Positions 1-64,000 of a stretch of 64,000 nucleotides of DNA are shown here, in pieces (the stretch's first letter is position 1; each line of letters starts with the position of its first letter). Location of the stretch: contig NZ_JACCCC010000001.1 of the NCBI RefSeq assembly GCF_013408795.1, positions 6,014,001-6,078,000 on the forward strand, in the 5' to 3' direction. The notes beneath the pieces were generated by a model. It saw nothing but the letters and a program-made list of their open reading frames with translations. It did not search any database and was not told the origin of the DNA. Source of the stretch: Spinactinospora alkalitolerans (lineage in GTDB: Bacteria > Actinomycetota > Actinomycetes > Streptosporangiales > Streptosporangiaceae). The translations under genes and the position numbers were made by a program.

Positions 1-107
1 AACGGAGGGTGAAAGTGGTGCGCGGGAATTCATTTCCGGTCTCGTTTCCCACCATTGATTTCGACACTCGTTTCGACAGAGGTAGGGAGCTCAGATCATC
101 GGATGAG

Positions 108-228
108 GCCGACCGATGTTCGACGACCGGGTCCACGCAGGGAGTCGGCCGTCGCAGTGCGCGCAGGCGCCGGCGGCGCAGCGAACCCGAGCCCTGGGAT
201 CCCACCTCGCCCCGCGGGCGCAGCAGAC
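108..228 (-). repeat. Dispersed intergenic repeat, family B, copy 1
   Basis: Read on the minus strand this stretch aligns by eye with three other intergenic stretches at 40845-40960, 55728-55844 and 60417-60534. Shared blocks include GCCGCCGGCGC, GCGCGCACTGCGACGGCCGA and CCCGGTCGTCG, in the same order and spacing. No reading frame is kept in all copies because of small indels, so it looks non-coding. The remainder of 1-428 contains no gene I can support. Confidence 0.7.
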
Positions 229-428
229 GGAATCCGAAGAGAACAGCGGCGGGACAATCCCGCCGCTGCCACCTTGGGCCCGGTGATCCGAGCGTCCCGC
301 CTCCGTCGAAGCGGGAATCGGATCAACGGGCGGGAAACAAGATCAAAAAGGTCGGCCGGGAAATCCGGGCGGGGAATCGCCTGGTTACGGGATGTTTACA
401 TAACGCTTCGAAGTGATTACCCTTCTTA

Positions 429-442
429 TGGGAGCGCTCCCG
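429..442. promoter_or_regulatory. CelR-type operator, distal (13 of 14 matches)
   Basis: The 14-mer TGGGAGCGCTCCCG differs in its last base from the perfect palindrome TGGGAGCGCTCCCA, the known binding site of the LacI-family cellulase repressor CelR/CebR in Thermobifida and Streptomyces. It lies about 350 bp upstream of the GH48 cellulase start and 103 bp (start to start) from a perfect second site, a spacing that could allow cooperative binding or looping. Function is inferred from the match and the cellulase context. Confidence 0.8.
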
Positions 443-531
443 TGACTGAGGTCACATCGCGCGTCCGCGGGGCTGGACAAAGGTGGTGCCCGTCCCGGAC
501 GAACGTATGCGACCGCCTCCTCCTCCGGTCA

Positions 532-545
532 TGGGAGCGCTCCCA
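532..545. promoter_or_regulatory. CelR-type operator, proximal (perfect palindrome)
   Basis: TGGGAGCGCTCCCA is the exact 14-bp inverted repeat bound by CelR in Thermobifida fusca, where cellobiose releases the repressor. It sits about 240 bp upstream of the cellulase ATG. That leaves room for a long leader or for a promoter downstream of the operator. Family knowledge plus position support control of the GH48 gene. Confidence 0.88.
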
Positions 546-787
546 AAAGGACACCGACCCGTCCCCGCCCCGAACCCCGCATCCCCCTCCCCCGCACGAG
601 CCGGACGCGCGCCGACGCCGTCCCGCTCCCCCTTCCACAGTCCGGTCCGGCGCGACGCGGCCCCTGCCCCGACGCGCCGCCGCTCGCCGTGCCCGCCATC
701 GGATCCGACGTCCTCCCCGCGTCCCCCGCGACGCCCACAGCTCCGCGCGGCCGCGCGGATCCCCCGAAAACGGAGGTTGCCAGGAAG

Positions 788-3697
788 ATGACTCCCCAAC
801 TGTCAGCACGCCGGCGCCGAAGAGCGCCGGTGCCGGGCGCGCTCGCGACCGCTCTGGTCGCGGCGCTGCTCCCTGCGACGCCCGCGGCCGCCGCTGTGGC
901 CTGCTCCGTCGAGTACAACGTCACGAACGAGTGGGGCAGCGGCTTCACCGCCGATGTCTCCGTGACCAACGAGGGCGACGCGGTCCCCGACTGGTCCCTC
1001 GGCTGGACCTTCCCCGACGGCCAGCAGATCACCAACGGCTGGAACGGCGAGTTCAGCCAGAGCGGCGACACCGTCACCGTCAACCACCCGGGCTGGAACC
1101 CCGACCTCGACCCCGGAGAGACCGCGACGGTCGGCTTCCAGGGCAGCATCAGCGGCGCCAACGGCGAACCGACCGGGTTCACCGTCAACGGCGTCGACTG
1201 CGGCGGGACCGGGGGGAACGCGCCGCCGGAGGTCGAGCTCACCTCGCCGGCCGACGGCGCAGCCTTCCTCGCAGGCGACACCGTCGAGCTCGCGGCCGAC
1301 GCCGCCGACGCCGACGGTTCGATCGAGCACGTGGAGTTCAGCGCCGACGGCACCGTCCTCGGCACCGACGACACCGCCCCCTACACCTACTCCTGGACCG
1401 ACGCCGAGGTCGGCCCGTACTCGCTGACCGCCACGGCGGTCGACGACGGCGGCGCCGAGACCGAATCGGCCCCGGTGGCGATCGAGGTGCTGTCCGCTCC
1501 GGCGCTGGTGGCGAGTCCTTCGTCGCTGAGCGTGCGGCAGGGCGACAGCGGCACCTTCGACGTCTCCCTGTCCAACGAGCCCTCCGGTGACGTCTCCGTC
1601 GAGGTGGCCCGCACCGAGGGCAGCGAGGACCTGACCGTCTCCGGCGGCGCCGAGCTGACCTTCACCGGCGACGACTGGGACGAGGCCCAGGAGGTCTCCA
1701 TCGCCTCCGCCGACAACGGCGGCGACCTCGGCACGGCCGTCTTCACGGCTTCGGCCGAAGGCTACGACGCCGCGACGGTCGAGGTGCGCGAGGTCGACGC
1801 GTCGACCTCCGACTACGAGACGGCGTTCCTGGAGCAGTACGAGAAGATCAAGGACCCGGCGAGCGGCTACTTCCGCGAGTTCGGCGGCCTTCTCGTGCCC
1901 TACCACTCGGTGGAGACCCTGATCGTCGAGGCGCCCGACCACGGGCACGCCACGACGTCGGAGGCGTTCAGCTACTACCTGTGGCTGGAGGCCGCCTACG
2001 GCAGGATCACCGGTGAGTGGGAGCCGTTCAACGACGCCTGGGAGTCGATGGAGGAGTTCATCATCCCGGGCACCGAGGACCAGCCCACCAACGGCGCCTA
2101 CGACCCGTCGGCGCCGGCGACCTACATCCCCGAGCACGACACCCCGCAGGGCTACCCGTCCGCGCTCGACAACGGCGTGTCGGTGGGCGAGGACCCGCTC
2201 GCCCAGGAACTGAGCAGCACCTACGGCACCGACGAGGTGTACGGCATGCACTGGCTGCTCGACGTGGACAACACCTACGGGTACGGCTTCTGCGGCGACG
2301 GCACCGACGACGCGCCCGCGTTCGTCAACACCTTCCAGCGCGGCTCGCAGGAGTCGGTCTGGGAGACGGTGCCGCACCCGTCATGCGAGACGTTCGACCA
2401 CGGCGGCGAGAACGGGTTCCTCGACCTGTTCACCGACGACGGCACCTACTCGGAGCAGTGGCGCTACACCAACGCGCCCGACGCCGACGCGCGCGCGGTG
2501 CAGGTGGCCTACCTGGCGCACCAGTGGGCCGGCGAGCAGGGCAACGCCGGCGCCGTCTCGGAGTCGGTGGACAAGGCCGCCATGATGGGCGACTACCTGC
2601 GCTACGCGATGTACGACAAGTACTTCAAGGAGATCGGCGACTGCGTGGGCGCCACCGAATGCGCTGCGGGCAGCGGCAAGAACAGCGCGCACTACCTGAT
2701 GTCCTGGTACTACGCCTGGGGCGGCGCGTTGGAGAGCGCCCAGTACCCGTGGGCCTGGCGGATCGGCGGCAGCTCCTCGCACCAGGGCTACCAGAACCCC
2801 CTGGCGGCCTACGCGCTGTCGGAGGTCGACGCCCTTGAGCCGGACTCGGCCACGGGCACCGAGGACTGGGCCACCAGCATGGACCGGCAGCTGGAGTTCC
2901 TGCAGTGGCTGCAGTCCGCCGAGGGCGGCATCGCCGGCGGCGCCACCAACAGCTGGGCCGGCGACTACTCCGCACCGCCCGCGGGCACCCCGCAGTTCTA
3001 CGGGATGTACTACGACTGGCAGCCGGTCTGGCACGACCCGCCGTCCAACCGGTGGTTCGGCTTCCAGGTGTGGGGCATCGAGCGCGTCGCGCAGCTCTAC
3101 CACGAGACGGGCGACGAGCGGGCCGGGGCCATCCTGGACGACTGGGTGCCCTGGGCCATGGCCAACACCGAGGTCGGCACCGGCGGCGACTTCGCCGTCC
3201 CGGCCGACATGGAGTGGGAGGGCCGGCCCGACACCTGGGACGGCACCTCCACCGGCAACCCCGATCTGCACGTCGAGGTCGTCTCGCACGGGCAGGACGT
3301 GGGCGTGGCCGCAGGCCTGGCCAAGACGCTGCTGTACTACGCGGCCGAGTCCGGCGACGCCGAGGCCCGCGCCATGGGTGAGGACCTGCTGGACGCCCTG
3401 CTCGCCAACCAGGACGAGCTGGGCATCGCCACCGAGGAGACCCGCGCCGACTACCGGCGGTTCGCCGACGAGGTCTACATCCCCGAAGGCTGGTCCGGGG
3501 AGATGCCCAACGGCGACCCGGTCGAGCCCGGCTCCACCTTCGCCTCCATCCGGTCCTTCTACGAGGACGATCCGGCGTGGCCCGAGGTTCAGGAGTACCT
3601 GGACGGCGGGGAGGTCCCGACCTTCACCTACCACCGGTTCTGGGCCCAGGTGGACATCGCCACGGCGTTCGCCGCCCACGACGAGCTGTTCGGTTAA
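788..3697 (+). CDS. cel48A: Secreted CBM2-Ig-GH48 reducing-end exocellulase
   Basis: This encodes a secreted processive exocellulase that releases cellobiose from cellulose chain ends. The 969-residue product starts at an ATG preceded by AGGAAG. An Arg-rich n-region and Ala-rich signal peptide end near residue 36. A family 2 cellulose-binding module follows (about 37-140, with Cys39 and a second Cys near 139 and the usual surface Trp residues). Next come an Ig-like domain (about 148-235) and a second beta-rich linker domain (about 238-335). The GH48 catalytic module runs from about 340 to the end and contains HGHATTSEA, where the family's general-acid Glu lies. The domain order resembles Thermobifida Cel48A, with extra linker modules. 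Two CelR-type operators upstream indicate repression without cellobiose. The 3' end overlaps the convergent ene-reductase gene by 74 bp. Confidence 0.95.
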   Translation: MTPQLSARRRRRAPVPGALATALVAALLPATPAAAAVACSVEYNVTNEWGSGFTADVSVTNEGDAVPDWSLGWTFPDGQQITNGWNGEFSQSGDTVTVNHPGWNPDLDPGETATVGFQGSISGANGEPTGFTVNGVDCGGTGGNAPPEVELTSPADGAAFLAGDTVELAADAADADGSIEHVEFSADGTVLGTDDTAPYTYSWTDAEVGPYSLTATAVDDGGAETESAPVAIEVLSAPALVASPSSLSVRQGDSGTFDVSLSNEPSGDVSVEVARTEGSEDLTVSGGAELTFTGDDWDEAQEVSIASADNGGDLGTAVFTASAEGYDAATVEVREVDASTSDYETAFLEQYEKIKDPASGYFREFGGLLVPYHSVETLIVEAPDHGHATTSEAFSYYLWLEAAYGRITGEWEPFNDAWESMEEFIIPGTEDQPTNGAYDPSAPATYIPEHDTPQGYPSALDNGVSVGEDPLAQELSSTYGTDEVYGMHWLLDVDNTYGYGFCGDGTDDAPAFVNTFQRGSQESVWETVPHPSCETFDHGGENGFLDLFTDDGTYSEQWRYTNAPDADARAVQVAYLAHQWAGEQGNAGAVSESVDKAAMMGDYLRYAMYDKYFKEIGDCVGATECAAGSGKNSAHYLMSWYYAWGGALESAQYPWAWRIGGSSSHQGYQNPLAAYALSEVDALEPDSATGTEDWATSMDRQLEFLQWLQSAEGGIAGGATNSWAGDYSAPPAGTPQFYGMYYDWQPVWHDPPSNRWFGFQVWGIERVAQLYHETGDERAGAILDDWVPWAMANTEVGTGGDFAVPADMEWEGRPDTWDGTSTGNPDLHVEVVSHGQDVGVAAGLAKTLLYYAAESGDAEARAMGEDLLDALLANQDELGIATEETRADYRRFADEVYIPEGWSGEMPNGDPVEPGSTFASIRSFYEDDPAWPEVQEYLDGGEVPTFTYHRFWAQVDIATAFAAHDELFG

Positions 3698-4844
3698 CCC
3701 CCTTCCCGAGCAGCCCGTCCGGGGCCCGCGGCGGTGGCCGCACCGCCGCCGCGGGCTCCGGCACCGCCCTGGGGTAGTCGATGTAGTCGCGCTCGCCCGC
3801 GCCGTAGTGGAAGTCCCCCTCCGGCAGCGACCACGGGACGCCGGCCGCGATGCGCTCCGTCAGGTCGGGGGTGGCGATGTAGGGACGGCCGATGGAGACC
3901 AGGTCGGCCCCGCGCTCGCTGATCAGGCGCTCCGCCGACTCCAGGGTCGTCACCTCGTGCTCGCCGGTGTTGCCGACGAGGGCGCCGCTCCAGTGGGGGC
4001 GCAGGTCGGCCAGTGCGGGGTAGTCGGCGCCGTCGGTGAGGTGCAGGTAGGCCAGGCCGAGCCGGTCGATCGCGGCGAGCGCGGTCCGGTACACCGGGGC
4101 CGGGTCGGCCTCGACCATCTCGTTCTCCGGGTTGCCCGGCGCCAGCCGCAGCCCGACGCGCTCCGCCCCGACGGCGTCGGCCACGGCCTCGGCCAGCTCG
4201 ATCACGAACCGCGCCCGGTTGACCGCCGTGCCGCCGTAGGCGTCGCCGCGCAGGTTGGTGTTGTCGGCGAGGAACTGGTGCGGCAGGTAGCTGTTGGCCC
4301 CGTGGATCTCCACCCCGTCGAATCCGGCGCGCAGGGCGTTGCGCGCCGCGGCGGCGTGGTCGGCGGCGGCCTGCCCGACCTCGGCGGTGCTCATCGCCCT
4401 CGGCGCCACGGGGGCGCGCTTGCCTTCCAGCGTGTGCATCGGGGCGGTGAGGGGGACGGCCGAGGGGGCGAGGGGCGTCCCCCCGTCGATGCGGTTGGCC
4501 GGGTGCCCGTTGCGGCCGGCGTGCATGATCTGGGCGAAGACCCGCCCTCCCGCGGCGTGCACGGCGTCGGTCACCGTGCGCCACGCGGCCACCTGCTCGT
4601 CGGTGGCCAGGCCGGGCTCGGTGAGGTACTGCTGGCCCTGGACGCTCGGCCAGACGCCCTCGGAGACGATCAGTCCGGCGGAGGCCCGCTGCGCGTAGTA
4701 GACGGCCATCATCGGGGTCGGGACACCGCGGCGGTCGGCGCGGAACCGGGTCATGGGCGCCATGACGACCCGGCTCGGCAGGTCGAGCGCCGCGAGGGCG
4801 TAGGGGGCGAGCAGGGGGCTGGATGCGGTGTCGGCTGCGTTCAT
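3624..4844 (-). CDS. Old yellow enzyme family NADH:flavin oxidoreductase (ene-reductase)
   Basis: This is an FMN-dependent ene-reductase of the OYE/XenA-NemA type, which reduces activated C=C bonds with NAD(P)H. The 406-residue product has the N-terminal PMTRFRA segment, QIMHAGR, and the catalytic region GVEIHGANSYL followed by QFLADNTNLRGDAYGG, then a C-terminal phosphate-binding region around SIGRP. It appears complete by about residue 370. The last 35 or so residues are Arg/Pro-rich read-through into the antisense end of the cellulase gene and are probably not functional. It is divergent from a MerR-family gene 59 bp away. A TACGGT hexamer (4856-4851) ends 6 nt before the ATG, suggesting a leaderless transcript under that regulator. 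Confidence 0.92.
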   Translation of the reverse strand: MNAADTASSPLLAPYALAALDLPSRVVMAPMTRFRADRRGVPTPMMAVYYAQRASAGLIVSEGVWPSVQGQQYLTEPGLATDEQVAAWRTVTDAVHAAGGRVFAQIMHAGRNGHPANRIDGGTPLAPSAVPLTAPMHTLEGKRAPVAPRAMSTAEVGQAAADHAAAARNALRAGFDGVEIHGANSYLPHQFLADNTNLRGDAYGGTAVNRARFVIELAEAVADAVGAERVGLRLAPGNPENEMVEADPAPVYRTALAAIDRLGLAYLHLTDGADYPALADLRPHWSGALVGNTGEHEVTTLESAERLISERGADLVSIGRPYIATPDLTERIAAGVPWSLPEGDFHYGAGERDYIDYPRAVPEPAAAVRPPPRAPDGLLGKGVNRTARRGRRTPWRCPPGPRTGGR

Positions 4845-4860
4845 GGGATCACCGTAGAAT

Positions 4861-4882
4861 TTGACACCTGTGTCAGGTTCAA
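4861..4882. promoter_or_regulatory. MerR-type operator in divergent promoter
   Basis: The imperfect inverted repeat TTGACACCTG-TGT-CAGGTTCAA lies between the divergent ene-reductase and MerR genes. On the minus strand TTGAAC and TACGGT are separated by 20 bp, close to the over-long 19-20 bp spacer typical of MerR-activated promoters. The site is therefore likely both the operator and the ene-reductase promoter. This is inferred from architecture. Confidence 0.7.
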
Positions 4883-4903
4883 CTCTTTGTGAGCGAGGTC
4901 ACG

Positions 4904-5287
4904 ATGCGCATCGGGGAGCTGGCGCGCCGCACCGGGGTCAGTGAGCGGTCGCTGCGCTACTACGAGCAGCAGGGGCTGATCAGTGCGCGGCGCACCGCGG
5001 GCGGGCACCGCGAGTACGACGTCACCGCGGTGGCGGCCGTGGACCGCATCCAGTGCCTGTTCTCCGCGGGCCTGTGCAGCTCCAAGATCGCCGAGCTGCT
5101 GCCCTGCATGCGCTCGAAGGAGGCCGGAGGACCGGCGCCGGACCTGCTCCACAACCTCGCGGTCGAGCGCGAGCGCATCGACGGCATGATCGACCGGCTG
5201 CTGGCCTCGCGCGACATCCTCGACGAGGTGATCGACTCCGCACGCACGCCCTCGGCCGCCCCCGGCGAAGCCGCACGGTCCCGTTGA
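4904..5287 (+). CDS. MerR-family transcriptional regulator
   Basis: This is a 127-residue MerR regulator. The N-terminal winged helix is classic (MRIGELARRTGVSERSLRYYEQQGL). A short dimerisation helix and a C-terminal effector tail follow, carrying Cys residues around CLFSAGLCSS and LLPCM. I chose the ATG at 4904 because GAGG sits 8 nt upstream; a GTG at 4889 would add five residues. Actinobacterial MerR genes of this kind often face an NADH:flavin oxidoreductase and activate it in response to electrophiles or redox stress, and here the two share a 59-bp divergent promoter with an inverted repeat. The inducing compound cannot be read from the sequence. Confidence 0.9.
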   Translation: MRIGELARRTGVSERSLRYYEQQGLISARRTAGGHREYDVTAVAAVDRIQCLFSAGLCSSKIAELLPCMRSKEAGGPAPDLLHNLAVERERIDGMIDRLLASRDILDEVIDSARTPSAAPGEAARSR

Positions 5288-5318
5288 GGCCCGCAGAAGC
5301 CGGGTGGGACCGGGCTCT

Positions 5319-6080
5319 TCAGCCCCAGGTGACGTGGGCGCGGTCGCGCCAGAACGTGAGGACCGCGGGGTCGCCCGCCACCGCGAGTCCGTCGCCGTCC
5401 GCGCGGTTCCACAGCAGCGCGTACAGGTCGGCGGCCGGGCCGGAGACCGTGCATTCGGCCGCGTCCGGGTGCGGCGCGACGTCCACCCCGTGCGGGGCGA
5501 CGGTGACCGGCCAGTGGTGGCCGGTGTCGGCCGCCCGCACCGCCAGGGTCCGCGCCGGATCGGCGGTGATCCTGCCGTCGCGCCGGGCGAAGAAGCCCGT
5601 CAGCAGCTCCTCGATCCCGTCGGCGGCGAGGTCGGCGGGGACCGGTGCCGCGGCCGCGGCACCGGCGGCCGCCTCGGCGTCGAGCCTGTGCACGGTGGTC
5701 TCGTGGGCCTGCCGCCTGGCCCAGAACGCCACGGGCGAGGGGGCCGGGAGGAAGCTCCAGCACTCGGTGTCCTGCGGTGCGGCGTCCAGGATCTCCACCA
5801 GTCGGCGGTGGCCCTCGGCGAACCAGCCGAGCAGCCCGGCGTCGTCCTCGGGCCAGGACTCCATGAGTTCCCGGGTCCGCTGCCCGCCCGGCGGCCGCGC
5901 GCACGGGGCGCCGACGATCTCCGTCGCCCAGCGGTGCACGCCGCCCGTGTGCCGCAGGAGGTCGCGGACCCGCCACCCCGGGCAGGTCGGCACCTCGGCG
6001 TCGAGCCCGGCCCGTTCGGCGGCCTCGGCCATGCGCTCGCCCTCGGCGTCCAGGAACCGGATGTGGTCGTGTCGCTGCAC
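5319..6080 (-). CDS. Maleylpyruvate isomerase-like / DinB-superfamily protein (TIGR03083 type)
   Basis: The product is about 254 residues with the N-terminal four-helix metal-binding fold seen in mycothiol-dependent maleylpyruvate isomerases. Visible elements are VPTCPGWRVRDLLRHTGGVHRWA (first half of the motif, with metal-ligand-type His) and RQAHETTVHRLDAE (HExxxHR-like). Many actinobacterial members are uncharacterised mycothiol-linked enzymes. The start is uncertain: GTG at 6080 has a well-placed GAGGGG, and GTG at 6086 or ATG at 6146 are alternatives. It is convergent with the MerR gene (31 bp gap). Its substrate is unknown. Confidence 0.8.
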   Translation of the reverse strand: MQRHDHIRFLDAEGERMAEAAERAGLDAEVPTCPGWRVRDLLRHTGGVHRWATEIVGAPCARPPGGQRTRELMESWPEDDAGLLGWFAEGHRRLVEILDAAPQDTECWSFLPAPSPVAFWARRQAHETTVHRLDAEAAAGAAAAAPVPADLAADGIEELLTGFFARRDGRITADPARTLAVRAADTGHHWPVTVAPHGVDVAPHPDAAECTVSGPAADLYALLWNRADGDGLAVAGDPAVLTFWRDRAHVTWG

Positions 6081-6259
6081 CCTCACCCCTCGTCGTCGAC
6101 CCGTGCGGGCACGGGGCCGCGCCGTGCGCCGCGGCCCCGGCATCACATCACACGGCCGCGGCGCCGCGGAAGGCGGCCTCGGCCGATCCGTATGAGAGCC
6201 TGCTGTCCGGGCGGACCGCCCGCGTGCGAGGAACCATCGCGTCCCTGGAGGAAGCCGGT

Positions 6260-6595
6260 ATGCGCAAGCGCACCGTCATGGCCGACGTCGCGGCCGGGAT
6301 CCTGCTGTCCGACGCCGTCCCCCACCTGATCATGGGCGCCACGGGCAAGCGCATGCTGACGCCGGGCCGACCGGACTCCTCCCCGACGCGCAACCTGGCC
6401 TGGGCCGGGATCGACTTCGCCGGGAGCGCGCTGCTGGTCGGGGTGACCGGTTGGGGACCGCGGACGCAGGAGGAGGCGGAGCGGCGCATGGCCTCGCTGA
6501 TGACCGGCATGCCGGCCAAGGACGCGGTCGGGCTCGCCTACGAGCTGACGCTGGGCAAGGGCCGCTCGGTCCGGCCGGGCGCGCGGCGGCGGTGA
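6260..6595 (+). CDS. Small membrane-associated hypothetical protein
   Basis: This 111-residue protein starts at an ATG preceded by GGAGGA. It has a hydrophobic N-terminal stretch (MADVAAGILLSDAVPHLIMG) and a second one around AGIDFAGSALLVGVTGWG, so it is probably a two-pass membrane protein or a protein with membrane hairpins. I do not recognise a family motif. It ends 3 bp from the convergent alpha/beta-hydrolase gene, leaving no room for a separate terminator. Confidence 0.65.
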   Translation: MRKRTVMADVAAGILLSDAVPHLIMGATGKRMLTPGRPDSSPTRNLAWAGIDFAGSALLVGVTGWGPRTQEEAERRMASLMTGMPAKDAVGLAYELTLGKGRSVRPGARRR

Positions 6596-6598
6596 GGG

Positions 6599-7426
6599 TC
6601 AGGCCGGGACCGCGGCCCCGGCCGCCCGCTCGGCGGCGCGGCAGGTGTCGGTGATCGTCGCGGCGACCGCGCGCGGGCTGTCCGCCATGGGAACGTGGCC
6701 GCAGCCCAGCAGGGTGACCTGGCGGGCGTGCGGGATGCGGGTGAGCGCGCGGCGCCCTGCCCGCACGGGCAGGACCCGGTCGAGGTCGCCCCAGCCGATG
6801 GTCACGGGGCACGGGACGGGGCCAGCGGTGAAGGCGTAGCCGACCACGTGCGGGGTGAGCCGCACGAACGGGGACCCCGCCGAGAGCACGGTGGCGTCGA
6901 ACTTGAGCTCCCGGTTGCCCGCGTCGCCCGGGGCGCCGCGCAGCATCCGCCGGGCGACGGCCCGCGCCGGCGGGCTGTCCGCCGCGGCCAGCCGGACCCG
7001 CTCCGGCACCCGCGCCGCCAGCCCCAGGCCGAGCGTCAGCAGCCGGGTTCCGGCGGTCTCGCGCGCGGTGGTGAACCCGATCGGGGACAGCGCGGTCACC
7101 GAGGCCGCGACACCGCGCGCGCCCAGTTCCAGGGCGATGGCGCCGCCGAGCGAGTTGCCCGCGACGTGCGGCCGCCGCAGCCCGAGCGCGTCGCACACCC
7201 CGGCCACCGCGTCCACGAGCGCGGGGATGTCGTAGCGGGCGTCGCCGCCCGGAGCCGGAGACCCGCCGAACCCGGGCAGGTCCAGGGCGATGACGTCGTG
7301 CCGCCGCGCCAGCTCCGCCATGGTCGGATACCACGCCTGGCTGCGGTGCCCGAGACCGTGCAGCAGCACCAGCGGACTGCCCGCGCCCCGGCGGTCGTAC
7401 ACGATGGTGGACGGGTCCATGAACAC
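6599..7426 (-). CDS. Alpha/beta-hydrolase fold protein
   Basis: This 275-residue alpha/beta hydrolase shows the HGLGHRSQAW oxyanion-hole region, DLPGFGGS, the nucleophile elbow GNSLGG (Ser), an acid in GDLDRVLP and a catalytic His in GCGHVP. That gives a complete Ser-Asp-His triad for an esterase, lipase or haloperoxidase-like hydrolase. The start is a GTG, with an in-frame ATG two codons later. The substrate cannot be deduced. It is divergent from the Uma2-like gene. Confidence 0.88.
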   Translation of the reverse strand: MFMDPSTIVYDRRGAGSPLVLLHGLGHRSQAWYPTMAELARRHDVIALDLPGFGGSPAPGGDARYDIPALVDAVAGVCDALGLRRPHVAGNSLGGAIALELGARGVAASVTALSPIGFTTARETAGTRLLTLGLGLAARVPERVRLAAADSPPARAVARRMLRGAPGDAGNRELKFDATVLSAGSPFVRLTPHVVGYAFTAGPVPCPVTIGWGDLDRVLPVRAGRRALTRIPHARQVTLLGCGHVPMADSPRAVAATITDTCRAAERAAGAAVPA

Positions 7427-7631
7427 CAGGTGTACCCCATATGTCCGACCACCGTCGCGGTCTTCCCCCGAAATCCACCGTGATCCCGATCGCCCACCCC
7501 GGAGCCGCGAGCGGTTCCGGGGTTTTCCCCACCCCGCTGGGTATTCTCGTCATAAGGTCTGTCTCCGACGATTCCGCCATACGCCGATTGGAGGCAGGCC
7601 GGTCATGTCGATCCGGGTGAAGGAGCCGACG

Positions 7632-8189
7632 ATGTCCGTTGAGCCGCTGCCCGACTGGTTCTTCCCTCCGCCCGGCGGCTGGACGGCGGACGACCTCGAC
7701 TCGCTTCCGCCGGAAGCCCCCCGGCACCTTGAACTGATCGACGGAGCGCTCATCGTGATGGCACCCCAGCGGTCCTTCCACTCGCGGGTGATGCTGCGGT
7801 TGGGAGGTGCTTTGGACGCCGCCGCTCCTGAAGGCATAGGCGTCGAGATCGAGAGGACCGTCAAACTCGGCCATCGCCAGCGGCCAGAGCCCGGCATCAT
7901 CGCTTTTCGCGAAAGCGGGCCGGACGACGACCGCACGTTCCACCTGCCGGAGGACGTGCTGCTCGTCGTCGAGACCGTCTCGGAGGAGTCCGAGGAGCGC
8001 GACCGGGAGACCAGGCCCCTGAAGTACGCCAAGGCCGGGATCCGGCACTTCCGGCGGATCGAGGAGGAGAAGGAGTCACCGGTCGTCCACGTCTACGAAC
8101 TCGACGACGTGACCGGGCGGTACGTGCCCACCGCCATAGAGCGCGAGCGGCTGCGGCTGGCGGTCCCCTTCCTATCGACGTCGATCTGA
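7632..8189 (+). CDS. Uma2-family (DUF820) restriction-endonuclease-fold protein, possibly inactive
   Basis: This 185-residue protein belongs to the Uma2 family, which is greatly expanded in Nocardiopsaceae and cyanobacteria and has a PD-(D/E)xK nuclease fold. Recognisable parts are PPGGWTADDLDSLP, RHLELIDGALIVMAPQ, VVETVSEESEERDRETRPLKYA and the AGIRHFRRIE segment. In the usual R-PDVxV strand the catalytic Asp appears replaced: here it reads RPEPGIIAF. If that alignment is right, nuclease activity is doubtful. The ATG at 7632 is chosen because AAGGAG lies 7 nt upstream; an ATG at 7605 is possible. Confidence 0.85.
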   Translation: MSVEPLPDWFFPPPGGWTADDLDSLPPEAPRHLELIDGALIVMAPQRSFHSRVMLRLGGALDAAAPEGIGVEIERTVKLGHRQRPEPGIIAFRESGPDDDRTFHLPEDVLLVVETVSEESEERDRETRPLKYAKAGIRHFRRIEEEKESPVVHVYELDDVTGRYVPTAIERERLRLAVPFLSTSI

Positions 8190-8229
8190 CCAGGCTGTTC
8201 CCCTGATCCTCGCCCGCCGAGCGCGCCGG

Positions 8230-8802
8230 TCAGCGGATTCTCCTGGCGAAGTGTTCGTAGTCGATGACCAGGCCGTCGCCGTCGACGGTCAGGTCGAAGG
8301 CGCCGAAACCGGGGGCGCGGTACTCGTAGCGCTCCAGGCCGCCCGACTGGGTCAGCCGGGTGTAGCGCTGCTTCATCCGGTGCACCTTGAGGCTGGGGAC
8401 GTCGATCCAGGCGACCCCGATGTCACGGAACTCCCCCGGGGCCAGGCCGAGGCGGCGGATCGGCAGGGTGTTGGTCAGCGGCGTGGCCGCCACGTCGACG
8501 TCGACGCAGCCGTCCAGCGCGGGGTCGCGCCTGCCGTCGACCCGCCACTGCCCTCCGCCGCAGGTCAGCTCGATCGAGCGCGCCCCTTCCTCCGTCAGCA
8601 CCTCGGCGCGGACCTCCCTGGTCGCCCACGCCAGATCGGTGCACACCGTGAACCGGCAGGAGAACCGCTCCCGCCGGTCCACCACGACCTCGCTGGCCTC
8701 CAGCCGGAAGCCGCCGGGTTCGGCGGCCAGCGTCCCCAGGCACAGCCCTTCGGGAACGTCGAGCCGGGTCCATGCGGCGGGGCGCTCGTTCGTGGCGGTC
8801 AT
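8230..8802 (-). CDS. Putative glycolipid-binding protein (DUF1089/PF06475-like)
   Basis: The product is about 190 residues and matches the actinobacterial glycolipid-binding family. Features are alternating beta strands, the highly conserved central CVDVDVAATPLTNTLPIRRL, then QRYTRL and a C-terminal DGLVIDYEHFARR. The family's biochemical role is not established; the name reflects a structural prediction. I start at the ATG at 8802 because residues encoded upstream are Arg-rich and unlike the family. Confidence 0.8.
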   Translation of the reverse strand: MTATNERPAAWTRLDVPEGLCLGTLAAEPGGFRLEASEVVVDRRERFSCRFTVCTDLAWATREVRAEVLTEEGARSIELTCGGGQWRVDGRRDPALDGCVDVDVAATPLTNTLPIRRLGLAPGEFRDIGVAWIDVPSLKVHRMKQRYTRLTQSGGLERYEYRAPGFGAFDLTVDGDGLVIDYEHFARRIR

Positions 8803-8870
8803 GCCGACCGTTCTACCGTCACGGCGCGTCCCGCGCCATAACCGGGACGTCACAGCCTCCAATGGGAGAA

Positions 8871-8905
8871 AAGGGACCGCGGACTCCCCGCGCCCGCGGC
8901 CCCTT
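8871..8905 (-). terminator. Hairpin terminator downstream of putP
   Basis: AAGGG(A)CCGCGG pairs with CCGCGG(C)CCCCTT across an 11-nt loop, beginning 15 bp after the putP stop codon. No U-tract follows, as is usual in high-GC actinobacteria. Confidence 0.6.
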
Positions 8906-8919
8906 CACCGGAACCGGCG

Positions 8920-10461
8920 TCAGACCCCCGCGCCGACCTCGCGCTCCATCACGTCGAAGTCGTCGCCCATCCGCTCGGTGGCCCGTCCGAGCGGGTTGAG
9001 GATGAAGATCGCGGCCAGCGAGACGACGACCGCGGGCACCATCGCGTACAGGCCGGTGCCCAGGACCCGCTCGTCGAGGATGTCCCAGATGATGGCGGTG
9101 GCGCCGCCGCCGATCATGCCGCCGAGCGCGCCGATCCAGTTCATCTTCTTCCAGTACAGCGAGAGCACGATGACCGGACCGAAGCCCGCGCCGAACCCGG
9201 CCCAGGCGTAGCCGACCAGGCCGAGGACGTTCTCGTCGCTGTACAGGGCGAGCAGGCCCGCGGCGACCGCGACGCCGATGACGGCGAGCCTGCTGACCAG
9301 CACCAGCCTGCGCGCCGGGGCCTCGCGGTCCATGAACGCGCGGTAGCCGTCCTCGGTCAGCGCCGCGGCGGCGACGAGGAGCTGGGAGTCGGCGGTGCTC
9401 ATGACGGCGGCGAGCACGGCGGCCAGCAGCAGGCCGGCCACGAGCGGGTGCGTGAGCGCCTGGATCAGGGAGAGGAAGACGCTCTCGGGGTTGTCGATCG
9501 GGGTGTCGAAGTAGGCGATGCCGGAGAAGCCGACGAGGACGGCCAGGAACATGGCCGTGACGGCCCAGCCGACGCTCACGACGCGGGCCTTGGGGATGTC
9601 GGCGATGGACCGGATCCCCATGAAGCGCGCCAGGATGTGCGGCTGCCCCAGGTATCCGATGCCCCAGGCCAGGCCGGAGACGATGACGACGGCGCCGAGG
9701 GCGTCGGTGGTCTGCCAGCTCCCGTCGGCGAGCGAGGCGCCGCCGAACGCCGACAGCAGGTTCTCGTTGCGGTCGCCGACCGTGTCCAGGGCCGTGCCGA
9801 ACCCGCCGATGGTGACGACCGCGACGACCGGCACGATCAGCAGCGCGATCCACATCATCGCGGCCTGGATCACGTCGGTCAGGCTGACCGCGAGGAACCC
9901 GCCCAGGAAGGTGTAGAGGACGATGATCGACGCGCCGACGATGACGGCGATGGCGGGCGGCCACCCGAAGACCTGGTCGAACAGCACGCCCATCGACAGC
10001 AGGCCGGAGGCGACGTAGAACAGGTAGAACACCAGGATCAGGATCGCGGAGATGCCCCGCAGCAGCCCGCTGTGGTCGCCGAACCGGTTCTCCAGGTAGG
10101 AGGAGAGCGTCAGGGAGTTGGACTCCCCGCCGTTGCGGAGGTCGCTGACCCGCTCGGTGTAGACGCGCAGCCGGGGGGCGACGATGCGCCAGCTCGCGTA
10201 GAAGCCGATGCCCAGGCCGACCGCGATCCAGGCCTCGCCCAGGCCGGAGAGGTAGATCGCGCCGGGCAGGCCCAGCAGCAGCCATCCGCTGAAGTCGCTG
10301 GCGTTGGCGCTCAGGCCGGCCACCCAACTGTTGAGCTGCCGGCCGCCCAACACGAAGTCGGACAGCGAGGTCGTTCTCTTGTACACCAGCAGACCGACCG
10401 CCACCATCACCACGAAGTAAACGGCGAAGGTGACGACCGATCCGATCATGGAGCTGCTCAC
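8920..10461 (-). CDS. putP: Sodium/proline symporter (SSS family)
   Basis: This is a sodium:solute symporter of about 513 residues with 12-13 predicted membrane segments. PutP-like features include FVLGGRQLNSWVAGLSANASDFSGWLL near the N-terminus (sodium and proline site region) and the SADSQLL-like segment MSTADSQLLVAAAAL. It takes up proline with Na+ for nutrition or osmoprotection. The GTG start at 10461 has GGGGAAG upstream; an ATG follows four codons later. A hairpin terminator lies just downstream. The 560-bp region upstream separates it from the divergent B12 transport operon. Confidence 0.93.
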   Translation of the reverse strand: MSSSMIGSVVTFAVYFVVMVAVGLLVYKRTTSLSDFVLGGRQLNSWVAGLSANASDFSGWLLLGLPGAIYLSGLGEAWIAVGLGIGFYASWRIVAPRLRVYTERVSDLRNGGESNSLTLSSYLENRFGDHSGLLRGISAILILVFYLFYVASGLLSMGVLFDQVFGWPPAIAVIVGASIIVLYTFLGGFLAVSLTDVIQAAMMWIALLIVPVVAVVTIGGFGTALDTVGDRNENLLSAFGGASLADGSWQTTDALGAVVIVSGLAWGIGYLGQPHILARFMGIRSIADIPKARVVSVGWAVTAMFLAVLVGFSGIAYFDTPIDNPESVFLSLIQALTHPLVAGLLLAAVLAAVMSTADSQLLVAAAALTEDGYRAFMDREAPARRLVLVSRLAVIGVAVAAGLLALYSDENVLGLVGYAWAGFGAGFGPVIVLSLYWKKMNWIGALGGMIGGGATAIIWDILDERVLGTGLYAMVPAVVVSLAAIFILNPLGRATERMGDDFDVMEREVGAGV

Positions 10462-10749
10462 GCGGCTTCCCCATCTCTCACGAATCGACGGCGCAGGACT
10501 ACACGGATCATGACTGCGCGGTCCGGCACGGGCAATGACCGATATCGAGCTGCTGACCGATTCGAGACATCATCGATTCATTCGTGGTCCAGGGTTGTCG
10601 AGATGGCCAGCGCCCCCGCGTGCGCGTTGTCGTATCGGCCATGGATCTCTCCCCTTTTCAGAGCCCGTATTCGCCGGTCATCAGGGGTGTGCGCACGGTC
10701 GGCGCCGGGCGGGCCCCGGCCGTTCCCCGGCGGTCGCCATGTCCGCGCG

Positions 10750-10916
10750 GGTCCCCGGCGGCTAGCATTGTGGGCGCGACGGAAACCAGGAAGCCGGTGC
10801 GAATCCGGCACGGTCCCGCCACTGTGACCGAGGAGCCGACCCCGCGCAGGGCCACGGCGCGAAAGCGCTGGAAGGCCGGGGGAGGCGATGATCCGGGAGT
10901 CAGGAGACTGGGCCGT
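10750..10916 (+). ncRNA. Cobalamin (B12) riboswitch upstream of B12 importer genes
   Basis: The stretch carries the conserved core of the cobalamin aptamer in order: GGAAxCxGGAAGCCGGTGCGAATCCGGC-type block (10790-10817), TCCCGCCACTGTGA, GAGGAGCC, and the B12-box-like GAGTCAGGAGACTGG near 10898. The ends are approximate. It lies about 100 bp before a BtuF-like lipoprotein gene, so B12 should turn off the importer, as in other bacteria. The 288 bp on its 5' side to the putP start show no gene. Confidence 0.9.
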
Positions 10917-11022
10917 CGCCGCTTCGTCCACGAGGGCGCGGACCCCGGGGGAAGCGGCCGCGGGCCCGATCGCCGCTGCCGGTCCTCCCCGCCGCGCCCG
11001 GATCCCGGGAGAGGACCCAGAC

Positions 11023-12018
11023 GTGCCCACCACCCCCGTTCCCGACCGACCGCACCGCCTCCTGCTGCCCGCCGCGCTCGCCACCGCGGTGGCGCTGACC
11101 GGCTGCGGCGCCCCCGCGCAGACCGCGACCGGCTCCGGCCCGCCCGCCGAGGGCTACCCGGTGACCATCGGCAACTGCGGCTCCGAGACCCGCGTCGACG
11201 CGCCGCCGGAGCGCGTGGTCACCTTGAACCAGCACGTCACAGAGGTGATGCTGGCGCTCGGCCTGGAGGATCGGATGGTGGGCACGGCCTACCTGGACGA
11301 CGAGGTCCCGCCCGAGTACGCCGACGCCTACGCCTCGGTCCCGGTGCTCGCCGACGCCTACCCCTCGTTCGAGGTCCTGCTGGAGGCCGAACCCGACTTC
11401 GTCTACGGCGGATTCACCAGCGCGTTCGACGACACCGAGGGCCGCGGCAGGCCGGCGCTGGCCGATGCGGGCATCGCCACCTACCTCAACATCGAGCAGT
11501 GCGCCGACGAGGTGACGACGGAGACCGTCGAGACCGAGCTGCGCAACGTCGCCCGGATCTTCGGCGTGGAGGAGCGCGCCGAGGAGCTGATCGAGGAGAT
11601 GAACGCCGACCTGGCCGAGGTCGGCGCGCGGCTCGAAGGCGTCGAACCGGTGGACGTGCTGGTCGTGGACAGCATCGACACCACCGTCTTCACCTCCGGC
11701 GGCAGCGGCATCGGCTCCGATCTGATCGAGCGGGCCGGCGGGCGCAACGTGTTCGGCGACGTCGACGACACCTTCGCCGACGTCTCCATCGAGCAGGCCG
11801 CCGCGCGTTCCCCCGAGGTCATCCTGTTCTACGACTACGGCGCCACCTCCGTCGAGGAGAAGCGCCGGGCGGTCCTCGCCGACCCCGTGCTGGCCGGCGC
11901 GCCGGCGGTCGAGGAGGAGCGCTTCGCGGTGCTGCCGCTGACATCGGCCCTGGTCGGCGTCAGGACCGGTGACGCGGTGACCGACATCGCCGAGCAGCTC
12001 CACCCGGACGCGTTCTGA
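11023..12018 (+). CDS. ABC transporter substrate-binding lipoprotein, likely for cobalamin (BtuF-like)
   Basis: This 331-residue lipoprotein has a signal peptide ending in a lipobox (VALTGC, Cys about residue 28) and a helical-backbone periplasmic-binding fold of the iron-siderophore/B12 type: ERVVTLNQHVTEVMLALGL, VPVLADAYPSFEVLLEAEPD, and DVLVVDSIDTT at the domain swap. The GTG at 11023 is chosen because GAGAGG precedes it and the signal peptide starts there. The upstream cobalamin riboswitch makes B12 or a corrinoid the likely ligand. The permease follows 11 bp later. Confidence 0.87.
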   Translation: MPTTPVPDRPHRLLLPAALATAVALTGCGAPAQTATGSGPPAEGYPVTIGNCGSETRVDAPPERVVTLNQHVTEVMLALGLEDRMVGTAYLDDEVPPEYADAYASVPVLADAYPSFEVLLEAEPDFVYGGFTSAFDDTEGRGRPALADAGIATYLNIEQCADEVTTETVETELRNVARIFGVEERAEELIEEMNADLAEVGARLEGVEPVDVLVVDSIDTTVFTSGGSGIGSDLIERAGGRNVFGDVDDTFADVSIEQAAARSPEVILFYDYGATSVEEKRRAVLADPVLAGAPAVEEERFAVLPLTSALVGVRTGDAVTDIAEQLHPDAF

Positions 12019-12029
12019 GCGGGCGCGGC

Positions 12030-13136
12030 GTGCGCGCGCGGACCGCCGCGGCCCCGGCCCGGCCGCGCGGCGGCGGCCGGGCCGCGTTCACGCGCAACGG
12101 CCGGCTGCGCGCGGCGGTCGTGCTGCCGCTGCTGGGCGCGGCCCTGCTGGTGATGATGACATTCGGGGTCATGGCCGGGTCGGTGGACATCACCTTCGCC
12201 GACACCTGGCGGATCCTGATCCACCGGACGCTGCCCGGCCTGGCCGAGCCCACCTGGCCGCGGGTGCACGAGACGATCGTGCTGACGTCGCGGCTGCCGC
12301 GGGTGCTGCTGGCCGCGGTCGTCGGGGCGGGGCTGGCGCTGATCGGCATGGTGCTGCAGGCCCTGGTGCGCAACCCGCTGGCCGACCCGCTGCTCCTGGG
12401 CGTGTCGTCGGGCGCGACGTTCGGCGCCGTCGCCGTGGTCATCCTCGGGATCAACCTGTTCGGGCTGTACTCCCTGTCGGTCTCGGCGTTCCTCGGCGCG
12501 CTGGTGGCGCTGCTCCTGGTCTATGCGATGGCGCGGGTGGGCGGCAGGATGACGACGACAAGGCTGGTGCTGGCCGGCGTGGCCGTGGGGCAGGTGCTCT
12601 CCGCCGTCGCGAGCCTGCTCATCATCACCTCCGGCGAACCGCACGCGATGGCGCAGGTGGCCCGCTGGACCATGGGCGGGCTCGGCGGCACCGGCTGGGA
12701 CGAGCTGCTGCTCCCCTCGGCCGTCGTGACGGTGGCGCTGGCCCTGCTGCTCACCCAGGCGCGGGCGTTCAACCTGCTCTTCGCCGGCGAGGAGGCCGCC
12801 GTCACGATGGGGCTGTCCGTGGACCGGTTCCGCGCGGTGATGGTCGTGGCGACGTCGCTGGTCACCGGCGTCATGGTCGCGGTGAGCGGCATGATCGGCT
12901 TCGTCGGCCTGATGGTTCCGCACGTCGCCCGCCTGCTGGTGGGCGCGGACCACCGCCGCGCCCTGCCCGTGGCGACCCTGCTCGGCGCCGCGTTCCTGGT
13001 CCTGGCCGACCTGGCCGCCCGCACCCTGGCCAGCCCGGAGGAGATCCCCGTGGGCATCCTCACCGCCCTGTGCGGCGGCCCGTTCTTCCTGTGGCTGATG
13101 CGCCGCGACGCCCGCAGGACGAAGGGGCGGGTGTGA
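12030..13136 (+). CDS. FecCD/BtuC-family ABC transporter permease
   Basis: This 368-residue permease has about ten membrane segments and the FecCD signature regions: RLPRVLLAAVVGAGLALIG followed by QALVRNPLADPLLLGVSSGA near the N-terminus, and GMIGFVGLMVPHVARLLVG, which forms the cytoplasmic coupling region for the ATPase. It forms one unit with the riboswitch-linked binding lipoprotein and is therefore assigned to B12 uptake. No ATPase gene follows; a lipoprotein gene on the other strand comes next. A FecE/BtuD-type ATPase lies alone at 39235-40026. Confidence 0.9.
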   Translation: MRARTAAAPARPRGGGRAAFTRNGRLRAAVVLPLLGAALLVMMTFGVMAGSVDITFADTWRILIHRTLPGLAEPTWPRVHETIVLTSRLPRVLLAAVVGAGLALIGMVLQALVRNPLADPLLLGVSSGATFGAVAVVILGINLFGLYSLSVSAFLGALVALLLVYAMARVGGRMTTTRLVLAGVAVGQVLSAVASLLIITSGEPHAMAQVARWTMGGLGGTGWDELLLPSAVVTVALALLLTQARAFNLLFAGEEAAVTMGLSVDRFRAVMVVATSLVTGVMVAVSGMIGFVGLMVPHVARLLVGADHRRALPVATLLGAAFLVLADLAARTLASPEEIPVGILTALCGGPFFLWLMRRDARRTKGRV

Positions 13137-13158
13137 GAGCCGCGCCCGCCCCTCCCCT

Positions 13159-13881
13159 CTATCCCCGCCCCAGGACCTTCTCCTCGCGTTCCAGGGCGGC
13201 CTCGGAGAACTCCACCAGGGTGTCCTCCAGCGCGTCGGCGTCGGGGCCGAGGACGGAGGTGCTGCCCAGGTAGTCGCCGTTGCGGTAGACCATGCCGTAG
13301 AGCAGGACCGGCTCGCCCTGCACCTCGGTCTCGACCACGAAGGCCCTGGACTCCTCGCCCACGGTCGCCAGATCGAGGTCGCGCAGCGTGTAGGGCGCCT
13401 TCAGGCCGTTCTCGACGGTCGCCTCGTAGCTGGCGCACTCCTCGGGCGGGGCGGCGTCCAGCGCCTTCACGGCGGCCTGCTCCGACAGTCCGATCAGCGT
13501 GTGGGTGATGGTCGCGCCGGGACCGCCGAAGGAGGCCACCGAGGCGGGGGCCTCGCGCACCTCGGGCAGCCGCCCCCACTGGTTCACGGCGTCCATGCAC
13601 TGGGGCTTGTCGAGCTCCGTGTCCTCGCGCAGCTCCTCCGTGCGCCGCACCGACGCCAACTGGGCGTAGGTCCCGGTCTCGCTCTGGTCGGCCAGCAAAT
13701 CGGCCTCGCCGAACTGCACCATCTGCGCCTCGTTCAGCCGGGTGGCGGCCTCGGCGTTGGGGTCGGCCTCCTGCGCCGCCGCGCCGCCGTCGGCGTCGCC
13801 GCATCCGGCCAGGCCGCCGAGAACCGCCGCGACTCCGAGCGACGCCGCCGCCGCTTTCAGCGGCCTCCACCGGTGGTCCAT
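13159..13881 (-). CDS. Hypothetical lipoprotein
   Basis: This 240-residue protein has an N-terminal signal peptide with lipobox LAGC (Cys about 27), followed by an acidic linker and a soluble domain. Three further Cys residues are visible (in KPQCMDA and PPEECAS among others), so a disulfide is possible. The fold resembles PknH-sensor-like lipoproteins of actinobacteria only loosely; I do not assign a function. It converges on the B12 permease (22 bp gap) and diverges from the aminotransferase. Confidence 0.75.
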
Positions 13882-13994
13882 GGTGTTATTTCCTGTTCTG
13901 TGCGATATTGCGGCTGGGGTTCAATGGGGAGCCCCAGCATGACCTTGCTGTGCGTAATCTGAGCCTTGCACAGAGTATCGATGAAAGGACAACG

Positions 13995-15077
13995 GTGTCG
14001 GAGCGGAATTCGCCGTATTTCAGGGCTGTGCTCGGTTCCATCCCGCCGTACCGGCCGGGGCGCAAGGTCGAGGGGCCGGACGGGCGGTCCTACAAGCTCT
14101 CCTCCAACGAGTCGCCCTACGGCCCGCTGCCCTCGGTCCTGGAGGCCGTCAGCGCGGCCGCCGCCGACCTCAACCGCTACCCCGACAGCGGGGCCGCCGG
14201 GCTGACCTCGGCGCTGGCCCGGCGCTTCGACGTCCCCGAGGAGCACGTGGCCCTGGGCGCCGGCTCAGTGGGGATCCTGCAGCAGCTGCTGGCGACCGCC
14301 GCCGAACCCGGTGCGGAGGTCGTCTACGCCTGGCGCTCCTTCGAGGCCTACCCGCTGCTGGTGCGGTTGTCGGGCGCCACACCGGTGCAGGTGCCGCTGC
14401 GCGAGGAGACCCACGACCTCGACGCCCTGGCCGCCGCGATCACCGACCGCACCCGGCTGGTGTTCGTCTGCAACCCCAACAACCCCACGGGAACGGCCGT
14501 GCGCGAGGCCGAGCTGACCGCGTTCCTGGACCGGGTGCCCGACCACGTGCTGGTGATCCTGGACGAGGCCTACCGCGAATACGTCCGCGACCCCGGCGTC
14601 CCCGACGGCCTGCGGCTGTACCGGGACCGCCCCAACGTCGCCGTGCTGCGGACCTTCTCCAAGGCCTACGGCCTGGCGGCGCTGCGCGTGGGCTTCCTCG
14701 TCGGCCACCCGCACGTCGCCGAGGCCGTGCGCAAGACGATGGTGCCCTTCGCCGTCAACCACGTGGCCCAGATCGCCGCCGAGGCCTCCCTGGCCGCGGA
14801 GGAGGAGCTGCTGGAGCGCGTGGCGGCCACGGTGAAGGAGCGCGGCCGGGTGCGCGACGCGCTGATCGGCGACGGCTGGACGGTGCCGCCGACGGAGGCC
14901 AACTTCGTGTGGCTGCGCCTGGGTGAGGCCACCCTCGACTTCGCCGCCGAATGCGAGGCCGCGGGCGTCGCGGTCCGGCCCTTCGCCGGCGAGGGCGTGC
15001 GGATCAGCATCGGAGCGCCGGACGCCGACGACGCCTTCCTCGCGGTCGCCGGGGCCTTCCCCACCCGAAACGGGTAG
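13995..15077 (+). CDS. Histidinol-phosphate / aromatic aminotransferase (PLP, class I/II)
   Basis: This 360-residue aminotransferase has the HisC/Pat hallmarks: [15 protein letters not shown] at the N-terminus, [13 protein letters not shown], the [11 protein letters not shown] segment holding the PLP Asp and Tyr, and [13 protein letters not shown] with the Schiff-base Lys. It transfers an amino group between glutamate and imidazole-acetol phosphate or an aromatic 2-oxoacid. No his or aro gene is adjacent, so the substrate is open. I chose the GTG at 13995, with AAAGGA upstream, because upstream in-frame residues do not fit the family. Confidence 0.88.
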
Positions 15078-15081
15078 CGAT

Positions 15082-15400
15082 CCCGGCCTCGGCCGCAGGG
15101 GGTCGTGAACCTCGGCCACAGGGGGTCTTGAAACCTCGGCCACAAGGGTTCGCGGTGAACGGGCGGCCCGTCGTGCGGCCGAAGGCTCGTGTGCGGGGTG
15201 CCCGGCTCCGCGCGAAGCACACCGGGTGCCCTGCGGTCCAGACCGAAACCCCGGTGTCGGTCCGAGGTAAGGGCGACGGTTCTGCTTCGCGCACGGGTGC
15301 GACGTTCACCTCAACGGACCTTCGGCCACACGAGAGAACCGCACCCGCACGAGCCCCCTCCTGGGACGGGCCCTCAAGGCCCCCTGGGGCCAAGGCCACC
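15082..15400. repeat. Mosaic intergenic repeat, family A, copy 1
   Basis: The region holds three near-tandem short units (CCTCGGCCACA-GGGGGTCTTGAA type), then TTCGGCCACACGAGAG and CCTCCTGGGACGGGCCCTC. These recur in 53609-53945 and 63175-63690. No coding potential is convincing. Confidence 0.6.
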
Positions 15401-15413
15401 TGGAGAACCGAAA

Positions 15414-15437
15414 GGCCCGCCGCGCGGGCGGCGGGCC
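15414..15437 (-). terminator. GC-rich hairpin terminator
   Basis: GGCCCGCCG pairs perfectly with CGGCGGGCC around a 6-nt loop, 35 bp beyond the stop of the regulator gene. Confidence 0.65.
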
Positions 15438-15471
15438 CCTCCTCCGCTACCGGCTCACCGCGTCGGCGGCG

Positions 15472-16785
15472 CTACTTGCCGGCCTTGTCGAGCTTCTCCA
15501 CGATCAGCCGGTACAACTGGCGCGGGCGGCCGGGCTGCAGCGTCCGGTTGGGCGGGAGCGGCCAGGCCAGGCCCTCCTCGACCAGGGTGCGCAGCAGGCG
15601 GCGGGCGGTGCGCGGGGTGACGCCCAGCATGCGGCCGGCGCCCTCGGCGTCGACCACCAGCGGCCCTTCCTCCTCCGCGATCTTCTCCGACAGCCGCAGC
15701 AGGGTTTCGCGGCCCTTGGTGCGCAGTTGCTCGCTGCTCTGGCGCTGCGGCGCCCGCTGCGCCGGCACCAGCGAGCGGCCCTCCCGGTCGACCGCGAAAC
15801 TCTGCCGCGTGGCCTGCGCCCGGCTCAGCGCGGCGCGGGCGTGCGTCTCGGCGTCCTGGGTGGTGCGGCCCATGCCGATCCCCACCTCGATCGCGATGCC
15901 CAGCTCGGCCTTGATCCGCTCGACGAACGGGGGCTGGCGGAACCCCTCGGTGGCAGACACGAGCGACCCCCGGGTGGCGGTGACCATGAACGTGTGGTCG
16001 TCCACCGGGTGCGCCGTGGCGTTGATGCGGTGCGCCTCCTGCAGCAGCAGCCGCTGCAGGGCGAGCCGCAGTTCGTCGCGCCAGTACCGGGGCGTGGAGC
16101 GGCGGGTGGAGTCGCGCAGCGTCGGCACGTCCACGATGACGACGCCCAACTGCGCCTCCTCCAGCCGGTGGTGCGCGCCGAGCAGTCCCGCCGTCTGCAG
16201 GGCGCTGCGCACGCCCGCGTTGGTCGGGCGCAGCCGGAGCGTGGGCACCCCCACCGCCTCCAGGCGCTCGGCGACGCCCCGCACGCAGGTGATGGCCATC
16301 CGGGTGGCCTTGCGCCGCCACAGGCCCTCGTGGAACGAGGTCAGCGCCGCCGTGCTGGCGAGCTCCTCGTGCACGTGGATCCCGTCGACGGGCAGGTCGA
16401 CCTCGGAGTAGGCCTCGACCACGTCGGTCCGGCCGAGCACGTCCAGGCTCGCCCTGGTCGGGTCGAACCTCTCGTCCAGGGTGGCCCGCAGCAGCGCCTC
16501 GTGCAGGCTGGCCCCGCCGAGAGGGACGTAGGTGGCGGGCATCGTCAGCACGCCGGCCTTGCGAGCGAACTCGTAGGGGACCGGACTCGCGAACAAATAG
16601 GCGTCGATCGCGGACCCCAGGCGCAGCACCTTGTCGGTGGCCTCTTGCTCATCTCGATAGGCAGCGGCGATGAGTCTGGCGTTGAGCGGCCCGGTCGACC
16701 CGGGGCCCATCAGCATGACGCGTTCCACCACTTCGTGCGGCCCGATGACGCCAATCGTCAAATCGCCAGTACGCTGCGCACTCAC
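15472..16785 (-). CDS. Putative sensor/regulator with degenerate GGDEF-like domain and C-terminal winged helix
   Basis: This 437-residue protein has three parts. An N-terminal domain (about 1-130) begins with TIGVIGPHEVVERV and resembles a ligand-binding Rossmann-like module. A central domain (about 190-300) contains IEVGIGMGRTTQDAETHARAA, a pattern seen in nucleotidyl-cyclase/GGDEF-like and GTP cyclohydrolase III-like proteins, but without a GGDEF motif. A C-terminal domain has a HTH-like MLGVTPRTARRLLRTLVEEGLAW. Regulation of gene expression is likely but the signal is unknown. It lies 194 bp downstream of murA on the same strand, with a hairpin between. GTG start; the ribosome site is weak. 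Confidence 0.7.
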   Translation of the reverse strand: MSAQRTGDLTIGVIGPHEVVERVMLMGPGSTGPLNARLIAAAYRDEQEATDKVLRLGSAIDAYLFASPVPYEFARKAGVLTMPATYVPLGGASLHEALLRATLDERFDPTRASLDVLGRTDVVEAYSEVDLPVDGIHVHEELASTAALTSFHEGLWRRKATRMAITCVRGVAERLEAVGVPTLRLRPTNAGVRSALQTAGLLGAHHRLEEAQLGVVIVDVPTLRDSTRRSTPRYWRDELRLALQRLLLQEAHRINATAHPVDDHTFMVTATRGSLVSATEGFRQPPFVERIKAELGIAIEVGIGMGRTTQDAETHARAALSRAQATRQSFAVDREGRSLVPAQRAPQRQSSEQLRTKGRETLLRLSEKIAEEEGPLVVDAEGAGRMLGVTPRTARRLLRTLVEEGLAWPLPPNRTLQPGRPRQLYRLIVEKLDKAGK

Positions 16786-16928
16786 CTCGGGCTGCTCCCC
16801 GCTACCATTCCACGCTCTTCACTATGTGCGCCCACTGGTCCCGACCCAATTCCTGTCACGGCATGATTGCCGCGATCGTACCCATTGTTCGAGGCCGATG
16901 AAGATCGTTTGACACAGAACGTCAAAGG

Positions 16929-16958
16929 CCTTGGCGGGAGCCTTCGCCCCCGCCAAGG
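16929..16958 (-). terminator. Hairpin terminator after murA
   Basis: CCTTGGCGGG and CCCGCCAAGG form a perfect 10-bp stem with a 10-nt loop, 21 bp after the murA stop and before the regulator gene. The regulator is probably read from its own promoter or by read-through. Confidence 0.75.
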
Positions 16959-16979
16959 GTTGAGCTGGGACGTTACAGG

Positions 16980-18281
16980 TTAGACCGGCTCTTCGCGGAT
17001 GACATCGGCGCCCAAAGCGGCCAGCCTGGTGGCGAACTGAGCGTGACCGCGGTCGACCAGGTAGCCCGGAGCGATGACGGTCTCGCCTTCGGCGACCAGG
17101 CCGCCGAGGACGAGCGCGGCACCGGTGCGGAGGTCGTGTGCGACGACCTCGGCGCCGTGCAGCGCGTTCGGGCCGTGCACGATGGCGCGGGTGCCGTCCA
17201 CCTCGATCTTGGCGCCCATCTTGTTCAGCTCGTCGGCCAGCGCGAAGCGGCCGTCGTAGATGGCCTCGTGGATGTAGCTCTCGCCCTCGGCGAGCGTGGC
17301 CAGGGCCATCAGCGGCGACTGCAGGTCGGTCGCGAAGCCCGGGTAGGGGGAGGTGACGGCGTTGATCGGGCGCAGCGCCATGGCGGGGTCGCGGTGCACG
17401 TGCAGCACCGCGCCCTGCTGGGCGAACTGCACGCCCATCTGCTCCAGTTTCCAGCGCGCGACGCCCAGGTGCGTCAGGTGGGCGCCGACCAGGCTGACGT
17501 CGCCGCCGGTGGCCGCGGCCATCATCGCGAACACGCCGGCGTCGATGCGGTCGGACATGATCGTGTGCTCGACGGCGGTGAGCTCCTCGACGCCCTCGAC
17601 CGTGATGATGCCGGTGCCGCCGCCCTTGATCCTGGCGCCCATGCGGGTGAGGAACTCGATCACGTCGAGCACCTCGGGTTCGAGGGCGACGTGTTCGATG
17701 ACGGTGGTGCCCGGGGCGAGCACCGCGGCCATGATCAGGTTCTCGGTGCCGGTGTGCGAGGGGGTGTCGAGGTAGAGGTGGCCGCCCTTGAGGTTGCCGG
17801 CCTCGACGTTGATGTGGTTGCGCTCGTTGTCCTCCGACACCTCGGCGCCCAGGCGCGCGAAGCCGCGGTAGTGGAAGTCGAGGTTGCGGCTGCCGAGGTT
17901 GCACCCGCCCACGCCCTCGATGCGGGCGCGGCCCATGCGGTGCATGAGGGCGGGCACGAACAGCACGGACCCGCGGAAGCGCGCGGCGATGTCGGCGGGG
18001 AGCACGGCTCGCTCGGGGTCGTTGAGCTGGGAGGCGTCGATGACGATGGTGCGCTCGGCCTCGTGGAACTCGACCTTCGCGCCGATGTGCTCGGCGAGCT
18101 CCAGTGCACGGCGTACGTCCTCGATGATGGGGACGTTGCGCAGGACGGTGCGCCCCTTGGCCGCGAGCAGGGCGGCGCCGATCATCGGCAGGACGGCGTT
18201 CTTCGCGCCCTGGATGAACGCGGTCCCGTTGAGGGGACGGCCGCCGCGGACGCGGTAACGAACCTCCTGGCCCATGCTCAT
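16980..18281 (-). CDS. murA: UDP-N-acetylglucosamine 1-carboxyvinyltransferase (MurA family)
   Basis: This 433-residue enol-transfer enzyme catalyses the first committed step of peptidoglycan precursor synthesis, adding enolpyruvate from PEP to UDP-GlcNAc. It has the N-terminal substrate Lys in GAKNAVLPM, and GVGGCNLGSRNLDFH, in which the Cys corresponds to catalytic Cys115 of E. coli MurA. Cys at this site predicts fosfomycin sensitivity. ADELNKMGAKI and GPNALHGAEVVAHDLRTGAA represent the C-terminal half. Actinobacteria often carry two murA paralogues; this one is followed by an unusual sensor-regulator gene. Confidence 0.92.
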   Translation of the reverse strand: MSMGQEVRYRVRGGRPLNGTAFIQGAKNAVLPMIGAALLAAKGRTVLRNVPIIEDVRRALELAEHIGAKVEFHEAERTIVIDASQLNDPERAVLPADIAARFRGSVLFVPALMHRMGRARIEGVGGCNLGSRNLDFHYRGFARLGAEVSEDNERNHINVEAGNLKGGHLYLDTPSHTGTENLIMAAVLAPGTTVIEHVALEPEVLDVIEFLTRMGARIKGGGTGIITVEGVEELTAVEHTIMSDRIDAGVFAMMAAATGGDVSLVGAHLTHLGVARWKLEQMGVQFAQQGAVLHVHRDPAMALRPINAVTSPYPGFATDLQSPLMALATLAEGESYIHEAIYDGRFALADELNKMGAKIEVDGTRAIVHGPNALHGAEVVAHDLRTGAALVLGGLVAEGETVIAPGYLVDRGHAQFATRLAALGADVIREEPV

Positions 18282-18630
18282 GTGCTCCTTCGTGAGGCTG
18301 ATTGCTGGGGTGGTACTCGCCGGGATTACCTGTGTGCTTCAGACGCGGATCTCACGCGGAGCGTTCCGACGAGGCGGGCTCATACGGTAGCCATCTGGCG
18401 ACGACTCTATAGCAACGCACGTCGTACGCCCGCTGATCGCGCGGCGATTCACCGGATACCTCGCGAAATCGCGTCATAGCAGCCACGAGCGGTCAAGCCG
18501 ATTGCCCGTTGGTGATTGTGCGAGCGCCCCCGGCGCGGACTCGGGCGGATATGGGGCGCCGCGCGCCGCCGCCAAGGGCAGCTACAACTGTACGCGCTGC
18601 GCGCGGCGGCCGGTGCCATAGTGCGACGGA

Positions 18631-19539
18631 TCACCCGATGTCGGGAGCCCGCCCGGTGAGCCGCTCGTAGGCCTCGGCGTACTTGGCGCGGGTGCGCTCC
18701 ACGACCTCGTCGGGGAGCTCGGGGGGCGGGGCGTCGGCCGCGCGGTCCCAGCCGGAGGCCGACGAGGTCAGCCAGTCGCGGATGTACTGCTTGTCGAACG
18801 AGGGCTGGGGGCGGCCCGGCTCCCATGAGTCGGCCGGCCAGAACCGGGAGGAGTCGGGGGTGAGCACCTCGTCGGCGAGGACGAGCCGGCCGTCGGCGCC
18901 GCGCCCGAACTCGAACTTGGTGTCGGCGAGCAGGATGCCGCGCTCCTCGGCGATCTCGCGGCCCCGCGCGTAGACGGCGATGGTGCGCTCCCGCAGTTCG
19001 GCGGCGAGCGCCTCGCCGTGCCGGGCGGCCACGGCCTCGTAGGAGACGTTCTCGTCGTGCTCGCCCACTTCGGCCTTTGTCGCCGGGGTGAAGATCGGCT
19101 CGGCCAGCCGGGAGCCGTCCACCAGCCCCTCGGGCAGCGGCACGCCGCAGACGGTGCCGTCGGCCTCGTACTCGGCGAGCCCCGACCCGGTGAGGTAGCC
19201 GCGCGCCACGCACTCCACCGGCACCATCTCGAGGGCGCGGCAGACGAGGGTGCGCCCGGCCCAGTCCGCGGGGGCCCCGGGCGGCGGGGTGTCGGAGACG
19301 ACGTGGTTGTCGGTCAGGTCGGCGAGCCGGTCGAACCACCACAGCGAGAGCCGGGTGAGCAGCCGGCCCTTGCCCGGGATCTCGGTGGGCAGCACCCAGT
19401 CGTAGGCCGAGATCCGGTCGCTGGCGACCATGACCAGTGAGCCGTCGGCCGCGGCGTAGAGGTCGCGGACCTTGCCGGTGTGCAGGTGGGTCAGGCCCGG
19501 GACCTCCACGGGCACGGGTTTTTCGACGAAGCCGCTCAT
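18631..19539 (-). CDS. purC: Phosphoribosylaminoimidazole-succinocarboxamide synthase (SAICAR synthetase)
   Basis: This 302-residue PurC uses ATP to join aspartate to CAIR in purine synthesis. Diagnostic segments are HTGKVRDLY (ATP site), SDRISAYDWVLP, EMVPVECVARGYLTGS (SAICAR signature), LADTKFEFG (signature 2) and the C-terminal FDKQYIRDWL. It is on the same strand as purA, purD and purB, but 353 bp from its upstream neighbour. That gap holds a MITE-like element and a hairpin, so purC probably has its own promoter. Confidence 0.96.
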   Translation of the reverse strand: MSGFVEKPVPVEVPGLTHLHTGKVRDLYAAADGSLVMVASDRISAYDWVLPTEIPGKGRLLTRLSLWWFDRLADLTDNHVVSDTPPPGAPADWAGRTLVCRALEMVPVECVARGYLTGSGLAEYEADGTVCGVPLPEGLVDGSRLAEPIFTPATKAEVGEHDENVSYEAVAARHGEALAAELRERTIAVYARGREIAEERGILLADTKFEFGRGADGRLVLADEVLTPDSSRFWPADSWEPGRPQPSFDKQYIRDWLTSSASGWDRAADAPPPELPDEVVERTRAKYAEAYERLTGRAPDIG

Positions 19540-19559
19540 GCTGTCCGTTACTTCCTTAC

Positions 19560-19745
19560 TGAGGTTTGCAGAAGTTGCGCGGGGTGGGATGGCGGGGAGG
19601 CTGCGGCGGGAGCGCGGCCCCTTTCCTCGGGCGGGATGCTTTATCGCCACCGGTGAAGGACGCGCCAAGAGGGCCGCACTCTCCCGGCGACCTCCCGCAG
19701 AACCGTCCCTGCACCTAAAGGCCCACTCGACTTCTGCAAACCTCA
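19560..19745. repeat. MITE-like element with 16-bp terminal inverted repeats
   Basis: TGAGGTTTGCAGAAGT at 19560-19575 and its exact complement ACTTCTGCAAACCTCA at 19730-19745 bracket 154 bp without a gene. With inner mismatches the arms reach about 20 bp. No clear target duplication is visible. It begins 21 bp upstream of the purC ATG, so it may also carry or disturb the purC promoter. Confidence 0.6.
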
Positions 19746-19817
19746 ATACCGAGGTCTTCGAAGGCCGTGTGGGCTCGGACAGGCGCACACGGTGTCCGTT
19801 TCGTGGTGTTTCTTTCA

Positions 19818-19877
19818 CCGATCTTGGAGTCATCGGGGTTATTCCAGCGGTTTCAGCCCCGATAACTTCAAGATCGG
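19818..19877 (-). terminator. Long hairpin downstream of the purB-coupled gene
   Basis: CCGATCTTG...ATCGGGG pairs with CCCCGAT...CAAGATCGG: 21 positions with about three mismatches and an 18-nt loop. It lies 15 bp after the stop of the leftward hypothetical gene and is probably its terminator, or a second small palindromic element. Confidence 0.6.
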
Positions 19878-19892
19878 CGGACGTGTGCGGCG

Positions 19893-20549
19893 TCAGTGGC
19901 GCTGCGGGGGGTAGGGCGGGTGCGGCGGTCCCGGGGGCCGGGGCACCTGCGGGTGGCCGCCGTAGGGCGGCGCGCCGTGCGGCGGCCCCTGCGGGGGCGG
20001 TCCGGGGTGGCCCGGGGGCGCCTGCGGACCCGGGGGCGGGCCGGCGTTGAGCCGGGCCCCGGCCTCGGCCGGCAGCGGGAAGTAGCGGCGCACGTTGTCC
20101 CGGACGAAGCCCATCGCCAGCGCGCCCACGAACTGGGTCCCCAGCCACGTGTTGACGTTGCCGGTGCTCAGGTCGACCAGGACGGGGCGCAGCGTCGTGC
20201 CCCACCCCACCTGGGTCTGCTGGCCGGCGAAGACCTGCGCGTCGTGGTCGGAGCGCGCGCACACGACGGCGGCGATCGTGCAGGCCCCGCTCACCCAGCC
20301 GACTCCCCCGCCGGCCAGCCGCTTGGCGTAGGCGTCGGCGTGCCGGCAGAAGTCGCGGATCATGGGCAGCGTCGCGTGCTCGATCTGGGTCACGGCGACG
20401 CAGAGGGTCATGGGGGTCAGGGCGACGTTGTCGGACCTGAGACCGACCAGGGCCTGGCCCGGCCCGACCTGCTGGTGCTCCATCACCCGCGCCCGCGTCT
20501 CGTAGAGCCGCTGCCGGACGACGCCGGTGTAGCCGTCTGTCGTGAGCAT
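19893..20549 (-). CDS. Hypothetical protein with Pro/Gly-rich tail, coupled to purB
   Basis: The 218-residue product has a globular N-terminal domain (about 1-155) with two or three amphipathic helices and two Cys residues (DFCRHADAY, SGACTIAAVVCAR). The tail (about 165-218) consists almost only of Pro, Gly, His and Gln. Its ATG overlaps the purB stop as TGATG, so it is translationally coupled to purB. I do not recognise a family. Context suggests co-expression with purine genes, not necessarily a purine function. Confidence 0.75.
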   Translation of the reverse strand: MLTTDGYTGVVRQRLYETRARVMEHQQVGPGQALVGLRSDNVALTPMTLCVAVTQIEHATLPMIRDFCRHADAYAKRLAGGGVGWVSGACTIAAVVCARSDHDAQVFAGQQTQVGWGTTLRPVLVDLSTGNVNTWLGTQFVGALAMGFVRDNVRRYFPLPAEAGARLNAGPPPGPQAPPGHPGPPPQGPPHGAPPYGGHPQVPRPPGPPHPPYPPQRH

Positions 20550-21856
20550 CAGCTCAGGCTCTTCAGTCGGTCGAACACGCCGCTGAGCCGCCGCACGAAG
20601 CGCTCCGGCCGGCACACCTCGTCCAGCCGCGCCTCGTCCAGTTCGACGCCGCGGGCTCCGGCCTCCTCGCGCAGCGTCTCGCGGAACGCCGTCCCGTTCT
20701 CCCAGGTCCGCATCGCAGCGGCCTGCACGAGGGCGTAGACGTCCTCGCGCGACATCCCGGTCTCGATGAGCTCGGAGACCACGGTCGAGGAGTAGATGAG
20801 GCCGTGCGTGGAGTCGAGGTTGGCCCGCATGCGCTCGCCGTCGACCACCAGGCCGCGCATCAGGCGGGTGGTGAGGTGCAGCAGGTAGTCGGTCGCGACG
20901 GCGGCGTCGGGCAGCGCGATGCGCTCGGTCGAGGAGTGGGAGATGTCACGCTCGTGCCACAGCGGGATGCCCTCCATGACGGGCACGATCTGGCCGCGCA
21001 CGATCCGCGCCATACCGCAGATGCGCTCCGACAGAATCGGGTTCTTCTTGTGCGGCATGGCGCTGGAGCCCTTCTGGCCCTTGCCGAACGGCTCCCACAG
21101 CTCGCGCACCTCGGTGCGCTGGCCGTGCCGCACCTCCAGCGCGATCGCCTCGCACACCGTGGCCATGATCGCCAGCGCGCCCACCCACTCGGAGATGCCG
21201 TCGCGGATGACCACCTGGGTGGACACCTCGGCGGGGCGCAGGCCCAGCTTCTCGGCGACGTAGCCCTCGATCCTGGGGTCGATGTTGGAGTAGGTGCCGA
21301 CCGGGCCGGAGATGGCCATCACGCCGACCGCCTCGCGGGCGCGGTGCAGCCGGTCGCGGGAGCGCGCCATGGCGAAGGCGAAGTCGGCGACCCGGTGCCC
21401 CCACACGTCGGGCTCGCCGTGGATGCCGTGCGTGCGGCCGACCCGCAGCGTCGCCTGGTGCTCCAGCGCGTGGTCGCGCAGCACCGCGACGAGGTCGTCG
21501 GCCTTGGCCAGGAGGATGTCGGTGGCCTCGACCAGCTGCGCCGCGAGCGCGGTGTCGAGCAGGTCCGAGGACGTCATGCCGAAGTGCACCCACTTGGCGG
21601 CGTCGCGGGGCTCGGTGTTGTCGGCCCAGGCGGTGAGGAACGCGATGACGTCGTGCTGGGTCACGGCCTCGATCTCGGCCACCCGCTCCGGGGTGGGCGG
21701 CGGCGCCTTGCGCACCGGTTCCACCACGTCGGTGGGGACCGTGCCCGCCACGGCGTGTGCCTCCAGGACCAGGGTCTCGACCCGGCACCAGAGCTCGTAC
21801 TTGTGCGCGTCACTGAAGACGCGGCCCATTTCCGGAAGGGTGTAGCGCTCGATCAC
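20549..21856 (-). CDS. purB: Adenylosuccinate lyase
   Basis: This 435-residue fumarase/aspartase-superfamily lyase acts twice in purine synthesis, splitting fumarate from SAICAR and from adenylosuccinate. Landmarks are HFGMTSSDLLDTA, VGRTHGIHGEP (catalytic His) and the superfamily signature GSSAMPHKKNP, whose mobile loop carries the catalytic Ser. Starts at a GTG (V-I-E-R-Y). It follows purD by 71 bp and overlaps the next gene by its stop codon. Confidence 0.96.
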   Translation of the reverse strand: MIERYTLPEMGRVFSDAHKYELWCRVETLVLEAHAVAGTVPTDVVEPVRKAPPPTPERVAEIEAVTQHDVIAFLTAWADNTEPRDAAKWVHFGMTSSDLLDTALAAQLVEATDILLAKADDLVAVLRDHALEHQATLRVGRTHGIHGEPDVWGHRVADFAFAMARSRDRLHRAREAVGVMAISGPVGTYSNIDPRIEGYVAEKLGLRPAEVSTQVVIRDGISEWVGALAIMATVCEAIALEVRHGQRTEVRELWEPFGKGQKGSSAMPHKKNPILSERICGMARIVRGQIVPVMEGIPLWHERDISHSSTERIALPDAAVATDYLLHLTTRLMRGLVVDGERMRANLDSTHGLIYSSTVVSELIETGMSREDVYALVQAAAMRTWENGTAFRETLREEAGARGVELDEARLDEVCRPERFVRRLSGVFDRLKSLS

Positions 21857-21927
21857 GCACCCATTTTGGCAGGTGCCGCGCGCTCTACGTCGGACGGCGA
21901 CGAGTTCGGCGAGATCGGGGCCGGACC

Positions 21928-23181
21928 TCACCCCTCCCCCGTCGCCGCCTTCTCCGCGATGTCGGTGCGGTGGTGGGAGCCGGGCAGGCCGATCTCGGCG
22001 ACCGCGGCGTAGGCGCTCTCCCGCGCCAGGGCCAGGTCGGCGCCGGTGCCGACGACGCTGAGGACGCGGCCGCCGCTCGCGACGATCCCGCCGTCGCGGT
22101 CGCGGGCGGTGCCGGCGTGCAGCACGTAGGCGCCCTCGACGGCGTTGGCGGCGTCGAGGCCGGTGACGGCGCCGCCCTTCACCGGGTCGCCCGGGTAGTT
22201 CTCGGCCGCGACGACCACGGTCACGGCCGCGCCCGGCCGCCACTCCAGCGCGCCGGCCTTGCCCAGCCCGCCGAGGTCGGTGGCCTGCAGGAGGGCGCCC
22301 AGCGGGGTGGCCAGGCGGTCCAGCACGACCTGGGTCTCCGGGTCGCCGAAGCGCGCGTTGAACTCCACGACCCGCGGGCCCTTCGAGGTCAGCGCCAGGC
22401 CCACGTACAGCAGCCCCTGGTAGGGGGTGCGGCGCCGGGCCATCTCGGCGACGGTCGGCCGCACGACGGCGTCCATGACCTCGTCGACCAGGCCGGGCGG
22501 CGCCCACGGCAGCGGCGCGTAGGCGCCCATCCCGCCGGTGTTGGGGCCCTCGTCGCCGTTGCGGGCCCGCTTGAAGTCCTGGGCCGGCAGCAGCGGGACG
22601 GCGTTGCTTCCGTCACTGAGCACGAACAGCGAGACCTCGGGGCCGTCGAGGTACTCCTCGACGACCACCCGCCCGCACTCGCGGGCGTGCCGCTGGGCCG
22701 CGCCGGCGTCGTCGGTGACGACGACGCCCTTGCCCGCGGCCAACCCGTCGTCCTTGACGACGTAGGGGGCGCCGAACGCCTCCAGCGCAGCGGCGACCTC
22801 GGCGTCGGAGGCGCAGACGCGCGCTCGGGCGGTGGGAACTCCCGCGGCCGCCATGACCTCCTTGGCGAACGCCTTGGAGCCCTCCAGCCGGGCCGCCTCC
22901 TTGTCGGGGCCGAAGACCGGGACGCCGCGCCGGCGCAGCTCGTCGGCGACCCCGGCGACCAGCGGCGCCTCGGGGCCGACCACGACGAGCTCGGCGCCGA
23001 TGCGGGTCGCCAGCTCGGCGACGGCCAGCCCGTCGGTGACGTTGACGACGTGGTTCTCCGCGAGCTCCGACGTCCCCGGGTTTCCCGGGGCGCAGTGCAG
23101 GGCGGTCACACCGGGGTCGAGGGACAGCGCGCGGACGAGCGCGTGCTCGCGGCCGCCGCCGCCGAGAACGAGGGCTTTCAC
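21928..23181 (-). CDS. purD: Phosphoribosylamine-glycine ligase (GAR synthetase)
   Basis: This 417-residue ATP-grasp enzyme joins glycine to phosphoribosylamine. Visible are the N-terminal LVLGGGGREHAL loop, ATP-grasp elements VVKDDGLAAGKGVVV and EEYLDGPEVSLFVL, and the family signature RFGDPETQ. The GTG start at 23181 begins the GGGGREH loop at the usual distance. There is no Shine-Dalgarno motif; the upstream bases on this strand read CCTCC, the inverse of one. It lies 58 bp downstream of purA in the same direction. Confidence 0.95.
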   Translation of the reverse strand: MKALVLGGGGREHALVRALSLDPGVTALHCAPGNPGTSELAENHVVNVTDGLAVAELATRIGAELVVVGPEAPLVAGVADELRRRGVPVFGPDKEAARLEGSKAFAKEVMAAAGVPTARARVCASDAEVAAALEAFGAPYVVKDDGLAAGKGVVVTDDAGAAQRHARECGRVVVEEYLDGPEVSLFVLSDGSNAVPLLPAQDFKRARNGDEGPNTGGMGAYAPLPWAPPGLVDEVMDAVVRPTVAEMARRRTPYQGLLYVGLALTSKGPRVVEFNARFGDPETQVVLDRLATPLGALLQATDLGGLGKAGALEWRPGAAVTVVVAAENYPGDPVKGGAVTGLDAANAVEGAYVLHAGTARDRDGGIVASGGRVLSVVGTGADLALARESAYAAVAEIGLPGSHHRTDIAEKAATGEG

Positions 23182-23239
23182 AGGAGGAAACCTATTCGTC
23201 TTCGTCGTGGGGAACGGGCAGCAGGACCGGCGCGTCGCC

Positions 23240-24523
23240 TCAGACGAGGGCGCGCAGCTCCAGCGTCTGGTCGCGGCCGGGGCCGACGCCGATGGCGGAG
23301 ATCGGCGCCCCGGCCATCTCCTCAAGGGTGCGCACGTAGCTCTGGGCGTTCTTGGGGAGCTCCTCGAAGGACCGGGCGTGGCTGATGTCCTCGTTCCAGC
23401 CGTCGAGGTACTCGTAGACCGGCGTGGCGTGGTGGAACTCGGTCTGGGTCATCGGGATCTCGTCGTTGCGGACGCCGTCGACGTCGTAGGCCACGCAGAC
23501 CGGGATGCGCTCCAGGCCGGAGAGCACGTCGAGCTTGGTCAGGAAGAAGTCGGTGATGCCGTTGACCCGGGTGGCGTAGCGGGCGATCGGCGCGTCGAAC
23601 CAGCCGCAGCGGCGGTTGCGGCCGGTGGTGACGCCGTACTCGTGGCCCTGCTGGCGCAGCCACTCGCCGGACTCGTCCAGCAGCTCGGTCGGGAACGGGC
23701 CGGAGCCGACGCGGGTGGTGTAGGCCTTGATGATGCCGACGACCTTGGTGATGCGGGTCGGCCCGATGCCGGAGCCGGCGCACGCGCCGCCGGAGGTGGG
23801 CGAGGAGGAGGTCACGAACGGGTAGGTGCCGTGGTCGATGTCGAGCAGGGTGCCCTGGGAGCCCTCCAGGTAGACCGTCTTGCCCTCGTCCAGCGCCCTG
23901 TTCAGCACGAGGCCGGTGTCGGCCACGTGCGGGCGCAGCATGTCGGCGTAGCCGAGGTACTCGTCCAGGATCTGCTCCAGGTCCAGACCGCGGCGGTTGT
24001 AGACCTTGGTGAGGATCTGGTTCTTGTCGTTGAGCGCGAGCTCCAGCTTCTTGCGCAGGATCTTGGGGTCGAACATGTCCTGCACGCGCACGCCGGCGCG
24101 GGAGATCTTGTCGGCGTAGGTGGGGCCGATGCCGCGGCCGGTGGTGCCGATCCTGCCCTTGCCCAGGAAGCGTTCGCTGACCTTGTCCAGCGCCCGGTGG
24201 TAGGGCATGATCAGGTGCGCGTTCGCCGAGATCAGCAGGCGCTCGGTGTTGACGCCGCGCTCCTTCAGGCCGCGCAGCTCCTCGAACAGCACGCCCGGGT
24301 CGATGACGACGCCGTTGGCGATGACCGGGACCACGTCCGGCGAGAGGATGCCCGAAGGCAGCAGGTGCAGCGCGTACTTCTGGTCGCCGATGACGACGGT
24401 GTGGCCGGCGTTGTTGCCTCCCTGGTAGCGCACCACGTAGTCGACGCGGTTGCCGACGAGGTCGGTGGCCTTGCCCTTCCCCTCGTCCCCCCACTGGGCT
24501 CCAACGAGTGTGATCGCCGGCAT
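23240..24523 (-). CDS. purA: Adenylosuccinate synthetase
   Basis: This 427-residue GTP-dependent enzyme links IMP and aspartate, the first step from IMP to AMP. Diagnostic segments are [12 protein letters not shown] (P-loop-like IMP/GTP site), [22 protein letters not shown] and [12 protein letters not shown]. It is first in the leftward run purA-purD-purB-orf-purC. No purine riboswitch is recognisable in the short leader. Confidence 0.97.
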
Positions 24524-24595
24524 CGGCGTCTACCTCTTCCTCTTGGTTCCTCTTGATCCGACCGAGGACCGTCGCACGGTGCCCCTGCACGCGCT

Positions 24596-24628
24596 AGAGC
24601 CCCTGGCGCAAGACGCGACAGGGGCTCT
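24596..24628 (-). terminator. Hairpin terminator between DUF3151 gene and purA
   Basis: AGAGCCCCTG and CAGGGGCTCT form a perfect 10-bp stem with a 13-nt loop, about 100 bp beyond the DUF3151 stop and 73 bp upstream of purA. It should insulate the pur genes from read-through. Confidence 0.78.
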
Positions 24629-24726
24629 TGCGTATCGAGGGTACACGACCGGGGATCGCCCGTTAAGAGCGGTCACCCGGGGCCACGGCACCGGAGCGCC
24701 TGGTCATCGGCGCGGTGATCCGCGGA

Positions 24727-25143
24727 TCAGGCGTTGAGCGACTCGGCCGCCTCGGCGCTGCTGTCGCGCAGGAATGCGGCGCAGCGCTCGGCCTCCTCGG
24801 TCTCGCCGATGCTCTCGGCCGCGACAGAGAGCAGGTGCAGCGCGCGCAGGAAGCCGCGGTTGGGTTCGTGCTCCCACGGGATCGGGCCGTGCCCCTTCCA
24901 GCCCGCGCGGCGCAACTGGTCGAGCCCGCGGTGGTAGCCGGTGCGCGCGTAGGCGTAGGCGGCCACCGGGTCGCCGCCGTCCAGCGCCCGCGCGGCGAGT
25001 TCGGCCCACGCGACGGAGAAGGACGGGAACCGCGCCGCGGCCTCGCCGGGCTCGGCGGCCCCGGCCAGCGCCTCGCGCGCCTCGACGTCATCGGGAAGGC
25101 GGGTGGCCGGAGGTTCTCCAAGCAGGTTCTGATGCAGGTCCAT
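24727..25143 (-). CDS. DUF3151 family protein
   Basis: This 138-residue actinobacterial protein begins MDLHQNLLGEPPAT-LP and has helical repeats like TPR units (YAYARTGYHRGLDQLR, GFLRALHLLSVAAESIGE), the usual DUF3151 layout. Its function is unknown; genes of this family sit near fba and purA in many actinobacteria, as here. Confidence 0.85.
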   Translation of the reverse strand: MDLHQNLLGEPPATRLPDDVEAREALAGAAEPGEAAARFPSFSVAWAELAARALDGGDPVAAYAYARTGYHRGLDQLRRAGWKGHGPIPWEHEPNRGFLRALHLLSVAAESIGETEEAERCAAFLRDSSAEAAESLNA

Positions 25144-25288
25144 GACCTCATCCTGCCAGGCGTCGAAGCCTCGCCGGTCTGGACGGCGGTGCTCCGCCGG
25201 CCGCGGCGCCGCCCCGCCCGCAGGAGGCCGACCGCGGACGGCGGGGTCCCCGGTCCGGGCGGACCGGGGACCGATCGGGGCCGGGGCC

Positions 25289-26311
<1,023 letters not shown>

Positions 26312-26627
26312 GGTGATGACTCCCTGATTGACCTGGAGTGTTGACGAACTGGTCCCGGCGTTTGGCGTGAGACCAGGTTTGGCACTGGATGACCCGTTGG
26401 GTTACCCGAGCCAGTATCGCGAACAGCGGCGGCGAACGAAAGGTCTAGACCAAAACGCGTCCACCGTTTCCCTCCCATCCTCCCCTGACGGCGGGCGGAC
26501 ACCGGAGCGCCCGCGCCGTTGACTTTCCGCGTCCATTCCATGACTCTTCGTGTAAGAGTGGTTGAAGAAGCGACAAGTCACCGGGGCCCGTCGATTGTTC
26601 GCGGTGATTCGCGCTACATTCAGCTCC

Positions 26628-27053
26628 GTGGGACGACATCGCAATGATCCTCGGGGCGTTGGCCAATTGGCGGCCATCGTCGGAGCGGTCGTGCTGTTGG
26701 TCACCCTGGTCGTCTTGGGCGGGTACTTCTTCTACCGCTCCCTCCCGGGAAACGGCGACGTCGTGGTGCCCAACGAGTCCGGCGCGCTGGCCACCCCCAA
26801 CGCCGAAACCGCCGACATGGGCGTGCTCTACATCAGGGTCATCGGTGAATCCAGTGACGTGCTCGTGCGGATCCCCGGCGAGGACGTGCTCACCGACACG
26901 ACCATGCAGCAAGGGCAGTTCGTCACCTACGACCAGCCGGTCCTGGACGTCACCATCGGCGCCCCCGACGCGGTCGAGGTCTTCGTCAACGGCGAGCGCA
27001 AGGACGTCAGCGAGGAGCAGCCCGGCTACAGCTTCACCGCCCAGGCCGAGTAG
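26628..27053 (+). CDS. Single-pass membrane protein with DUF4115/RodZ-C-like extracytoplasmic domain
   Basis: This protein of about 141 residues has a short cytoplasmic N-terminus, one membrane helix (LAAIVGAVVLLVTLVVLGGY) and an extracytoplasmic beta domain with VLVRIPGEDVL and VTIGAPDAVEVFVNG, the pattern of the RodZ C-terminal domain. The start is inferred at GTG 26628: TACATT ends 7 bp before it, suggesting a leaderless transcript. A TTG at 26562 would add 22 residues. Confidence 0.72.
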   Translation: MGRHRNDPRGVGQLAAIVGAVVLLVTLVVLGGYFFYRSLPGNGDVVVPNESGALATPNAETADMGVLYIRVIGESSDVLVRIPGEDVLTDTTMQQGQFVTYDQPVLDVTIGAPDAVEVFVNGERKDVSEEQPGYSFTAQAE

Positions 27054-27149
27054 TCCGGCTGCCCCGCGGCTCCCGCGGCCCCGGCGCAGCGGGGACCGCT
27101 CTTCGGGCGCCGGTCCGAAGGTCCCGGAGCCCCTTAAAGCCCCCGAAGC

Positions 27150-27167
27150 CCCGAAGGCCCCTTCGGG
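27150..27167. terminator. Short hairpin between convergent genes
   Basis: CCCGAAG and CTTCGGG pair with a GCCC loop, 8 bp after the pyrE stop. It is embedded in a run of related CCGAAG/CCTTAAAG units and could serve both strands. Confidence 0.5.
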
Positions 27168-27174
27168 CGCCGCC

Positions 27175-27708
27175 TCAGACGTCGAGGTCGGAGAGTTCGT
27201 AGGCGGCCCGGTAGGCCAGGCTCTCCCCGGTGACCTTCTCGTGCGCGCCCCGGTCGACGATCACCGCGACGCCCACGACCTCGGCACCGGCCTCGCGCAG
27301 CGCCTCGACCGCCGTCAGCACCGAACCGCCCGTGGTGGAGGTGTCCTCGACGGCGAGCACGCGGCGGCCCTCGACATCGGGGCCCTCGATGCGGCGCTGC
27401 AGGCCGTGCGCCTTGCCCGCCTTGCGCACCACGAAGGCGTCCAGGCGGCGCCCGCGCGCCCCGGCGGCGTGCAGCATGGCGGCGGCCACCGGGTCGGCGC
27501 CCAGGGTCAGCCCGCCGACGGCGTCGTAGTCGAGGTCGGCGGTGGCGTCCAGCATGACCCTGCCGACCAGCGGGGCGCTCTCGCCGTTCAGCGTGATCCG
27601 GCGCAGGTCGACGTAGTAGTCGGCCTCGATGCCGGACGACAGCGTGACCTTGCCGCGGACCACGGCCTTATCGTTGATGTGTCGAAGGAGATCGTCGCGA
27701 TCGCTCAT
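27175..27708 (-). CDS. pyrE: Orotate phosphoribosyltransferase
   Basis: This 177-residue type I PRTase converts orotate and PRPP to OMP in pyrimidine synthesis. It has FVVRKAGKAHG (catalytic Lys loop) and the PRPP-binding motif VLAVEDTSTTGGS. Length and order fit actinobacterial PyrE. It is divergent from cutA (55 bp). Confidence 0.95.
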   Translation of the reverse strand: MSDRDDLLRHINDKAVVRGKVTLSSGIEADYYVDLRRITLNGESAPLVGRVMLDATADLDYDAVGGLTLGADPVAAAMLHAAGARGRRLDAFVVRKAGKAHGLQRRIEGPDVEGRRVLAVEDTSTTGGSVLTAVEALREAGAEVVGVAVIVDRGAHEKVTGESLAYRAAYELSDLDV

Positions 27709-27763
27709 GGTTCACGAGCCTAGAACCTGTCGATCACCGGACCGAGCAGCGGAAGAGGTGCCC

Positions 27764-28108
27764 ATGGCCGACCCCGGCGACGTCGCGGAGCAGGTGCGGG
27801 TCGAGACGACCACCGACGGCAGGGCCGACGCCGAGCGCCTCGCGCGTTCCGTGACCGAGGCCCGACTCGTCGCGTGCGCCCAGGTCAGCGGCCCCATCAC
27901 CAGTTTCTACCGGTGGGAGGACGAGGTTCGGGCCGACGAGGAGTGGCTGGTGGTCATGAAGACCGCCGGCGACCGGCTCGGCGCGCTCACCGCCCACCTC
28001 GTCGAGGAGCACTCCTACGACGTGCCCGAGATCATCGCCGTGCCCATCGAGGGCGGCAGCCCCGAGTACCTGGACTGGCTGGTCGGCGAGACCCGGCCGT
28101 CGGCGTGA
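27764..28108 (+). CDS. cutA: Divalent-cation tolerance protein CutA
   Basis: This 114-residue protein matches the small trimeric CutA1 family: ERLARSVTEARLVACAQV, PITSFYRWEDEV and EEWLVVMKTA, ending with SYDVPEIIAVPI and YLDWL. The family is linked to copper tolerance in E. coli, but its biochemical role is unresolved. ATG with GAAGAGG upstream. The next gene starts inside its stop codon (GTGA overlap). Confidence 0.93.
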   Translation: MADPGDVAEQVRVETTTDGRADAERLARSVTEARLVACAQVSGPITSFYRWEDEVRADEEWLVVMKTAGDRLGALTAHLVEEHSYDVPEIIAVPIEGGSPEYLDWLVGETRPSA

Positions 28109-28731
28109 CCCCGCCCTCCGTCGTCCTGCTGCACAGCCCCCTGGCGACGGCGCGGCAGTGGGGGCCGCTGCCCGAGGCGCTGGCCGACCTGGGCGCGGCG
28201 GTGGCGATCGCCGAGATCGCCGACGACGACCGCCCGCCCTACGCCGCCCGCTACGTGGCCCGGGCCGCGCTGGAGATCGGCCGGGCCGCGCTCGACCCGC
28301 CGGTCCTGCTCGTCGCCGCGGGGGCCGCCGGGCCGCTGCTGCCGCAGATCGGCGCGGCGCAGCGGGCCGCGCACCGGGCGCTGAGCGGGTACGTGCTGCT
28401 GGACGCGCCCCTGCCGCAGCCGGGCACGCCCACGCGCGCCGAGATCGCCGCCGCGCAACTGCGGGACGCCCCCGGCGAGCCCGACGCCCGCTCGCGCCCG
28501 CCGGAGTTCTTCACCGAGCCGCTGCCCATGCCCCAGGACTGGCCCGACGCCCCGTGCGGCTACCTGCTCACCGACGCGCGCCACGCCGACTGCGCCCACC
28601 TGGCCGCCCTGCGCGGCTGGCCGGTGGCCGACCTGACCACCGGCCGGACCGGGGCGGGCGGACCGGCCGACGTGGCCGCCGCCCTGCTGGGGCTCGTCGA
28701 CGCTCCCTCCGGCCCCTCCGGTCCGCCCTAG
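28105..28731 (+). CDS. Alpha/beta-hydrolase-like hypothetical protein
   Basis: This 208-residue product starts with a GTG overlapping the cutA stop by 4 nt, so translation is coupled. VVLLHSPLATARQWGPLPEAL resembles the first strand and oxyanion region of an alpha/beta hydrolase. The usual GxSxG elbow is replaced by LLVAAGAAGPLL, so a canonical nucleophile is missing. It may be a catalytically inactive member or a binding protein. The C-terminal tail is rich in Ser, Gly and Pro. Confidence 0.7.
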   Translation: MTPPSVVLLHSPLATARQWGPLPEALADLGAAVAIAEIADDDRPPYAARYVARAALEIGRAALDPPVLLVAAGAAGPLLPQIGAAQRAAHRALSGYVLLDAPLPQPGTPTRAEIAAAQLRDAPGEPDARSRPPEFFTEPLPMPQDWPDAPCGYLLTDARHADCAHLAALRGWPVADLTTGRTGAGGPADVAAALLGLVDAPSGPSGPP

Positions 28732-28764
28732 GGGTCCCTTGACGTCGATGCGGCGCCCCGTTGG

Positions 28765-28825
28765 ATCGCTGACGGGAGTCGTGAGGCTGTGGCCGCAGTC
28801 CTCCGTTCACCACCGCGTGACCTGG
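28765..28825 (-). repeat. Dispersed intergenic repeat, family C, copy 1
   Basis: On the minus strand this matches 55606-55670: CCAGGTC-GCGGTGGTGAACGG followed by a GAGG/GACTGCGGCC-CAGCCTC hairpin-like block and TCAGCGA. It lies in the gap 28732-29243, which otherwise holds only the likely promoter of the NYN gene. Confidence 0.6.
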
Positions 28826-29243
28826 AAACGGTCCCCACCTTCCCCGTCAACCCGCCGACGGTCAGGGGGGCGGCCGCGGACCACCCGCCGCCCCTTCGCG
28901 GCCCTTCCGCCCCCCTCGTGGCGGCCCTCCGTCGACCCCCGTCAACCCCCACCGGCCTTCCATCGACGATCTGGTGACGCCTCGCGGAAATCCGGTGTAC
29001 GGGAACCGCGGCGGTCACAGCGCCGACGTGACCGGGAACGCCCGGAACCCCTGCCCCGCAAGGGATCCGGGCGCCCCGCGCGCATCCGGCGAACGCGTTC
29101 GGCGACTGCCGGTGTGCGGGGCGGCACACAAACCGGCACAGACTTGGCTAGGCTGTGGCCCGGCCTGTCTTTGGTCAAGTGCCGGCAGACACCCGGATCC
29201 TCACCGGTCCGGGCGACCAGATCGAGGGAAGGGGCGGTGTCGC

Positions 29244-30893
29244 GTGGATCGCTGCGCGCTGTTCGTAGACGCCGGTTACCTCCTGGCCGACGGTGCGATG
29301 GCTGTGCACGGAACTCGCAATCGCGACTCCGTGTCTTGGGATTACGCGGGACTCGTTCAGCTGCTCAACGAGGTGGCGCGTGACCGCACGGGGCTTCCGC
29401 TGCTGCGCTGCTACTGGTACGAGGCGACCGCCGACGGTCGCCGCGCCCAGGAGCAGGACGGCATCGCGGACATTCCCGGCATCAAGTTCCGAGCCGCGCG
29501 TATCCGTCCGGGCAGACGGGAGGGCGTCGAGAGCTATGTCCAACGGGACCTGACCACACTCGCCAGGACCGGTGTGCTGTGCGAAGCCGTGCTGGTCAGC
29601 GGCGACGAGGACATGGCGCAGGTGGTGGCCGACGTCCAGGACCTGGGCGTGCGGGTCACCGTCGTGCACATCTCGGTCGAGGGCAACTGGACCATCTCGC
29701 GCGCGCTGCGCCGCGAGTGCGACGACCTGATCGAGATCGGTGCCGGGCACCTGCGTCCCCACGTCAACCTGCTCGCCGGCGCCCCCGACCCCGCCGAGGA
29801 CACCGTGCCGGCCGCGCACGGCCCGCTCGGCAACGGGCGCTCCCGCGCCAACACCGGAGCCGTCACCCGCCAGCCCGTGACGGCGCACGCGGGCTCCACC
29901 CGGGTCGAGCCCGTGCCGTCCTCCTCCGGTATGGACACCGTGTTCGCCGGCACCGGCGCCCAGCCGGCCATGACCGGCAGCGCCATGGACCAGCTGCGCG
30001 CGATGCAGCAGAGCATCGCCCAGCAGCGCGGCGGCGACCACCTCGCGCCGCAGGGGTCGGCCGGGATGGAGCCGCGCGGCAACAGCTCCGGGCCGATCGA
30101 CACCGGCGGGTTCCCCCGGGGCAACCCCGCTCCGCCGCAGTCGCCGCCCACGGGCGCGCACCCGAGCATGGCGCCGAACCCGCCCACCGGCCCCAACCAG
30201 GTCCCCTCGGGTCCGCAGACGGGAGCGCACCCCGGCATGCACGACGCCCGGCAGCAGGGCGGCTACGGCAACACCGGGCCGGGCCAGGGCGGCGTTCCGC
30301 CGCAGCACCCCGCGCAGCAGCACCAGACGGGGGCGCACCGCAATCCGATGATGGGCGGCTCGCCCTACGACCGGGAGGCGCCACCACCATCCCGGGGCGC
30401 GCCTCCAGGGCCGGACCCCCGGTACGGGCCGAACACGGGCGAGAATCCCGGGTTTGGGGGTAACAGCGGCCCAAACCCTACTTTTGGGGCCAGTACGGAA
30501 GCTGATTCCGGCTTCAGGAGCGCTCAGCGAGCCCAGCAGGGCTCCGAGCCCGCTACTGGCCCCCGCCCCGACCACCGGGTCCAGCACGGGCCCTACACCA
30601 ACCCGACGCCCCGCCTGGGCTACGTCCAGCCGGGCCCCTCATCGATGCGGACGGCCGAGGACGCCGTCGGCGTCGCAGGCAAGGAGGGCAGTGACTTCGC
30701 GGAGTCGATAGCGCGCGACGCCCCCGTGCTGTGGCTGGAGGCCGTCCTGGCCCGCAGGCCGCGCATGCCCTCCGACCTGGAGGCACGGCTGCTGCAGGGA
30801 TCGGCGCTGCCGGTCGACTTCCTGCTGCGCGACGAGGTCCGCCACGCGCTGCGGGAAGGTTTCTGGAACGCCTTGGAGCGTGCTCGCGCCTGA
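29244..30893 (+). CDS. NYN (PIN-like) domain protein with long disordered region
   Basis: This 549-residue protein begins with an NYN/LabA-type PIN-like ribonuclease domain (about 1-165). Acidic metal-site residues are visible in CALFVDAGYLL and VLVSGDEDMAQVVADV. The middle (about 175-470) is low-complexity Pro/Gly/Gln/Asn, with repeated TGAHP-like units, and is likely disordered. A short folded C-terminal domain (about 485-549, SIARDAPVLWLEAVLARRPRMP) follows, probably a protein-binding module. RNA processing or quality control is inferred from the domain. GTG start; a TPR-like gene follows 32 bp later, probably in the same operon. Confidence 0.85.
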   Translation: MDRCALFVDAGYLLADGAMAVHGTRNRDSVSWDYAGLVQLLNEVARDRTGLPLLRCYWYEATADGRRAQEQDGIADIPGIKFRAARIRPGRREGVESYVQRDLTTLARTGVLCEAVLVSGDEDMAQVVADVQDLGVRVTVVHISVEGNWTISRALRRECDDLIEIGAGHLRPHVNLLAGAPDPAEDTVPAAHGPLGNGRSRANTGAVTRQPVTAHAGSTRVEPVPSSSGMDTVFAGTGAQPAMTGSAMDQLRAMQQSIAQQRGGDHLAPQGSAGMEPRGNSSGPIDTGGFPRGNPAPPQSPPTGAHPSMAPNPPTGPNQVPSGPQTGAHPGMHDARQQGGYGNTGPGQGGVPPQHPAQQHQTGAHRNPMMGGSPYDREAPPPSRGAPPGPDPRYGPNTGENPGFGGNSGPNPTFGASTEADSGFRSAQRAQQGSEPATGPRPDHRVQHGPYTNPTPRLGYVQPGPSSMRTAEDAVGVAGKEGSDFAESIARDAPVLWLEAVLARRPRMPSDLEARLLQGSALPVDFLLRDEVRHALREGFWNALERARA

Positions 30894-30925
30894 GTCGGTG
30901 ACGGCGAGGACGTAAGGAGGGTGCA

Positions 30926-31480
30926 GTGACCCGGGTGACAACGGCCGACCTCGACCGGTTGGAGTTCCGAGCCGTGCAGTCCGGCGATCACGACGCGGTC
31001 GCGCGCGAACTGACCGACCTGGCCAACCGGGTCGACGCCGACAGCGAGATCTCCCGCGCCGAACTCTTCGTCCGCTCCGGTGAGCAGTGGGAGATGGCGC
31101 AGGAGTTCGAGCGCGCCACGGCCATGTACCAGCGCGCGATCGACGACGGCGGCACCACCATCATCGACGCCCGAGCCCTGCAGGCCGGCGCGCTGCTGGA
31201 GCTCGACCGCATCGACGACGCCTACGCCCAGTTCGACCGGCTGCGCGCCGAGGGCGCGCGCAACCTGCCCACCTACATCCACATCGCCGAGACCCTCCAG
31301 GCCCACGACGACCTGAAGGGCGCCCACGACTGGGCGACCCTCGGCGTGCAGCGGTTCCGCCACCAGGACGTCTCGCCCTACGTGCACGACCTGCTGCTGG
31401 AGCTGCTGCGGGCCCGGTTCCGGATCCGCATGGACCTCGGTCAGCCGGAGGACGATCTGGACCGGCTCCTCGACGAGTAG
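30926..31480 (+). CDS. TPR-like hypothetical protein
   Basis: This 184-residue soluble protein consists of paired helices with tetratricopeptide-like spacing (EISRAELFVRSGEQWEMAQEFERA, ALQAGALLELDRIDDAYAQFDRL, HDDLKGAHDWATLGV). TPR proteins are scaffolds for protein contacts. GTG start with a strong AAGGAGG. It is closely linked to the NYN gene and may be its partner. Confidence 0.82.
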   Translation: MTRVTTADLDRLEFRAVQSGDHDAVARELTDLANRVDADSEISRAELFVRSGEQWEMAQEFERATAMYQRAIDDGGTTIIDARALQAGALLELDRIDDAYAQFDRLRAEGARNLPTYIHIAETLQAHDDLKGAHDWATLGVQRFRHQDVSPYVHDLLLELLRARFRIRMDLGQPEDDLDRLLDE

Positions 31481-31528
31481 GCGAGCAGGGGACGGAACCG
31501 GTTCTGCGCGAGGAAGGAGCCGGCGGCG

Positions 31529-32371
31529 ATGTACCAGGAGAGGCCGTCACGCGTGGCCGGCGCCGTGCTGTGGCGCGGCGGGGCGCCGGAGGCGGACACC
31601 GGCACCGGCACCGGCGGGGTGCGGCGCGTCCTGCCGGACGGGTGCATGGACCTGATCTGGATCGGCGGCGGACTGCTGGTCGCCGGGCCCGACACGGCCG
31701 CGCACACGGTGACCGACGCGCCCGGTGACGCCTACACCGGACTGCGGTTCGACCCGGGGCTGGGCCCGTCCGTCATCGGGACACCGGCCGCCGAACTGCG
31801 CGACCTGCGCGTCCCGCTGGCGGAGCTGTGGCCGACCGAGCAGGTGCGGATCCTCACCGAGCGGCTCGCCGAGGCGCCGGCCCCGGGGCGGGTCCTGGAG
31901 TCGATCGCGGCCGACCTGCCGCGCCACAGCGGCCTGGCCGACCCGATCGCCCCCGCGGTCCTCGCCCACCTGCGCCCGCCGCCCGGCGGCACGGCGCCGG
32001 GCAGCGGGCGCGCCGGGCCGCGGGTGCGCGCCGCGGCCGACGCGGTCGGGCTGAGCGAGCGGCAACTGCACCGGCGCTGCCTGACCGCCTTCGGGTACGG
32101 GCCGAAGACCCTGGACCGGATCCTGCGGATGAACCGGGCGCTGGACATGGCGCGCGCGGGAACGCCGCTCGCCCTGGCCGCGGCCGCGGCGGGCTACGCC
32201 GACCAGGCCCACCTCACCCGCGAGGTGCGCTCCCTGACCGGCGTCCCCCCGGGCTCGCTGGTGGGCCAGCGCGCCGGGTCCGGCGGTTCGCCCCGCCCTG
32301 GGGCACCGGAACCGGTGCCGTCGGCGCCGCGGTCGCGGCGCGGCCCGATCAGGTCCCAGCGGTTGCCGTAG
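31529..32371 (+). CDS. AraC-family transcriptional regulator
   Basis: This 280-residue product carries an N-terminal DUF6597/cupin-like sensor part (VLPDGCMDLIWIGGGLLVAGPDT) and a C-terminal AraC double HTH (GLSERQLHRRCLTAFGYGPKTLDRILRMNRAL and AAAAGYADQAHLTREVRSLTGVPP). The order fits regulators such as those next to glyoxalase-like genes. ATG with AAGGAG upstream. Its last 178 bp run antisense through the convergent VOC gene. Confidence 0.9.
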   Translation: MYQERPSRVAGAVLWRGGAPEADTGTGTGGVRRVLPDGCMDLIWIGGGLLVAGPDTAAHTVTDAPGDAYTGLRFDPGLGPSVIGTPAAELRDLRVPLAELWPTEQVRILTERLAEAPAPGRVLESIAADLPRHSGLADPIAPAVLAHLRPPPGGTAPGSGRAGPRVRAAADAVGLSERQLHRRCLTAFGYGPKTLDRILRMNRALDMARAGTPLALAAAAAGYADQAHLTREVRSLTGVPPGSLVGQRAGSGGSPRPGAPEPVPSAPRSRRGPIRSQRLP

Positions 32372-32721
32372 GGGTCCCGGAAGACGGCCACCGTTCCGTA
32401 GGGCTCGTGCCGGGGCGGCTCTTCGAACACGACCCCGGCCGCCCGCATCCGCTCGTGGTCCCGGTCGAAATCCTCGGTGTTGAGGAACCAGCCGACGCGC
32501 CCGCCGGTCTGGTCGCCGATGCGCGCCGCCTGCTCGGGGGTCGCGGCCCGCGCGAGGAGCACGGCCGTCTCCCGCGCCCCCGGCGGGCCGACCACGACCC
32601 AGCGCTTCTCGTCGCTGATGCGGGTGTCCTCGATGAGCTCGAAGCCGACGGCGTTCACGTAGAAGGCGACGGCCTCGTCGTAGTCGCGCACGACGAGGGT
32701 CACCAGTCCCAGGTGCGGCAT
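32194..32721 (-). CDS. VOC (glyoxalase/bleomycin resistance) family protein
   Basis: The N-terminal 130 residues form a VOC metalloenzyme-like domain: LGLVTLVVRDYDEAVAFYVNAVGFEL, ending VAVFRDPYGNRWDLIGPR. The C-terminal 45 or so residues are Arg/Pro-rich read-through antisense to the AraC gene; a natural stop near 32330 is absent. An ATG at 32739 would add six residues. AraC plus VOC pairs are common in actinobacteria; the regulator likely controls this gene. The substrate is unknown. Confidence 0.85.
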   Translation of the reverse strand: MPHLGLVTLVVRDYDEAVAFYVNAVGFELIEDTRISDEKRWVVVGPPGARETAVLLARAATPEQAARIGDQTGGRVGWFLNTEDFDRDHERMRAAGVVFEEPPRHEPYGTVAVFRDPYGNRWDLIGPRRDRGADGTGSGAPGRGEPPDPARWPTSEPGGTPVRERTSRVRWAWSA

Positions 32722-32755
32722 CCGACGATCATGCCGCACCTCTCCCCCGCCCCGG

Positions 32756-33178
32756 TTACCGGCCCCTGCCCGGTCCGACGGGCTGACCGGACAGCGGGGC
32801 GTAGAGGTCGACGCCGTTGCCGTCCGGATCGTTCACCACGGCGTAGCGCTGGCCCCAGAACGCGTCCCAGGGCGCCATGTGCCCCTCGTAGCCGGCCGCC
32901 GTCAGCTCGGCGTAGACGGCGTCCACCTCGGCGGGGTCGTCGCAGGCGAAGGCCAGGCCGAGGCGTCCGCCGCCGGGGGCCGGCTTCCAGTCGGGGTCGA
33001 AGGAGCGGATCGTTTCGTCGGTGTCCCAGGCCATCCGCAGCCCGCCGCCCAGCTCCGCCTCGACGTGCGGCTCGGAGTCGGCCTCAGCGGGGACGTCGAC
33101 CCCGAGGCGGCGGTAGAACGCCAGCGACCGCCCCATGTCGGCGACCGCGATACCGATGAGATTGAACCTGATTGCCAT
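32756..33178 (-). CDS. VOC family protein
   Basis: This 140-residue single-domain VOC protein has FNLIGIAVADMGRSLAFYRRLGVDVP at the start and YAVVNDPDGNGVDLYAPL at the end, with a metal-site Glu replaced by Asp-Leu-Tyr context. It could be a thiol-conjugating, antibiotic-binding or dioxygenase-like member. It lies 34 bp upstream of, and in the same direction as, the other VOC gene, suggesting joint transcription. Confidence 0.88.
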   Translation of the reverse strand: MAIRFNLIGIAVADMGRSLAFYRRLGVDVPAEADSEPHVEAELGGGLRMAWDTDETIRSFDPDWKPAPGGGRLGLAFACDDPAEVDAVYAELTAAGYEGHMAPWDAFWGQRYAVVNDPDGNGVDLYAPLSGQPVGPGRGR

Positions 33179-33241
33179 GCCGACGACGCTAGACCGCGCC
33201 CGCCGCGGCGGTCTTGAAGGAAACGGACGCGTCCCCGCCGG

Positions 33242-33883
33242 TCAGGGGGACCGGAGGAGTTCCCTGCCGAGGGCGTAGGCGCCAGGCAGGTCCGGCCCCC
33301 GGTACTCGGCGCGGGCGATCCCGGCGAGGTGGTGGTCGGCGTTGACCGCGACGGTGCGCTCCAGGTGCCGGAACAGCGGGGCGTCACTCATGGAGTCCCC
33401 GTAGGCGACGCACCGCTCCGGCCCGATGCCCTCGCGCCCGCGGACCTCGTCGACGATCCGCACTTTGTCGGCGGGGGTGAGGATGTTCTCGGGCACGACC
33501 GGTTCGGCGAACGGAGGGGGCGGGAAGCGCGACGCGACGATCTCGTCGAAGCCGAACTCCAGCAGGTGCCGGGCGTAGAAGTCCGGCGACATCGTGATCA
33601 CCAGGGACCGCTCGCCGCGGCGGCGGATGTCGGCGCAGACATCGGCGACGCCGGTGAGGAACGGGCTCGCCCGGAACGCCTCCTCGACCTGCGCCGCGGT
33701 GAGCTCCCTCCACAGGCTGTGGATCTCGCGGGCGAACCCCCGCGTGTCGATCACCCCGCCGGCGAACCGCTGCTCCAACTCGGTGAGCTCGGCGACGGTG
33801 CCGCGGACCCCGGCCACCTCAAGACTCGCCGTCGACCCGTTGAGCAGCGTGCCGTCCATGTCGAACACATGCAGAAACGTCAT
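33242..33883 (-). CDS. HAD-superfamily hydrolase (SerB-like, IB subfamily)
   Basis: This 213-residue phosphatase has motif I FDMDGTLLNGST, motif II VITMSPDFYARHLLEFGF, a Lys in TPADKVRIVDEV and motif III GDSMSDAPLF. It matches HAD-IB phosphoserine-phosphatase-like enzymes common in actinobacteria. The substrate is not evident. It diverges from the riboswitch-controlled nrd region. Confidence 0.9.
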   Translation of the reverse strand: MTFLHVFDMDGTLLNGSTASLEVAGVRGTVAELTELEQRFAGGVIDTRGFAREIHSLWRELTAAQVEEAFRASPFLTGVADVCADIRRRGERSLVITMSPDFYARHLLEFGFDEIVASRFPPPPFAEPVVPENILTPADKVRIVDEVRGREGIGPERCVAYGDSMSDAPLFRHLERTVAVNADHHLAGIARAEYRGPDLPGAYALGRELLRSP

Positions 33884-33980
33884 CGCGTCCCATTATCGCC
33901 TCCGTGAGGCACCAGCCGAACCAGCACGCCGATATCTTGAGGTTGTCGCGAGTGGTGGGCACCAGATGTAGTATCCCTTC

Positions 33981-34180
33981 CGCTGGTGGTTCACCCGGGG
34001 TGAGAGGTTCGGGTGAGGCAAGAGGGAACCCGGTGCGAATCCGGGACTGCCCCGCAGCGGTGAGCGGGAACGGAAGCCGTCTTGTGCACTGGGTGCCGCG
34101 CCATGGCGCCCGGGAAGCGACGGCCGGTAGGACGGGCCACGGGCCCGGTGCCCGCGAGTCCGAAGACCTGCCACCGGCGT
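33981..34180 (+). ncRNA. Cobalamin (B12) riboswitch upstream of nrdAB
   Basis: Conserved elements occur in order: GGTGAGGCAAGAGGGAACC, CCGGTGCGAATCCGGG, ACTGCCCCGCAGCGGTGAG, GGAA-CG and the B12 box GCGAGTCCGAAGACCTGCC near 34154. The ends pair through CGCTGGTGG and CCACCGGCG. Class I ribonucleotide reductase genes behind a B12 riboswitch are known in Streptomyces, where B12 shuts them off because a B12-dependent class II enzyme takes over. The gap from its end to the nrdA start (205 bp) holds the expression platform. Confidence 0.93.
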
Positions 34181-34385
34181 GCGCGCGCGGCGCGCACCGC
34201 AACGGGGCCTCGAGGGTGGGCCGCCGCGAACCCGGTAGATCAGCGTGGGCCGTCGCAGCCCGCCCCGTTCGTGTGCGCTCCGACCTCGAAACCCCAACCG
34301 GTTTTCGTCTACCTGGTTGGAGCCACCATGACCCTCGACACCGACGTCGCCCCCTCGGCGGCGACGCCTCCCCCCCTCGGACCCG

Positions 34386-37300
34386 ATGGACCGGGTCCGA
34401 TTGGTGGTCGGGGAGGCCTGCGCGGGGCTGGACGGCGCCTCGGCCGAGACCGTCATCGCCGAGGCGCGGCGCAACCTCTACCCGGGCATCCGCCCCGACG
34501 AACTGGAGCTCGCGCTGGTCATGGCGGCGCGCGCGTTCGTCGAGGCCGACCCCGACTACTCCTACGCCAGCGCGCGCCTGCTCCTGGACAAGCTGCGCCG
34601 CGAGGCGCTGACCTTCCTCTCCGGCGGTTTCGACGAGGCCGACCAGGCGGCCATGGCCGACCGCTACGCCGGCTACCTCGCCGACTACGTCGCCCGCGGC
34701 GTCGAGCTGGAGCAGCTCGACCCCGAGCTCGCGGCGTTCGACCTCGCCCGCCTCGGCGCCGCGCTGCGCCCCGAGCGCGACCTGGACTTCACCTTCCTCG
34801 GCCTGCAGACCCTCTACGACCGCTACTTCCTGCACAGCGGAGGCGTCCGCTACGAGCTGCCGCAGGCGTTCTTCATGCGCGTCGCCATGGGGCTGGCGCT
34901 CAAGGAGGACGACCGGGAGGCCCGCGCGATCGAGTTCTACGAGCTGCTGTCCTCGTTCGACTTCATGTGCTCCACGCCGACGCTGTTCAACTCCGGCACC
35001 CGCCGCGCCCAACTGTCGTCGTGCTTCCTCACCACCGTCGAGGACGACCTCCAGGGCATCTTCCACGGCATCGGCAACAACGCGCTGCTGTCGAAGTACT
35101 CCGGCGGCCTCGGCAACGACTGGACCCCGGTGCGCGGCATGGGCGCCCACATCAAGGGCACCAACGGCCAGAGCCAGGGCGTCGTCCCGTTCCTGAAGAT
35201 CGCCAACGACACCGCGGTGGCGGTGAACCAGTGCTTCGCGCCGGAGACATCGGTGTACACGGCCGATGGCGTCAAGGCGATCCGCGACGTGCGAATCGGC
35301 GATCTGGTCTTGGGGAAGAGCGGTCATTACCGCGAGGTAACGGAGGTTTTCGCCTACGACCAGACCGATCCGATGGTCGAAGTGGACATCAAGCATTCGA
35401 TCGAGACGCTGAAGGTGACCGCGGGGCACCCGTTCCGCGCCATTCAGGGCGTTCAACTGGAGCAGTCGAACACCCGGACCCTGGAATGGCCGGCCAACGG
35501 CAAAGTGCGGCCTGAATGGGTGGAAGCGGGTGAGCTGAGCAAGGGCGACTACGTCGGCCAGGTCATCCCGAAGGAGGTCCTACCCGTCCAAGGGTTCACC
35601 GAGGACGATGCCCGGCTCTACGGGATCCTCCTGGGGGACGGCCACCTCTCGGAGGGGGGACTCGAGTGGGGCGTCTCGGGCGACCCGGAACTGGACACTC
35701 ATCTGGTGTTCGTGCGGAACTACCTCATGGAGCACGGTATCCACTTCCGGGAGACGGGCCGGGACGAGGCCTGCCTGCAGATCCGCTGGGCATCCGGACG
35801 AGGGGTGCTGCGGGATCCCGCTACCGGCCGTGTCACCGGTGCCGGTGAGCCGACACTTCCCTTCACCCACGCGGACCTCTACGACGATGACCGCAGGAAG
35901 CGCATAGCGCGCCGGTTCTCCCATCTTCCGCATGCGCAGACGCGCGCGCTCCTCCAGGGGCTACTCGAAACGGACGGAGGAGTCTCGCGGGGAGTGGAGA
36001 TCTACTTCACGACGGCCTCCCGGCCACTCGCGGAAGGGGTGCGCTATCAGCTGCTGCGCTTGGGCATTCCGGCGGCGGGGCGGTACCGGGAACGCGAGCA
36101 GGGCCATGTCGGCACCCGATCGGACGGCACCAGGATCCCGTCCTCCAAAGCCGTGAAAGCCTTCGACATCCGGGTCCCTGCGGTCTCCGGGGTTGCCGAG
36201 CTGCTGGGATGCCGTCCTCTCACCAAGTCGAACCGGATCGAACACGAGGGGATGGTCTTCTCCCGGGTCCGCGACGTGAACGCCGCGGACACCGCTCCCT
36301 CGGTTTTCGACCTCAAGGTCGAGGGAGACGAGTCGTACATGACGGCCGCCGGTCTCGTACACAACGGCGGAAAACGCAAGGGCGCGGTGTGCGCTTACCT
36401 GGAGACGTGGCACATCGACATCGAGGAGTTCCTCGACCTGCGCAAGAACACCGGTGACGACCGGCGGCGCACGCATGACATGAACACGGCGAACTGGGTG
36501 CCGGACCTGTTCCTGCAGCGGGTCGAGGCCGACGGCGAGTGGACGCTGTTCTCCCCGGACGAGGTGCCCGACCTGCACGACCTCTACGGCGCGGAGTTCG
36601 CCGAGCGCTACGAGGCCTACGAGCGGGCCGCCGACGCCGGCGGGATCACGGTGCACCGCCGGGTGCGCGCGGTCGAGTTGTGGCGGCGCATGCTCACCAT
36701 GCTGTTCGAGACCGGCCACCCGTGGATCACCTTCAAGGACCCGTGCAACCTGCGCTCGCCGCAGCAGCACGCCGGCGTCGTGCACTCCTCCAACCTGTGC
36801 ACCGAGATCACGCTGAACACCGGCGCCGATGAGGTGGCGGTCTGCAACCTGGGTTCGGTGAACCTGGCCAACCACGTGGGCCCGGACGGTCTGGACGCCG
36901 AGCGGCTGCGCCGGACCGTGCGCACGGCGGTGCGGATGCTCGACAACGTCATCGACGTGAACTTCTACACGGTCCCCGAGGCCGAGCGGGCGAACCTGCG
37001 GCACCGCCCGGTGGGCCTGGGGCTCATGGGCTTCCAGGACGCGCTGTTCGCGCTGCGCGTTCCGCCGGCCTCGCAGGCGGCGGTGGAGTTCGCCGACGAG
37101 AGCATGGAGCTGATCAGCCACCACGCGATCGCGGCCTCGGCCGACCTGGCCGCCGAGCGCGGCGCCTACCCCAGCTTCGACGGTTCGCTGTGGAGCCGGG
37201 GCGTGCTGCCGATCGACTCGCTGCGGCTGCTCGACGAGGCCCGCGGCGGCGCGCTCGACGTGGACCGCACCGAGCGCCTGGACTGGGAGGCGCTGCGGGA

Positions 37301-37943
37301 GCGGGTGCGCACCGTGGGGATGCGCAACTCCAACGTCATGGCGATCGCGCCGACCGCGACCATCGCCAACATCACCGGCGTGGGCCAGTCGATCGAGCCG
37401 GTCTTTCGCAACCTGTACGTGAAGTCGAACATGTCCGGCGACTTCACCGTGGTCAACCCGTACCTGGTCCGCGACCTCAAGGCGCGCGGACTGTGGGACG
37501 CGGAGATGGTGGCGGCGATGAAGTACCACGACGGCGGCCTCGGCGCGATCGAGCGCGTCCCGGCCGACCTCAAGGAGCTCTACGCCACCGCGTTCGAGAT
37601 CGACCCGGCCTGGCTGGTCGACGCCGCCGCGCGTCGGCAGAAGTGGATCGACCAGGCGCAGTCGCTGAACCTCTACGTGGCGGCGCCCAGCGGGCGCAAG
37701 CTCGACGAGCTGTACCGCCGCGCCTGGCGCAAGGGGCTCAAGACCACCTACTACCTGCGTTCGCAGAGCGCCACGCACGTGGAGAAGAGCACGCTCCGGG
37801 GCACCGACGGCAGGCTCAACGCGGTCGCGGTCGCTCCGGCGGCGCCGAGCCCGGCGCCGAGCCCGAGCCCGGTCCCGGTGGCCGACCCCGATCCCGGGGC
37901 GGTCTGCTCCGTCGAGGACCCCGACTGCGAAGCGTGCCAGTAG
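34386..37943 (+). CDS. nrdA: Class I ribonucleotide reductase large subunit, containing an intein
   Basis: The 1185-residue precursor reduces NDPs to dNDPs with NrdB once its 378-residue intein is removed (mature about 807). The extein closely resembles the chlamydial class Ic NrdA. Active-site cysteines lie in [20 protein letters not shown] (with the N-x-C-x-E catalytic trio) and [16 protein letters not shown] is the C-terminal redox pair. N-terminal ATP-cones are missing: the protein begins at the degenerate third cone-like region of the chlamydial enzyme. The start is uncertain. ATG 34386 lacks a ribosome site; ATG 34328, behind TTGGAGCC, is one base out of frame, and losing one C from the 7-C run near 34370 would join them. 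A B12 riboswitch controls the operon. Confidence 0.93.
35232..36365 (+). other. Intein with LAGLIDADG homing endonuclease inside NrdA
   Basis: A 378-residue insertion splits the conserved NrdA segment AVNQ/GGKRKG. It begins with Cys ([17 protein letters not shown], block A), has block B TVTAGHPF-like [19 protein letters not shown] motifs LYGILLGDG and [10 protein letters not shown], block [15 protein letters not shown] and ends LVHN with the penultimate His and terminal Asn. The residue after Asn is Gly, not Cys, Ser or Thr, so standard trans-esterification lacks its +1 nucleophile. Codon use is slightly less GC-biased than the host gene, consistent with transfer. Confidence 0.92.
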
Positions 37944-37960
37944 CCGCGCGCCGACGTTTC

Positions 37961-37996
37961 GCGGGCGCGGGCGCCGCTGCCGCCGCCCGCGCCCGC
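37961..37996. repeat. Perfect 13-bp inverted repeat between nrdA and nrdB
   Basis: GCGGGCGCGGGCG and CGCCCGCGCCCGC flank a 10-nt loop, 18 bp after the nrdA stop and 42 bp before nrdB. It could reduce read-through, or shield the nrdA transcript from 3' decay, so as to set the subunit ratio. Confidence 0.7.
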
Positions 37997-38037
37997 GTCC
38001 CCTGCCCCACTCACCCCCGTCCCGGGAGACGACCACG

Positions 38038-39126
38038 ATGACCAGCCTGTTCGAAGCGAACTCCGGTGCGGCCCGCACCACCGGCCTCGGCGAGATCCAG
38101 CGCGACGCCGCGCGGATCGGCGTCGGCGACAAGGCGATGATCAACGCGCGCGCCGACGTCAACCAGCTGCTCCCGCTGAAGTACCGCTGGGCCTGGGACA
38201 AGTACCTCGCCGGGTGCAACAACCACTGGATGCCGACCGAGGTCGCCATGCAGGCCGACATCGCGCTGTGGAAGTCCCGCGACGGCCTCACCGAGGACGA
38301 GCGGCTGATGCTCAAGCGCAACCTGGGCTTCTTCGCCACGGCGGAGTCGCTGGTGGCCAACAACATCGTGCTCGCCGTCTACCGGCACCTCACCAACCCC
38401 GAGTGCCGGCAGTACCTGCTGCGCCAGGCGTTCGAGGAGGCCGTGCACACGCACACGTTCCAGTACGTCTGCGAGAGCCTCGGCCTGGACGAGGGCGAGC
38501 TGTTCAACATGTACCGCGAGGTCCCCTCGATCACCGAGAAGGACGCGTGGGCGCTGAAGTACACCCGCAACCTGGAGGACCCGGACTTCGCGACCGGCAC
38601 GCCAGAGGCCGACCAGGCGTTCCTGCGCGACCTCGTCGCGTTCTACGTGGTGTTCGAGGGGATGTGGTTCTACACCGGGTTCGCCCAGATCCTGTCGCTG
38701 GGCCGGCGCAACAAGATGGTGGGGATCGCCGAGCAGTACCAGTACATCCTGCGCGACGAGTCGATCCACCTGAACTTCGGCATCGACGTGATCAACCAGA
38801 TCAAGATCGAGAACCCGCACCTGTGGAGCGAGGACTTCCAGGCCGAGGTGCGGACCATGCTGGCCGAGGCGTGCGCGCTGGAGGCGGCCTACGGCCGGGA
38901 GACCGTGCCGCGGGGAATTCTCGGCCTCAACGGCGAGTTGTGCGAGCGGTACATGCGTTTCGTCACCGACCGCCGGGCCGAGCAGATCGGGCTGGCGCCG
39001 ATCTTCGGGGAGGCGGACAACCCGTTCCCGTGGATGTCGGAAATGATGGACCTGAAGAAGGAGAAGAACTTCTTCGAGACCCGGGTGATCGAGTACCAGA
39101 CGGGTGGCGGCCTGGACTGGGACTGA
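38038..39126 (+). CDS. nrdB: Class Ic ribonucleotide reductase small subunit (radical Tyr replaced by Phe)
   Basis: The 362-residue R2 protein carries all metal ligands of the chlamydial class Ic type. They are Glu in [13 protein letters not shown] (position of Ct Glu89, Asp in class Ia), Glu and His in [10 protein letters not shown], Glu in [11 protein letters not shown], and Glu/His in [13 protein letters not shown]. The residue at the radical-Tyr position is Phe (HTHTF), the hallmark of enzymes that use a Mn(IV)/Fe(III) centre instead of a tyrosyl radical. The C-terminus [11 protein letters not shown] is also chlamydial-like. It is co-transcribed with nrdA and ends at a strong bidirectional terminator. 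Confidence 0.94.
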
Positions 39127-39146
39127 CCCCCTCGATCACGCGCGAC

Positions 39147-39183
39147 GGCGGCCCGGACCGGATGGTGCGCGGTCCGGGCCGCC
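39147..39183. terminator. Bidirectional terminator after nrdB
   Basis: GGCGGCCCGGACC and GGTCCGGGCCGCC form a perfect 13-bp stem with an 11-nt loop, between the convergent nrdB and ABC ATPase genes. Confidence 0.85.
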
Positions 39184-39234
39184 GCCTCCCCGCTGCCGTC
39201 GCCCCCCGGTGACCGCGGCCCGCGCCGGGCCCGC

Positions 39235-40026
<792 letters not shown>

Positions 40027-40129
40027 CGCGTCTCTCCCGCGTCTTCGAGTGCCGTCCTCCCGCGCGGATCCGCCGCGGGAGGGGCCGCGCCGCCTCCCGC
40101 AGGGGTCGCGGCGCGCGAGGAGGACGACG

Positions 40130-40819
40130 CTACCGCCGGTACTCGCCGACCCACAGCCCGGGGGCGCACCGGTGGAGGTGGGCGGCCATCTCGCGGTAGT
40201 CGCCGATGCCGCGGATGACGAAGCGCAGCCGCGCGCCGGGCAGGCCGGGCCGGGGCGGCTGCTCGCGCTCGGTGCTCTTCTGCAGCAGCTCCAGCCTGGT
40301 CAGGCCGGCCACGGACCGGGGGTCGCGCAGGAAGAACTCGACGGCGAACCTCTCGCGCCCGTCGTCGGTGGTGGCGGCGCGCACGATGGCCCTGCCGATC
40401 ATCCCGCCGAGGCTGGTGGTCGGCCTCTTCGGCGCCATCACCCAGCTCCCGCCGATCGCCCGGATCTGCGGCCAGGGCACGGGCTCCGCCTTCTTCTTGG
40501 TCACGTACCAGATCCCGGACCGGTCCACCGCGAGTCCGTGCGTACGCAGGGCCGCGGGCAGGGCGGCGATCATGAACAACGACAGGGCGCCGAAGAAGAC
40601 GGCGATCACCGTGGCGATGATGCGCTGGGCTCCCGGGTTGCCGCTCTCGGTGAGGAACCTCTCCGGCGACACCGCGCCGAGGATCGCGCAGACGGTGAAG
40701 AAGAACAGCAGGCCGGCGCCGACGAGCACGCATCCGATTCCGCTGCGCCCGTGGTTGACGAACGCGGCGTCGGCGGCGGGCCAGGGGCCGGGGTTCTTGG
40801 GGGGTGGGAGTCGGTCCAT
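40130..40819 (-). CDS. Two-pass membrane protein with PH-like domain
   Basis: This 229-residue protein starts at an ATG with AGGAGA upstream. It has two adjacent membrane helices (GCVLVGAGLLFFFTVCAI and AVFFGALSLFMIAALP) followed by a bacterial PH-like beta domain (HGLAVDRSGIWYVTKKKAEPVPWPQI) and a C-terminal soluble part. Its function is unknown. In-frame sequence upstream overlaps a dispersed repeat and is not counted as coding. Confidence 0.78.
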   Translation of the reverse strand: MDRLPPPKNPGPWPAADAAFVNHGRSGIGCVLVGAGLLFFFTVCAILGAVSPERFLTESGNPGAQRIIATVIAVFFGALSLFMIAALPAALRTHGLAVDRSGIWYVTKKKAEPVPWPQIRAIGGSWVMAPKRPTTSLGGMIGRAIVRAATTDDGRERFAVEFFLRDPRSVAGLTRLELLQKSTEREQPPRPGLPGARLRFVIRGIGDYREMAAHLHRCAPGLWVGEYRR

Positions 40820-40844
40820 GAGGGTGTCTTCTCCTGATCGAGGT

Positions 40845-40960
40845 CTGACTGCTGCGTTCGCGGGACGGGGCGGGCTTTGCGAAGCTCGGATCCACTGCAC
40901 CGCCGGCGCTGCGCGCACTGCGACGGCCGACCCCCTGCGCGAACCCGGTCGTCGGACATC
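40845..40960 (+). repeat. Dispersed intergenic repeat, family B, copy 2
   Basis: It contains CTGACTGCTGCGTTCGCGGG, GCCGGCGCTGCGCGCACTGC and GACGGCCGACCCCCTGCGCG, ending GTCGTCGGACATC. It matches the copies at 108-228 (inverted), 55728-55844 and 60417-60534. Flanks differ. The rest of 40820-41183 has no gene. Confidence 0.75.
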
Positions 40961-41183
40961 AGCGGGTCGAGGGCTTTTTCGGACAACGGGGGACTTACGG
41001 CCGGGTTGGACGCAGCCGGGGCCGGTGTCCGTTCCACCGATCCACACGTTTTCGGATCGATCCGGCCGCGGCCGCCACCTGCACGGACGGCGCGCGGCGG
41101 CCTCGATCGCCCGCGGCGCGCCGCGTGACACTCCCCGGAGGAAGTGGCGGAGCCGCCCCCGGATCCACTACAGTCTCACTCAA

Positions 41184-41199
41184 TCGAACACAGGTTCGA
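41184..41199. promoter_or_regulatory. Perfect LexA/SOS box
   Basis: TCGAACACAGGTTCGA is a perfect palindrome of the actinobacterial SOS-box form TCGAAC-N4-GTTCGA. It sits 12 bp downstream of a TACAGT -10-like hexamer and 20 bp upstream of ATG 41219, which is in frame with the AAA ATPase at 41402-42601. DNA-damage control of the ATPase gene is inferred. Confidence 0.75.
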
Positions 41200-41360
41200 G
41201 AGAAGGGAGACGGGGAGTATGACCACGGCAGCGCCCGCACCCGGCCGCACGGCGATACGGCTCGGTGGGGTCGGACAGGCTCCCCGCTCCTGTCTCGACG
41301 ATCGCCGCGCGCTCCAGCGCGTCGACTGGGGCGCCACCTCGTCTGCGGCTTTCTACCGCT

Positions 41361-41391
41361 CTCTAGAAGCGGCGCTAGAGACGCGTATAGA
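41361..41391 (+). promoter_or_regulatory. Candidate second promoter and operator of the ATPase gene
   Basis: CTCTAG and CTAGAG form an inverted repeat (41361-41366, 41375-41380), followed by TATAGA at 41386-41391, 10 bp before ATG 41402. This AT-rich patch inside a GC-rich region looks like a leaderless promoter. Confidence 0.45.
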
Positions 41392-41401
41392 GTCCCATCC
41401 C

Positions 41402-42601
41402 ATGGACCCCGTCCGGAATCCGTACGCCCCCGGCGCCGGCCAGCGTCCGCCGGAGCTCGCCGGCCGCGAGCGCGAGGTCCGGCAGTTCGAGATCGTGCTC
41501 GAACGCGTGGCGCGCGGGCGGCCGGAACGCAGCATGATCCTCACGGGGCTGCGCGGCGTGGGCAAGACCGTCCTGCTCAACACGTTCCGCTCGATGGCCA
41601 TCCAGCGGCTGTGGGGCAGCGGGAAGATCGAGGCGCGGCCCGACCAGTCCATCCGCCGACCCGTCGCCGCCGCCATGCACATGGCGCTGCGCGAGCTCGC
41701 CCCGCGGCACCGGGCGCCGGAGCGCATCGACCGCGTGCTCGGCGTGCTGAAGGCGTTCGCCCAGGCCAAGACCGACGACCCGAAGTCGGCCAAGGGCGCG
41801 AAGGCCGGCTCGCGCTGGCAGCCCGGCATCGACGCCGTCGCGGTGCGCGGCCGGGCCGACTCCGGCGACCTCGAAATCGACCTGGTGGAGCTGTTCGTCG
41901 ACGCCGCGTCGATCGCCACCGACCTCGGCGTGGGCATCGCGCTGTTCATCGACGAGATGCAGGACGTCCCGGCCGAGGACGTCTCGGCCCTGTGCACCGC
42001 CTGCCACGAGCTGTCCCAGATCGGCGGCCCGCTGATCGTGGTGGGCGCGGGCCTGCCGCACCTGCCGGCCGTGCTCTCGGCGAGCAAGAGCTACTCCGAG
42101 CGGCTGTTCCGCTACGCCCGCATCGACCGCCTGAGCCGCTCGGCCGCCGACCACGCGCTCACCGCTCCGGCGGGGCTGGAGGAGGTCGAGTTCGAGCAGG
42201 GCGCGCTCGACGCGCTGTACGAGGCCTCCGACGGCTACCCCTTCTTCGTCCAGGCCTACGGCAAGGTCACCTGGGATCTCTCCCTGCACAGCCCCATCAC
42301 CGCCGACGACGTCAGGGTGGCCGCGCCCGAGGCCGAGGAGGAGTTGGCGGTCGGCTTCTTCGGCAGCAGGTACGAGCGCGCCACCCCGGCCGAGCGCGAC
42401 TACATGCGCGCGATGGCCACGCTCGGGGACGAGCCCGTGCCCACCAACGAGGTCGCCAGGTCCCTGGACCGGCGCCCCTCCAGCCTCTCCCCCGCGCGCG
42501 ACAACCTGATCAAGAAGGGCCTGATCTACAGCGCCGAGCGCGGGCTGATCGCGTTCACCGTCCCGCACTTCGGCAAGTTCCTGCGCAGGCAGCCGGAGTG
42601 A
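41402..42601 (+). CDS. AAA (archaeal ATPase/AAA_16-like) ATP-binding protein
   Basis: This 399-residue STAND-like or ORC-like ATPase has Walker A ILTGLRGVGKTVLLNTF, a sensor-type Walker B GIALFIDEMQDVP, GPLIVVGAGLPHLP, and a C-terminal winged helix with PTNEVARSLDRRPSSLSPARDNLIKKGL. Such proteins act as molecular switches or DNA-linked ATPases. I choose ATG 41402 because homologues start MDPVRNPYAPGAGQRPPELAGR-like; ATG 41219, just after a perfect SOS box, would add 61 residues rich in Ala and Arg. Confidence 0.87.
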   Translation: MDPVRNPYAPGAGQRPPELAGREREVRQFEIVLERVARGRPERSMILTGLRGVGKTVLLNTFRSMAIQRLWGSGKIEARPDQSIRRPVAAAMHMALRELAPRHRAPERIDRVLGVLKAFAQAKTDDPKSAKGAKAGSRWQPGIDAVAVRGRADSGDLEIDLVELFVDAASIATDLGVGIALFIDEMQDVPAEDVSALCTACHELSQIGGPLIVVGAGLPHLPAVLSASKSYSERLFRYARIDRLSRSAADHALTAPAGLEEVEFEQGALDALYEASDGYPFFVQAYGKVTWDLSLHSPITADDVRVAAPEAEEELAVGFFGSRYERATPAERDYMRAMATLGDEPVPTNEVARSLDRRPSSLSPARDNLIKKGLIYSAERGLIAFTVPHFGKFLRRQPE

Positions 42602-42794
42602 GGAAGCGGCGCGCGTCCGTCGGCCCAGCAGCGCCTGTGCCCTTTAGCCATCATGGACCCGCTCAAGGAGAGGAACCTCGTCCTGCAATTCGCGAACCAC
42701 CGGTGGCCGACCGTCTCCCATGCCGTCCGGATAGGTCGGGTCAGGGTCGATCGGGGTGGGGCGGCGGCATCTCCCCACCCCGGCCCCGGTCGGT

Positions 42795-43109
42795 TTAGCG
42801 CAGCTGGACGGCACCGCTTTCTGCCGCGAAGCGGTTGCCGCAGTAGGCGCGACTCGTTGCGACATTGCCGTTGACCCATGGGCCATAAGTCTTCTGGGTG
42901 CCGCAGCGGGCGATCGCGCGGACTTCGTTGTAACTGTTGCCGCTGGAGCCCTTGCACACGGTGTAGACGTGCCCTCTGTCACTCGATATCACGGGAGAGC
43001 AGACCAATCCGGCTTCAGCCGCCGGAGCAGCGGCGCCCATAACCCCGAAGGACGCCACCGCCAAACCCAGACTCGCGGCGACGGAGACCAAGGTGCGTTT
43101 CATCGGCAT
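42795..43109 (-). CDS. Small secreted cysteine-containing protein
   Basis: This 104-residue protein has a clear Sec signal (KRTLVSVAASLGLAVASFGVMG, cleavage after AEA near residue 33). The mature part of about 70 residues has four Cys (LVCSPV, YTVCKG, ARCGTQ, RAYCGN), suggesting two disulfides. I do not recognise a family. The gene is isolated between the AAA ATPase and a gene-poor stretch. The nearby start at Met3 is equally possible. Confidence 0.78.
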   Translation of the reverse strand: MPMKRTLVSVAASLGLAVASFGVMGAAAPAAEAGLVCSPVISSDRGHVYTVCKGSSGNSYNEVRAIARCGTQKTYGPWVNGNVATSRAYCGNRFAAESGAVQLR

Positions 43110-43919
43110 GAAATGAGAACTCTTTCTGTCTTCCGGGCAGGTCCGGTTCTACGGGTCTTGACCCGTTCAGCGCACAGGCGGCCGACGTGGGAGCGCTGAC
43201 CGTTTCGCGTCGAACGGCTCAGAGGAATGCAGCCGCCGCGCAGGAGAGGTGCGAAGCGGTTTTCTGCCATTGGGATAACTCGATCGGTGAACTGGTACAG
43301 TCGCGGCGATCCACCGACGGAAATGGCCGCCGCGCGAGGTGTCCGCGGCGAGCGGGGAGGAGCGATGGCGCTGCCCCCACCCGGCGCCGAGGGTGTCGCG
43401 CGCGAAGCCATTCCATGGACGACTCCGGTCGCACCTCCGATAACAGCCCGGCGGATGCCGCTGAGCGCCGGAGGCGGCAGGCCCGCGATTCGGCAGCGAT
43501 ATGGGGCCGTTAACGGCCACGCCCTTGTATTTTCTTCGAATGAGTGAATCCGATATGCGCGCAGGTGGCGAACACATCGAAGGGCGCCCGGCGGCCGAGC
43601 CGCGACACGAAGTCCCGGCGCCCTTCTCACCGCACTCCGCGTCTTCTGCGACGCGTCGTGACGCCCCCGGAGGGCCGGCCGCCCGCTCCGACGCTCCGGT
43701 ACCGGACCGCCCCGCTGCCCTGCGCCGTCTCCCGCCCCCGGCAGCAGCGAACTGACACGACCGGGAGACCGACGCCCCGGTCAAGCACCCCCTGACAGCC
43801 CACGGCCACTGGATGCATCGGACTCAACCGTCCGGGGACCCGCTGTACGGGTCGACACTTCACGAGAGCTTCCGCGCATCACGCTCTCTAAGGCTTTCTA
43901 TGGATAACGCTAGAAAGCG
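43110..43919. other. Gene-poor region
   Basis: No open frame here has convincing composition or start. The only structure I see is GCTTTCTA/TAGAAAGC, an 8-bp inverted repeat at 43893-43918 directly after the MauE-like gene stop; it could end that transcript. Confidence 0.5.
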
Positions 43920-44786
43920 CTATACGGATTCATACGGCGTCGCCGGGTCGCTCCCGGTGCCGGGTCGCGGTCGCGGCGCGCCGTGGGGGGCGGTCTGCGG
44001 GGCGCCGGGCTCGGCCGGGACGATCGCGGCGCGCACGGCGGGGCGCCGCCCGCTCACCGGGACCCCGAACACGACGTCCACCGGGCGCCCCCTCCTGCGG
44101 CCGTTGAAGCGCACGAGGCGCAGGCAGCCCTGCCGCCACACGTCCACGGGTTCGGTGGAGGCGAGCACGTCCCGGTTGGCCCGCCAGGCCTCGCTGGAGC
44201 GCAGCCGCGCCATCGTCCGCCGCAGCGGCACCTCGCGCAGCTCGCACGGGACCGGGTGGGCCAGCCGCCGCGCGATCTCCTTCAGCTCGGGGGAGAGCGC
44301 GCCGAGCACCGCGGCTTCGGCCGCGAGCGCCAGACCGTGCCAGGCGGTGAAGCCCGCCGCCATCTCGACGCCGGAACCCGGCAGCCCCACGAGCGCCGCG
44401 GCGGCGAGCGCGAGCAGGCCCGCCCGCGCGATGCTGCGCCGGCCCACGGGCGTGCTGCTCACCCCGCCGAAGCAGCCGCAGCCCATCTCCGGGTCGCGCC
44501 TGCGCAACTGGAGCAGCGTCGCCACGGCGACGACGAACAGCACCGCCGTGGCGCCGCGGGCGAGGTCGCCGGGCAGGCCGACCAGGACCGGCAGCGACAG
44601 GCCGAGCAGCGCCTCGGCCCCGGCCGCGGCCAGCGCGGCCGGCCGGCGCAGGCGCACCGGAAGCAGGGCCACCCAGCCCTGCCCCCGCGCCGACCGGTCG
44701 GTGAACTTGGCCGCCGCGCCGAGCAGCAGCATCGCGGTCAGGATCGGGAACTGGGTCTCGCGGAGCACGTCGAGCACGTCGGACAC
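43920..44786 (-). CDS. MauE/DoxX-like membrane protein with CxC motif
   Basis: This 288-residue protein has four membrane helices, typical of MauE-domain proteins, and MGCGCFGG after helix two. That CGCFG motif is shared by MauE homologues thought to pass reducing equivalents or form disulfides. A cytoplasmic C-terminal part (about 155-288), basic and Pro-rich at the end, follows. The GTG start lies 2 nt after the upstream gene's stop, so the two are coupled. A redox role in folding a secreted partner is inferred. Confidence 0.8.
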   Translation of the reverse strand: MSDVLDVLRETQFPILTAMLLLGAAAKFTDRSARGQGWVALLPVRLRRPAALAAAGAEALLGLSLPVLVGLPGDLARGATAVLFVVAVATLLQLRRRDPEMGCGCFGGVSSTPVGRRSIARAGLLALAAAALVGLPGSGVEMAAGFTAWHGLALAAEAAVLGALSPELKEIARRLAHPVPCELREVPLRRTMARLRSSEAWRANRDVLASTEPVDVWRQGCLRLVRFNGRRRGRPVDVVFGVPVSGRRPAVRAAIVPAEPGAPQTAPHGAPRPRPGTGSDPATPYESV

Positions 44787-44788
44787 GG

Positions 44789-45745
44789 TCAGTCCACCGC
44801 CAGGGTCGCGTTGAAGCAGCCGTCCTCCAGGCGCCCGCCCAGGGCGACGAAGCCGGCCAGGGTCAGTTGCGCGATGCGGCCGCGCTCCTCGGTGGCGCAG
44901 GTGACGCAGCGATCGCAGAAGTGGCTGACGGCGGAGCCGCAGGAGGTCACCGGAACCGCCGCGGAATCGCCGGTGCAGTCGCTGCGCAGCCGCAGCGTCG
45001 CCCCGATGGACAGCAGCGGCAACGGCGCGCAGGAGGCGGCGCGGTCGCACTCGGGGCCGCAGTCGCTCGCGCGGTCCAGCGCGGAGTAGGCGGCTCCGGG
45101 CGCCGTTGCGCGCGGGTCGGCGTGGGTGTCGCGGCCCAGGACGGGGTCGTACCAGGTGACCATGCCCGATACGGACGTCGGGCGTCGGCGCACCGGCGGG
45201 CGCTGCGGCGTCTCGGCCACCGGGTAGGTCGGCTGCGACGTCGCCGGCAGCAGCGCCTGGACCACCCCGTCCTCCCACACCCCGATGGCGTCGAAGAGGT
45301 ATCCGGGCTCCAGCACCGAGTGGCGCACCCGCATGCGCCCGGAGGAGCGGTAGGGGATGACGGCGGTCCGGCGCTCGCGGTCGTGGCCGGGGTCGATCTC
45401 CAGGACGTCGCCGTCCCGCGCGGTGATGACTCCGGTGACGCGGGCCGGGTCCGACCAGACGCGTTCGGCCACCCAGCGGCTGCTGGGGTCGCGCCGGACG
45501 ATGATGTCCTGGCCGTGCCGCAGCCTGCTGAAGTCGACCTCGCGGCCGCGCCAGAACGTCGTGGACCGGGCGAAGACGAAGCGCTCCTCGCCTCGCGGCG
45601 TGGCCAGGCTGAGCATGTGCGGGCTGATGTCGAGCAGCACCCCGCGGGCGACCCGCTCGGCGGGGTCGTGCGGCGCGGGCGCGGCGCGGTCTCCCAGCAG
45701 CGCCGCCGCCAGCCGCCGGCGGGCGTGCGCGTCCACCGCCGTCAA
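44789..45745 (-). CDS. Cys-rich protein with DPBB/RlpA-like C-terminal domain
   Basis: This 318-residue protein starts at a TTG with GGGAGG 5 nt upstream. The N-terminal half (about 1-175) is a soluble beta-rich domain without a signal peptide. The C-terminal part starts GMVTWYDPVLGRDTHADP, has eight or more Cys (DCGPECDRAASCA, SDCTG, FCDRCVTC) and ends QLTLAGFVALGGRLEDGCF, which resembles a double-psi beta-barrel (expansin/RlpA-like). It is coupled to a MauE-like gene whose CGCFG motif could serve these cysteines. Confidence 0.7.
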   Translation of the reverse strand: MTAVDAHARRRLAAALLGDRAAPAPHDPAERVARGVLLDISPHMLSLATPRGEERFVFARSTTFWRGREVDFSRLRHGQDIIVRRDPSSRWVAERVWSDPARVTGVITARDGDVLEIDPGHDRERRTAVIPYRSSGRMRVRHSVLEPGYLFDAIGVWEDGVVQALLPATSQPTYPVAETPQRPPVRRRPTSVSGMVTWYDPVLGRDTHADPRATAPGAAYSALDRASDCGPECDRAASCAPLPLLSIGATLRLRSDCTGDSAAVPVTSCGSAVSHFCDRCVTCATEERGRIAQLTLAGFVALGGRLEDGCFNATLAVD

Positions 45746-46110
45746 GGTCGCCTCCCGGGGGTCGCACCTGCTGTGGCGTCAACGGCGTCCCGGACCCGCG
45801 AGGAGGCACGGGAACCCTCTTATTCTCTCCCAATCCAGGGCCGAAGGGCCCCAATCGCGCAGAATCGTCCGGACGAAACGCGCGGCGGGTGGCGCGGGGC
45901 CGGGGAAAGTTCGCCGCCGGTCCGGCGACGGCAGGCCCGCCCCCGCCGGATGTCCCGCTCCGCACCCATAGTCCGGTTTGTTGGAAGATGGCACTAATGG
46001 GAGCCAATGATTACATCCGCCGTGCAACAGTGATGAGCGTGAGGTTGTGATCGAGGGCGCGTCCCGGGACGGCGGCCGGTGCGCGCTCAGGGGACCGGGT
46101 CGGTGGTCGT

Positions 46111-46629
46111 GTGAGTGGGTCAACGCGGCAAACCAGGTATGAGGAGTTCTCCGACTACGTCGAGCGCCGCGGGCCCGCGCTGCTGCGCATGGCCCAGTCG
46201 CTGACCGGCAACCACGCCGACGCGGAGGACCTGCTGCAGGCCGCCCTGGTCAAGACGTTCTTCGCGTGGGAGCGCATCGCCAGCCCGAACGCCCGCGACG
46301 GCTACGTGCGCCGCGCGATGGTCAACACCCAGATCTCGGAGTGGCGGCGGCGCCGGCTGGACGTCTACCCCACCGATGAGATCCCGGAGCAGCGGGTGGA
46401 CGACCCCACCTGGCGCACCGACCTGGCCGACGCGGTCGGCCGCGCGGTCGACCGCCTGCCGCGGCGGCAGCGGATGACCGTGCTGCTGCGCTACTACGAG
46501 GACATGTCGGAGGCCGAGATCGCCGCGGCGCTGGGCGTGAGCGTCGGCACGGTGAAGAGCACCGTGTCCAGGGCCGTCGCCAAGCTGCGCCACGACGCCG
46601 ACCTCACCATCGAGCGCGCCAGGACCTGA
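46111..46629 (+). CDS. SigE-family ECF RNA polymerase sigma factor
   Basis: This 172-residue sigma factor has region 2 (LLRMAQSLTGNHADAEDLLQAALVKTFFAW) and region 4 with HTH (LPRRQRMTVLLRYYEDMSEAEIAAALGVSVGTVKSTVSRA). It matches the actinobacterial SigE family, often not paired with an anti-sigma factor. No anti-sigma gene is adjacent. GTG start; its target promoters are unknown. Confidence 0.92.
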   Translation: MSGSTRQTRYEEFSDYVERRGPALLRMAQSLTGNHADAEDLLQAALVKTFFAWERIASPNARDGYVRRAMVNTQISEWRRRRLDVYPTDEIPEQRVDDPTWRTDLADAVGRAVDRLPRRQRMTVLLRYYEDMSEAEIAAALGVSVGTVKSTVSRAVAKLRHDADLTIERART

Positions 46630-46726
46630 CCGCGGGGCCGCGCCCGCGGCCGTCGGCGGGCGCGGCCCCGCGGCGCTCCCGATCGCCGTGGCGCTCCCGG
46701 CATCGGAGCGCCGCGGCGATCGGGAG
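46630..46726. terminator. Double hairpin between convergent genes
   Basis: Hairpin 1: an 18-bp perfect stem (46630-46647 with 46656-46673). Hairpin 2: a 22-bp stem with one mismatch (46676-46697 with 46705-46726). Together they fill nearly the whole gap between the sigma factor and GH43 stops and should stop transcription from both sides. Confidence 0.85.
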
Positions 46727-46729
46727 CGG

Positions 46730-47764
46730 TCAGGGCGCCGGCTGCGGGCCGTGCGTGGGGCCGTGCACGACCGGCCTGCCGCCCTCCCAGGTCACCTCGT
46801 CGATCCAGAGTCGGCGCCCGGGTGGCTCCTCGCCGATCGAGTCCGGCGGCCACGCGTGGTAGAGCATCCAGGTGCGCCCGTCCTTCTCGACGAGGGACAT
46901 GTGGCCGGGCCCCGCCGCGTGCTCGGACGAGGACAGGATCGGGTTCTCCGCGGCCTTGGTGCACGGCCCCGTCGGGCTCTCGCAGGTGGCGTAGCCCACC
47001 GCGTAGTCGGCGGTGGCGAAGCCGTTGGCCGAGTAGAAGAGGAACAGCCGCCCGTTGTCGCGCCAGAGGAAGGGGGCCTCGACCAGACCGCCCTCCCAGC
47101 CGGGGTCCCCGCGGAGCAGCCGGGTGGGCTCGGCGCTCAGGGACAGTCCGTCCGCGGCCAGCGGCGCGGACTGCAACCATGTGTCGACCCCCACGGCGTT
47201 TCCGTCGTTCTTCCAGGTCAGCCACAGGGTGCCGTCGGCGTCGCGGAACGGGTTCGCGTCGATCGAACCGCCCTCGTCGGCCTGGCACACGAGGGGGGCC
47301 TCGGAGGAGTCGACGAAGGGGCCCTGCGGCCGGGACGCGATCGCCACGCCGATGCACTGCCGTCCCGCGTCGCGCGCGGCCGCCGTGTAGTACAGCGCGT
47401 AGCGGTCCGGGGCGAGCTCGATGACCTCGGGCGCCCAGGTCCGACCGGCGTCGGCCCATGCGGGCAGTTCGGGCAGCGCGTCGCCCACCGGCGTCCAGTC
47501 CACGAGGTCGGTGGAGCGCAGCGTCTGGACGTTGCCCAGTTCCCCGTTGGTGGCATAGGCCCACCACGAGCCGTCCGACCGAATGGCCTGCGGGTCGGGG
47601 AAGTTCTCCTCGTGGACGGGGTTGGTGAAGGTGGCCCCGCCCTTCGGCGGGTCCGGTCGCTCGGGGCCCGATGCGGCGGCGCCGGTGAGCGCCGTCATCA
47701 GGGAGGCGGCGAAGAGCACGGCGAGTCCGGACCGGATCGCGTGCCGGGTTCTGTGGGGGTGCAA
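46730..47764 (-). CDS. Secreted GH43 glycosidase (arabinanase/xylosidase type)
   Basis: This 344-residue secreted enzyme has a signal peptide ending near ASG (about residue 32) and a five-bladed propeller. The three GH43 acids are visible: Asp in NFPDPQAIRSDGSWWAYAT, Asp in GGSIDANPFRDADG and Glu in GGLVEAPFLWR. It probably removes arabinose or xylose from plant cell wall polymers. A TTTACA-N4-TGTAAA palindrome lies 186 bp upstream. Confidence 0.9.
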   Translation of the reverse strand: MHPHRTRHAIRSGLAVLFAASLMTALTGAAASGPERPDPPKGGATFTNPVHEENFPDPQAIRSDGSWWAYATNGELGNVQTLRSTDLVDWTPVGDALPELPAWADAGRTWAPEVIELAPDRYALYYTAAARDAGRQCIGVAIASRPQGPFVDSSEAPLVCQADEGGSIDANPFRDADGTLWLTWKNDGNAVGVDTWLQSAPLAADGLSLSAEPTRLLRGDPGWEGGLVEAPFLWRDNGRLFLFYSANGFATADYAVGYATCESPTGPCTKAAENPILSSSEHAAGPGHMSLVEKDGRTWMLYHAWPPDSIGEEPPGRRLWIDEVTWEGGRPVVHGPTHGPQPAP

Positions 47765-47949
47765 GACGCGTCACTCCTTCGATCCGCGGCGGGGGGCGCC
47801 TGCGGCGGCGCTCCGCGTCGAAAGGGCCGGTGAGCGACGCGGCGCCCGCGCGGCCCGGTCGGTCGCGATACCGCCGCACGCGCTCCGGCCGTCCCGCGGC
47901 GCCCACGTCGCGCAACTCCGTTGTTACCCGAGTCACATCGTCACACATA

Positions 47950-47965
47950 TTTACATCGTTGTAAA
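47950..47965. promoter_or_regulatory. Candidate operator upstream of GH43 gene
   Basis: TTTACATCGTTGTAAA is a perfect 6+6 palindrome with a 4-bp spacer, AT-rich in a GC-rich context. Its form suits a LacI-family or related sugar repressor. The target is inferred from position only; the rest of 47765-48079 has no gene. Confidence 0.5.
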
Positions 47966-48079
47966 CCGGCTTGGGCATCCGCCGCACGCCTTCTCGGGCA
48001 TCCGGCGCGGCCACCTGCCACGACATCGGACATTCGTTTTGCACCTTGCCCGTCCCGCTCGGTACTCTTGTCCCAGCCG

Positions 48080-48168
48080 GGAGGATTCGCCTAGTCCGGT
48101 CTATGGCGCCGCACTGCTAATGCGGTTGAGTGGCAACGCTCTCCGGGGTTCAAATCCCCGATCCTCCG
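48080..48168 (+). tRNA. tRNA-Ser (anticodon GCT)
   Basis: The acceptor stem GGAGGAT/ATCCTCC, D arm, anticodon stem-loop CCGCA-CTGCTAA-TGCGG with anticodon GCT, a long class II variable arm and the T arm GGGGTTCAAATCCCC are all present. The discriminator base is G and CCA is not encoded. Confidence 0.96.
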
Positions 48169-48175
48169 CGCTCCG

Positions 48176-48219
48176 ACCTGGGGTTTCTCGCACCGCGGAA
48201 GCGGCGAGAAGCCCCAGGT
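48176..48219 (+). terminator. Terminator after tRNA-Ser
   Basis: ACCTGGGG-TTCTCG pairs with CGAGAA-CCCCAGGT, with one mismatch in the stem, followed by TTCGTCGTTTC. Confidence 0.85.
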
Positions 48220-48667
48220 TTCGTCGTTTCCGGGCCTGGTGGGCACGCGGTGGGCGCAATCGCGGACGCCTGCGCGCCCGTCCGGCTCAACGGACACCAC
48301 TCCCCGGAGCATCCGGCCCCGAGCGGTCCGACCTCGCAGAGCCGATGCGCACGACCTCCCGGGCCCGGTCCGAGATTCCCTGCGGCGACGACGCGAAGCG
48401 GACCCGATGAGGCCGGCGCCCGTGCTCCGCACGGGACGGCGGCCCTGACGCGCATGCCGGGTCGGGGACTCCGGGAAGCCTCCGCCGTGGGCGGCATCCG
48501 AAGAGCCCGGGAATCCGAGGTGCCGCGACACGCGCACCATCCCGAGACCTGCGGTTCTCCCCCCGGCCGGTCGGTGCGTACTCGGTGTTTGCCACTGCGG
48601 TTCCGGGGCAGCGGCCCGCACGCTCGCAAGGAAGGTGGCGCCGAGGAGAACGGAACGAGTGGGGCTT
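48220..48667. other. Region without a supported gene
   Basis: I see no credible coding frame, RNA gene or repeat copy. The last part must hold the promoter of the YaaH-like gene. Confidence 0.5.
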
Positions 48668-49255
48668 ATGCAACCGCTACTGGAGAACTCGATGTTTCCC
48701 CCTCTTGCCCTGGGCTTCTTCGGGCTGGGGACCGGCTACCTCATCTGGGGGCCGCAGGAGCTGTTCGGGTTCCCCGCTCGGGACGACTCCGTCGACCGGT
48801 CATCCGGGGTGTGGGGCATCCTGCTGCCCGGGTTCTGCCAGTTCGTCACCGGCGTCATCCTGTTCGTCGGCCTGACCTGGTTCCAGGTGTTCGCCTACGA
48901 CCCGGCGCTGTACATGGCGGCGCTGGCGTTCTCGGCGTACGGCATCCACTGGTTCGCGCTGGGGTGGAACCGCTATCAGGGCAATGACCCGCGGCCGAAC
49001 GTGGGCATGTCGGTGGCGTTCACCCTGCTGTCGGTGCTGGGAGCCATCGTGTTCTTCGGGGCCGGGGCATGGCCGGTCGGGCTGCTGTTCGTCGGTCTGA
49101 CCTGGGTGTATGTCAGCGAGTTCGTCACCACCCTCGGCAAGACGGCCGGCGAGCGCTCGCTCGGCGCGGCGCACCTGGCCACCGGGATCTGGCTGATGTA
49201 CCTGACCTTCGCCGCGGCGCTGAACTTCGCCTCCGGCCACACTCTGCCCCTCTGA
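48668..49255 (+). CDS. GPR1/FUN34/YaaH-like membrane protein
   Basis: This 195-residue protein has six membrane helices. PPLALGFFGLGTGYLIWG near the start, GVWGILLPGFCQFVTGVILFVGLTWF and a final LATGIWLMYLTFAAAL resemble the acetate/succinate channel-like YaaH family and the AmiS relatives. Transport of acetate, urea or a short amide is possible. The exact start is uncertain (ATG 48668 or 48692). Confidence 0.75.
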   Translation: MQPLLENSMFPPLALGFFGLGTGYLIWGPQELFGFPARDDSVDRSSGVWGILLPGFCQFVTGVILFVGLTWFQVFAYDPALYMAALAFSAYGIHWFALGWNRYQGNDPRPNVGMSVAFTLLSVLGAIVFFGAGAWPVGLLFVGLTWVYVSEFVTTLGKTAGERSLGAAHLATGIWLMYLTFAAALNFASGHTLPL

Positions 49256-49346
49256 GGAGCCGTTCCGGATCGGGCCGGTGCGGCGGGCGCGGCCGTCCCT
49301 CCCGCCGGCCGGGGGCGACGGCCGCGCCGGAGACCGGAGGGCGGGG

Positions 49347-49508
49347 CTACCGGTCGACCGCCGCCGGCGCCTCGCGGACGGCTTCGGGCGGCTTCTCTTC
49401 GAGGAAGCGCGCCATCTCCTCCTCTTGGCGCAGGATGCCCGTGAGCTTCGCCGCGGTCTCCTCCTCGCCGATCTGCCGTGTCCCGGCATCTCCGCCGTTG
49501 TGCGCCGG
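49347..49508 (-). pseudogene. 3' remnant of a ferritin-like (DUF892-type) gene
   Basis: The last 50 or so codons before the stop read GDAGTRQIGEEETAAKLTG and ILRQEEEMARFLEEKPPEAV, a helix pattern like the C-terminus of DUF892/YciE-type ferritin-like proteins. Nothing upstream continues it, so only a 3' end remains. Family assignment is tentative. Confidence 0.45.
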
Positions 49509-49640
49509 TTGCGCCCGGGCCCCCGATGCCGCCGGGAGCGGGAATGAGCGATTCACCGGGACGGATCCGCCCGGTCTCCGGCCGCGTCGGATGGTCGGCG
49601 GCGCGGTTAGCGGGTGATGCGGCGGGTAGGCGGGACCGCC

Positions 49641-49763
49641 ATGAGGGTGGAGAGCGGTCTGGAAATCGGGGTGGGCGGGCAGCTTCTGATGTTCGCGAGC
49701 GTCGGCGTGGCGATCCTGCTCCTCATCACGGTGATCGTGATCCTGATGAGGCGCGGGCGGTGA
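49641..49763 (+). CDS. Possible 40-residue single-TM peptide
   Basis: The ATG begins a short frame with one strong membrane helix (LLMFASVGVAILLLITVIVI) and a basic end (LMRRGR). The ribosome site is weak. It overlaps the end of a leftward small lipoprotein gene by 38 bp. It could be a genuine small membrane protein or chance. Confidence 0.4.
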   Translation: MRVESGLEIGVGGQLLMFASVGVAILLLITVIVILMRRGR

Positions 49764-49920
49764 GCGGATGCCGACGCGCGCCGGTCGGGCCGCCGACGCT
49801 CCCGTCCGCGGTCCACAGGCGCACGTCGATGACTCGGTTCCTCGACGGCTCCGGCTCGGCGGGCTCCGCGGCGCACCCCGACAGCACCACCGCACCCGCC
49901 ACACACACGATTCCGCGCAT
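49726..49920 (-). CDS. Small lipoprotein (64 residues)
   Basis: The ATG has a perfect GGAGGAG 4 nt upstream. The peptide has a compact lipoprotein signal (MRGIVCVAGAVVLSGCAAEP, lipobox LSGC) and a short mature part of about 48 residues. It may be truncated: the C-terminal end is basic and low-complexity. No family recognised. Confidence 0.6.
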   Translation of the reverse strand: MRGIVCVAGAVVLSGCAAEPAEPEPSRNRVIDVRLWTADGSVGGPTGARRHPLTARASSGSRSP

Positions 49921-49984
49921 CGTCTCCTCCACGCGCCTGAGTAGAGGTGCCGGGTCATCATCGTGTAGAGCACGGGTTCTTCGG

Positions 49985-50236
49985 TCAGAGCCGCGCCACG
50001 GGTTCCGCGCACTCCTCGGGCTTGGGCACACCCCGATCGCGCAGCGTCCGCAGCACCTCGAACGACGACGCCGTGTCCCCGCCCGAGGCCCGCGGAGCCA
50101 GGTAGACCTGGGCGACCCGGACGGCTTCGACACGGCCGGCGCCTTCCGCACCCTCCTCGGCAAGGCGCCGGACGGCGACTGAAGCATCGACGGGGGTGCC
50201 GGCCGCGCCCCCGCTGCCGCCCGAAGGGCCGCCGGT
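49985..50236 (-). pseudogene. 3' gene remnant of unknown type
   Basis: An open frame with natural-looking composition (VEAVRVAQVYLAPRASGGDT, SSFEVLRTLRDRGVPKPEEC) ends in a stop but has no start codon. It directly continues, in frame, past the stop codon of the acyl-CoA dehydrogenase remnant. It looks like the C-terminus of another gene joined by deletion. Confidence 0.4.
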
Positions 50237-50649
50237 CTAGGTGAAGGCGCCGATCTTCTCCATCGACGCCATGGCGGGCAGCCACCGGTCGCGCTGCTCC
50301 TGGTCGCCGCCCGCGTAGATGCTGCCCATGGCCAGGCCGGTGTGCACGCCGGAGAACACCGCCATGGACGGGTCCACCCGGTTCAGTTCGAGGCTGAGGA
50401 ACCCGGCGAACAGCGGGCTGCGGACGGTCCCGTCCCGTATTCGGGGTAGGAGTATCCGGCCAGACGCAGTTCGGCGAACCTCCCGATCGCCTCGAGGGGG
50501 AACTCCGCCTTCTCCCAGCAGGCGTCGGCCAGCGGTTTGATCTCCGCCTCCAGGTACTCCCGGATCCGGGCGAGCTCGGCGCGCTCGGACTCGGGCATGA
50601 GCTCGGCGTAGCCGAAGAAGTCGGAGTCGGCGATGGCGGGTTTGGGCAT
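50237..50649 (-). pseudogene. Frameshifted, truncated acyl-CoA dehydrogenase (glutaryl-CoA type)
   Basis: Frame 1 (from ATG 50649) reads SDFFGYAELMPESERAELAR and on to LAGYSYPEYGTG. A frameshift near 50440 then moves to a second frame reading RSPLFAGFLSLELNRVDPSM, GVHTGLAMGSIYAGGDQEQR and ASMEKIGAF, then a stop. Together this is only the N-terminal third of an acyl-CoA dehydrogenase (about 390 residues usual); the FAD-site and catalytic Glu regions are gone. Confidence 0.88.
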
Positions 50650-51016
50650 GGCGTGTCTCTTTCCTGAGCGTCTGGGGTGTGGGGCGTCGCCGCGACGTCG
50701 ATGCGGCCGTGTTCACCCCTGTTCCGCGCGCCGCAGCGCCTCGATCAGGGCGAGGTGCCCGCGGTCGCGCGCGGGGGCGCGGTCGCGCTGGGCCTGCGGG
50801 CCGGAGCCGTGGGCGTCCTCGACCGCCTCGACCGGCGCCGCGATGGTGGCGGGGGCAGCTCGGGTGTGCCGAGCGCCCTCCAGCGCCGCCGCATGCCGGG
50901 GCCCGGATGCTCCAGCATGTGCCGGATGCCGTCGCTGCCGCCCGGCGACGTCTTCATCACGGTATCGAGTTCGGCGAATTCACGGCCGCGTTCGCACGGG
51001 ATCGGTCCGCGGCCCG
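50650..51016. other. Short region after the YcaO gene, no confident gene
   Basis: On the minus strand one frame (ending near 50718) reads like protein (ATIAAPVEAVEDAHGSG, GHLALIEALRRAEQG) but has no credible start. It may be another remnant. I assign nothing. Confidence 0.4.
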
Positions 51017-52411
51017 TCACACCCGGTCGCGGGCGCGCAGGCGGCGGCCGCGCTCCCCGGGGAGCGCGAGGTGGCCCTTGGTGATCAGGTGGAACCGCTC
51101 CAGGCCGGGGCACTGCACCTGGACCACCGTCGTGCCGTGCTCCAGCACCGCGAGCCGGTGCGCCGCGACCCGGTGCCCGGCGGCGGCGATCCGCTCCACG
51201 ACCGCGGCGCGCTGCCGCGCCACCGGGGTCCCGGGCGGGACGGTCTCGGGCGGGACCCCGGCCACCGGCGCGTCGGCGAGGCGGTCGGCGAAGTCCAGGT
51301 GGGCGCAGGCCAGCAGCCGCGGGTGGCCGGCGAGCCGCTCGCGCACCGCCGCTGCGATGTCGTGCTCGGCCACGACCTGGTCGAACGTCGGGCGCTCCGC
51401 GGGGCGCCGGGCCGGGCGCTCGCGCGGTGCGGCGGCGTGCTCGGCCACGACCCCGGCGAGCAGCTCGCCCTGGACGAACTCGGTGACGGCGCGCTCCACG
51501 GCCGTTTCGCCCGACAGCGACGCGCCGAGCCCGTAGTAGCGCGCCGAGGAGCCGGCCAGAGCGGGCGCGTAGGCCATGACCACGGGCACGCCGAGGTCGG
51601 TGGTCAGGTCCAGCAGGACGACGGGGCCGCCGACGACGGCGGCCGCGCGGTCCAGCCGTTCGCGCAGGAAACCGGGCAGCGCCTCGCGGGGGATGCGCGC
51701 GGGCATCGGCCCGCGGTCGTAGACGCCGCACAGCAGGAACAGGGAGAACGCGTCACGCTCCGCCCACTCGTTCAGCGCGTGCAGCAGCGCCTCGTCGTCG
51801 GTGGCGCCGATGGCGCAGCCGGTGTTGACGCTGTAGGACAGCATCGACCGGTAGTCGGCGGTGTCGCCGAGCCGCGAACGGCGCTCCAGCATTCCCGGCG
51901 TGGGGACGGGATACCACGGCGCCCACAGGAACAGCGGGACGTCGAAGTCGGGGCCGCCGTCGAGCGCGGAATGGCGCAGGCACGCGAGCCGGGCGCCGGG
52001 CTGCCGGGCGGCGTCGCGGACCGCGCGGTCGGCGCCGAACGGGCCGGAGAGGAGGTCGGCGGCGTCGCAGAGCCGCACGGGCAGGGAGTCGAAGACGAGC
52101 GGGCCGCTGAGCGCGTGCTCCAGGGCCTCGAACTGCGCCCCCACGCGGGCGGGCGCGCTCAGTCCCTTCCCGCTGCCCAGGCCGTAGGGGACCTCGGTCC
52201 CGTCGGAGTGCCAGAGCTCGCACTGGGTCGCGGTGGGCTCGTCCTCGTCGAGCACCCGGTAGCGGGAGCGCCATCCCAGGGCGCGGATCTCGGCGTGCAC
52301 CCGCCGCTCCGCCTCGGCGAGGGGCAGTTCGCGCTCGCGCGCGCCCGACCAGGCGGCGTTCCCCGGAGCGGGCGGGAGGGGAAGGGGCCCGGCCCCCTCC
52401 CCTCCGACCAT
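51017..52411 (-). CDS. YcaO-domain protein (putative RiPP-modifying enzyme)
   Basis: This 464-residue YcaO protein should use ATP to activate a peptide backbone amide, giving azolines, thioamides or amidines. ATP-site signatures are intact: GLGSGKGLSAPARVGAQFEA followed by LEHAL, and SVNTGCAIGATDDEALLHAL followed by NEWAERDA. It lacks an E1-like or RRE domain and the PxPxP C-terminus of azoline cyclodehydratases. ATG 52411 is chosen; a TTG at 52435 would overlap the upstream peptide gene. It lies 10 bp after a 38-residue peptide gene and is almost certainly co-transcribed with it. Confidence 0.9.
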   Translation of the reverse strand: MVGGEGAGPLPLPPAPGNAAWSGARERELPLAEAERRVHAEIRALGWRSRYRVLDEDEPTATQCELWHSDGTEVPYGLGSGKGLSAPARVGAQFEALEHALSGPLVFDSLPVRLCDAADLLSGPFGADRAVRDAARQPGARLACLRHSALDGGPDFDVPLFLWAPWYPVPTPGMLERRSRLGDTADYRSMLSYSVNTGCAIGATDDEALLHALNEWAERDAFSLFLLCGVYDRGPMPARIPREALPGFLRERLDRAAAVVGGPVVLLDLTTDLGVPVVMAYAPALAGSSARYYGLGASLSGETAVERAVTEFVQGELLAGVVAEHAAAPRERPARRPAERPTFDQVVAEHDIAAAVRERLAGHPRLLACAHLDFADRLADAPVAGVPPETVPPGTPVARQRAAVVERIAAAGHRVAAHRLAVLEHGTTVVQVQCPGLERFHLITKGHLALPGERGRRLRARDRV

Positions 52412-52421
52412 GGGAGTCCAC

Positions 52422-52538
52422 TCAGGCAGCGGCAACGCTCTCCTGCGCGGTCTCCTCGTCCAGCTCGTCGACGTCCAGGGCGATCTCGGTGTCGACGTGG
52501 TCGAGCGACACGGTCAGGTCGTAACCGGCACAGGCCAT
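52422..52538 (-). CDS. Short acidic peptide, candidate RiPP precursor
   Basis: This 38-residue peptide starts at an ATG with a strong GAGGAG 7 nt upstream. It begins MACAGYDLTVSLDHVD, is acidic in the middle (ALDVDELDEET) and ends AQESVAAA. The D/E/L-rich stretch resembles RiPP leader peptides. Modifiable residues are one Cys (position 3), three Thr, two Ser and one Tyr. It lies immediately upstream of a YcaO gene, the usual place of a precursor. Which part is core is unclear. Confidence 0.78.
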   Translation of the reverse strand: MACAGYDLTVSLDHVDTEIALDVDELDEETAQESVAAA

Positions 52539-52671
52539 GACTCACTCCTCGGCTGGTTGCCTCGAACGCGTAGATCATCCCTACGCACCCATGTTTCTAC
52601 CTTGTTATGAGAGCTTTGTCACTCATTGGAGCTCCCGGACCGCCGACCGGAAAGGCTGGGACACTCGCGCC

Positions 52672-53604
52672 ATGGCGACATCGGAATCGGACCTGCCGGC
52701 CCGCGTCGACGCGTTGATGAACGGCGCGTGGCTGCTCGCGGCGCTGGCCGCGGCGGCGGGCGGGCGGCCCCTGTCCGAGGAGCACGGCGCGCTCCTCGGA
52801 GCCGCCGGGTACGCCGAACGCGGCCCCGAGGGCTGGCGGCTGCCGCCCGCCCACCGCGCGGTGCTGGCGGACCGGGCCGACGCCTTCCCGGCCCAGATCG
52901 CCCGGATCCTGCGCGACGCCGCCGACGCCGCCGAGGGACGCGGCGGGGGCGCCGCCGAGGCGCACGACGGCGAGGACGACGACGCCGCTCTCGTCTCGGC
53001 CGGGAGGTCCTCCGGCGAGCACATGGCCGGGTTCCTGGACCTGCTGGCGGCGCGCGCCCCCGGTTTCGGCGACCTGCTGCGCCGGGACGGCCTGCGCTTC
53101 CTCGACGTCGGCACCGGGACCGGCGCCATCGCGGCGACGGTGGTCGCCCGGGTCCCGGGCGCCCGCGCCGTCGGGCTGGACGTCCAGCCGCGGATCCTGC
53201 GCCTCGCCGAGGAGCGGTTGGCCGACCGCGGCCTCCTCGACCGCGTCGAGCTGCGGTTGCAGGACGTCGCCGACCTCGCCGAGACCGGAGCCTACGACCT
53301 GGCGTGGCTGCCGCTGTCGGTCATCGCGCCGGAGGCCGCCGTCCGGGCCCTGCCGCGCGTGCGCGCCGCCCTGCGCCCCGGAGGCCGGCTGATCTGCGCC
53401 ACCGCGCTGCGCGGCGGGCGGCCGGACGGGACCGGCGCCGTGCGGGAGGCCGTCATCCGGTGGCGGGCGGCCCGCAGGGGCATCACCCCGTGGCCCCCGG
53501 CCGAACTGGCCGAACGGCTGACCGCGGCCGGCTACCACGGCATCCGGGAGGTCGAGACGCCCCCGCACGGCATGGCCGTCGTCATCGCCGAGGCCCCGCG
53601 CTGA
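52672..53604 (+). CDS. SAM-dependent class I methyltransferase
   Basis: This 310-residue methyltransferase has motif I FLDVGTGTGAIAATVV, an acidic loop GLDVQPRILRLAEERL and DLAWLPLSVI, with an N-terminal helical/winged-helix part (1-105) like natural-product O- and N-methyltransferases. It is divergent from the peptide-YcaO operon (133 bp between starts), so it may be a tailoring enzyme of the same product. Confidence 0.87.
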   Translation: MATSESDLPARVDALMNGAWLLAALAAAAGGRPLSEEHGALLGAAGYAERGPEGWRLPPAHRAVLADRADAFPAQIARILRDAADAAEGRGGGAAEAHDGEDDDAALVSAGRSSGEHMAGFLDLLAARAPGFGDLLRRDGLRFLDVGTGTGAIAATVVARVPGARAVGLDVQPRILRLAEERLADRGLLDRVELRLQDVADLAETGAYDLAWLPLSVIAPEAAVRALPRVRAALRPGGRLICATALRGGRPDGTGAVREAVIRWRAARRGITPWPPAELAERLTAAGYHGIREVETPPHGMAVVIAEAPR

Positions 53605-53608
53605 TCCT

Positions 53609-53945
53609 TCATGCACCGTCCTCGGCCACCGAGGTCTTTGCCCCAGCCAAGGAGGGATCCACGGTGGCCGGGCGACGGTGCACGCCGCCCCCGGCCTCAG
53701 GGGGGTTGAACCTCAACCACAGGAGGGATCCGCGGTGACCGGGCGATCCCTTGATGGGCCTTCGGCCACGCGAGAGGATCGCCCACCCGCGCGCCCTCCC
53801 TCCTGGGGCGGGCCTACACAACCCCCTGAAGTCAAGGCCTCTTCCACCTCTCCTGGGGCGGGCCTACACAACCCCCTGGGGCCGAGGTACGCGCGCCATC
53901 CCTCCTGGCGCGGGCGGCACTGGGACGGGCACGCGACTCCTCCTG
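53609..53945. repeat. Mosaic intergenic repeat, family A, copy 2 (with 28-bp direct repeats)
   Basis: Positions 53801-53828 and 53851-53878 are identical 28-mers (begin TCCTGGGGCGGG, end AACCCCCTG) with a 50-bp period. An inverted, slightly changed copy lies near 63193-63222, and a related unit near 15358. TTCGGCCACGCGAGAGGATC also recurs. The region 53605-54017 has no gene. Confidence 0.75.
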
Positions 53946-54017
53946 AGGCGAGGCGCGCAACTTGTGGCGGTGCGGGCGCGGTAGCGTTCGGGTGACCGTT
54001 CGACGCAGTCGAAGAGC

Positions 54018-55493
54018 GTGGGTGCCGTGTCTGCTGATGTGGTCATCATCGGGTCGGGTCCCAACGGGCTGGCCGCCGGTGTCGTCATGGCGCGCAGCGG
54101 CCTCAGCGTGGAGATCCACGAGGCCGCGGCGGAGGCCGGGGGCGGTCTGCGCAGCGCGCCGCTCTTCGACTCCTCCGTCGTGCACGACGTCTGCTCCGCC
54201 GTCCACCCCATGGCGGCGGCCTCGCGGTTCTTCCGCGAGTTCGACCTCGCCGGGCGCGGCGTCGAGCTGCTCCAGCCCGAGATCGGCTTCGCGCACCCGC
54301 TGGACGGCGGCCGCGCCGGGCTCGCCTACCGCGATCTGGACCGGACCTGCGACCGGCTCGGCGCCGACGGCGCGCGGTGGCGCGACCTGATGCTGCCGCT
54401 GGTGCGGCGCAGCGAGGCAATGGTGGACCTGCTGCTCTCCGACCAGCGCCGGCTCCCCGCCGACCCGCGCGCCCTGTCCCTGCTGCCCCGGTTGCCGACC
54501 CGGATCCTGCGGCACGGGACCGCGTGGTCCCGGCACCTCTTCTCCGGCCCCGAGGCCCCCGCGCTGCTCGCCGGCGCGGAGGCGCACGCCGTCACCGGGC
54601 TGCCGAGCCTGCCGGCCGCGGCCGTGGGCCTACTGCTCGGCCACCTGGCCCACAGCAGCGGCTGGCCCGTCGCGCGCGGCGGCAGCGCGCGCATCGCCGA
54701 CGCGCTGATCGAGGACTTCACCGCGCACGGGGGCCGAGTGCACACCGGCAGCCCGGTCACCGACATCCGGCAGGTGCGGTCCGCGCGCGCCGTGCTGCTG
54801 GACCTCGCCCCGCGCGGGGTGCTCGACGTCGCCGGCCCGCTGCTGCCCGCCGGGTACCGCGGGCGGCTGGAGCGCTACCGCTACGGGCCGGGCGCGGCAA
54901 AGGTCGACTTCCTGGTCTCCGAGCCGATCCCCTGGGCCGTGCCGGAGATCGGCCGGGCCGGCACCGTGCACCTCGGCGGCGACCAGATGGAGGTGTTCGC
55001 GCGCGAGACCGCCGTGGCCCGCGGCGCGCTCCCGGCCGAGCCGTTCGTGCTGCTGTCGGAGCCGATGGCCGCCGACCCGTCCCGGGGCGCCCCCGGCAGG
55101 CGGCCGGTCTGGGCCTACGCGCACGTGCCCAACGGCGACCCCGGCGACCCGGTGGCGGCGGTCCGGTCGCGGATCGAGCGCTTCGCCCCCGGGTTCGGCG
55201 ACACCGTCCTGGCCTCCCGCGGCGTGCCCGCGGCCGCGATGGAGTCCTACAACCCCAACTACGTCGGCGGCGACATCGGAGCGGGGGCCATCGGGATCCG
55301 GCAGATGCTCGCCCGCCCCGCCCTCCGGTGGGACCCGTACCGCACCCCGCTCAAGGGGGTCTACCTCTGCTCGGCGGCGACCCCGCCCGGCCCCGGCGTG
55401 CACGGGATGGCGGGCTACCACGCCGCCCGGAGCGCGCTGCGCACCGAGTTCGGCATCCACGCGCCGCCCTCGCTGAGCCCCCGCCGGTCCTGA
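54018..55493 (+). CDS. Phytoene-dehydrogenase-like FAD-dependent oxidoreductase
   Basis: This 491-residue flavoprotein has the N-terminal dinucleotide fold VVIIGSGPNGLAAGVVMARSG, the adjoining EAGGGLRS loop, and a C-terminal FAD motif YLCSAATPPGPGVHGMAGYHAA. It belongs to the CrtI-like family, whose members desaturate or oxidise lipids and isoprenoids. No carotenoid genes are near, so the substrate is unknown. GTG starts at 54018 and 54027 are both possible. Confidence 0.9.
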   Translation: MGAVSADVVIIGSGPNGLAAGVVMARSGLSVEIHEAAAEAGGGLRSAPLFDSSVVHDVCSAVHPMAAASRFFREFDLAGRGVELLQPEIGFAHPLDGGRAGLAYRDLDRTCDRLGADGARWRDLMLPLVRRSEAMVDLLLSDQRRLPADPRALSLLPRLPTRILRHGTAWSRHLFSGPEAPALLAGAEAHAVTGLPSLPAAAVGLLLGHLAHSSGWPVARGGSARIADALIEDFTAHGGRVHTGSPVTDIRQVRSARAVLLDLAPRGVLDVAGPLLPAGYRGRLERYRYGPGAAKVDFLVSEPIPWAVPEIGRAGTVHLGGDQMEVFARETAVARGALPAEPFVLLSEPMAADPSRGAPGRRPVWAYAHVPNGDPGDPVAAVRSRIERFAPGFGDTVLASRGVPAAAMESYNPNYVGGDIGAGAIGIRQMLARPALRWDPYRTPLKGVYLCSAATPPGPGVHGMAGYHAARSALRTEFGIHAPPSLSPRRS

Positions 55494-55605
55494 CCCTGTG
55501 GACGTCGAAACCGCGCTTTCAGGGGCCGCGAGGTCACGATCGGCGGAAAAGGCGGTGCGGGACTCCCCCCGGTTGCATCGGCGGGGCTCCCCGGCCGCAC
55601 CGGTC

Positions 55606-55670
55606 CCAGGTCGTGCGGTGGTGAACGGGAGGCTGCGGCCGCAGCCTCCCACCCCCTCATCAGCGACCTG
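55606..55670 (+). repeat. Dispersed intergenic repeat, family C, copy 2
   Basis: CCAGGTCGTGCGGTGGTGAA, then GGAGGCTGCGGCCGCAGCCTCC (a perfect 11+11 palindrome), then TCAGCGACC. It matches the inverted copy at 28765-28825 and sits 58 bp from a family B copy. Confidence 0.65.
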
Positions 55671-55727
55671 GTGTGCCGGGTCGTCGGTTCGATGCGTGTT
55701 CCGCGGAGGTGGGGCGCTCATCAGGCT

Positions 55728-55844
55728 CTGACCGCCGCGTTCGCGGGGCGGGGCGGGCTTGCGGGACCCGGATCCGCTGTGCCGCCGACGGCTTGCGCGC
55801 ACCGCGACAGCCGACCCCCCGTACGGACCCGGTCGCCAGACACC
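55728..55844 (+). repeat. Dispersed intergenic repeat, family B, copy 3
   Basis: CTGACCGCCGCGTTCGCGGG, GGATCCGCTGTGCCGCCG, GCGACAGCCGACCCCCCGTA and GGACCCGGTCGCCAGACACC align with the other three copies. The region 55494-56110 holds no gene besides these repeats and the promoter of the LPXTG gene. Confidence 0.72.
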
Positions 55845-56110
55845 GGCCATGCCCTCAGGACCGCAGCGGCGCCACCCGATGACCTGAGCGCCCTCCCCCG
55901 ACACGGCGACATCCACTGAATCAACGACTCAGGACGCTACGAGAGCGGGCTGGTCGTCCCGGGCGCATCGTGAGGAACGGCGGGCGCGGGTTCGCGTCCG
56001 GCCGGATGATCATGAGTTGTACAGCTGTGACCTGAAGGGGTGTCCGGATTTTCGGAAGGTCGATATCTTCGTTTCATTCCCCCCGTTTCCTCCCATCTCA
56101 GAGGACTCTC

Positions 56111-56983
56111 TTGTCACACGACTTCTGGCTCAAGAACACCGCGCGCCTCCTCGGCGGGGCCCTGATCCTCGGATCGGCGTCGCTGGCCATGGGCGGCACC
56201 GCGGCCGCGGCCCCCTTCAAGGGACCGAACGGCGACAACGGGACCGTGAAGGTCCACGACTCCGCGACGGACGCGGAGGACCCGCGCAACGAACCGAAGG
56301 TCTGCGAGTTCTACCTGGTCGGCTCCAACTTCGACGAGGCTCAGGAGGTCTCGTGGCGGATCAAGTCCTGGCCGCCCACCGGGACGAAGGAGGTCGTCGA
56401 TGAGGGCTCGCTGACCCTCGACGGCGAGGGCCACGGCCGCACCGGCGACCTTGGACTGCCCGACGGCCACTACAAGGTCTTCTGGGAGTTCGAGGGCCAG
56501 AACGGCAACGGCGGCAAGCACAAGGTCTTCTGGGTCGACTGCGGCGAGGAGGAGACCCCCGGCGGCGAGGAGGAGCCCGGCGGGGACGAGCCCGGCGAGG
56601 AGGAGCCCCCCGGGGACGGGGAGGAGAACCCGGGCGGTGAAGAGCCCGGCGACGGCGAGGAGAACCCCGGCGACGAGGAACCGCCCGCCGACGGGGAGGA
56701 GTCGGACGGCGAGGAGACCCCCGGTGCCGAGGAGCCGCCCGCCGAAGGCGATGAGCCCGGCGAGGAGACCCCCGGCGGCGGGGACGAGGGCTCGGAGACC
56801 CCCGAGGCCGACGAAGCCCCCGCGCCCGCTGACGAGGGCGACGCCGCCGGCGGCCTCCCGGTCACCGGCGCCGCGCTGACCGGCCTCGTCTCCGCCGGAC
56901 TGGTCGCGATCGGCGGCGGCGGCGCGGCGGTGTACTTCGCCCGCAGGAAGAAGACCGCCCCGACCGGCGGATCCGAGGAGTAG
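56111..56983 (+). CDS. LPXTG-anchored cell-surface protein
   Basis: This 290-residue protein has a signal peptide (about 1-34), a folded domain of about 105 residues with two Cys (KVCEFYLVG, WVDCGE), a long acidic stalk of Glu/Gly/Pro repeats (about 140-255) and a sortase signal LPVTG followed by a membrane helix and basic tail (FARRKK). Sortase should link it to peptidoglycan. TTG start with GAGG upstream. The folded domain (VSWRIKSWPPTG, GHYKVFWEFEGQ) looks like a beta sandwich found in other actinobacterial LPXTG proteins; its ligand is unknown. Confidence 0.92.
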   Translation: MSHDFWLKNTARLLGGALILGSASLAMGGTAAAAPFKGPNGDNGTVKVHDSATDAEDPRNEPKVCEFYLVGSNFDEAQEVSWRIKSWPPTGTKEVVDEGSLTLDGEGHGRTGDLGLPDGHYKVFWEFEGQNGNGGKHKVFWVDCGEEETPGGEEEPGGDEPGEEEPPGDGEENPGGEEPGDGEENPGDEEPPADGEESDGEETPGAEEPPAEGDEPGEETPGGGDEGSETPEADEAPAPADEGDAAGGLPVTGAALTGLVSAGLVAIGGGGAAVYFARRKKTAPTGGSEE

Positions 56984-57323
56984 CGCACCGGCCCGCGGGC
57001 CGACGAGCACAGGCGGGCGCCCGGCGGGCGCCCGCCTTTTCGGCGTGGGACGGGGCTATCGGGGGATGTGCAGATCGTCGAGACTCGCGGGCGATGTCGA
57101 GGAGTCGCCGGGTGAGGGCGCGGGCGCGCCTGGTTTGAGTCGCGTCGGCGGGGGCAGCAGGGGCTGATGAGGCAAAAGGGACGATCGCGGCGACGGGTGC
57201 GCCCCGACGGGTCGGGTGCACCGTCTTCCCCGCTTCGGCCTGTACGACGAGTCCGGCCAGGTCGGCGCGGGCGACGCGCAGGGTCACCTCCTGCGGCACG
57301 GAGGCCTCCTGTTGGCTCTCCAT
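56862..57323 (-). CDS. Phd/YefM-like antitoxin (orphan), extended C-terminus
   Basis: Residues 12-55 (QEVTLRVARADLAGLVVQAE, AGKTVHPTRRGAPVAAIVPF) match the Phd/YefM antitoxin fold, which binds operator DNA and a toxin. No toxin gene is adjacent on either strand. The open frame runs antisense through the terminator and into the 3' end of the LPXTG gene. The Arg-rich C-terminus is therefore doubtful, and the original stop may be lost. Confidence 0.5.
   Translation of the reverse strand: MESQQEASVPQEVTLRVARADLAGLVVQAEAGKTVHPTRRGAPVAAIVPFASSAPAAPADATQTRRARALTRRLLDIARESRRSAHPPIAPSHAEKAGARRAPACARRPAGRCATPRIRRSGRSSSCGRSTPPRRRRRSRPVRRRRGRSARRR
57012..57040 (+). terminator. Rho-independent terminator after LPXTG gene
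   Basis: GGCGGGCGCC and GGCGCCCGCC form a perfect stem with a 5-nt loop, followed by TTTT. Confidence 0.9.
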
Positions 57324-57621
57324 GGGTGGCGTGGTGTACACATAGGGTGTCATTCTGCGCACTCATTCGGTATTCGGAGACAACGGACGATCGGATGGGT
57401 ACGCGTCCACCTTTGACGGCAAGGGTGGAGCAGGAATGGCCGAGGCAGCGGCCGCCGCCCCCTCCGAGGAGCCGCCGCACCCCGGCGCCCGGACGCCTCC
57501 GCCCCGCGGCCTTCCCCGGGCCCACCGGCCGTCCCGCCTCCTGACACGAGAATCCTGTCCCCGCCACTCGTTCCGCTCAGGTGCCCCCACCGGGCCGACG
57601 ACAGACTCCCGGAGACGCGAA

Positions 57622-58155
57622 ATGCACCCCCGGTCCATCCACGACGTCCGGCTCCCCAGCGCCCACGTCATCGAGCAGGTCCGCCTGACGTGCTCTGACC
57701 TGCCCGAGAACTCCACCGTTCTGGCCGAGTCCTTCTACCGGCACCTGTTCGAGATCGCGCCGGAGGCGCGGTCGATGTTCGCCGCGGACATGAGCCCCCA
57801 GCACGAGCGGATGAGCCAGGCCCTGCTGGACGTGGTGCGCTACCTGGACCGGCCGGAGGAGGTGCAGCAGTACCTGCGCCGCCTCGGCGCCCACCACCAC
57901 AGGGAGCTCGGTATCAAACCCGAGCACTACCCCAACGTGGGGCGCGCCATGGTCCGCGCGGTCCGCGACCTGTCCCCGTCGTGGTCCTCCTCCTTCAGCT
58001 CCTCGTGGATCATGGTCTACGAATGGATCACCGCGAACATGCTCGCCGGCGCCGAGGCGGACGCCGAGGCCGCGGCCGCCCGCGCGGCGAACACCGCCGA
58101 GCCCCGCACCGCCCAGACCGTCCGCACCGCGGCCCACGGCGCCGCCCGCAGGTGA
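57622..58155 (+). CDS. Globin-family protein (flavohaemoglobin-type globin domain)
   Basis: This 177-residue protein is a single globin domain. Helices match flavohaemoglobin globins (VLAESFYRHLFEIAPEARSM, LDVVRYLDRPEEVQQYLRRL), and the proximal His lies in the F-helix segment LGAHHHRELGI, with EHYPNVGRAMVRAV after it. There is no FAD/NAD reductase domain. NO or O2 handling is likely. ATG chosen at 57622 with GGAGA upstream. 57324-57621 has no gene. Confidence 0.87.
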   Translation: MHPRSIHDVRLPSAHVIEQVRLTCSDLPENSTVLAESFYRHLFEIAPEARSMFAADMSPQHERMSQALLDVVRYLDRPEEVQQYLRRLGAHHHRELGIKPEHYPNVGRAMVRAVRDLSPSWSSSFSSSWIMVYEWITANMLAGAEADAEAAAARAANTAEPRTAQTVRTAAHGAARR

Positions 58156-58312
58156 CGGGGGGGCTCTCGCCGCCCTCGGCGGCCCGGTCCCCCTCCGGCC
58201 CGCTCCGATCAGCGGCGTCCCGTGCGGAACGCGCATACACCGGCACCACCTCGGTAGAGGGTGCACCGGCCGCAGGATCTCCTGCCGGGCCGTTCATCTT
58301 CTGGGGGGTGTC

Positions 58313-58915
58313 ATGAAATCAATGGAAATGATGAAGGTGGCGGATCGCAACACCGTCATCCGCAGCCTGCACGACTTGGGACTGGCCGCCTGGTTCGGCG
58401 GATCGCTGATGGGGGCGATCGGCCTCAACGGCGCCGCCAGGGAGGACGACGACGCCGTTCGCGGGGTCCGGATCTCCAGCGCGGGATGGAACAAATGGGC
58501 TCCGGCCAACGCCGCCGCGGTCGCCGTGCACCTGGTCGGCGGGGCCGCCCTGCTCGAAGCGAACCGCTCCCGGGTGGAACACGAGAAGGGCGTGGGCGCC
58601 TCGACCGCCGCCAAGACGGTGCTCACCGGCGCGGCGCTGGCCGCCAGCGTCTATGCCCGAATGCTGGGCAAGCGGCTGGAGGCCGCCGTGAAACCGAACG
58701 GGGCGGACAAGTCGGACAAGGAGGGCGAGCTCGCCGAGCGCGCGGTGTCGCTGAAGCAGGCCCACCGGCAACTGCGCGCGGCGCAGTGGAGTGTGCCGGT
58801 CCTGACCGGGGCACTGGTGGCCCTCAACGCCCTGCACGGGGAGCAGCAGCGGCCCTCCCAGCAGAAACTCGGCCTCATCCATAAGGCCGGCTCCCGCCTG
58901 CACATGGGCGACTGA
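58313..58915 (+). CDS. Hypothetical membrane protein
   Basis: This 200-residue protein has three or four hydrophobic segments (DLGLAAWFGGSLMGAIGLNG, AAAVAVHLVGGAALLEA, TVLTGAALAASVYARMLG, WSVPVLTGALVALNAL). Actinobacteria have many such small proteins near stress genes, but I do not recognise a named family. ATG 58313 follows GGGGGG-T. Confidence 0.78.
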   Translation: MKSMEMMKVADRNTVIRSLHDLGLAAWFGGSLMGAIGLNGAAREDDDAVRGVRISSAGWNKWAPANAAAVAVHLVGGAALLEANRSRVEHEKGVGASTAAKTVLTGAALAASVYARMLGKRLEAAVKPNGADKSDKEGELAERAVSLKQAHRQLRAAQWSVPVLTGALVALNALHGEQQRPSQQKLGLIHKAGSRLHMGD

Positions 58916-58988
58916 CCCGGGCGGTGTTCTTCGGCCGCATGGGCCCGATCCTCCGCGGCCTCGTCTCGGTCCCTGCGGGATCGAACGG

Positions 58989-59231
58989 ATGCCGACGACC
59001 ACGTTCCTCGTCTGCACCGCGCTCGGCGGCCTGATCCGGAACACCGCCTTCGTCGTGGCCGACCACCTGTTCGGGGAGAACCGGTGGACGGTCGAGCGGT
59101 ACGTGGGCGTGTTCTCCAAGGCGGTCGTGGTCACCGCCGTCGTCGCGTTCGTCTGCTTCGTGGTGCTGCGCCTGCGGGAGGCCCGCCGCGCGAGGGCCGA
59201 CCGGCACGGAGCCCCCGCGCGGTGCCCGTGA
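58989..59231 (+). pseudogene. C-terminal remnant of a DedA-family (SNARE-associated) membrane protein
   Basis: The 80-residue frame contains FLVCTALGGLIRNTAFVVAD, HLFGENRWTVERYVGVF and one membrane helix, which fits the C-terminal third of DedA proteins (normally about 200 residues). The N-terminal two thirds, including the conserved E/F/G-rich core, are absent upstream. It may be expressed as a small protein, but it cannot be a full DedA. Confidence 0.65.
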
Positions 59232-59378
59232 CCGGGCGGGACACCGTGCGGGGGCGCCCGCTCTTCCGGTGCGCTCCGGGCCCGCGCACTTGACAATCCG
59301 GCCGTTGCCCCCAATGCTCGCCACCTACGCGAAGGCGCTCGGACCCGGATCATCCCCTCACCCCTCGGAGGCCCCACC

Positions 59379-60017
59379 GTGTACGATTTCCTGCTCGTCC
59401 TGGCGGGCGGCGGCATCAGCCTGGTGAGCAGCGCCGCCGTCACCTGGCTGCAGGGCCGCCACTCCCGCAGGACCGAGGGCCGCGCCGCGGCGCGCGAGGC
59501 GACGCGTCAGCTCACGGGGCTGTTCATCACCGAGCGGGATACCCCGTCCCCCGGCGACGGCACGGCGTCGTCCGCTCTCGCCGAGGCGGAGATCCTGTCG
59601 GTGACGATCGCCGACCGCCGCGTCCGGGACCGCGTCCGCGACGTCATCCGGCTGCTGCGGGAGTGCCGCCTCCCCGAGCTGGAGGAACTCAGCGGGGTCA
59701 AGGCCGAACGGGCCGTGCAGATGCTGTGCGACCACGCGCTCGAAGTACTGGGAGCGCACTTCCGCGGGGACCGGCTCCCCGCGCTGCCGCAGAACGTGCA
59801 GAAGATGCTCGACGCCGAGGAGGAGGCCCTCAACATCCACGCCGGCGGCGCGCCGAAGCAGGCGTCGGCGCCGAAGGCCCCGGCCGCCGACGCACCCGCC
59901 GCGGCGGCGTCCCCGGAACCGCCGACGAGCCGCAAGGTGCGCCGCAAACCGCGCAGCGCCTCGACCATCGGAACCGACGGGGCCGCCGCCGACGACGCCC
60001 GTTCCGGCGACTCCTGA
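59379..60017 (+). CDS. Hypothetical protein with N-terminal membrane anchor
   Basis: This 212-residue protein starts at a GTG with GGAGG upstream. One membrane helix (YDFLLVLAGGGISLVSSAAVTWL) precedes a cytoplasmic helical domain (about 30-145) and a disordered Ala/Pro/Lys-rich tail. It resembles small anchored proteins of actinobacteria that have no known function. Confidence 0.75.
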   Translation: MYDFLLVLAGGGISLVSSAAVTWLQGRHSRRTEGRAAAREATRQLTGLFITERDTPSPGDGTASSALAEAEILSVTIADRRVRDRVRDVIRLLRECRLPELEELSGVKAERAVQMLCDHALEVLGAHFRGDRLPALPQNVQKMLDAEEEALNIHAGGAPKQASAPKAPAADAPAAAASPEPPTSRKVRRKPRSASTIGTDGAAADDARSGDS

Positions 60018-60416
60018 GGTCCTCGGGCCGCCCGGCCTTGCGGTGGTTCTCTCGCCGACGCTTCTTGGCCTTGTCGGGGGTTATCGCAACGTTTTTAGGC
60101 TCCATAAGGCCAAGATCGACGAGAAGGCCAAGCTCGACGAGCAGGGATGCGGCGGAACGGCATCCGCGCCGCCTGAGCCGCCCCCCCGGCCCCGCCGCTG
60201 CTTTTCCGTGCAGCCCACCCGCCACTCGGCCGACCACAAGGCCGCACAGTGGATCGGATCCGCACGTTCACCGGCGATCCGGGCCCGTCACCAATGCAGA
60301 ACTCAAGAGAGCGGCGGCGCCCGCTCCGCCGGCTACACATCCGGCCCGCTGCCGAGCGGCGGGTCCGCTTCGCGCGCGAGTGGGCCTTGAAGGCCGCTCC
60401 CTCGGTCTGGCCGAGC

Positions 60417-60534
60417 CTTGACTGCTGCGTCTGTGGGGTGGGGTGGGGTTTCCAGGGCTCGGACCTGCTGTGCCGCCGGCGCTGCGCGCCCTGCGACAGC
60501 CGACCCCCTTGTGCGGACGCGGCCGTCGGACATC
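60417..60534 (+). repeat. Dispersed intergenic repeat, family B, copy 4
   Basis: GACTGCTGCGT, GTGCCGCCGGCGCTGCGCGC, CTGCGACAGCCGACCCCC and GGCCGTCGGACATC match the other copies. The remaining parts of 60018-60649 show no gene I can support. Confidence 0.72.
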
Positions 60535-60649
60535 GGTGAGACGAGAACTCGAGCTCAAGATCAGCGCCGAAAGCCCCCGGCCCTGGGGCTCGCGGCGGTG
60601 CCGTGGAGCCCGGGGACCGGGGGCGGAACCCGGGTCGTCGGGGTGGGCG

Positions 60650-63028
60650 CTATTCGGCCAGGCCGGCGCGGCGGAGGGCGTCGGCCAGGGCTCCGCTCGG
60701 GGCCGGGCCCTTGCCGCCGCGGTTCTGGCCCTTGCCGCCGCGGTTCTGCTTCTGGCCGCCCCCGCGGTCGCCGCGCTTGCCGCCGCCCTTGCGGTCCCGG
60801 CGCTCGGCGCCCGACGGCGCGCGCTGCTCGCCGGAGGCCTCGATCTCGTCGTCGAGCCGCAGCGTGAGCGAGATGCGCTTGCGCGGAATGTCCACGTCGA
60901 GCACCTTCACGCGCACGATGTCGCCCGACTTGACGACGTCGCGCGGGTCCTCGACGAAGGACTTCGACATCGCCGAGACGTGCACCAGGCCGTCCTGATG
61001 CACGCCGACGTCGACGAAGGCGCCGAAGGCCGCGACGTTGGTGACGACGCCTTCGAGCAGCATGCCGGGTTCGAGGTCGGCGAGCTTGTCCACGCCCTCC
61101 TTGAAGCTCGCGGTCGTGAACGCGGGACGCGGGTCGCGGCCGGGCTTCTCCAGCTCCTTGAGGATGTCGGTGACGGTCGGCAGGCCGAAGGTGTCGTCGA
61201 CGAACTCCCCCGGCCTGAGCGCGCGCAGCCGCGCGCCGTTGCCGATCAGCGACGTGATGCCGGTGTCGGAGGCCGCGAGGATGCGGCGCACCACCGGGTA
61301 GGCCTCGGGGTGCACGCTGGAGGCGTCGAGCGGGTCGTCGCCGCCGCGGATGCGCAGGAAGCCCGCGCACTGCTCGAACGCCTTCGGGCCGAGCCGCGCG
61401 ACCTCCTTGAGGGCGGCGCGCGAGCGGAACGGGCCGTTGGCGTCGCGGTGCAGCACGATGTTGTGCGCGAGCCCCGATCCGATGCCCGAGACCCGTGTCA
61501 GCAGCGGCGCCGATGCGGTGTTGACGTCCACGCCGACCCCGTTCACGCAGTCCTCCACCACCGCGTCGAGCGAGCGCGACAGCTTCATCTCGGCGAGATC
61601 GTGCTGGTACTGGCCGACGCCGATCGACTTGGGGTCGATCTTGACGAGCTCGGCCAGCGGGTCCTGCAGCCGGCGCGCGATCGACACCGCGCCGCGCAGC
61701 GACACGTCGAGTTCCGGCAGCTCCTCCGAGGCGTAGGCCGAGGCGGAGTACACCGATGCGCCGGCCTCCGACACCATGATCTTGGTGAGCCTGAGCTTGG
61801 GGTGCAGCTTGATCAGGTCGGCCGCGAGCCGGTCGGTCTCGCGCGAGGCGGTGCCGTTGCCGATCGCGATCAGCTCGACGCCGTGCCGCGCGGCGAGCCG
61901 CTCCAGTGCGGCGATCGCCTCGTCCCAGCGCCGCTGCGGCTGGTGCGGGTGGATCGTCTCGGTCGCCACCACCTTGCCGGTCGCGTCGATCACCGCGACC
62001 TTCACACCGGTACGGTACCCGGGGTCGAGGCCCATGGTGGGCCGGGCCCCGGCGGGCGCGGCGAGCAGCAGGTCGCGCAGGTTGGCGGCGAAGACGTCGA
62101 CCGCCTCGTCCTCGGCCGCCTGCCACAGGCGCATGCGCAGGTCGATGTCGAGCCGGACGAGGATGCGGGTGCGCCAGGCCCAGCGCACCGTCTCCATCAG
62201 CCACCGGTCGGCCGGGCGGCCGCGGTCGGCGATGTCGAAGTGCCGGGCGACGCGCAGCTCGTAGTCGCCCGGCCCGGTCCGCGCCTCCTCCCCGGCCTGC
62301 GGCTCCTCCGGCTCGGGAGTGAGGTCGAGGACCTCCTCCTTCTCGCCGCGGAACATCGCCAGGATCCGGTGCGAGGGCAGCCGGGTGAAGGGCTCGGCGA
62401 AGTCGAAGTAGTCGGCGAACTTGGCGCCGGCCTCCTCCTTGCCCTCGCGCACGCGCGACACGAGGCGGCCCCGCGTCCACATCCGCTCGCGCAGCTCTCC
62501 GATCAGGTCGGCGTCCTCGGTGAAGCGCTCGACCAGGATCGCGCGGGCGCCGTCGAGCGCCGCAGCGGCGTCGGCCACGCCCTTGTCGGGGTCGGCGAAG
62601 TCGGCCGCGGCCGCCTGCGGGTCGGTCCCGGGGTCGGCGAGGAGCCGGTCGGCGAGCGGTTCGAGCCCGGCCTCCCTGGCGATCTGCGCCTTGGTGCGGC
62701 GCTTGGGCTTGTAGGGGAGGTAGATGTCCTCCAGGCGGGCCTTGGAGTCGGCCGCCATGATCCGCGCCTCGAGCGCGTCGTCGAGCTTGCCCTGCGTGCG
62801 GATCGACTCCAGGATCGCCGTGCGCCGCTCCTCCAGTTCGCGCAGATAGCGCAGCCGCTCTTCGAGCGTGCGCAACTGTGCGTCGTCGAGCGTGCCGGTC
62901 ACTTCCTTGCGGTAGCGGGCGATGAACGGCACGGTGGAGCCGCCGTCGAGCAGCTCGACGGCCGCATCCACCTGCCGCTCGCGCACGCCGAGCTCCTCGG
63001 CGATCCGCTGATGAATGGACGTCGTCAC
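60650..63028 (-). CDS. tex: Tex-family S1 RNA-binding transcription accessory protein
   Basis: This 792-residue protein has the full Tex layout: an N-terminal helical region ([31 protein letters not shown]), a YqgF-like domain ([17 protein letters not shown]), helix-hairpin-helix motifs ([37 protein letters not shown]), and a C-terminal S1 domain ([26 protein letters not shown]). A Gly/Arg/Lys/Asn-rich tail with repeated NRGGKG units follows. It binds nucleic acid and affects transcription and toxin expression in other bacteria. GTG start with AGGA upstream. Confidence 0.95.
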
Positions 63029-63174
63029 GTTCCTGATCCGCCTTCTCAACTGGGGTCCGGGGTGCATTGTCCAGGACTCCGGCCCAATTGTCGCGCCGCC
63101 CCCGCGACGAACGCGCGGCACGCTCCCCCGATCCCGCGGGCCGAGACCCGTTCCAGGGAGGGAGGACGCGCGGA

Positions 63175-63690
63175 CGAGGGCACGCGTACCTCGGCCTCAG
63201 GGGGTTGTGAAGACCCGCCCCAGGAGGGATGGCGTGCGGGTGGGCGATTCTCTCGCGTGGCCGAAGGCCCGTGGACGCAAAATCGCCCTCACGCGCGAAG
63301 CGCACGCCGACACCATGGGCACAGACCGACACCGCGGTTTCGGCCCGGCGCCCAAAGCGGCGGTGTGCGGTCGCGTCCTCGGGCCGGGGTTCACGCCCCT
63401 GTGGCCGGTGTTTCACGCCCTCGGTGGCCGAGGTCGGCGGGCGCGGTGGTCCGCGCCCTCACCGCGCACCGAAACCCCGGTCGCGTCCCGGCACACGAGG
63501 TGGCGGCGTGGGCGGCGCGGCGCCGGGGCGATCCCTTGAGGGGCCTACGGCCACACGAGAGGATCGCCCGGCCACCGCGGATCCCACCTTCGGCCGAGGT
63601 TCACGACCCCCTGAGGCCGAGGACGGCGTGCACCGTCACCCGGTCACCGCGGACCCTTCCTGTGGTTGAGGTTCACGGCCCCTGAGGCTG
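63175..63690. repeat. Mosaic intergenic repeat, family A, copy 3
   Basis: It includes an inverted copy of the 28-bp unit (near 63193-63222), GGCCACACGAGAGGATCGCC, TTCACGACCCCCTGAGGCCG, and a run of GTTCACGCCC-type units near 63390-63425. The whole of 63029-63955 lacks a gene I can support; a promoter for a gene starting near 63956 is likely in the last 150 bp. Confidence 0.65.
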
Positions 63691-63955
63691 AGGAGAGCGG
63701 GCATGGTGACCCAGCCCTCAAGAGGTGGCGATGCAGCTCTCACCTGCGGGAATGCCCGCATGACAGGGGGCCGGGGGCGGTTCCGCGCACGTGGGGGACG
63801 TCACGTTTGAAAACGCGGAACACATGGATTTCGGGTATGGCGCGTGTGGTTGCAGACGGGGTGACCCCCGAGGAGATCCCTTCAGTCTCCCTCCGGATCC
63901 TCCTTCTCGTCGCCTTCTCCGCTGTTGCGCCCTCTCTCCGCCCGAGGTGATCCTC

Positions 63956-64000
63956 GTGTCCATCGTCGCCGCGCGTCCGGCCGCGACCGGTTCGCACACC
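63956..64000 (+). CDS. Possible 5' end of a gene cut by the window edge
   Basis: A GTG preceded by GAGG at 8 nt starts an open frame (VSIVAARPAATGSHT) that runs off the window. Only 15 codons are visible; the product is unknown. Confidence 0.35.
   Translation, partial: MSIVAARPAATGSHT

Follow-up and report, generated by a model that had tools for sequence, protein, structure and literature searches.

A conserved peptide–YcaO–methyltransferase trio in Spinactinospora alkalitolerans, a candidate follower-guided RiPP locus with a YcaO of the bottromycin lineage

The window, i.e., the whole stretch of 64,000 nucleotides analysed here, carries a trio of genes whose coordinates and gene calls were given correctly in the original prediction. 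The first is a precursor-like peptide gene (52422–52538, minus strand), identified by translation, tblastn, its presence in 22/22 loci and a profile search. It encodes 38 residues (MACAGYDLTVSLDHVDTEIALDVDELDEETAQESVAAA, followed by a stop codon), which may be divided into an N-terminal core (M-A-C-A...) and an acidic C-terminal follower. The second gene codes for a stand-alone YcaO (51017–52435, minus strand), and the third, divergent from the other two, for a class I SAM methyltransferase with an apparently helical N-terminal part (52672–53604, plus strand), assigned by a profile match and a structure model. The peptide gene is preceded by the ribosome-binding site GAGGAG (52545–52550, minus strand), found in the sequence and paralleled by similar sites in aligned relatives, and by a putative promoter of the peptide–YcaO unit (52594–52622, minus strand), picked out by eye, in which GTGACA (52622–52617) and TAGAAA (52599–52594) are separated by a 17 bp spacer. 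As read by eye from the alignment, GTGACA stands at the same place upstream of the peptide in 16 of the 22 loci.

The window YcaO is the single YcaO in the whole 6.68 Mb host genome. Its YcaO domain (PF02624; E-value, 1.7e-30) covers residues 81–438 of 464, and the score of 107 bits against a curated cut-off of 25.7 places it in the YcaO superfamily. Residues E215, E223, E226, R315, E319 and Q322, which we take to be the ATP/Mg2+ residues, are invariant in 35 sequences. The spacing of 10 bp between the peptide and YcaO genes, as first proposed, assumes an ATG start at 52411. Since relatives keep TTG or GTG at the place homologous to TTG 52435, the latter is the most likely start, and the two genes would then overlap by 14 nt.

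Among 297 genomes of the host's family searched with the YcaO, 136 gave some match. Close YcaOs, defined by 60% identity or more in the family-wide table, were found in 21 genomes, the host included, and a 22nd close locus is that of Actinomadura rudentiformis; loci L033–L038, which are the same places as six G loci, were counted once. The trio is complete in all 22 loci with a close YcaO (56–76% identity), with the peptide directly upstream of the YcaO and the methyltransferase divergent. At L047, the methyltransferase was missed by the ORF caller and was shown by tblastn, and at L057 (G021), the YcaO gene is split over two frames, so that its C terminus is out of frame in the alignment and tree. 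Across 296 sampled genomes of the class, YcaO matches outside the family scored 43 bits or less among the matches listed. At E < 1e-12, a profile of the peptide matched 21 of the 297 family genomes, the same 21 that have a close YcaO, and always adjoining it, and as the profile was built from peptides of the same loci, its matches there arise by construction. The absence of a strong match from the other 276 family genomes does not arise by construction; the next-best match has an E-value of 0.022. The trio is confirmed as real and not a chance arrangement: about twenty related actinomycetes share it.

Apart from the trio, no gene recurs in all 22 loci, based on clustering of the called ORFs up to ~9 kb on each side (a simple codon-GC caller was used, and the criterion was presence across loci, not gene-by-gene annotation). 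The largest further ORF cluster touching the close loci is found in 7/22. Accordingly, none of the usual partners listed as missing in the original prediction (TfuA, E1/RRE partner, dehydrogenase, transporter) is shared by all 22 loci.

For the peptide alignment, ORFs were chosen by a script according to their first three residues; an unfiltered ORF list and tblastn give the same ORFs. M1 is fixed in the 22 loci (GTG-coded in one), residue 2 is either Ala or Gly (the latter in two relatives), and residue 3 is Cys in every locus; M1, C3 and E25 are invariant among 15 distinct peptides. The single Cys at position 3 had been regarded as unusual; it is present, but being invariant in 22/22 loci it is no oddity. 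Residues 4–16 differ by subclade, with the types AGYDLTVSLDHV, AGYEWTVPLENA, ASLMMSSPIDPT and AYKFNAVDLDVV among the 22 loci, and after these variable residues E25-[LM]-[DE] is kept. In 13 of the 22 loci, the peptide ends soon after the acidic stretch, at 31 residues. Between the peptide genes of the close loci, the fraction of compared codons that differ is 0.30 at the first, 0.28 at the second and 0.45 at the third position, and the greatest variability of the third position fits a coding sequence under constraint. Because the acidic stretch is conserved, lies on the C-terminal side and in 13/22 loci is directly followed by the end of the peptide, this D/E/L-rich part reads as a follower and not as the leader it had been taken for. 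The variable N-terminal part behind M-[A/G]-C reads as the core, and this is where the search for homologous peptide/YcaO pairs and the alignment of their peptides, proposed earlier as a check, places it. A profile of the close peptides run on the bottromycin precursor beats 990 of 1000 shuffles, with the match in the follower of that precursor, and is weak (10/1000 shuffles reach it).

The methyltransferase has a match to Methyltransf_25 (E-value, 2.3e-14), which is of class I. Its structure model (pLDDT 79) resembles many class I methyltransferases, among them Rv2258c, DsyB, SibL, TnmJ, SgvM, MfnG and others, and because so many different enzymes match, the substrate is not named by fold or sequence neighbours. 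The N-terminal part of the model can be read as helical and winged-helix-like. PADLOC gave weak or domain-level matches, the best being mad2 over the methyltransferase domain (5.6e-19), and these were rejected as superfamily similarity. Orthologues of the methyltransferase (52% identity or more) are found in 16 of 250 genomes, 15 of the 16 being in trio genomes, and the next-best match has 38% identity. Genome G010 carries a 63%-identical methyltransferase on a 203 kb contig, outside any trio: neither the peptide nor the YcaO was found within 9 kb around it, and no YcaO match was found in this genome.

The affinity of the YcaO was examined with a profile of the 22 close and 20 second-tier YcaOs, which was run on 58 other loci and matched 54 of them. 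Bottromycin reference loci were found by NF033414 in 2/343 genomes of the genus of G319 (reference precursor, MGPVVVFDCMTADF...). There, btmE was taken as the YcaO gene adjoining the precursor and btmF as the next, overlapping one, following the gene order given in the accessible text of PMC7113386. As streptamidine AmiD we took the YcaO of the one genome among 51 in which an HLSATH-coding pattern (present in 5/51) lies 3 kb from a YcaO gene. The profile scores BtmF at 231 and 221 bits, BtmE at 51–52 bits, and AmiD at 25 bits. Judged by their scores, L083 (448 bits), L085 (401 bits) and the fragment L086 (170 bits), all three matched by the window YcaO already, are further members of this YcaO lineage; besides these and BtmF, the best remaining YcaO reaches 87 bits.

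In a 97-row tree, 48 rows (close and second-tier YcaOs, L083, L085, BtmE and BtmF) are separated from 49 others, with AmiD outside this clade, at an SH-aLRT of 99, and the split has an SH-aLRT of 100 without BtmE and 99 without BtmF; these are three quick trees without bootstrap, and the BtmE branch is long. The L086 fragments and L132, L134, L135 and L136 (no profile match) were left out of the tree, and L084, which is the same place as L069, was not used. The window YcaO shares 27–28% identity with BtmF, and its C-terminal end, PGLERF...LALPGERGRRLR, is similar to the BtmF end, PGLEMF...PVLPTGRLGERLR. The placement of the YcaO in the lineage of the bottromycin YcaOs, nearest to BtmF by profile score, is well supported by these sequence comparisons. 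The clade cannot fix the ring type, because the thiazoline-linked BtmE falls in it too, on a long branch. A PDB sequence search with the YcaO returned three distant YcaOs, MJ1094, TruD and LynD. A structure model of the YcaO from an 8-sequence alignment was discarded (mean pLDDT 48).

The second tier is represented here by loci from 20 of the 38 genomes that lie below the close group with a best match of 70 bits or more. A short ORF starting with M/V-[G/A] is found upstream of the YcaO in 19/20 of these loci (18 were obtained via the M/V-[G/A] start filter, plus L074, and the unfiltered list shows them too). YcaO homologues kept without the peptide, which according to the original prediction would speak against it, are absent among the close relatives (peptide in 22/22) and number one among the 20 distant loci, namely L071, where no peptide was found. 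The peptides of this tier, a sister group to the close loci, begin with GNVVDY, GKVVDY and similar sequences, and that of bottromycin with GPVVVF. In the main second-tier subclade (14 loci), residue 4, counted after Met, is V/I in 12/13 peptides and residue 6 is Y/F in 13/13, and these positions are likened to G-P-V-V-V-F of bottromycin. A membrane NACHT protein is encoded downstream in 12/14 loci of the same subclade. A follower motif, L[ST]xxExxx[LIM]xx[LFWI] with F, I or V also allowed at its first position, is shared by 18/19 second-tier or plasmid peptides and the bottromycin precursor, and by 0/20 distinct close peptides; its shuffle values are descriptive, because the motif was drafted after viewing the peptides and the bottromycin precursor. 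At the 20 second-tier loci, there was no methyltransferase match at E < 1e-3, save L073 (1.2e-4).

Judged from these sequence patterns, a leaderless, follower-guided RiPP architecture is quite probable for the trio. The chemistry predicted by analogy, namely formation of an N-terminal amidine by the YcaO and capping by the methyltransferase, is put forward tentatively, as a reading with slightly less than an even prospect of being right; if it is true, the trio works like the cyclisation step of bottromycin. We infer a RiPP function and, with it, the role of the follower, Met removal, the ring type, the methylation site and the order of steps, as follows. Met1 would be taken off by the methionine aminopeptidase of the cell, exposing Ala2 (Gly2 in two relatives), and the acidic C-terminal follower, around E25-L-D-E, would be recognised by the YcaO, which with ATP would activate a backbone amide near the N terminus. 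The new N-terminal amine may then attack the activated amide, giving a BtmF-like lactamidine ring with loss of water (−18 Da). One or more methyl groups (+14 Da each) would be added near the N terminus by the divergent methyltransferase, with the Cys3 thiol or a nitrogen as possible sites, and the follower would be trimmed by ordinary peptidases.

The N-terminal lactamidine is favoured because of the kinship with BtmF and the small residue exposed after Met removal. BtmF alone is reportedly sufficient in vitro for the ring. According to the accessible text of PMC5103208, mutation of btmF abolishes the macrocycle and leaves the thiazoline in place. The amidine reading is weakened by the invariance of Cys3, for which a plain N-terminal amidine has no need, by an identity to BtmF of only 27–28%, and by the weak match to the bottromycin follower together with the absence of the second-tier motif from all 20 close peptides. 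It is weakened further because BtmF cooperates in vivo with BtmI, as stated in the accessible part of PMC5103208 (2016), yet the 22 loci have no third gene in common. The occurrence of the methyltransferase without the other two genes in G010 also counts against the explanation as a whole.

The same follower-guided architecture could instead serve a YcaO that, like BtmE, condenses Cys3 with the Ala2/Gly2 carbonyl to a thiazoline, the methyltransferase capping the N-terminal amine. A thiazoline fits better than an amidine with a Cys3 that is invariant in 22/22 loci though the following positions vary, and BtmE belongs to the same clade; the accessible text of PMC5103208 says that its data imply BtmE as the thiazoline maker. 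However, the YcaO profile gives BtmE 51–52 bits vs. 221–231 for BtmF, and Cys is found at position 3 in 0/19 second-tier or plasmid peptides (within the first ten residues in 3/19), and the thiazoline is considered somewhat unlikely. Compatible with the other readings, the methyltransferase might be an immunity or target-modifying gene and not a tailoring one. The divergent transcript of its own and its retention in G010 without peptide or YcaO beside it agree with such a role, but 15 of the 16 orthologues among the 250 genomes are in trio genomes, and we regard it as quite unlikely. Some other YcaO modification, e.g., a thioamide or an amidine formed with outside ammonia, would draw on the several nucleophiles that YcaO enzymes are described to use in the accessible parts of PMC13063428 and PMC12338566; this is very improbable, given that no known enzymes are nearer to the YcaO than the two of bottromycin and that the 22 loci share nothing beyond the trio, neither a TfuA nor a sulfur-transfer gene. 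It is equally improbable that the short ORF serves to regulate or couple YcaO translation while the YcaO and methyltransferase act on another protein: the overlap with the YcaO start would permit coupling and a ribosomal protein is the reported target of the E. coli YcaO (accessible part of PMC13063428), but it is the amino-acid sequence that is kept (M1, C3 and E25 in 15 distinct peptides), third codon positions vary most, and second-tier relatives and bottromycin also have a short peptide gene upstream.

The preferred reading, a follower-guided amidine RiPP, can be extended, in a form that we consider unlikely, to the smallest known class of this kind, needing no more than a precursor of 31–39 residues, a single YcaO without partner and a methyltransferase. 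In it, the invariant Cys would become part of a new N-terminal ring, e.g., a sulfur-linked ring or an amidine that contains a methylated Cys. Bottromycin would be an elaborate representative of a far broader family, to which the peptide–YcaO–NACHT loci would also belong. The macroamidine of bottromycin is a rare structure, and the requirements of follower recognition and ring choice could be learned from simpler relatives with only one YcaO. Such systems would supply small enzymes for peptide cyclisation and give bottromycin its place among a larger set of relatives; a trio of this size can be tested in a single co-expression. No description of the trio was found in the literature searched; the peptide networks in the supplement to PMC8442711, the streptamidine study that according to its accessible text mined 1514 stand-alone actinobacterial YcaOs, lie outside this scope and may list the peptides unnamed.

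Compared with known systems, the trio does not agree with a classical azol(in)e RiPP (TOMM): there is no common E1/Ocin-ThiF partner and no Cys/Ser/Thr-rich core, and TIGR03604 gives the YcaO 65.9 bits vs. a cut-off of 219.25. The PxPxP C terminus is missing too, which does not help to choose between amidine and thiazoline because the C-terminal end of BtmE has none either and the amidine enzyme AmiD is described with a proline-rich end (accessible part of PMC8442711). The thioamide class was set aside tentatively; by ORF clustering, no gene beyond the trio is common to the 22 loci. The streptamidine family (AmiA–AmiD), with spyrimidone considered alongside it from citations, resembles the trio in combining an actinobacterial YcaO with a short precursor, and streptamidine has an amidine ring. 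However, AmiA consists of a leader, the core HLSATH and a follower, and amiB, amiC and amiE are needed (accessible text of PMC8442711), whereas AmiB/C/E are not common to the trio loci and the ALV precursor motif was not seen by eye in the 22 trio peptides; with AmiD outside the clade and at 25 bits, a streptamidine-like system was set aside. The second-tier loci share the YcaO clade and the short upstream ORF with the trio, and differ in the L[ST]xxExxx[LIM] follower vs. ELDE of the trio, in the NACHT gene, and in missing this methyltransferase beyond one weak match.

Bottromycin itself (BtmD, BtmE, BtmF) was ruled out by the one YcaO, the different core and the lack of an accessory gene common to the loci. 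It has two YcaOs, whereas the trio host genome has one, and its core is GPVVVFDC vs. ACAGYDL... in the trio; NF033414, the bottromycin precursor family, had no match in G000 or in 396 genomes of the phylum. The trio methyltransferase has no relative in two 20 kb bottromycin loci (tblastn, best E-value 0.36), and none of the bottromycin set of radical-SAM methyltransferases, P450, amidohydrolase and peptidase is common to the 22 trio loci by ORF clustering. In other features the two systems are alike: the YcaO stands without an evident partner gene and falls into a single clade (SH-aLRT 99–100), the precursor gene lies directly upstream of the YcaO gene, and the core is N-terminal and the follower C-terminal (for bottromycin, as given in the accessible part of PMC7136475), in the trio by our reading. 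The minimal RiPP-like trio of the original prediction thus stands, but as its YcaO groups with the bottromycin YcaOs, it is better stated, on sequence grounds, as a reduced new branch of a kind already known than as a new YcaO-dependent class.

Downstream of the peptide–YcaO pair, a protein of 707–741 residues belonging to a single cluster is encoded in 12 of the 14 loci of the main subclade of second-tier relatives, which carry a more distant YcaO of the same bottromycin-lineage clade (for example, L059:6200-8377 on the minus strand, and likewise in 11 further second-tier loci). In all but one of these 12 loci, the gap separating the pair from this gene is about 230 nt or less. The clustered proteins have transmembrane-like stretches at their N- and C-terminal ends, and the Pfam scan, which took in two of the 12 members, revealed a NACHT NTPase domain in both (E-values, 9.7e-12 and 1.7e-11). 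This arrangement is a candidate peptide–YcaO–NACHT module.

Among the closer relatives, the YcaO of genome G021 (L057) is split between two reading frames, either through an error in sequencing or because the gene is broken. In genome G010, a methyltransferase orthologue (L140, around 3040-3942) has neither the peptide nor YcaO beside it, and a different ORF, noted by eye, opens about 200 nt upstream, at the place expected for the peptide.

On the minus strand of the window, an acyl-CoA dehydrogenase remnant lies at 50237-50716; its N-terminal domain (E-value, 1.7e-6) is found in one frame and family-like sequence continues, as judged by eye, in another, so that it looks like a broken gene. 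Short GC-rich repeats, also found by eye, lie within 53620-53960, in the stretch that separates the methyltransferase gene from its neighbor (GGAGGGATCC and CTCCTGGGGCGGGCCTACACAACCCCCTG, each present twice).

Other neighbors accompany further relatives of the YcaO. In L083 (7671-10860), located close to the end of a linear plasmid of Streptomyces sp. NBC_01707, the related YcaO is preceded by a 53-residue ORF (MGTGDLKLLC...) and followed by a SagB-family dehydrogenase. A second-tier locus of another type (L075:9262-12292, plus strand) encodes a peptide (MGNSNSNGQSLL...), YcaO and, directly 3′ of the latter, an MFS transporter; thus, an exporter is present in some relatives.
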